IMG/VR virus record: IMGVR_UViG_3300025418_000608
Coordinates: 1 to 21,114 of that record
From: a virus
Strand: one strand, 5' to 3'
Length of the DNA: 21,114 nucleotides
This document shows positions 1 to 21,114 of the stretch, in pieces. A program made the position numbers and the translations under genes. How positions within the stretch are numbered: the stretch's first letter is position 1; every line of letters begins with the position of its first letter. The notes beneath the pieces are model-generated. The model did no database searches. It was given only the letters and a program-made list of their open reading frames with translations, and was not told the DNA's origin.

Positions 1-22
1 CTCCAGCGATGAGCTTCTTCAC
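1..22 (-). CDS. 5' end of a gene cut by the window edge
   Basis: A GTG start overlaps the TGA stop of the upstream gene as GTGA, with a good GGAGGG ribosome binding site three bases before it. Only seven codons are visible (M-K-K-L-I-A-G), so the product cannot be named. The call rests on the tight stop-start overlap and the ribosome binding site, a pattern used throughout this window. Confidence 0.5.
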
Positions 23-159
23 TTGCCCTCCGTTGCGTCCAGTACCTTGATTACGTCGCAGGGGTGAACCATCGCCCCGCCACAGGCCATGCACCTTCCC
101 CCATCCCAGGCAATCTTGCGGTGCTTCTCTCGTAGGGCTTGGCGTTCGTCGGGGGTCAT
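19..159 (-). CDS. Small Cys protein, modular paralog family member A
   Basis: This 46-residue protein begins MTPDERQALREKH, continues with a C-x2-C pair (CMAC) and ends with the block HPCDVIKVLDATE. The same opening and PCDVIKVLDA blocks recur in the genes at 379-906 and 899-1144, and the opening recurs in the gene at 1213-1350. The three cysteines and nearby histidines suggest a small metal-binding fold. Short Cys proteins of this general look are common in actinobacterial phages, but I know of no assigned function. The ATG overlaps the upstream stop (ATGA). Its DNA shares a perfect 30-base and a perfect 29-base stretch with the gene at 379-906, so the duplication looks recent. Confidence 0.85.
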   Translation of the reverse strand: MTPDERQALREKHRKIAWDGGRCMACGGAMVHPCDVIKVLDATEGK

Positions 160-248
160 AGTTCACCTTTCAAGGTAAATTCGGCTGCCTGTAGCCACTC
201 AAGGTCGTCCTCGCCCGCCCGCATTGTGTCACGTTGTAATTTATTCAT
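156..248 (-). CDS. 30-residue hypothetical protein
   Basis: A short reading frame encodes a charged, probably helical peptide beginning MNKLQRDTMRAGEDD. Its TGA overlaps the ATG of the next gene as ATGA, the linkage used by most neighbours, which is the main reason to call it. The ribosome binding site is poor (AAAGGCG just before ATG). It sits downstream of a 130-base gap that holds an 8-bp inverted repeat. No function is suggested, and it could simply be a leader peptide for the next gene. Confidence 0.5.
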   Translation of the reverse strand: MNKLQRDTMRAGEDDLEWLQAAEFTLKGEL

Positions 249-378
249 TTTTCGCCTTTTGAGCCTGACGGGCTATCTAGGGCTTCACCCGTCAGAGTGG
301 ACGTTAGTATTTCATTACGGTGATTAACTCCGATGAATCCCCTAAATCCACTTTGTAAAGTTTTAAATTTTACTTGCG
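249..378. other. 130-base AT-rich gap with an inverted repeat
   Basis: No gene is supported here. The stretch is clearly richer in A and T than the rest of the window, especially 340-378. It contains the perfect 8-bp inverted repeat described at 265-295. I could not find a convincing -35/-10 pair, so a local promoter is possible but not shown. Confidence 0.6.
265..295 (-). repeat. Inverted repeat in the leader of the last small genes
   Basis: CTGACGGG at 265-272 pairs perfectly with CCCGTCAG at 288-295 across a 15-base loop. On the minus strand the hairpin lies 17 bases before the 30-residue gene. No T-run follows it, so a standard intrinsic terminator is unlikely. It could be an RNA structure that affects processing or translation, or a protein-binding site. 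Confidence 0.5.
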
Positions 379-906
379 TCATAATTTCATTTTGCACTTC
401 ACGCAATAGAGGCAGTCCATCACCACAGGAGGCAAGTTTAGGTAGTAAAAAGAAGTTTCAATAGTTTTTGTTTCATTGTGGTCGCAACTAGGTAATAGTT
501 TCTCTCCGCACTTGGGGCAGTAGGTGAAGGCAAAGTCAGTCTGGCCGTGTTCGATAACATCCCAGCCTTCGGGCAACGTCATTAGTCCGATGATGTGGGT
601 GCACTCAACTTTAGTTTTTAGGTCGTTAGGCTTTAGTTCTTCGGTAGCGTCCAGTACCTTGATTACGTCGCAGGGGAACATTACGAGGTCGCCGGCGATG
701 TCACCGCAGAACGTGCAGTGCCAGAACCATTCGCTGTATTTGTGGATTCCATCTTCAGAGGCTCCGCACTTTACCTGAGCCCCTTCTCTGAGGGAGGCCA
801 GCAGAACTTCGCTATGGGGCCACTCGCACTTGATGCAGTAGGGCTCAAGGCCGTCCTCGTCTCTACGGTGCTTCTCTCGTAGGGCTTGGCGTTCTTCTTT
901 AGTCAT
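379..906 (-). CDS. Multi-Cys zinc-finger-like protein, modular family member B
   Basis: The 175-residue protein opens MTKEERQALREKHR, has Cys pairs YCIKC and HCTFC in its first half, then the shared block FPCDVIKVLDATEE. A C-terminal extension carries more pairs (YCPKCGEKL, DCLYC, CVKC), as in zinc ribbons. It therefore looks like family members A and C with an insert and an added domain. The chosen ATG gives an 8-base overlap with the upstream gene, follows GGTGG, and matches the start of its paralogs; a longer frame to 975 is open but would overlap more. The 3' half is unusually AT-rich for this window, which suggests separate acquisition. Function unknown. Confidence 0.85.
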   Translation of the reverse strand: MTKEERQALREKHRRDEDGLEPYCIKCEWPHSEVLLASLREGAQVKCGASEDGIHKYSEWFWHCTFCGDIAGDLVMFPCDVIKVLDATEELKPNDLKTKVECTHIIGLMTLPEGWDVIEHGQTDFAFTYCPKCGEKLLPSCDHNETKTIETSFYYLNLPPVVMDCLYCVKCKMKL

Positions 907-1144
907 CGTTTCCACCTGCCCAATTATCCGATTCGGCGTCGGCAACAGAACCCTTGAAACCATCATCGTATCCACGTTCGTAATTTATCGCCGCCTGAAA
1001 GTTTGCTTCTTTCAGTGCATCCAGCACCTTGATTACGTCGCAGGGGTAATCGGCTGGGTAGCCACCGTCTTTGGTGCAGAAACCGCAATAGTCGCCAAGA
1101 TAGGTGTGCTTCTCTCGTAGGACTTTACGTTCTTCGGGGGTCAT
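899..1144 (-). CDS. Small Cys protein, modular family member C
   Basis: The 81-residue protein opens MTPEERKVLREKH, has the pair YCGFC, then YPCDVIKVLDALKE, followed by an acidic tail. The start at 1144 is chosen because it aligns with the openings of its paralogs, but it has no clear ribosome binding site. A GTG at 1216 in the same frame overlaps the upstream stop as GTGA and would add 24 residues; I cannot exclude it. Its stop overlaps the gene at 379-906. A small metal-binding role is inferred from the cysteines only. Confidence 0.8.
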   Translation of the reverse strand: MTPEERKVLREKHTYLGDYCGFCTKDGGYPADYPCDVIKVLDALKEANFQAAINYERGYDDGFKGSVADAESDNWAGGNDD

Positions 1145-1212
1145 TGTGGCTGAACGTTCACTAGCGCCTTCTGTGGTCGAGCGGTCACTTGTGTTGTTTT
1201 CGTATCGGTTTG

Positions 1213-1350
1213 TCACGAGTGCGCCCAGAAACCGTAGGTGCAGACCCCGAACAAGAACGCCCAGCAACCGAGAGCCAGGGCGTAGGCGAAGCAGTAGGAG
1301 CCGTACTGCCGGTGCTTCTCTCGTAGTTCTTGGCGCTGTTCCGGTGTCAC
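1213..1350 (-). CDS. Modular family member D: shared N-terminus joined to a membrane segment
   Basis: The 45-residue frame starts GTG, overlapping the upstream TGA as GTGA. It opens TPEQRQELREKHR like its three paralogs, but instead of a Cys pair and PCDVIKVLD it continues into a hydrophobic stretch (about residues 21-42, rich in A, L, F, W, Y, C) that could span a membrane, and ends WAHS. It was missed by simple ATG-based calling because of its GTG start. The DNA around the start (1310-1326) is nearly identical to the other copies. It may be an exchange of the second module or a decayed copy. Confidence 0.7.
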   Translation of the reverse strand: MTPEQRQELREKHRQYGSYCFAYALALGCWAFLFGVCTYGFWAHS

Positions 1351-1529
1351 TTGCACTCCTTGCCACAGCCGAGGCAGGTCACGGTGTCGCCGTTGCCGTC
1401 AATGAGATCAGCGTCGGCATCACGGAACCAGCCAAACAGTTTCGCCCAGCACTCGGGGCAGAAGATTTGCCAGACACCGTGGGTGAACAGACCGTAGGCG
1501 ATGGGCTTGGTCGTGGGCTTGCTCATCAT
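1347..1529 (-). CDS. Small Cys-pair protein
   Basis: This 60-residue protein carries two widely spaced Cys pairs, FCPEC in the middle and CLGC followed by KECK at the end, consistent with a single zinc-binding knuckle. Its ATG overlaps the previous stop (ATGA), and its own stop overlaps the next GTG (GTGA), so translation is probably coupled on both sides. No family recognised. Confidence 0.8.
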   Translation of the reverse strand: MMSKPTTKPIAYGLFTHGVWQIFCPECWAKLFGWFRDADADLIDGNGDTVTCLGCGKECK

Positions 1530-1840
1530 GCACCTGCCTTCTTCAGGTCGGCGAGGTCAAAGTCCTTCTGCTCTTGGCTCACGTCGAGCGTTCGGCTGTT
1601 GATGCGGATGCCGGTGAAGGAAATGCTCTCGGTAAAGCCGATGTTCTCACCTGCGAGGGCCATCTTGACCTTCATGGCTTCCTTGTCGGCGCTCATGACG
1701 TAGACGTTGCCGTCTTCACGAATCTCGGCGGTTGCCGTGCGGAACTTTGCGATGACTGCCTGCGCCTCCTGGAGCGATACCCCAACCCGTTCCGGCTGCA
1801 GGTAGATGTGTCCGTTGCGCTTGTACCAAGTTGCTTCCAT
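1526..1840 (-). CDS. Hypothetical protein, first gene of the last operon
   Basis: The 104-residue product has no Cys pairs, signal peptide or membrane segment. It mixes beta-like and helical segments (HIYLQPERVGVSLQEAQAVI; later EDGNVYVMSAD). The start is well supported by a strong GAGGAGGACAC ribosome binding site and by a promoter about 40 bases upstream (1880-1909). As the first gene under the operator-bearing promoter it is probably one of the more strongly expressed early proteins. Function not recognised. Confidence 0.85.
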   Translation of the reverse strand: MEATWYKRNGHIYLQPERVGVSLQEAQAVIAKFRTATAEIREDGNVYVMSADKEAMKVKMALAGENIGFTESISFTGIRINSRTLDVSQEQKDFDLADLKKAGA

Positions 1841-1879
1841 GTGTCCTCCTCAGAACTTCGGCGCTTTGCCGATACCTAG

Positions 1880-1909
1880 AGCGTACTGTCCGAGCGTAGG
1901 ACAAGTCAA
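1880..1909 (-). promoter_or_regulatory. Promoter of the last operon (TTGACT, 18 bp, TACGCT)
   Basis: On the minus strand TTGACT (1909-1904) is followed by an 18-base spacer and TACGCT (1885-1880). The gene start at 1840 lies about 40 bases further on. The -35 is close to consensus and the -10 keeps the TAnnnT frame. A promoter with the same geometry and nearly the same spacer precedes the middle operon at 8571-8600, which strengthens both calls. Confidence 0.7.
1887..1903. promoter_or_regulatory. Palindromic operator in the promoter spacer, copy 1
   Basis: TGTCCTACGCTCGGACA on the minus strand forms two 7-base arms around CGC with one mismatch. It fills the spacer between -35 and -10. The copy at 8578-8594 differs at one base. 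A protein bound here would block RNA polymerase or realign the promoter elements. Confidence 0.7.
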
Positions 1910-1940
1910 GCATTTTTTTAAAGTTTTTTGCGCCTTGCAA

Positions 1941-2390
1941 TTACTGGGCTTTTGCCCGTCGAGTGGCGTGGTAGCAGGCGGTGCACATCCCTGAGCGGAT
2001 CCGGTCGGCTGGCGTGTTCTCCACGATGCGCCCACAGGTCTTGCACTCAGAGAGTTCGGCCTTCTTCGCTCGCTCCTTGCCGGTCTGCACGAAGCGCACG
2101 AGGTCATCGACCTTCAGCGCCATGCGAGCCATCTCGTCAAGCAGGCGTGAGATGTCGCGCACGGAATCGAAGATGGGGTCGGCAATGTCGGCCTCGCTCA
2201 TCTTGCGAACGACTGCCGAGAGGGTCGGGTCGGAGTGCGTTCCCCTCGCCCTGGGGCCGGAAGGGGTAGCGTCCTTCTCGGCCCTCGTGCCAGCTCGTCG
2301 GCAGAGGTCAAGCATCACGCCGTCGGTCAGTCGGCTTAGAGACTTCTCGATGATGCGGCGGTCACGGATGAGGCGGTCGGCGTTCTTCAT
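1941..2390 (-). CDS. Zinc-ribbon protein
   Basis: The 149-residue protein has a charged helical N-terminal two thirds (predicted coiled or helical: RIIEKSLSRL; DISRLLDEMARMALKVDDLV) and a C-terminal zinc ribbon with C-x2-C (CKTCGR) and a second C-x2-C (CTACYHA). Such ribbons usually bind nucleic acid or protein. The ATG overlaps the stop of the 20-residue membrane peptide upstream (ATGA) and has a GGGGAGA ribosome binding site. It is the last gene of the replication operon; the next promoter begins about 30 bases after its stop. Confidence 0.85.
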   Translation of the reverse strand: MKNADRLIRDRRIIEKSLSRLTDGVMLDLCRRAGTRAEKDATPSGPRARGTHSDPTLSAVVRKMSEADIADPIFDSVRDISRLLDEMARMALKVDDLVRFVQTGKERAKKAELSECKTCGRIVENTPADRIRSGMCTACYHATRRAKAQ

Positions 2391-2449
2391 TTGTCTCCCC
2401 AGAGGTAGAGGGCAAGCCCGACGGCAAGAATAATAAAGACCAGTATCAC
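2387..2449 (-). CDS. 20-residue single-pass membrane peptide
   Basis: The frame GTG...TGA encodes MILVFIILAVGLALYLWGDK: one continuous hydrophobic helix with a charged GDK tail. Evidence for translation is unusually good for so small a frame: a GGAGG ribosome binding site lies five bases before GTG, GTG overlaps the upstream stop as GTGA, and its own TGA overlaps the next ATG as ATGA. It is expected to insert in the host membrane. Whether it acts as a small toxin, a regulator or only couples translation cannot be told. Confidence 0.65.
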   Translation of the reverse strand: MILVFIILAVGLALYLWGDK

Positions 2450-2781
2450 TTTGTCCTCCGTACTAACTCTACTATGCGGTCGAAGTCGCTGGGCTTCCAG
2501 ATGTAGACCTCGGCGCAGGGTATCTGCTGTAGATCCGCGAGCACTTCGTCCTGGGCCGGCGAGGTGCGACCCTTCTCACGCTTGAGCTCGGCGAAGATGA
2601 GCCGAGTGCCACGCCAGGCAGTGATGTCGGGGTAGCCAGCGAGCGAGACACGTCGACTGTCCGGCACGGAGTAGACCGACCAGCCCTCAAGCCGCATGAG
2701 GTGAGCGACCTGCTCATGAAAGTCCTTCTCTAGCATCGAGTTCTTCCACGCCGCTTTGCCGAACAGGGGGTCAGTTGCCAT
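2446..2781 (-). CDS. VRR-NUC-like nuclease
   Basis: The 111-residue protein matches small PD-(D/E)XK nucleases of the VRR-NUC type, which includes Holliday-junction resolvase-like enzymes. Visible motifs: an N-terminal helix with E (EKDFHEQVAHLMRLEGW), the GYPDITAWRG motif with its Asp near residue 53, and the AELKREKGR motif with Glu-x-Lys near residues 67-69, followed by SPAQDEVLADLQ, the usual Q helix. It probably cleaves branched DNA during replication or recombination. The start at 2781 gives an 11-base overlap with the upstream gene; an internal ATG before LEKDF is an alternative. It lies in the replication operon, as expected. Confidence 0.85.
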   Translation of the reverse strand: MATDPLFGKAAWKNSMLEKDFHEQVAHLMRLEGWSVYSVPDSRRVSLAGYPDITAWRGTRLIFAELKREKGRTSPAQDEVLADLQQIPCAEVYIWKPSDFDRIVELVRRTK

Positions 2782-2965
2782 CCGTGCCCTCCTCGGGGAA
2801 TTGGTTACGGCTGAGCCACTGGTCGATGATGAACTCGATGCCGGCCTCTTTCGCTCGGGCCTTCATGCGCTTCTTCTCCTTGCGCGAGTGGCGCTGACTG
2901 CTCACGATGCTGAGGTCGTAGATTCCCCACTTGCCGAGGTGAATCCGTCTATCCCTGGTAGCCAT
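2771..2965 (-). CDS. Small basic hypothetical protein
   Basis: The 64-residue product is rich in Lys and Arg in its middle (SRKEKKRMKARAKEAG), giving a basic helix that could touch nucleic acid, and ends acidic. It overlaps the HNH gene upstream by 17 bases and the nuclease gene downstream by 11, so it is packed between two nucleases. ATG at 2965 is chosen because GGGAG precedes it. No family recognised. Confidence 0.8.
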   Translation of the reverse strand: MATRDRRIHLGKWGIYDLSIVSSQRHSRKEKKRMKARAKEAGIEFIIDQWLSRNQFPEEGTDGN

Positions 2966-3296
2966 ACATCTCCCTTGCTCGTTGTGCTGCGATGAGGTCT
3001 GCCGACGTTGCCCATGAGTGGACGGTGAAGCCGTGCTCTTGAGCAAAGGCTGGGTGTCCGGTGATGAACGTGTGGCAGTTGCGACAGAGGGCGAGGACGT
3101 TCTCCTCGTCAAGGATGGAGCCACCTCGGGCTCGGGTCAGTATCTCATGCACGTCAGAAGCGTAGTGTGAGCAGATGCGCTCGATGCGAGCCTCGCACTC
3201 GGGGCGCTGTTCGAGAATCTGGTGGACGAACATCCGGCGCTTCACGTTGAGGGCTTGGCGTTTCTTTGAGACGGGGTTCAGTTTAGATCTCTTCAT
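2949..3296 (-). CDS. HNH endonuclease
   Basis: The 115-residue protein begins MKRSKLNPVSKKRQ and has the beta-beta-alpha metal nuclease core: DVHEILTRARGGS, then an Asn (ENVLALC) and C-x2-C-H (CRNCHTFITGHP). Cysteines upstream (PEC, IC) may complete the zinc site. In phages such enzymes sit near terminases or act as nicking or homing nucleases; here it sits inside the replication operon, which suggests a replication or recombination role or a free-standing nuclease. The ATG at 3296 is preferred over an upstream start at 3335 because GGAGGGCA precedes it; it overlaps the previous gene by 14 bases. Confidence 0.88.
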   Translation of the reverse strand: MKRSKLNPVSKKRQALNVKRRMFVHQILEQRPECEARIERICSHYASDVHEILTRARGGSILDEENVLALCRNCHTFITGHPAFAQEHGFTVHSWATSADLIAAQRAREMYGYQG

Positions 3297-3684
3297 TGCC
3301 CTCCTCGTCCGGTAATTCAGGTTCGTCGAGCTCAAACTTCTCGTCAGGGAACCAGTTGCCCTCAGGCCACTTGCCGTTTGCTTCGAAATAGCGGATAGTC
3401 CACGCGAGGCACTTGTTGCAGAAGTGCGGATGCGCTCCCCAGTAGGCCTCGGTGCGAGTAAGACACCAGCGCTCGCAGCCGTCGCAGATGCCAGGGAGCC
3501 AGTGCGCCGCTTGCTCGTAGTGGGCGACTATCCAGCCAATCGTCTCGGGGCTGTCGGTTCCCATGATGGCGAGGCGCTGGCCCATCGGGTTTGCGTTGAT
3601 GGAGATGCCATGCTCGAAGCAGTACGACATGAGCAGAAGGAAGTTGTCTGGCTCCTGGGGGTTGTCTGCCGAGGGAATCTTCAC
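3283..3684 (-). CDS. Cys-rich protein, possibly TubC-like N-terminus
   Basis: The 133-residue protein starts at GTG. Residues about 15-65 (LLLMSYCFEHGISINANP, then DSPETIGWIVAHYEQAAHWL) resemble the short docking-like domain seen in some phage primase-associated proteins. This is followed by a metal-site pattern, CDGCERWC and HFCNKCLAW, and an acidic C-terminus (DEPELPDEEGNEE). The resemblance is from memory of the pattern only. Its place just after the helicase loader supports a role in the replisome. Alternative: an unrelated zinc-binding protein. Confidence 0.75.
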   Translation of the reverse strand: MKIPSADNPQEPDNFLLLMSYCFEHGISINANPMGQRLAIMGTDSPETIGWIVAHYEQAAHWLPGICDGCERWCLTRTEAYWGAHPHFCNKCLAWTIRYFEANGKWPEGNWFPDEKFELDEPELPDEEGNEEI

Positions 3685-3693
3685 GTCTTGAGA

Positions 3694-4356
3694 CTACACC
3701 AGCGCCGGAACTCCTGCCTCCCCATCATCGTCTCCTTTGTCAGGGTCGAAGGCATCGCCTAGCCCGAGCCGGAAGATTTCACGGTTCTTGCGCTTGACCT
3801 CCTCAAGGTCTGGGGCTTCGCCGGCCTCGAGCTCCGGCGTTCCGGCCTTTGCCTTCTCGAGAGCCTGCTTCCTTTCGGTGTCGAGAGCGACGGCGGCGTT
3901 CACTCCCTCAAGCATCGTCTGCTGGATTTCCCGAACGTAACGGCCCTCGGAGATTTTGTAAGCCTTACGGAACTCGATGGCCCAGAAGTCGGCGTCCTTG
4001 TTGCACAGGTTTCGCCAGCCGATTCCTTCGATGGCTTTAGCGATGGCAGGGTGCGTCCACTTCGGCTCGTTGTCTCGGCCCCATGAGTTGATGCCCTGTT
4101 GCACCTCTCGGAGTGCTTCGTTCTCGTCCGGCATAGGGCCGGTAAGGATTTCGGCGCAGACTGCCAGGAACTGAGCCGAGTTCGGGAGTTCCGTCATCGT
4201 TGCCTTGCACTTACGAGCTGCTGAGACAACGAGGTCGTAGTCGAGGTTCTTCAGCGTGTCGTGCCACGCGTTCACGATTGCGTCTTGCGGCACTCGGTTG
4301 TTAGATCCCATCAAGTGCCCTACGACCTTGAGCGTTTGTTCTGGTGTCATTACCAT
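3694..4356 (-). CDS. Replicative helicase loader-like protein
   Basis: The 220-residue protein begins TPEQTLKVVGHLMG after two possible starts and is helical, with a polar, charged C-terminal half (LEAGEAPDLEEVKRKNRE; then an Asp-rich tail). The N-terminal pattern and its place directly after the initiator gene match phage helicase loaders such as G39P of SPP1, which bring the host DnaB-type helicase to the origin. The first ATG (4356) has GGAGG seven bases upstream; the second (4350) overlaps the initiator stop as TAATGA. No P-loop is visible, so it is not a DnaC-type ATPase. Confidence 0.75.
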   Translation of the reverse strand: MVMTPEQTLKVVGHLMGSNNRVPQDAIVNAWHDTLKNLDYDLVVSAARKCKATMTELPNSAQFLAVCAEILTGPMPDENEALREVQQGINSWGRDNEPKWTHPAIAKAIEGIGWRNLCNKDADFWAIEFRKAYKISEGRYVREIQQTMLEGVNAAVALDTERKQALEKAKAGTPELEAGEAPDLEEVKRKNREIFRLGLGDAFDPDKGDDDGEAGVPALV

Positions 4357-5198
4357 TGGTAGTCCTCCTCAGCGTTCTTCGCCCAATCGCGAAGTTTGGT
4401 TAGTTTGTCGTTCTTGAATCGTGATTTCAGGGTGGGATAGTGCTTCTTGAAAGTGAGCGGCGTGAGAATCACAGCGAGCCAGAACGAATCTTGCATCGCC
4501 CACTCGAGGATGTCGGTCAGTTCCTCGAGGTCGTTGCTTCGCAGCATCGCCTGGAAACCGTTGACTTGGGCCTTCGTCACCTTGAAGTTAGGAAGGCCGT
4601 TGTCGTTGAGACGAGACTGGAACAGGTCGATGAGACCGAGCACCTCCGCGCTCGCCAACGGCGACGCAGAAGTTAACTGTTGTTCCTTAGTTGTCTCTCC
4701 TTCATTGATACTCCTTCTTGTTAGTGCATTTTTGCCCTGACCATAGTGCAAATCTGCACTATCCCTTAGTGCATAATTGCCCTGACCATAGTGCACGGTT
4801 GCACCCATCTCAGCGCTCTTAGGCCAGATGTAGTATTCCGAAGAAGTGTAGGAACCGTCCTGCCTTTTTTGGCGAATTGCTAGGACTGCGCCGACCCTAA
4901 TGAGCTCGTTGATGGCTCGCTTCACGGTGTCCGCAGACACGCCAACTGTCTTGCCGATGGTCTTGTGTGAGGGCCACGCCGCTTCGTTCGCTCCGACAAA
5001 TCGGTCGATAACTCCGAATATCCGAACGGCGGTTGTGCTCAGTTCAGGGTGGTAAAGAATCCACTCAGGGATGACCGCAAAGCGGTGATTTCGTTTTGAT
5101 AGACTCGCTTGCACGAGTGACTCCTGTCCGCTAGGTGTTGCTCGAGAGGGGCGTAGGGGGTGACTACCCTGCGCCTCTCGCTCTTTTAATGATACCAC
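4350..5198 (-). CDS. Replication initiator with winged-helix domain
   Basis: The 282-residue protein has a winged helix-turn-helix of the HTH_36 type at about residues 35-120 (LSTTAVRIFGVIDRFVG, SHKTIGKTVGVSADTVKRAI, LIRVGAVLAIRQKR). A flexible middle at about residues 135-160 holds a repeated HYGQGxxAL encoded by 30-base DNA repeats, and the helical C-terminus (FQAMLRSNDLEELTDILEWAMQD) resembles DnaD-like replication proteins. It should bind the origin, probably the repeats within its own gene, and hand over to the loader encoded next. The start is GTG at 5198, overlapping the upstream TAG and following GGGGGAG. Confidence 0.85.
   Translation of the reverse strand: MVSLKEREAQGSHPLRPSRATPSGQESLVQASLSKRNHRFAVIPEWILYHPELSTTAVRIFGVIDRFVGANEAAWPSHKTIGKTVGVSADTVKRAINELIRVGAVLAIRQKRQDGSYTSSEYYIWPKSAEMGATVHYGQGNYALRDSADLHYGQGKNALTRRSINEGETTKEQQLTSASPLASAEVLGLIDLFQSRLNDNGLPNFKVTKAQVNGFQAMLRSNDLEELTDILEWAMQDSFWLAVILTPLTFKKHYPTLKSRFKNDKLTKLRDWAKNAEEDYQW
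4721..4795. repeat. Iteron-like repeats, candidate replication origin
   Basis: Two 30-base direct repeats, 4721-4750 and 4766-4795, match at 28 of 30 positions with starts 45 bases apart. Each starts TTAGTGCAT and ends CCATAGTGCA. The hexamer AGTGCA occurs four times in one orientation (4723, 4745, 4768, 4790) and once inverted (4755). ATAGTGCA at 4743-4750 and TGCACTAT at 4755-4762 form a perfect 8-bp inverted repeat. Initiator-binding iterons inside the initiator gene are known from lambda O and SPP1 gene 38. The repeats also encode the HYGQGxxAL peptide repeat. Confidence 0.7.
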
Positions 5199-5776
5199 TA
5201 CTTCTCCCCCTTCCGGCGGCGCTCACGGGCCGCGTTCCATGCGTCCGAGTGCGCTTTGCGACAGGCTACACAACGAACCTTGTGACCGGCCTTAGATCCG
5301 CCCAGGAGCGCTGCCTGACGTGCAAGCAACTGGTAGCCGTAGTCCGTGCCGCAACTCGGGTGAAAGCCCTCGGGGTCGTAGGAGATGAGCTTCGCCACGC
5401 GCCGCTCGTAGGTGGCGTGGGCTCGCTCGCAGTCCTCGCAATAGAACTCCATCTCTAGGCTGTAGAGGTAGCCCTGCTCGCTTCCGCAGTACGGGTGCCT
5501 GATGCGCTCCTCGACATCTCGACGCTCTCGGGCGATGGTGATGTGGCGCTCCTTGCGGATCTGTCGAAGTTCAGAGGCCGTCGCTCCGCCCCAGATGCCA
5601 TAGACCTCGTTCTCTAGGCCCATCTGAAGGCAGGGCTCTTGGTAGGGGCACTCCTGGCACAGTAACTTCGCCTGCGCCTCTAGGAGCATCCTGATGCCCT
5701 TCTCCGTGCCTTCTGGTGGGTAGAACACCTGCGTCTTGCCTCGGCAGAGAGGGTTGGGGAACTTGTGAACCTTCAT
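5198..5776 (-). CDS. WhiB-like protein with two Cys repeats at the C-terminus
   Basis: The 192-residue protein has the four WhiB cysteines (C11, C40, C43, C49; pattern C-x2-C-x5-C) and the GIWGG turn at 60-64, followed by the basic TASELRQIRKER stretch. WhiB proteins hold a 4Fe-4S cluster and usually bind the main sigma factor. Unlike a typical WhiB of about 80-120 residues, this one has two further units (HPYCGSEQGY...CEDCERAH and HPSCGTDYGY...CVACRKAH) and a basic end. Start ATG 5776 overlaps the upstream stop (ATGA). Phage WhiBs can interfere with host WhiB regulation; which genes this one affects is unknown. Confidence 0.9.
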   Translation of the reverse strand: MKVHKFPNPLCRGKTQVFYPPEGTEKGIRMLLEAQAKLLCQECPYQEPCLQMGLENEVYGIWGGATASELRQIRKERHITIARERRDVEERIRHPYCGSEQGYLYSLEMEFYCEDCERAHATYERRVAKLISYDPEGFHPSCGTDYGYQLLARQAALLGGSKAGHKVRCVACRKAHSDAWNAARERRRKGEK

Positions 5777-6159
5777 GAGGCCATCGTCCGTTCGCGCTTG
5801 AAGTTGTAGTCGTAGTGCGCCAGCAGGCACTTCTTGCAGGCTGGGATGGTCGGGTCTATCTTGCGTCGACGGTGAAGCCAGACGTAGCCCTTGTTCGTGC
5901 CACAGCCTCGGTGAGGTTCCTGCACGATGACCTCGGGGCGCTCGACGGTGATGCCTCGCTCTTTGCGTATCTCGACCCTCTGCTCGGGCGTAGTGCCTCC
6001 CCAGATGCCAAACTCCTCGTGCTTGAGGCCTCGCTCTAGGCAGGCGGTTTGCAACGTGCAGTTCTTGCACAGTGCTAGGGCTCGACGGCGGAACTTGGAC
6101 TGCGTGGAGTAGAAGATGCGAACGTCCACGCCGTAGCAGGCGTTCACTCCGTAATCCAT
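5773..6159 (-). CDS. WhiB-like protein with one Cys repeat at the C-terminus
   Basis: The 128-residue protein has WhiB cysteines C8, C31, C34 and C40, GIWGG at 51-55 and the TPEQRVEIRKER stretch. A single C-terminal unit (HRGCGTNKGY...CKKCLLAHYDY) matches the two units in the next gene, so the pair arose by duplication or domain addition. The ATG at 6159 overlaps the upstream membrane-protein gene by 16 bases; a longer frame to 6210 is open but would overlap further and lose the short N-terminus normal for WhiB. Probably an iron-sulfur transcription cofactor acting on sigma factor. Confidence 0.9.
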   Translation of the reverse strand: MDYGVNACYGVDVRIFYSTQSKFRRRALALCKNCTLQTACLERGLKHEEFGIWGGTTPEQRVEIRKERGITVERPEVIVQEPHRGCGTNKGYVWLHRRRKIDPTIPACKKCLLAHYDYNFKRERTMAS

Positions 6160-6335
6160 GCGAGCAGGGTTGCCATAGCGACGGCGGCGAGGCATCCAGC
6201 GCCGATGCACCAGAGAGGGTTGGCGGTGGTCGTGAAGCCGTGGGTCTTCGCCGCCTCGGTCAGCCAGCCGGTCACGATGCCGGTGACGTAGGTGAGAGCG
6301 ATGCCGCCCTTACGGTCGATGGGTAATTTAGTCAT
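6144..6335 (-). CDS. Small two-segment membrane protein
   Basis: The 63-residue protein has a moderately hydrophobic segment at about residues 11-26 (GIALTYVTGIVTGWL) and a stronger one at 41-62 (LWCIGAGCLAAVAMATLLAW). It is the first gene after the 6373-6402 promoter and has a GAGGAGGACAAA ribosome binding site identical in its core to that of the gene at 1840. It is distant from the lysis genes, so I do not call it a holin. Possibly a membrane protein altering the host envelope early in infection; unproven. Confidence 0.8.
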   Translation of the reverse strand: MTKLPIDRKGGIALTYVTGIVTGWLTEAAKTHGFTTTANPLWCIGAGCLAAVAMATLLAWITE

Positions 6336-6355
6336 TTTGTCCTCCTCAGAACTGT

Positions 6356-6398
6356 GCAACGTGCACGGCTTCACCCTACTCGCTCGGATCCACGTTGC
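6356..6398. promoter_or_regulatory. Paired inverted sites flanking the replication promoter
   Basis: GCAACGTG at 6356-6363 and CACGTTGC at 6391-6398 are perfect inverted copies with starts 35 bases apart. One overlaps the -35 hexamer and the other lies in the leader just after the start point. The inner copy is also part of GTGCAACGTGCAC, a smaller palindrome. Two sites flanking a promoter at roughly three helical turns suit a looping or paired-dimer regulator. Confidence 0.5.
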
Positions 6399-6402
6399 GC
6401 AA
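6373..6402 (-). promoter_or_regulatory. Promoter of the replication operon (TTGCGC, 18 bp, TAGGGT)
   Basis: On the minus strand TTGCGC (6402-6397) and TAGGGT (6378-6373) are 18 bases apart. It lies between the terminator at 6416-6446 and the first gene at 6335, about 38 bases from the start codon. The geometry equals the promoters at 1880-1909 and 8571-8600, but the palindromic operator is absent. Confidence 0.6.
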
Positions 6403-6415
6403 GGATTTTTAGAAA

Positions 6416-6446
6416 CGAGAAACCGGCCCCCGAAGGAGCCGGTCTC
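6416..6446 (-). terminator. Hairpin terminator with UUCG loop
   Basis: On the minus strand ACCGGCTCC pairs with GGGGCCGGT around TTCG, a very stable tetraloop; flanking GAGA and CTC may extend it. It is followed by a broken T-rich stretch (TTTCTCGTTTCT). It lies about 60 bases after the stop of the gene at 6507 and just before the next promoter, so it probably ends the middle operon. The weak T-run lowers confidence. Confidence 0.65.
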
Positions 6447-6506
6447 GCAGGTTGCCAGGTGTGGAAGAACACCCGTGGGGCTTCCTTGTTTCGTGGGGGA
6501 CACGAC

Positions 6507-6779
6507 TTAGGGGAGCAGCAGGCCCTTCTTCTCCGCAGCTCGACGCTGAGCACGGTTCGGGCGCTGGCTGGCTTCGATTTGGGCGATGAGGCCCTGAATC
6601 TGTAGGTGGGCGTGGAGCAGGGCGTACTGCAGCAGGTTGTGCTGGCTCAGGTCTTTGACCTTGCCGCCCTTCGTGCCTCCGTAGACCGTCTCTGCGTCTG
6701 CTGGGGTGAGTTCAATGTCGCCGTAGTTCTCAATGAGCCCTGCGAGAATCGCCTTCACGCCTTCCGAGGTGGTCGCCAT
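6507..6779 (-). CDS. Hypothetical protein, last gene of the middle operon
   Basis: The 90-residue protein begins MATTSEGVKAILAGLIENYG, has a helical middle (LLQYALLHAHLQIQGLIAQIEA) and a basic tail RPNRAQRRAAEKKG, a tail type common in actinobacterial phage proteins. The ATG overlaps the SSB stop (TAATG). It may be linked to SSB or annealing by position only. No family assigned. Confidence 0.8.
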   Translation of the reverse strand: MATTSEGVKAILAGLIENYGDIELTPADAETVYGGTKGGKVKDLSQHNLLQYALLHAHLQIQGLIAQIEASQRPNRAQRRAAEKKGLLLP

Positions 6780-7180
6780 TACCACGCCTCCTCTGCGGTG
6801 CTCTTGACGGCGTAGGAGTTGGCAGGGGTGGAGCGGTTGGTCTGCGCCGTCGCCCAGCGCAGGTCGGGGCCACACGCTTCGACCTTCACCTCGGTCACAC
6901 TGCGCTTGTTGCCGTCCTTGTCATCGTAGGAGCGCTGTTCGAGCGTTCCCGTGACGATGGCGCGGTCGCCCTTGCGGAGACTGTTCTGGATGTTCTCGGC
7001 AATCGTGCCCAGCGCCGAGCAGTCGAAGAACGAGGTCTGCTCCTGGGGCTCGCCTCGCTTGTCCTTCCACTTGCGCGTTACTGCGATGCTGAACTTCGCC
7101 GCCGCCGTTCCTGAATCAAGGAAGCGGATCTCTGGGTCTCGGGTGATGTTCCCGACGAGTGTGATGGTGGCATCAGCCAT
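6779..7180 (-). CDS. ssb: Single-stranded DNA-binding protein
   Basis: The 133-residue protein has a clear OB-fold SSB pattern: ITLVGNITRDPEIRF, AAAKFSIAVTRKW, then SFFDCSALGTIAENI, LRKGDRAIVTGTLEQRSYDDKDGNKRS. It coats single-stranded DNA in replication and recombination, probably as a tetramer. The C-terminal region is short and ends STAEEAW, without the acidic DDDIPF-type tip that host SSBs use to recruit partners, so it may not recruit host repair proteins in the usual way. ATG at 7180 overlaps the upstream TAA as TAATG, right after the Erf-like gene. Confidence 0.93.
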   Translation of the reverse strand: MADATITLVGNITRDPEIRFLDSGTAAAKFSIAVTRKWKDKRGEPQEQTSFFDCSALGTIAENIQNSLRKGDRAIVTGTLEQRSYDDKDGNKRSVTEVKVEACGPDLRWATAQTNRSTPANSYAVKSTAEEAW

Positions 7181-7734
7181 TAGTTTGTCTCCTCTTTGTT
7201 GAGTTCGTTGATAATTGCACTGCACTCTTCCTCGGTGAGCTCGTACAGCCCAGCGAGTGACCGCCCAGCCTTCGCTTCGAGGTAGAACTTACGGTCGGCG
7301 GTGTCGGGGTGGCTCTTGAGAAGCAACTCGCGCACCTTCTTCTGGCTGTCGCTAAGGGGGTTTGCCGCCGGACGCTCAGCGACCTGCTGGCGGTTGCGCA
7401 CTTCCTCGCTGGATGCGATGCCCTTCTTCGTGTCGACGGCGAGGGCTGCGACCATCGCTCGACCCCATGCGGCGGTCTCAGCGTTCTGGACTTCGCTGTC
7501 TCGGGTGTACGGGGTCGGCCCAGGTACGGGCTCCCACGCCGTGCCGATGCCTGGACGCTCATCGTCGGGAGTGCGGTACGCCGCAGCCGTGTAGACCACC
7601 CACGACTTGTTGGCAAAGTCGATGAACTTGATGTCCACCTGCTGAAGCGATCCGTTCGGGAACTTCTCGCGGAACTCGACGATGCGCGTGGCTACGTCGA
7701 TGTAGTCCAGTGGGCCCTTGAAGTCCTTAGCCAT
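7180..7734 (-). CDS. Erf-like single-strand annealing protein candidate
   Basis: The 184-residue protein has the pattern YTAAAYRTPDDERPGIGTAWEP, TRDSEVQNAETAAWGRAMVA and GIASSEEV, typical of phage Erf-type annealing proteins (NAETSAxGRAL then a short gap and IASxEE). These bind single strands and pair complementary DNA for recombination or end repair. It lies directly before SSB, a common arrangement. The C-terminal third (SQKKVRELLLKSHPDT...) is helical and may be an add-on. Confidence is limited because the family is diverse and recognition is by pattern alone. Confidence 0.72.
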   Translation of the reverse strand: MAKDFKGPLDYIDVATRIVEFREKFPNGSLQQVDIKFIDFANKSWVVYTAAAYRTPDDERPGIGTAWEPVPGPTPYTRDSEVQNAETAAWGRAMVAALAVDTKKGIASSEEVRNRQQVAERPAANPLSDSQKKVRELLLKSHPDTADRKFYLEAKAGRSLAGLYELTEEECSAIINELNKEETN

Positions 7735-7907
7735 TACGCCACCGCCTCGAACTTGAAGTCCACGTTGTCGCGAACATAGTCGGTCAGTTCGTCAATGCTC
7801 TCAACACGGTCAGCCCAGTCGAGCTGCTTGCAGGCAGTCTTGGCCTGCGATAGCGACGTGATAAGCAGCGCGTACTGCTTAGCGTCGAGTTCTAATACCA
7901 ACTTCAT
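7734..7907 (-). CDS. Small acidic hypothetical protein
   Basis: A 57-residue frame beginning MKLVLELDAKQYALLITSLSQ, followed by acidic helices (ESIDELTDYVRDNVD). Its ATG overlaps the upstream stop (ATGA) and follows GAGGAGGGAAA; its TAA overlaps the next ATG (TAATG). No homology recognised. It precedes the Erf-like gene and may be a partner by position only. Confidence 0.8.
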   Translation of the reverse strand: MKLVLELDAKQYALLITSLSQAKTACKQLDWADRVESIDELTDYVRDNVDFKFEAVA

Positions 7908-8089
7908 TTTCCCTCCTCAGGGTTAGTGGCCCACAAGTGAACCGATGATTTTGAGACCGATACGCCGGTCTCGTTCGTGAGGCTTTGCGCTATCTCTCGA
8001 TAGGACAGTCCTCGCGACTTTTCTGCTGCGATGAAGGCTACTACAGGTTCGCCCAATCGCTCCTCAATTAGAACCGATAGGTGTGACAT
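7904..8089 (-). CDS. Small helix-turn-helix DNA-binding protein
   Basis: The 61-residue protein contains an HTH: GLSYREIAQSLTNETGVSVSKSSVHLWA, where SYREIAQSL is the first helix and SKSSVHLWA the recognition helix. It is encoded in the middle operon downstream of an operator-bearing promoter, so it is the simplest candidate in this window for the protein that binds TGTCCTACGCTNGGACA, perhaps controlling its own operon. That link is inference. Start is ATG at 8089 inside the previous gene; overlap 26 bases. Confidence 0.8.
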   Translation of the reverse strand: MSHLSVLIEERLGEPVVAFIAAEKSRGLSYREIAQSLTNETGVSVSKSSVHLWATNPEEGK

Positions 8090-8321
8090 TAGACCACTTC
8101 CCCAGCAGATCCGTGAGCTCGTCGCAGACGGAGTTGAAGTGCACCACGGTTGTCTTGACTTCGCTGTCCAGGGGCATCTTGACCGCCTGAATCACGCCGT
8201 CGCCGACTGCGAGTTGGACGTAGGCGTTGTAGTCGTTGCCCTCGATGCACCAGACCTCTGCATCTTCGTCGGTGTCTACGACCCTGAAGCCGTACTGTGT
8301 AAGTGTGTCTCGGATGCTCAT
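8064..8321 (-). CDS. Hypothetical protein
   Basis: The 85-residue protein is acidic and looks like a small alpha/beta fold (FRVVDTDEDAEVWCIEGNDYNAYVQLAVGDG then KTTVVHFNSVCDELTDLL). Its ATG overlaps the upstream stop (ATGA), and its 3' end overlaps the HTH gene by 26 bases, an unusually large overlap in this operon. Function unknown. Confidence 0.8.
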   Translation of the reverse strand: MSIRDTLTQYGFRVVDTDEDAEVWCIEGNDYNAYVQLAVGDGVIQAVKMPLDSEVKTTVVHFNSVCDELTDLLGKWSNVTPIGSN

Positions 8322-8545
8322 GCGTTCTCTTTCTTCTTGATGGGGGTTACGAGGCTAGGGATGAAGTGCCGGTACTTGGAGTGTTGCCACGTTCCACCGA
8401 TGCACGTCACCCACTGGCACTCGCCGTCTTCACTCAAACGGGCTGAGTAAAAGGTGAACGAGCCACGTTGGAAAGCCACCTTCACGGGGTCTCCACGCTC
8501 TAGCCCGTTCCACGAACTTACGACTAGCCCTTTGGCTGTTGCCAT
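8318..8545 (-). CDS. Hypothetical small beta-rich protein, first gene of the middle operon
   Basis: The 75-residue protein reads as a small beta barrel-like fold (LERGDPVKVAFQRGSFTFYSARL; WVTCIGGTWQHSKYRHFIPSLVTPIKK). Short proteins of this type occur in actinobacterial phages without known role. The start is certain: AAGGAGG four bases upstream and a promoter at 8571-8600, giving a leader of about 20 bases. Confidence 0.85.
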   Translation of the reverse strand: MATAKGLVVSSWNGLERGDPVKVAFQRGSFTFYSARLSEDGECQWVTCIGGTWQHSKYRHFIPSLVTPIKKKENA

Positions 8546-8570
8546 GCTTCCTCCTTAGGTTCATGCTTAG

Positions 8571-8600
8571 ACCTTACTGTCCTAGCGTAGGACAATGCAA
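8571..8600 (-). promoter_or_regulatory. Promoter of the middle operon (TTGCAT, 18 bp, TAAGGT)
   Basis: On the minus strand TTGCAT (8600-8595) and TAAGGT (8576-8571) are 18 bases apart, with a start codon at 8545. It directly follows the late terminator. The 18-base spacer is the palindrome at 8578-8594. The arrangement mirrors the promoter at 1880-1909. Confidence 0.72.
8578..8594. promoter_or_regulatory. Palindromic operator in the promoter spacer, copy 2
   Basis: TGTCCTACGCTAGGACA on the minus strand has two perfect 7-base arms around CGC. It occupies the whole -35 to -10 interval. It is the perfect form of the site at 1887-1903, so this may be the tighter-binding copy. Confidence 0.75.
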
Positions 8601-8605
8601 GTATT

Positions 8606-8655
8606 AAAAAAAGAAATCCCCTCGGCGGTTTGAGTGCATCAAAGCCGAGGGGATT
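8606..8655 (-). terminator. Strong intrinsic terminator of the late operon
   Basis: AATCCCCTCGGC (8615-8626) pairs with GCCGAGGGGATT (8644-8655), and inside it TTTGA pairs with TCAAA around a 5-base loop, with a GG bulge between the stems. Read on the minus strand it is followed by TTTCTTTTTTT (8616-8606). It lies about 45 bases after the stop at 8698 and abuts the next promoter. Confidence 0.92.
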
Positions 8656-8697
8656 CTTTGTCCTGAGGAAGGAACGGTACGAGACCGCACCACCATT

Positions 8698-9207
8698 TTA
8701 GGGTGTAACTGTGTACGCCGAGAATAACTGCGCTGGGGTCACGATGTAAATGTCGCCCCAGTCCTGGAGCCAGCCGCCGTAGCGCAGAGCCTCGGCGACC
8801 AGAGCTGAGCATATCCATGAATCCTGCGAGCGAAACGACGGGAACCAGTTAGGCGTGAGGATGTCCAGGACGTTTGACACGATGCTCCCCCAGCCGTAGT
8901 GACTACCGACCTGCGCACGGGCGAAGGCAAGGATGTCGGAGCGGCTGTGGGTCGGCAAAGGCTCGACGAGGATGTAGTCGCCCACGGTCTCGATGCGCTT
9001 GCCCTGCGTCACGCCAGAGGGCTCGGCTTGGATGATGGTGACTACCCACTCATCGCCGTCGTGCTCCACCGTGTCTACGATGAAAGCGTGGTTCCAGTGA
9101 GAGGGCTTCACTCCCCAGCGCAGGCGCTCGCCGAAGCGGATGGCCTTACCCATGATTCCGTTCGAGTGGGCGAAGCCAATGTCGCCTGGCTGGGGAATCG
9201 GGCTCAC
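8698..9207 (-). CDS. Permuted papain-fold (YiiX/NlpC-P60-like) enzyme
   Basis: The 169-residue protein starts at GTG 9207, overlapping the upstream stop (GTGA), which puts PQPGDIGFAHSNG near the N-terminus; an open extension to 9270 is unlikely. Motifs in permuted order: NHAFIV (His), IIQAEPSGV (polar third residue) and WICSALVAEALR (Cys). This is the layout of YiiX/YaeF-type circularly permuted NlpC/P60 enzymes, which cleave amide or ester bonds in peptides or lipids. It is the last late gene, right after a holin-like gene, so it may help lysis or modify lipid or wall. Substrate unknown. Confidence 0.8.
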   Translation of the reverse strand: MSPIPQPGDIGFAHSNGIMGKAIRFGERLRWGVKPSHWNHAFIVDTVEHDGDEWVVTIIQAEPSGVTQGKRIETVGDYILVEPLPTHSRSDILAFARAQVGSHYGWGSIVSNVLDILTPNWFPSFRSQDSWICSALVAEALRYGGWLQDWGDIYIVTPAQLFSAYTVTP

Positions 9208-9455
9208 TTGGCTGGGGTCTCGGTCGGGGTCTTGCCTGCGGCCTTCACCGGCAGAGCGCCGAGGAGCCACGACAGTTTGGGGTACTTGACTTCGAGCTGA
9301 CGGACGATGCCGTAGTAGACCGTCGAGATGACGGGCAGGAGGATAGCCAACTCGCCAGCCGGAACGTGCTTCTCCAACTTGGTGAGGTAGGCGATGACGG
9401 ATCCGACCAACACCGGAACGAAGGTGCGGATGATGTTCTTGTAGTAATTGCTCAT
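9204..9455 (-). CDS. Holin-like membrane protein
   Basis: The 83-residue protein starts MSNYYKNIIRTFVPVLVG and has two membrane segments at about residues 11-25 and 35-54, separated by KLEKHVPAGE, then a charged tail KTPTETPAK. This size and layout fit phage holins of actinobacterial phages. It is followed by a papain-fold enzyme gene, which supports a lysis role. The ATG overlaps the upstream stop (ATGA); a longer frame to 9578 is a read-through of the gene upstream. Confidence 0.75.
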   Translation of the reverse strand: MSNYYKNIIRTFVPVLVGSVIAYLTKLEKHVPAGELAILLPVISTVYYGIVRQLEVKYPKLSWLLGALPVKAAGKTPTETPAK

Positions 9456-9598
9456 GCTGCTGCTTTCTTTATGCACTTGTGACTGTCGGCCTCTAGGACG
9501 AGGTTCGGCAGTCGGTTGAAGGGGATGTTTGCTAGCGCCCCCGAGCTCAGAAGAATCATCTTCGAGCACTTGTCGCATTGGTAGATGAGGTTAGCCAT
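9452..9598 (-). CDS. 48-residue Cys protein
   Basis: The frame begins MANLIYQCDKCSKMIL and ends HKCIKKAAA, giving C-x2-C in front and H-x-C at the end, a plausible single zinc site. It fits exactly between the metallophosphoesterase stop and the holin-like start (ATGA overlap), and there is no other frame that fills this gap. No ribosome binding site is obvious. Function unknown. Confidence 0.72.
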   Translation of the reverse strand: MANLIYQCDKCSKMILLSSGALANIPFNRLPNLVLEADSHKCIKKAAA

Positions 9599-9638
9599 AG
9601 GTGTCTATGGTACACCTCGCCCCCGTGTGTTTGTCCGT

Positions 9639-10808
9639 CTATAGGACTGCGAGGTCTGACCAGCCCTTTTGGTCGTGGTTGCCGACCAGCATGGTGAGAG
9701 TGCCAGGGGTAGACCACTTGCCGGTCATGTCGGAGAACCACTTAGATCCGCCGTCGAGACTGGGGCACTGGAAGCGGAAGAACGGCCCGAAGTCATCGAC
9801 CGCTAGGTGGTGGCGGTGCGCCGTCACCCAGAGCCGAGGCATCACGCCGGTCTCGTACTGCAGGCGCTGAGACTGCCCTCGGAGCCACTCGTGCTCCTTG
9901 CCGCTTATCTTGTGACCGTGCGTAATCGCCACCGGAACACCGGAGAGCGTGACCATCTGCACCATCTCGTCGTGGGCGATGTGCCACTCACTCGGGCCGG
10001 CGTTGCCGAACACTCGTTGCAAGGTGTCAGCCAGGTAGCCGCCAGCGTTGTCGCTGTCAGACGTGACCGCCTTTGAGCCACCGTTGCGCGTCCACTCGCC
10101 GTGATTGCAGAGCACTGAGGCGAATATGTCGGGGTCGAGCGCCGCCACTCCCTGCGTCCACAGGTCAAGGACGAGGTTTAGTTGCGCCCTGAGCGTGAGC
10201 TCGACGGTGAAGGTCTGGCTCGCATAGTTGCCGGAGCAATTTTCGATAGGGTCGCCGCAGTTAAAGATGGCGACTTTCTCGATGTTCCTGCCGGCCTTGC
10301 GCAGTTCCTTGATGCGAGCGAGGCAGTCCTCGAACGATTGCTGGACACGCTCGACGGTCGCCGCCACTCCACCGTTCTCCGACTTGGCTATCTGCCAGTC
10401 GGCCCAGTTTATGAGGAACGTGCAGGGCTCAGCGTCGCTGGTGGGCTTGGTTGCCTTCGGTCGCCACTTGTCTATCTTGGCGCGAAGTGCGTCAACGTCG
10501 GCCTCAGTCGCCTGGGGCGTTCGTCGGGCGAACCTCGCCCTGTAGGAGTAGAGCCAGACCACGTCTCGGTCGCCTGATTCCGTGCGCTTGGACTGCTGCC
10601 ACTTGGACATCCGCACCGTGTCATCGACAACGTAGAACACGGCAGGGTCAAGCCCGAAGCCCTCAAGGATTGAATCCCAGTCCACCGAGAGTTCGATGGG
10701 GGCGTAGAGTTCGCCGGTCTGGAACTCGCCGCCGTCGGGCCCGACCTCGACGGAGGACTTGACGGTCTTCTCTTGGCGAAACTCAAACTCGCTTAGATCC
10801 GCGCACAT
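9639..10808 (-). CDS. Metallophosphoesterase-type protein (exonuclease-like)
   Basis: The 389-residue protein has calcineurin-like motifs in order: INWADWQIAK, FNCGDPIEN, LCNHGEW, ITHGHKISG, and TAHRHHLA. These match the Asp, GD, NHE and His-x-His metal ligands of metallophosphoesterases; in phages such proteins are usually labelled exonucleases or DNA repair phosphatases. The N-terminal 100 residues are a separate region. ATG 10808 is chosen because GAGGGGAG lies six bases upstream; GTG 10814 is possible. It sits in the late region after a small HTH gene, an arrangement seen in other actinobacterial phages. Confidence 0.85.
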   Translation of the reverse strand: MCADLSEFEFRQEKTVKSSVEVGPDGGEFQTGELYAPIELSVDWDSILEGFGLDPAVFYVVDDTVRMSKWQQSKRTESGDRDVVWLYSYRARFARRTPQATEADVDALRAKIDKWRPKATKPTSDAEPCTFLINWADWQIAKSENGGVAATVERVQQSFEDCLARIKELRKAGRNIEKVAIFNCGDPIENCSGNYASQTFTVELTLRAQLNLVLDLWTQGVAALDPDIFASVLCNHGEWTRNGGSKAVTSDSDNAGGYLADTLQRVFGNAGPSEWHIAHDEMVQMVTLSGVPVAITHGHKISGKEHEWLRGQSQRLQYETGVMPRLWVTAHRHHLAVDDFGPFFRFQCPSLDGGSKWFSDMTGKWSTPGTLTMLVGNHDQKGWSDLAVL

Positions 10809-11023
10809 ACACACTCCCCTCGGCAGTGCAGGCGCGTGGAGTTCACGCGGAACTGCGCCCCTCGGCGCTCACAGGCGCGGTGGATGCTTGACGCGGTGAT
10901 GTCGGGCATCTCGATAGCCGCTAAAATCGTCTCGCGGTCATCCTCGGGGAGTTCGTCGATGAATCTCCCGACCACACATTTCTGCGTGGGCTTCTCGTAA
11001 AACTCCGATAGGTCAACTGCCAC
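10793..11023 (-). CDS. Small helix-turn-helix protein
   Basis: The 76-residue protein contains LPEDDRETILAAIEMPDITASSIHRACERRGAQ followed by STRLHCRGEC, a small HTH common next to phage metallophosphoesterases. Terminal cysteines (HCRGECVC) could bind metal or form a second fold. GTG at 11023 follows GAGGAGGAACT. It may be a DNA-binding partner of the enzyme encoded downstream; their genes overlap by 16 bases. Confidence 0.8.
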   Translation of the reverse strand: MAVDLSEFYEKPTQKCVVGRFIDELPEDDRETILAAIEMPDITASSIHRACERRGAQFRVNSTRLHCRGECVCARI

Positions 11024-11058
11024 AGTTCCTCCTCAGGTTATGCACAGCCCTGAGTGTA

Positions 11059-11403
11059 TCAGAAACCAACTGGCGAAACCGTGACCTCTCCCTGCCAGAC
11101 CGCAGAGGTGTGCGTCGTGTCCGTACCGCTAGAGGGCTGACCCGACCAGATGACCGACCAGACACCAGCGAGACCCGTGGTAGCGAGGTCGGCGTGGAAC
11201 ACTCCGGCGCTGTCGTTGACGATGGTGCCCGAGGGGTCGCCCGAGCCGTTCGTCCAGGTGTAAGTCGTGGAGGTCTGCCCTTGCACCGAGACTTGAAGCG
11301 TCACGATGTCGGGGTTGACTTTCGTGCCCGAGATGCTGGTGAAGGGGTAATCGGTGGTGGTGGCCCTGATTACAGCGCCCTCGAAAAAGGTGTAGGAGCT
11401 CAT
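11059..11403 (-). CDS. Small Ig-like virion protein
   Basis: The 114-residue protein is Ser/Thr/Gly-rich and beta-like (TLQVSVQGQTSTTYTWTNGSGDPSG; FHADLATTGLAGVWSVIWSGQ), similar to single Ig-like domains found at phage tail tips and capsids. It starts ATGA-overlapping with the repeat protein upstream. Likely decorates tail or fibre; may be involved in attachment. No enzyme motif seen. Confidence 0.72.
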   Translation of the reverse strand: MSSYTFFEGAVIRATTTDYPFTSISGTKVNPDIVTLQVSVQGQTSTTYTWTNGSGDPSGTIVNDSAGVFHADLATTGLAGVWSVIWSGQPSSGTDTTHTSAVWQGEVTVSPVGF

Positions 11404-11654
11404 GCGTAAAACGTGCCTTTCGTAGTAGCGGAAGTGAACATGCCCTCGACGTTGCCGGCGTAGAACGTGCCGCGCACCGTAGATCCGTAGAACGTGCCCT
11501 CGACGGTTGCGCTGGCAAATGTGCTAGCAACGCTAGCGCCGTAGAACGTGCCCTCAACTGTGCCAGGGGAAGCCTTGAAACCGACCTTGCCGAGAAACCA
11601 GCCGATGAAGCCTGCGCCGAAATAGGGGCGCGTGTAATTCTTGCGTGAGGTCAT
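11400..11654 (-). CDS. Nonapeptide-repeat protein
   Basis: The 84-residue protein has a unique N-terminus (MTSRKNYTRPYFGAGFIGWF) and then six consecutive 9-residue repeats: GTVEGTFYG, ASVASTFAS, ATVEGTFYG, STVRGTFYA, GNVEGMFTS, ATTKGTFYA. The T-V-x-G-T-F pattern suggests regular beta strands, perhaps a small beta-solenoid or a trimeric spike. It lies between the fibre gene and the Ig-like gene with ATGA overlaps on both sides, so it is probably a fibre-linked structural protein. No known family recognised. Confidence 0.8.
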   Translation of the reverse strand: MTSRKNYTRPYFGAGFIGWFLGKVGFKASPGTVEGTFYGASVASTFASATVEGTFYGSTVRGTFYAGNVEGMFTSATTKGTFYA

Positions 11655-14101
11655 GCCAGACCGACCCAGATGGGCGAGCCGCTAACTGCTGGGGTTCCCG
11701 AGATGGTCGTGGGAAGCGAGGCTACGGTCAACGTACTGCAACGCTGGTTGAGGGTGTTCGCCGCGACTGTGTTGGGGCCGACGTTGATGGCTGCCGCCGT
11801 CGCCTGGTTAAAGGCGAACAGGTGACTCGCCGCCGCCGAGTTTGTAATTATGCCGAGCCAGTAGACACCCGAGGTGGTCGGGGTGTAGGCGGTGCCGAAA
11901 CTGCCGGAAGCCTGCGTGTTGGTCGTGGTCGTGGCGATGTTACCCGTGACAGCCAACTGCGTCGTGGCGCTGTAGAGGCCGACCGTGACGTAACTGCTAC
12001 CGACACCCGTGGCGGTGATGACGTAGACGTTGGAGTACGTCACGCCTGCCTGAAGGTAGACCGCCATGAAATAGACCACGCCGGTCGTCAGCGTTAGACC
12101 ACCCGTCGCCACCGTGTTCGTGCCCGCGTCATACGTCCACGCCTTCAGTCCATTCAACGCTGGCGGGGTCATGGCGACTGGGGTGACGTAGGAGAGCGCC
12201 GAGCCGTTCGAGGTCAGCACCGTGCCGTTAGAGCCGACGGCGGTGAGGTTCGTGCCACCGTTCGCTACTGGCAGTGTTCCCGTCGTGACGTGAGCCACAG
12301 ATACGACGGTCGGGCTAGTCGATGTGCCGCTGAGGTCGCCCGCCAATTGGATAAGGCCCGAGGTTGTTGTAGTCGCCGCTACGGGACCGTAGGCCCAGCC
12401 AACACCGCTCGGACCGGTTTGTATGTATTGCCCGACCGACCCAGCAGCGAGGTTGGCAACTGGTAAAGAACCGGTCACACCCGTCGAGAGCGAGATGTTG
12501 GTGATGGTGTTGTTCGACCCGTTGATGGTTTTGTTCGTCAGGGTGTCCGAGGTTGCTTGACCGACAAGGGTGTCGTTCGACGTTGGCAACTGAAGGGTCC
12601 CGCCGCCGTTAAGAATTGCTGAGATGGTCGGGCTGGTGAGCGTCTTATTCGTGAGCGTCTGGGTCGCGGCGTTGAGAGTGAAGGTGTCGTTCTGCCCCGA
12701 AGGGATATTGAGGACGTATGTGGTCGATGCCGAGCCTGCCGTCGTCGGCTGAAGTTGAACGTAGGTCCCCATCGTGTTCGCTTGGTATTGGAGATACCCC
12801 GGAGTCGAGCCAGAGACGAGGCCGATGGTCGGGCGGTCAAGGCTGGGAGTGCCGATGCTGGGGCTGGCCTGAAGAACAACTGTCGAGCCCGAGCCAGTCA
12901 CGCTGGACAGCCCGAACGTGATTTGCCCGTTGGAGTAAGTCACGGAGAGGCGACCGTTCCCGTCCGTGTTAAACGAGGGAACAGCCGAGGCCCAGTTGCC
13001 CGACGATCCGGTGGTCTCGACGATGCCGAGCCAGTACGCCTTCGGTGCAATCCAGACGGGGTTGTTCGCGCCAGCCTCGTCGATGCTTTGTCCGGTGCTG
13101 GGGTACAATTTCAGCCAGTGAGTGCTGTCGGTGTTGTCTACCCAGACCGCCTGACCCGTTGCGGAGATGTAAGGCAACTCAACGCCAGTGCCTGCGCCGC
13201 CGTTGGTCGTAGCCGTAGCGCCCGAGACGATGTTGTAGTTGTACGCCAGAGCGCCTGCAGAGGTCTGCGTGGAGCCTGCCGCCGTGACTGCGCCGGTCGT
13301 GCCGACCGTGCCGTTGCCAGCCGAAGCCCATGAGCCAGGCGTACCGCTTGCCGTGCAGACCCAGAACTTGCCGTACTGGTCAACGATGAAGTCGCCCGTG
13401 ACGAACGTGCCGGAGGTCGGTGCGCCGTTAGTGGTTGCGCCGACGAAGCGAGCGCCAGCCGTTGCACCCGTGAGGCCCGTGGCTTTGTGGTCTGTGCCTA
13501 CGATTTCGCCGCCGCCAGTGATGGCGTTGCCACCCATAGCGATAGCGCCCGACATCGTGCCACCAGCGAGAGGCAACTTGGTTGCTTCGGCGGCCTCCGC
13601 GCGTGTGGTCTCGGCAGAGATGGCGGTGCTGAGCGTTGATTCAGCCCCCTCAGCTCGTGTGACCTCGGCAGAGATTTGGTAGGCGTTTGAGGCGATTTGC
13701 TTGTTGAACTGTAGGCTTTCGGTCGCCGTCGCCACGGGGAACACGTTGAAGTTCGTGCCGTTGCCAGCCGAGTGTGCCTGGGCGGTCGTGCCGTCGTAGC
13801 CTCGCCCGTTGAGCGTTCCGTCAGTCCAGACTGTCACTACCCCCGTGGACGGGTTCAGCGCCGAGCAGAGAATCTTCTCCTCAGTCGCCGAGCCGAAGTC
13901 CACGTCCACCACGAACGGCCCAGACGTGCCCAGAGGGTTCGTCGTGAGCACACCAGTAAAGTCCAGCTCGTACCACGTCGAGGCAGAGCCCAGCGTAAAG
14001 GTCTGGCCCGTCGTGTAGGTAGCAGCGAGCGTCGAGGCGAGGTAGGTCGGCTGAGCGCTACCGGCGTAGGAGCGGATGGTGGTGGATGAGGGGTAGGACA
14101 T
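11651..14101 (-). CDS. Tail fibre protein
   Basis: The 816-residue protein has an N-terminal domain (about 1-125) shared with the preceding gene, then a coiled-coil region near 140-175 (VTRAEGAESTL, ETTRAEAAEATK), a glycine-rich collar (LPLAGGTMSGAIAMGG), and long beta-repeat regions typical of fibres (TLTNKTLTSPTISAILNGG; DTLTNKTINGSN; TTGTLPVANGGTN). The last 150 residues form a separate globular tip, probably the receptor-binding part. It is likely trimeric. It is encoded downstream of the tail genes, as receptor-binding proteins usually are. Confidence 0.88.
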   Translation of the reverse strand: MSYPSSTTIRSYAGSAQPTYLASTLAATYTTGQTFTLGSASTWYELDFTGVLTTNPLGTSGPFVVDVDFGSATEEKILCSALNPSTGVVTVWTDGTLNGRGYDGTTAQAHSAGNGTNFNVFPVATATESLQFNKQIASNAYQISAEVTRAEGAESTLSTAISAETTRAEAAEATKLPLAGGTMSGAIAMGGNAITGGGEIVGTDHKATGLTGATAGARFVGATTNGAPTSGTFVTGDFIVDQYGKFWVCTASGTPGSWASAGNGTVGTTGAVTAAGSTQTSAGALAYNYNIVSGATATTNGGAGTGVELPYISATGQAVWVDNTDSTHWLKLYPSTGQSIDEAGANNPVWIAPKAYWLGIVETTGSSGNWASAVPSFNTDGNGRLSVTYSNGQITFGLSSVTGSGSTVVLQASPSIGTPSLDRPTIGLVSGSTPGYLQYQANTMGTYVQLQPTTAGSASTTYVLNIPSGQNDTFTLNAATQTLTNKTLTSPTISAILNGGGTLQLPTSNDTLVGQATSDTLTNKTINGSNNTITNISLSTGVTGSLPVANLAAGSVGQYIQTGPSGVGWAYGPVAATTTTSGLIQLAGDLSGTSTSPTVVSVAHVTTGTLPVANGGTNLTAVGSNGTVLTSNGSALSYVTPVAMTPPALNGLKAWTYDAGTNTVATGGLTLTTGVVYFMAVYLQAGVTYSNVYVITATGVGSSYVTVGLYSATTQLAVTGNIATTTTNTQASGSFGTAYTPTTSGVYWLGIITNSAAASHLFAFNQATAAAINVGPNTVAANTLNQRCSTLTVASLPTTISGTPAVSGSPIWVGLA

Positions 14102-14110
14102 CTAGGTTCC

Positions 14111-14776
14111 TTAGAGGCTGTCGTTGATGATGACCGTCGAAGAGTTGATGGTGGCGACTGAGGTGGTGACTTTCAGGTACCACATGGACGGAACACGGAC
14201 GGGGATTACCTGCGAATAGACCACGGCGTTATTGGCAACGGCGGGGAAGATGACCGTGGAGGCTGCCGACGTAGATCCGAGCGCGACCGTCACTGTGCCA
14301 GCCGTGCCACCAGTAATAACGACGTAGTAGGTCGCCCAGGTCGAGGCGGTGTTCTGGACTGCCGTGCCCGAGGTCAGCGTGACCGTGCCACCGGCTGAAG
14401 GTACGCCGCCCTGAACCGAGGTCGAGACGAGCTGCACCTGTCCGGTGGTCGAGCCGCCTGGGGTGTGGGCTGCAATGGTGGTGGAGGCGTAGCCGCGACC
14501 GTTGCCGAGTGAGGACGAGTAGACCGTGACGTGGTTGGTGTCGTAGTTCGCCGCCGAGCAGAGAATTTGCTCGTTGTCAATCTTGAGCACGAACGGGCCC
14601 GAGGCGCCGAGGGGGATGGTAGTCATCGCGCCGGTTGCGTCTACCTGGTAGAGACCCTTGAGGCTGTAGACCTCGAACGTCTCGCCAGTTTTGAAGCCTG
14701 AGGCGATGGGGCCGACCAGCCACGTTGTCGAGGGCGTAATGCTTGGGGCGACGAGGTTGGAGATGCTTACTGACAT
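14111..14776 (-). CDS. Tail fibre-associated protein with a shared N-domain
   Basis: The 221-residue protein resembles the first 125 residues of the fibre: TGETFEVYSL, GAMTTIPLGASGPFVLKID, EQILCSA, then VTVYSS, GNGRGYASTT, AAHTPGG align with TGQTFTLGS, TTNPLGTSGPFVVDVD, EKILCSA, NGRGYDGTT. The remaining half is a beta-rich Ser/Thr domain (VTLTSGTAVQNTAS, GGTAGTVTVALGS). It is probably a short tail-tip or fibre-base protein. Only 9 bases separate it from the fibre gene. Confidence 0.8.
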   Translation of the reverse strand: MSVSISNLVAPSITPSTTWLVGPIASGFKTGETFEVYSLKGLYQVDATGAMTTIPLGASGPFVLKIDNEQILCSAANYDTNHVTVYSSSLGNGRGYASTTIAAHTPGGSTTGQVQLVSTSVQGGVPSAGGTVTLTSGTAVQNTASTWATYYVVITGGTAGTVTVALGSTSAASTVIFPAVANNAVVYSQVIPVRVPSMWYLKVTTSVATINSSTVIINDSL

Positions 14777-14797
14777 GGGTTTCCTTTGCTTAGGGGG

Positions 14798-15085
14798 TTA
14801 GAGGTTTTCCTGCGACCACTTCGTCGCGTGTTCGGTGGTCAGTTTCCCGACCAGCCCGATGGGGAGGATGCCCAGCCAGCCACGCCAACCGAGGTGGATT
14901 AACTGGACACCCGAGAAGGAGGCGAGGACGATGTTCACGATGTCCGAGAACCCGTCCATGTTGCCGGCAAGTTTGTGCCGGCCCTGCGAGATGGCTTTGG
15001 TGAGCACGGTGTTGAGCACGTCGCGAAGAATCATGCACACGGATCCGATGCCCGAGTAGAGCAGAACAAGGAGCCAGGTGTGCAC
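14798..15085 (-). CDS. Holin-like membrane protein of the first lysis cassette
   Basis: The 95-residue protein starts at GTG 15085, overlapping the upstream TAG. It has a hydrophobic N-terminal segment (about residues 3-20, TWLLVLLYSGIGSVCMIL), an amphipathic middle (GFSDIVNIVLASFSGVQL), and a third segment near 67-80 (GWLGILPIGLVG). Size and place in a row of membrane proteins and a peptidase suggest a holin, but it lacks a clear textbook layout. Confidence 0.65.
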   Translation of the reverse strand: MHTWLLVLLYSGIGSVCMILRDVLNTVLTKAISQGRHKLAGNMDGFSDIVNIVLASFSGVQLIHLGWRGWLGILPIGLVGKLTTEHATKWSQENL

Positions 15086-15474
15086 TAGTTCGCCTTTCGC
15101 AGTTCTTCGAGCATGACGCGGTGCTCGGCGAGCATCTGGCGCGTGGCTTCGCTGACTTCGAGGTGGTACTTCGCCAACTCCGACGAGATGCGGTCGGCTC
15201 GCTTGGCGGCGATGAGCAAGATGGCTCCCTGCAAACCTGCCAGGGTGGAGAGGGCGAGGTTGAGCAAGATGAAGGGGTAGGGGTCAAACGGGTGGCCCGT
15301 CTCGACGTTGTAGACCATCCACGTCGCCATCAGGCAGACGAAGCCGAAGACGAAGGGCCAACTCCCCATGCCGTGCCTCATAGCGTCGGCGGCGCGTTCT
15401 CCGAGGGTGCGCTCGTTACCTGTTCGGACGGCTGGATGGAACTGCCAGTGACTTTCGCGCTTCATAGCGAGCAT
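15085..15474 (-). CDS. DUF1003-family membrane protein
   Basis: The 129-residue protein shows the DUF1003 pattern: GERAADAMRHGMGSWPFVFG, then a membrane segment and NVETGHPFDPYPFILLNLALSTLAGLQGAILLI with the FDPYPFILLNL signature, then a second segment and a helical tail (KRADRISSELAKYHLEVS). DUF1003 proteins are mostly bacterial membrane proteins of unknown role. Here it sits between other lysis-type membrane proteins, so it may take part in host membrane disruption. The start at ATG 15474 is preferred over a second ATG nine bases further in. Confidence 0.82.
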   Translation of the reverse strand: MLAMKRESHWQFHPAVRTGNERTLGERAADAMRHGMGSWPFVFGFVCLMATWMVYNVETGHPFDPYPFILLNLALSTLAGLQGAILLIAAKRADRISSELAKYHLEVSEATRQMLAEHRVMLEELRKAN

Positions 15475-15504
15475 TATCCTTGCTAATGGTTGATGGAGCG
15501 AGCG

Positions 15505-15837
15505 TTAAAGGCCCTTGTGAGCGCCCAGGTGCTTGTCGAGCTCAGTCTGCACGATGTCGAGTTTGTTGTCGAGGCGCAGGACTGCGGCTTCGATGCGGTT
15601 GATGGCATCACGCATGGAGGAGCCGCCGTTAGGTCGGTACTGCTTCTTGATTTCCTCGATTTCGGCAGCCAGGCGCTCGGAGGCGAGGTCGGAGGCTTTG
15701 ACCGCGACCTTGTGGTGGACGAAGACGCGGATCTGGTTGATGGTCTTGAAGCCACCCCAGACGATGCCGACGAGGAAGCCGATGCTCACGATGAAGTTAA
15801 TCCACCAGTTAGCGGTGTTGAGGCTCAAAGCAATCAT
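15505..15837 (-). CDS. One-TM coiled-coil membrane protein
   Basis: The 110-residue protein has a single membrane segment at about residues 12-30 (WINFIVSIGFLVGIVWGGF) followed by a long coiled-coil region (DLASERLAAEIEEIKKQYRP; MRDAINRIEAAVLRLDNKLDIVQTEL). Similar one-span proteins occur in actinobacterial phage lysis cassettes (DUF2746-like); the match is by layout. ATG overlaps the peptidase stop (ATGA). It may act as a holin partner or spanin-like regulator; unproven. Confidence 0.72.
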   Translation of the reverse strand: MIALSLNTANWWINFIVSIGFLVGIVWGGFKTINQIRVFVHHKVAVKASDLASERLAAEIEEIKKQYRPNGGSSMRDAINRIEAAVLRLDNKLDIVQTELDKHLGAHKGL

Positions 15838-16550
15838 GACTTAGGCCCCTCGATGATTTCCTCGATGAGGTGCTCCATCTTGGCAATCGGGCCCGAGTGG
15901 ACAGCCTCGGCGCTCTCGGCCTCGTGAGGGGCAACTGGGGCGCTCTGCGTGGCTTCTGGCTTCGCTTCGATGTGCGCAGGCTCGACCGGCGGCTGGGGCT
16001 TCGGCTCGGCGGTGGCTACCGGCTGCACTTTTGGAGCAGTTACGCTTGCACTTTCGGCAACTTTGACAACGGGCTTGTCAAGTTCGTGGGGGGTGCGCAC
16101 CTTGTTTGCGCCGGTGTGGAAGCGCAGGTAGGTCTGGGGCTGGCGACCGTCTTGGCTGACGTAGACGAGGCTCGGGTCTCCCTGCTGGCCCATCGAGATA
16201 GTGAGGGGGTCGTGCCCTGGCTCAACGACGAGGGCGGTGTGCCAGCCGGTTCCAGGGCCATAAACGATAACGTCGCCGGCCTGCACCTGCTCACGGGGGA
16301 TGATGAGCCCGTGGCTAAGCAGTGTGCCGGTGTAGCCCTCATGGTCGTAGTGCTGACCGTTCGGGTCATCTGCGCCAGCGAGCCAGTAGCAGAGCGTCAC
16401 AAACGCTGAGCAGTCGCAGTCAATGGGGAACTTCGGGGGCCAGACACCGATGGCGCTCATACGCGCTGGGCCTTCGCTGTAGTTCATCTCGGCTTTGTGC
16501 TCCATGAGCCAGTGGGCCCATGCGACGATTGCCTGTCGAGTGTCTGCCAT
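15834..16550 (-). CDS. NlpC/P60-type cysteine peptidase, probable endolysin
   Basis: The 238-residue protein has the catalytic motif DCDCSAFVTLCYWLAG, then GYTGTLLSHG, AGDVIVYGPGTGWHTALVVE with the catalytic His after Trp, and a third polar position (TISMGQQGDPS). This is the NlpC/P60 order Cys then His. It cuts cell-wall peptides and is the likely lysin. The C-terminal 90 residues are a Pro/Ala/Glu-rich linker ending EHLIEEIIEG, with no clear wall-binding domain. The order peptidase, three membrane proteins in the next genes, strongly suggests a lysis cassette within the tail region. Confidence 0.87.
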   Translation of the reverse strand: MADTRQAIVAWAHWLMEHKAEMNYSEGPARMSAIGVWPPKFPIDCDCSAFVTLCYWLAGADDPNGQHYDHEGYTGTLLSHGLIIPREQVQAGDVIVYGPGTGWHTALVVEPGHDPLTISMGQQGDPSLVYVSQDGRQPQTYLRFHTGANKVRTPHELDKPVVKVAESASVTAPKVQPVATAEPKPQPPVEPAHIEAKPEATQSAPVAPHEAESAEAVHSGPIAKMEHLIEEIIEGPKS

Positions 16551-16558
16551 GTTTCTCC

Positions 16559-17035
16559 TTAGTTAATGCCGATGACGGTGATAGATCCGAAAGCGGCGGT
16601 TGCGGTTCCCGTGCCGAGCTTCGAGTAAAGGTTGAGCGAGAACGACTGCAAGCCAACACCCTGCCCGAGAGCATTGGGCTGGTAGATGTACGCCCCCGAG
16701 AAGGCGTTGGCGCTGGTCGTGGTCACGTCGCCAATCTGGTAGGCGTAGAACGGCACTGCCGAGGCGTTGAGGCTGAGGCCGGCGAAGATTTGCGTCGATG
16801 CTGATGCCGCGCTCAAGGTCTGGGCGAACGAGAACAGCACGAGGTAGGTGTTAAACCCTCCCGAGACCGTGACCGAGGTGAGCAGTCCACCTGCGTAGGC
16901 GTTGGTCAGCCCGACACCCGTGTTCGTGGGTGTGCCCGATGACCACACGCCACCCTGTCGCCAGAACGAGCCGTCCTGTCCGTCGCCGAGTGAGGTGAGC
17001 GTTGCGCCGTAGGTCGAGGTGTTGCGGATAACCAT
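16559..17035 (-). CDS. Minor tail protein, putative
   Basis: The 158-residue protein is Ser/Thr/Gly-rich with a beta pattern (VTVSGGFNTYLVLFSFAQ; SFSLNLYSKLGTGTATAAFGSITVIGIN). ATG overlaps the stop of the large minor tail gene (TAATG). By position and composition it is probably a tail-tip or decoration protein. No enzyme motif is visible. Confidence 0.72.
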   Translation of the reverse strand: MVIRNTSTYGATLTSLGDGQDGSFWRQGGVWSSGTPTNTGVGLTNAYAGGLLTSVTVSGGFNTYLVLFSFAQTLSAASASTQIFAGLSLNASAVPFYAYQIGDVTTTSANAFSGAYIYQPNALGQGVGLQSFSLNLYSKLGTGTATAAFGSITVIGIN

Positions 17036-19281
17036 TATGACCTCACGGGGTACGGGTCGAGTGTGTAGGTGGTGTGGAAGTAGCCAGGCTCAGCCTGAAA
17101 CTCGTGCTCGATGCTCTCGATAGCCATCTGCAGATTCACCACGCCGGCTCCGGCAGCGTTCGGCATCGTGCGCTTAAAGGTCACAACGTCGCCGAAGTTC
17201 ACGGACAACTGCAGGCTCACGTTCGCACCGTTGCCGGTCTCGCTCATCAGCCGGACGCTGTTCACTCGGGGCAGTGGGCCACGGAAGATGTAACCGAGGA
17301 AGTACGCCGCCGAGAGTGCGTCGTTGAGCGAGGTGGAGACCGTCGAGGACTTGCTCAGGGTGGAGAATCCCCATCGGTTCTCGGCTGAGGTGTTCTCGTA
17401 GATTTGGTCTACGCCGGACTGTGGGGTAATGCGCACCGTTGTCCAGGTGTCGGCATCGTCGAGCACCCAGTCCAGCGAGGTTGCGTCGTAGGCGTAGCCC
17501 GAGTTGTCATCGCTCAGCGTTCCCGAGGAGGAGAACGTGCGCGGTGTCCATGAGTACGTCGGCGCGGCTGGTGGGGTGTTCGGGGTGAACGACCAGGTGC
17601 CGTAGTAGTTCTGCGTAAAGAAGTGCAGCGATCCGTCAGGCCACTGGAAGAACGAGCCAATGTCGGTGTCCGTCACCTGCTGAATCAAGTCCAGCGCCGT
17701 CGAGGTGGTCACGGGGCTATCCCAGTAGTAGGGCTCGACTGCTGCGTAGCCGTTGCTCGATGAGCCTGCGACGTAGGCGTTCGTACTCTGGTAGGCGTTC
17801 GAGATGAGCAGGGTGTTCGGCAGGTAGCTTGAGCTCGTCGCCGTAGAGACCGTAGCGAGGGCGGAGATGCTGCCGCCGGTAATCGTGCCCATGCCTGCCA
17901 GGGTCAGAATCTCGGCGATGCGGTCGCCCGAGAGCACCTTGCTTGTCGTGACGGGGTAGCCCAGTTGCAGGAGCGTTCCGGCTCGGTAGCGCTGCTGAAT
18001 TTCTTGGGGCAGGGTCGAGGTGCTGGCGTTGTTCGAGACCACGATTTCGTCGATTTGCCCGTTGTAGGAAGCCACGCCCGAGGCGTTAGCGCCGACGTAG
18101 AGCGACCCTGCGGCGAGTTGCGTCGAGGACAGCCCGAGGGAGTAGAACACGCCGTCGCAGTAGAGCTGGGGCACTGAGGAGGTGTTGCAGACGATGCCGA
18201 CGTGATGCCAGTAGCCGTCGTTGACCATTGTGGCAGTTGCGGCGAGCACTCCCCCGACCGTCGCGGTCAAGACACCGGCCTGCGTGATGGTCATGGTGAT
18301 TATGTTGCCGCCCGAGTTCACCGTGAGGATGGAGTTGCCCTGCACCTGCTGGCCCAGAATCCAGAAGTCAACACCCGTGCAGAAGGACGGGGCGGCGATT
18401 TGCAGGGTGGCTCCGGCGATGTTGGACGCGCCCGAGAGGTCTGCGCAGCCGTCGGTGTCGTAGATGATGACACCGTGCTGAGGGTAGGAGACCTGCCCGA
18501 CGAACGACCCGTTTGACCCTGCAGGGCCGTAATCGTAGAGCGTAGTCAGGTAGGCGAGGCCGGTCGAGGTGCTGTCACCCGTAACGGACGCGGCGACGGT
18601 GAACGAGGTCGAGGTTGCGGCGGTGATGGTGGCGTTGGTCTGGTTGAGCGTGGTGATACCGGCGAGGCCCTGAATCGTGACCACCTGCCCGACACTGAAG
18701 GTGTTCTGCGCCTGGTAGACGATGGTAGATCCGTTGCCGTGCGCCGAGGTGACGGTGACGGCGGAGTAGTTCGAGCACCGATACCATGAGCGCGTCGAGG
18801 CCGAGAGCGCGTAGCCCTTCCAGAACGAGGGGCGGTAGAGATACTTGAGGCTCAGGTACTTGGTCAGGTCTGAGGCTTCGATGTCGAGGTCGGAGTTGAG
18901 CTGGTCGGCGACCTTCTCCGTCACCGTGTCGATGATGCCCCAATACACAGAGTAAGAAATAGTATTGTAAGTGCCCATTATCGCAATAGGCAGGCGAGGG
19001 GCGATGACGGCGCTCTGCCCGTTGACTGAGGCGTTCGTAAAGAATCCGTCGCGGTTGTTGAGCGTCATCTTGAGCGTGGCGGCTTCCACGCGGTCGAGGT
19101 AGTGCTGCTTTCCCGTCTTGGTCGTGAAGTCTCGGACGTACTTGGACACGTTCGTCCAGTAGGTGTTCGATGCGCCCGAGGCAGGAAGCGCCTGCTGGTT
19201 CGCCGTCGCCAGGGTAGCGCCCGAGGCGGTCGGGTTGAAGGCAATCCAGATGTCAAAGGCAGGAAGCGTCGCGAGTGTCAA
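17035..19281 (-). CDS. Minor tail protein with LamG-like domain
   Basis: The 748-residue protein opens with the tail-baseplate pattern YWTNVSKYVRDFTTKTGKQ, ATLKMTLNNRDGFF, PIAIMGTYNTISYSVYWG, common in siphovirus minor tail proteins. Its middle (about residues 260-420) is concanavalin/LamG-like: WHHVGIVCNTSSVPQLYCDG, GSLYVGANASG, NGQIDEIVVSN, probably sugar-binding. The C-terminal part again looks like a tail-hub domain. The start is an unusual TTG overlapping the upstream stop (TTGA); AGAGG lies eight bases before. It is likely part of the tail tip that contacts the host surface. Confidence 0.85.
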   Translation of the reverse strand: MTLATLPAFDIWIAFNPTASGATLATANQQALPASGASNTYWTNVSKYVRDFTTKTGKQHYLDRVEAATLKMTLNNRDGFFTNASVNGQSAVIAPRLPIAIMGTYNTISYSVYWGIIDTVTEKVADQLNSDLDIEASDLTKYLSLKYLYRPSFWKGYALSASTRSWYRCSNYSAVTVTSAHGNGSTIVYQAQNTFSVGQVVTIQGLAGITTLNQTNATITAATSTSFTVAASVTGDSTSTGLAYLTTLYDYGPAGSNGSFVGQVSYPQHGVIIYDTDGCADLSGASNIAGATLQIAAPSFCTGVDFWILGQQVQGNSILTVNSGGNIITMTITQAGVLTATVGGVLAATATMVNDGYWHHVGIVCNTSSVPQLYCDGVFYSLGLSSTQLAAGSLYVGANASGVASYNGQIDEIVVSNNASTSTLPQEIQQRYRAGTLLQLGYPVTTSKVLSGDRIAEILTLAGMGTITGGSISALATVSTATSSSYLPNTLLISNAYQSTNAYVAGSSSNGYAAVEPYYWDSPVTTSTALDLIQQVTDTDIGSFFQWPDGSLHFFTQNYYGTWSFTPNTPPAAPTYSWTPRTFSSSGTLSDDNSGYAYDATSLDWVLDDADTWTTVRITPQSGVDQIYENTSAENRWGFSTLSKSSTVSTSLNDALSAAYFLGYIFRGPLPRVNSVRLMSETGNGANVSLQLSVNFGDVVTFKRTMPNAAGAGVVNLQMAIESIEHEFQAEPGYFHTTYTLDPYPVRS

Positions 19282-19505
19282 TTCAGTCGCCTCTTAGTCG
19301 TGGGTGGCGCAGGCTTAGCCTGGGCGGTCGTTCCGTAGAGGTTCCCCATCCGGCGCACGTCCTTCGTCTGGGCGTTTCGGACGTGCATGGCGAGGGCCTT
19401 AACGAAGGCAGGGTGCGTGGCTAGTTTCTGGGCGAGAAGGTCGAGGTCGAGCTCGATGTTCCACTCGGTATTGTCGCCAGTTAGATCCGCGTCGAACTCA
19501 GCCAT
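19278..19505 (-). CDS. Small protein downstream of tape measure
   Basis: The 75-residue protein is acidic at first (MAEFDADLTGDNTEWNIELD) and ends with a basic Pro-rich tail (AKPAPPTTKRRLN). A helical middle (LLAQKLATHPAFVKALAMHVRN) is visible. It overlaps the tape-measure stop (TAATG) and its own stop overlaps the next TTG start. Position suggests a small tail assembly or tip-linked protein, not proven. Confidence 0.8.
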   Translation of the reverse strand: MAEFDADLTGDNTEWNIELDLDLLAQKLATHPAFVKALAMHVRNAQTKDVRRMGNLYGTTAQAKPAPPTTKRRLN

Positions 19506-21100
19506 TACTTGCCAATCGTTCCATGACCGCGCACGGTGACAGTCACCTTGTGCGTCGTCTTCTTAGGAGCCACTGGGGTCACGCCGAGCCCTGGCTTGTA
19601 GCCGTAGATGCCCTGTGAGCCGCCCAGCCCTCGGTCGTACATCGCCATCGCTCGCTCGTAGCCTGCGGAGTGGTTACCCTTTGTAAGACTAAGGAGCAGG
19701 TACTCAGCGACGAACGGGGCGGCTACGATACCGACTGCGGCTCCGAGGCTTGTGCCACCGGCTGCTGCTGCGGCCCCCTCTGCGCCGAGGGCGACACCTG
19801 CGCCCGTGGTGGACGTTGCGGCGACTGTTCCGGCTTCCTCGGCTGCGACACCGACACCGAACTTGGCTAGGACGCTTGAGAGGACTGCCCACAGTTTTAC
19901 GCCGATAGAGGCGGCAAACAGGGCGATGGCGGTGTCTGAGGCGATTTTGGCGACGAGGGGGTGCGCCTTGAAATAGCCGATGAGCTCGTTGGCCCACTTC
20001 AGCACGTCGGCGACCTTCGGCAGAAGGTACTTGCCGGCTTCGATGAACAGCGCGTCCACCTGGGCCATGACAATCTTGAATTGCGGGCCAAGTTGCTTGA
20101 CGGCCTCGGAGAAGCCCGACTGCAGGGAGCCCTTACCAGCGCCAGCGACTTTCTGCTGGATGGTGATAAACGACTGCAGGTTCTTGATTAGATCCGAAGC
20201 AGCGCCGCCACCGGACTTACCGAACACGGCGTTCACCATCTCGGACAACTTGGCAGCCGAGCCACCAGCCTGGTCTTTGATGTAGGCGAGCATCCCACCT
20301 ATGTTGCCCTTGCGAAGGTCGGCGGCAAGGATGTTCTGGCTCAGGTCGGCTTCGTTGAGTTTCTTGATGTAGGACGTGGTGGGCTGTTCGAGGCTAGCGA
20401 AGCCACCAGCGAAGGCTGAGATGGACTTCGTGGGGAGGCCGACCTTAGCAAACTCAGCGCCCAGGGCGGTGACGGTAGAAAGGTTGAGCCCGTAGTTGGC
20501 AAGTGCCACACCGACGCGCCCCGAGAGCATGGATTCCTCAGCTTGGAGACCGCCAACGAACTCACGCGAGCCTGCGACGAGTTTGCCGGTCAGGTCGTTG
20601 ACGCTCATGCCCTTAGCGATTTGGAGCGACTGCGCGGCGACGATGGCTTTGGTGGTGTCAGCGACTGAGGCGTTCGTGACAACGGCGGCCTGCGCTGCGG
20701 CAGTCATTACGTCTATCGCTTTCGCCCCTCGGATGCCAGCCTGCTCGACGGTGAGGGCGGCGTTCGTTAAATCCGTGGTGCTCACGCCGGTCTTGGTCGA
20801 GATGCCGAGGATGGCCTTGCCAAGCTTGTCGGCTTGGTCGGCGGTGAGTCCTGCCTGGTTCTGCAGTTTGTCGAGCGATTCCTGGAAGGTGTAGGCCTTG
20901 TCGACGGCGTAGGCTCCCATAGCAGCGCCGATGCCCAGAACGGCGGTCGAGGCTGTGTTGGCGAACTTGTTCATCCTGCCGCCAGAGGCTTCAGCGATGC
21001 CGCCGAACTCCGCCATCTTTGCGCCGGCCTCGTCCATCTTCGCCATGTATTCACGGGTGTCCGCAAGAAGCGTGGCTACAACTGTTGGCAGCATCCCCAT
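19505..21100 (-). CDS. Tape measure protein
   Basis: The 531-residue protein has the classic tape-measure pattern: N-terminal helices (AKMDEAGAKMAEFGGIAEAS), FQESLDKLQNQAGLT, a TP901-like core (LGISTKTGVSTTDLTNAAL, MTAAAQAAVVTNASVADTT, AQSLQIAKGMSVNDL), repeated long helices, and hydrophobic segments near 390-410 and 450-475 (Ala/Gly-rich). It sets the tail length and is ejected during DNA entry. For a siphovirus it is short, implying a tail of modest length if the usual 1.5 angstroms per residue holds. Two in-frame ATGs (21100 and 21094) are both possible. Confidence 0.9.
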   Translation of the reverse strand: MGMLPTVVATLLADTREYMAKMDEAGAKMAEFGGIAEASGGRMNKFANTASTAVLGIGAAMGAYAVDKAYTFQESLDKLQNQAGLTADQADKLGKAILGISTKTGVSTTDLTNAALTVEQAGIRGAKAIDVMTAAAQAAVVTNASVADTTKAIVAAQSLQIAKGMSVNDLTGKLVAGSREFVGGLQAEESMLSGRVGVALANYGLNLSTVTALGAEFAKVGLPTKSISAFAGGFASLEQPTTSYIKKLNEADLSQNILAADLRKGNIGGMLAYIKDQAGGSAAKLSEMVNAVFGKSGGGAASDLIKNLQSFITIQQKVAGAGKGSLQSGFSEAVKQLGPQFKIVMAQVDALFIEAGKYLLPKVADVLKWANELIGYFKAHPLVAKIASDTAIALFAASIGVKLWAVLSSVLAKFGVGVAAEEAGTVAATSTTGAGVALGAEGAAAAAGGTSLGAAVGIVAAPFVAEYLLLSLTKGNHSAGYERAMAMYDRGLGGSQGIYGYKPGLGVTPVAPKKTTHKVTVTVRGHGTIGK

Positions 21101-21114
21101 TGTTCAGTCCTATT

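Follow-up and report, generated by a model that had tools for sequence, protein, structure and literature searches.

How do several small genes of a phage, lying side by side, come to share short stretches of sequence and to differ in length and content between them? The question is raised by one end of an entire, linear IMG/VR record of 21,114 bases, probably a fragment, which was analysed at full length and is referred to here as the window. The initial annotation had recognised four such genes; their coordinates (Table 1) are right and all four lie on the minus strand, as do all clear genes of the window. It was also correct that the opening MTxEERxxLREKH is common to all four and that PCDVIKVLDA is present in three. 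From the right side of the window, the tail genes are followed by an endolysin-like gene, SSB, two WhiB-like genes, a replication initiator, an HNH gene, a VRR-NUC/endonuclease, and then the four-gene cluster. The two WhiB-like genes (5198-6210, minus strand) are dissimilar and arranged in tandem. Immediately upstream of the cluster lies a 60-aa Cys-rich ORF outside the family (1347-1529, minus strand; CPECWAKLFG...CLGCGKECK).

Table 1 Cluster genes, a small neighbouring ORF, and the conserved blocks within the genes (window positions)
Feature	Positions	Strand	Composition or role
Member 1, 46 aa	19..159	-	head, middle type M4 (RKIAWDGGRCMACGGAMVH), core, tail ATEGK
Member 2, 175 aa	379..906	-	head, long middle with two CxxC pairs, core, tail T1
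Member 3, 81 aa	899..1144	-	head, middle M7 (TYLGDYCGFCTKDGGYPADY), core, tail with NYERGYDDGFKGSVADAE
Member 4, 45 aa	1213..1350	-	head, first codons of middle M21, hydrophobic end; no core block
Small ORF	156..248	-	ends DLEWLQAAEFTLKGEL, resembling tail module DFEWLQTAEFTLKGEL fused to family members elsewhere
Head block, member 1	121..159	-	recombination joint
Head block, member 2	868..906	-	junction in L005, 866 side joined to 119-162
Head block, member 3	1106..1144	-	repeat
Head block, member 4	1312..1350	-	repeat
Core block, member 1 (PCDVIKVLDA)	34..63	-	
Core block, member 2	646..675	-	
Core block, member 3	1016..1045	-	junction in L008/L030: member 3 front and member 1 tail

The observed architecture consists of a head block, a variable Cys-loop, a core block and a variable tail, and a protein search found only the four family loci in the window (E values of 3e-57, 7e-10, 1e-5 and 4e-4). 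Tail T1 of member 2 contains a zinc-ribbon-like segment, CPKCGEKL, and an additional Cys-rich end, and the start of this gene overlaps the end of member 3 by 8 bases. Member 4 starts with GTG at 1350, with an alternative in-frame start at 1356; its head is followed by RQYGSYCFA, the beginning of a known middle module, and then by an unrelated hydrophobic end. A tail near-identical to the end of the small ORF at 156-248 was found fused to family members in two other contigs (L055 and L037). It is possible that tails also travel as separate genes or in company with them.

At the DNA level, a repeat search of the window returned two families, D1 (119-163, 866-910, 1104-1148 and 1310-1354) and D2 (20-64, 632-676 and 1002-1046). 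The identities reported earlier were confirmed: 119-147 equals 866-894, 35-64 equals 647-676, and 1017-1046 mismatches at 2 of 30 positions. These repeats are placed within coding sequences, and homology does not run into the intergenic DNA but ends at the start codon or past it. Among genes unrelated in both middle and tail, the Arg codon of LREKH is identical in 92% of pairs compared to 20% expected, the Val codon of PCDV in 81% (25% expected) and the Pro codon of the core block in 74% (26% expected); the expectation for synonymous codons was taken from long ORFs and is approximate. As far as can be judged from the sequences, this codon-level conservation fits repeated homologous exchange via the blocks. 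Selection on the joints themselves could add to it and is not separable from exchange.

The conserved part of the four proteins had no match in Pfam or PHROGs at useful E-values, and a tblastn search of annotated phages (INPHARED) with members 2 and 3 gave no real match; a hit to Streptomyces phage VWB was rejected on inspection. A scan of 84,980 species genomes of bacteria and archaea turned up no host copy, within the sensitivity of that search. In IMG/VR the family is common, with 128 stretches from a single scan, and the exact core-block 20-mer CCCTGCGACGTAATCAAGGT was matched in 85 stretches, against a chance expectation that we estimate at well below one. The proteins are mostly 45-180 residues long. 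Relatives without the blocks would have spoken against the initial annotation; those in IMG/VR retain them. Whether copies always lie in clusters, as it had asked, can be affirmed only in part: with 1-5 copies per contig, they are adjacent in most multi-copy contigs, but four contigs have an additional distant copy. These second, weaker copies contain in-frame stops and were seen at G001:82843-82995, G002:44441-44590, G003:16904-17053 and G004:75980-76126; lying about 5-11 kb from an intact copy, they are possible pseudogenes. Since WhiB, which is specific to actinobacteria, is encoded in 33 of 40 family-bearing contigs, and twice in the window, the hosts are most likely actinobacteria.

Across 30 diverse members H13, C20 and C35 are invariant, and C23 is present in at least 90%. 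In the AlphaFold model of member 3, residues 1-46 reach a pLDDT of about 90, with a helix at 3-12, a hairpin at 19-32 and a second helix at 36-56. Alignment and model together suggest a fixed scaffold of helix, zinc knuckle and helix with a variable loop and tail, in which the zinc is inferred. The core Cys, for which a metal site had been considered in the initial annotation, plausibly completes such a site with the head His and the CxxC pair, metal binding again being an inference. The resulting H-C-C-C site likely holds zinc, which is inferred without metal data. The second loop Cys, or even the entire core, is missing from a few members, so zinc is not obligatory in all of them. A PDB fold search with the model gave no match at E <= 0.001 and none at Z >= 2. 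The top viral fold matches were mostly small unnamed phage proteins, those with named hosts mainly from actinophages, and none was significant. Matches to 4D2 in a PDB profile search cover 10 residues and were disregarded.

The combinatorial use of modules became apparent when 127 distinct relatives from IMG/VR phage contigs were split at the head and core blocks. Their middles fall into 50 types and their tails into 45, and 93 combinations of the two occur; among the 27 middle types represented by two or more genes, 22 are paired with at least two tails. In 102 gene pairs the middle DNA is at least 90% identical and the tail below 55%, and in 69 pairs the relation is the opposite. The module graph contains 13 independent cycles, or 6 after clustering of the modules at 85% DNA identity; cycles are not expected from a tree without exchange. 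Where two genes share only one side, the breakpoint falls 12-17 nt past the L of LREKH in 55 of 91 pairs, 18-35 nt past the core Cys in 119 of 169, and 0-11 nt ahead of the core Cys in 202 of 244. Inside the modules pN/pS amounts to 0.34 for middles and 0.45 for tails, which means that the products are under purifying selection. The initial annotation had read the genes as duplicates that swapped their middles and ends, possibly through recombination at the modules they share. This proposal is supported by the reticulate combinations, by breakpoints concentrated at the blocks, and by predicted recombinants in near-identical contigs. It has to be refined in two respects: the exchange spans many phages and is not merely a local duplication, and isolated mycobacteriophages have the same scheme.

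Contigs that are 99.3-99.9% identical to the window contain different alleles joined exactly at the blocks. The window arrangement itself is repeated in G005/L028, with 99.8% identity over 7.1 kb. In L005 (99.5% over 3.7 kb) member 2 was lost through a head-block joint, and the fused gene has its start from member 2 and the remainder from member 1. The joint between members 3 and 1 in L008 and L030 lies within the core block; L030 has a different metagenome id, and its sequence downstream of this L008-type deletion is 99.9% identical. The downstream flank is common to L005, L008, L030 and L028 at 98-99.7%. L029 is near-identical to the window until the head block of member 1 (around 6983-7100 of L029) and then continues as a different phage lineage; this switch could reflect a genuine crossover or a chimeric assembly and was not used as evidence. 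The metagenome evidence consists of assembled contigs without reads, and samples possibly share reads. Between the genes flanking the cluster, L008 (3689-5579) and L030 contain about 1.4 kb of additional DNA without counterpart in L005 and L028, which reads by eye as a cytosine-5 DNA methyltransferase-like gene.

A weak tblastn lead pointed to phages of Mycobacterium and Gordonia, which encode small proteins of the layout RELH-CxxC-WPCDT (PHROG 780 and neighbours), a group of 543 records. The comparison of the window family (A2) with a mycobacteriophage family (A5) by hhalign, a single pair, gave a probability of 97.9 and an E value of 6e-13, and these profile alignments support a remote homology between the window family and the mycobacteriophage proteins. 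By profile comparison the layout of an actinophage superfamily of small H-C-C-C proteins (R-x-L/K-H, CxxC, W/Y-P-C-D) was recovered. The actinophage proteins of PHROG 780/31242/6237/23623, whose function is unknown, have the same RELH...CxxC...WPCDT layout and the same loop exchange as the window family, but their N-terminal part is longer, their block DNA is different, and direct HMM matches are absent or marginal: the phrog_780 HMM matched in none of 10 family-carrying IMG/VR contigs, and two members gave weak matches to related PHROGs (E 0.02-0.2). Loop exchange is directly visible in the isolates. StephanieG and I3 are 100% identical in head DNA, 43% in the loop and 83% in the core; for Krakatau and Ryadel these values are 98%, 45% and 87%, and between Ryadel and Obutu the loop is 100% and the head 85% identical. 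BLAST alignments stop exactly at the loop edge, as between SirHarley and Labeouficaum, which are 93.8% identical until base 618, with the loop beginning at 619. In the mycobacteriophage homologues L188 (158-195) and L189 (146-183) a third DNA-conserved block was noted at the gene start, identical in 38 of 38 bases. The mycobacteriophage data suggest three joints per gene. Fruitloop gp52, a Wag31 inhibitor, was considered as a functional relative and rejected, as it lacks the H-CxxC-PC layout.

Could the pattern have arisen by ordinary divergence, with a functionally conserved head and core and with loops and tails that diverged fast through point mutations and indels after duplication? The invariant His, the PCD motif and the helices do sit in head and core, which speaks for a real protein constraint. 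Such divergence without exchange is nevertheless very improbable, given almost identical middles with unrelated tails and the converse, contigs that are 99% identical overall and differ by entire modules at the blocks, and synonymous sites in the blocks that are conserved more than codon usage predicts. That assemblers joined or collapsed copies at the 30-base repeats is a more technical concern. The window stops 18 bases past member 1, a place typical of assembly breaks, and L029 connects two phage lineages at a head block. Against this stand the repetition of the window arrangement in L028, that of the L008 deletion under another metagenome id, and module recombination between lineages that are only about 70-75% identical. 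As loop swaps of the same type occur in finished isolate genomes, the assembly objection is removed for the exchange phenomenon, and we regard an artefact as hardly credible.

If exchange is accepted, its products might still be mostly inert, the blocks recombining as selfish or neutral repeats and the diversity not being selected. Small clusters, a copy number that varies from 1 to 5, a truncated copy (member 4) and the stop-interrupted second copies in G001 to G004 would be expected in this case, whereas the reading frames are retained, the Zn-site residues persist across 50 different middles, and pN/pS inside the modules is far below 1. We consider neutral shuffling unlikely. A dedicated site-specific system (invertase, integrase or diversity-generating retroelement) acting at the blocks could account for block DNA that is conserved past the needs of the protein. 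However, the repeats are direct, not inverted, and lie inside coding frames; domain scans of the tested ORFs around the cluster detected no such recombinase; and the junctions are distributed across the whole block instead of one position. Such a system is highly improbable.

We therefore prefer, and hold as probable, that the four genes belong to a multigene family of fixed architecture, whose swappable loop and tail surfaces are shuffled by homologous recombination at the blocks. In the proposed scheme, head and core would encode the two helices, which together with the CxxC of the loop would form the H-C-C-C site likely holding zinc, while loop and tail would be the swappable surfaces. During infection, near-identical head or core blocks of about 30 bases would pair by homologous recombination, either between neighbouring copies or with another phage in the same cell. 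Because the repeats are direct and in frame, loops and tails could be deleted, duplicated or imported with the frame preserved. The recombinase can only be inferred; probably it is a phage-encoded single-strand-annealing or RecE-type enzyme, or host RecA. A gene adjoining SSB (7180-7734, minus strand) belongs to PHROG 23738, of unknown function, and carries a QNAETAAWGRAM motif that, as we presume, recalls Erf-type annealing proteins. As an annealase this gene has no Pfam or PDB support, and it is found in 5 of 40 contigs. Past the cluster, L005 encodes a transglycosylase-like protein and, about 0.9 kb on, a YqaJ/RecE-like exonuclease. The linkage of this exonuclease is suggestive of a role in the recombination, but the enzyme is not established, as no more than 9 of 40 contigs, which are fragments, yielded one. 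The minimal pairing segment is 23-27 bp for Red-beta and 31-34 bp for RecA (PMC3945230); the block repeats of 29-30 bp exceed the former and are close to the latter.

Small genes whose origin and function are unknown abound in phage genomes. The present family illustrates, down to the single base and in culturable isolates, how genes of this kind can be put together from swappable parts at fixed in-frame joints, so that the reshuffled set differs from phage to phage. None of the family members has a known function. That the proteins serve counter-defence or phage-phage competition is a guess, quite possible but short of probable. From the variable surfaces we infer binding to changing targets of the host, its defence or rival phages. 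Tentatively, and with considerable doubt, we extend this to the idea that actinobacteriophages keep a combinatorial repertoire of zinc-knuckle effectors, with coding blocks kept near-identical in DNA for their role as joints and new loops and tails set against changing host or defence targets. The family makes it testable whether short coding repeats act as diversity generators of phages and which targets the variable loops recognise, and constant blocks around a variable loop provide a simple signature to find further recombining gene families.

In T4-type phages, mobile regulatory cassettes are said to mediate the shuffling of small accessory genes through repeated short elements; these are intergenic regulatory stem-loops, whereas the blocks of the window family are coding. 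Recombination at boundary sequences, relaxed phage recombination and the shuffling of protein fragments are already known (PMC3029335, PMC3945230, PMC10684548). In mycobacteriophage mosaicism, repeats of ~50 bp and 29 bp occur at module joints (PMC3029335), and as in the window family short common DNA at module edges lets unrelated modules recombine. However, those joints lie at gene boundaries or ends, while the window family has two inside each small gene, reused over dozens of alleles and in several adjacent copies. Rad52-like phage recombinases perform relaxed homologous recombination with about 23-34 bp of identity, which corresponds to the block length; this was demonstrated in lambdoid phages, and in the window phage no annealase is identified with certainty (PMC3945230). 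The shuffling of phage protein fragments resembles our case as mosaicism at the domain level tied to host interaction (PMC10684548), but what is exchanged in the window family is a loop or tail, some 10-70 residues long, with DNA-conserved joints on its flanks. In the literature searched, which excluded subscription journals, no account was found of small genes that carry two reusable joints in frame and draw on dozens of interchangeable loops and tails. The window family is a new and unusually clear, intragenic form of phage mosaicism at boundary sequences.
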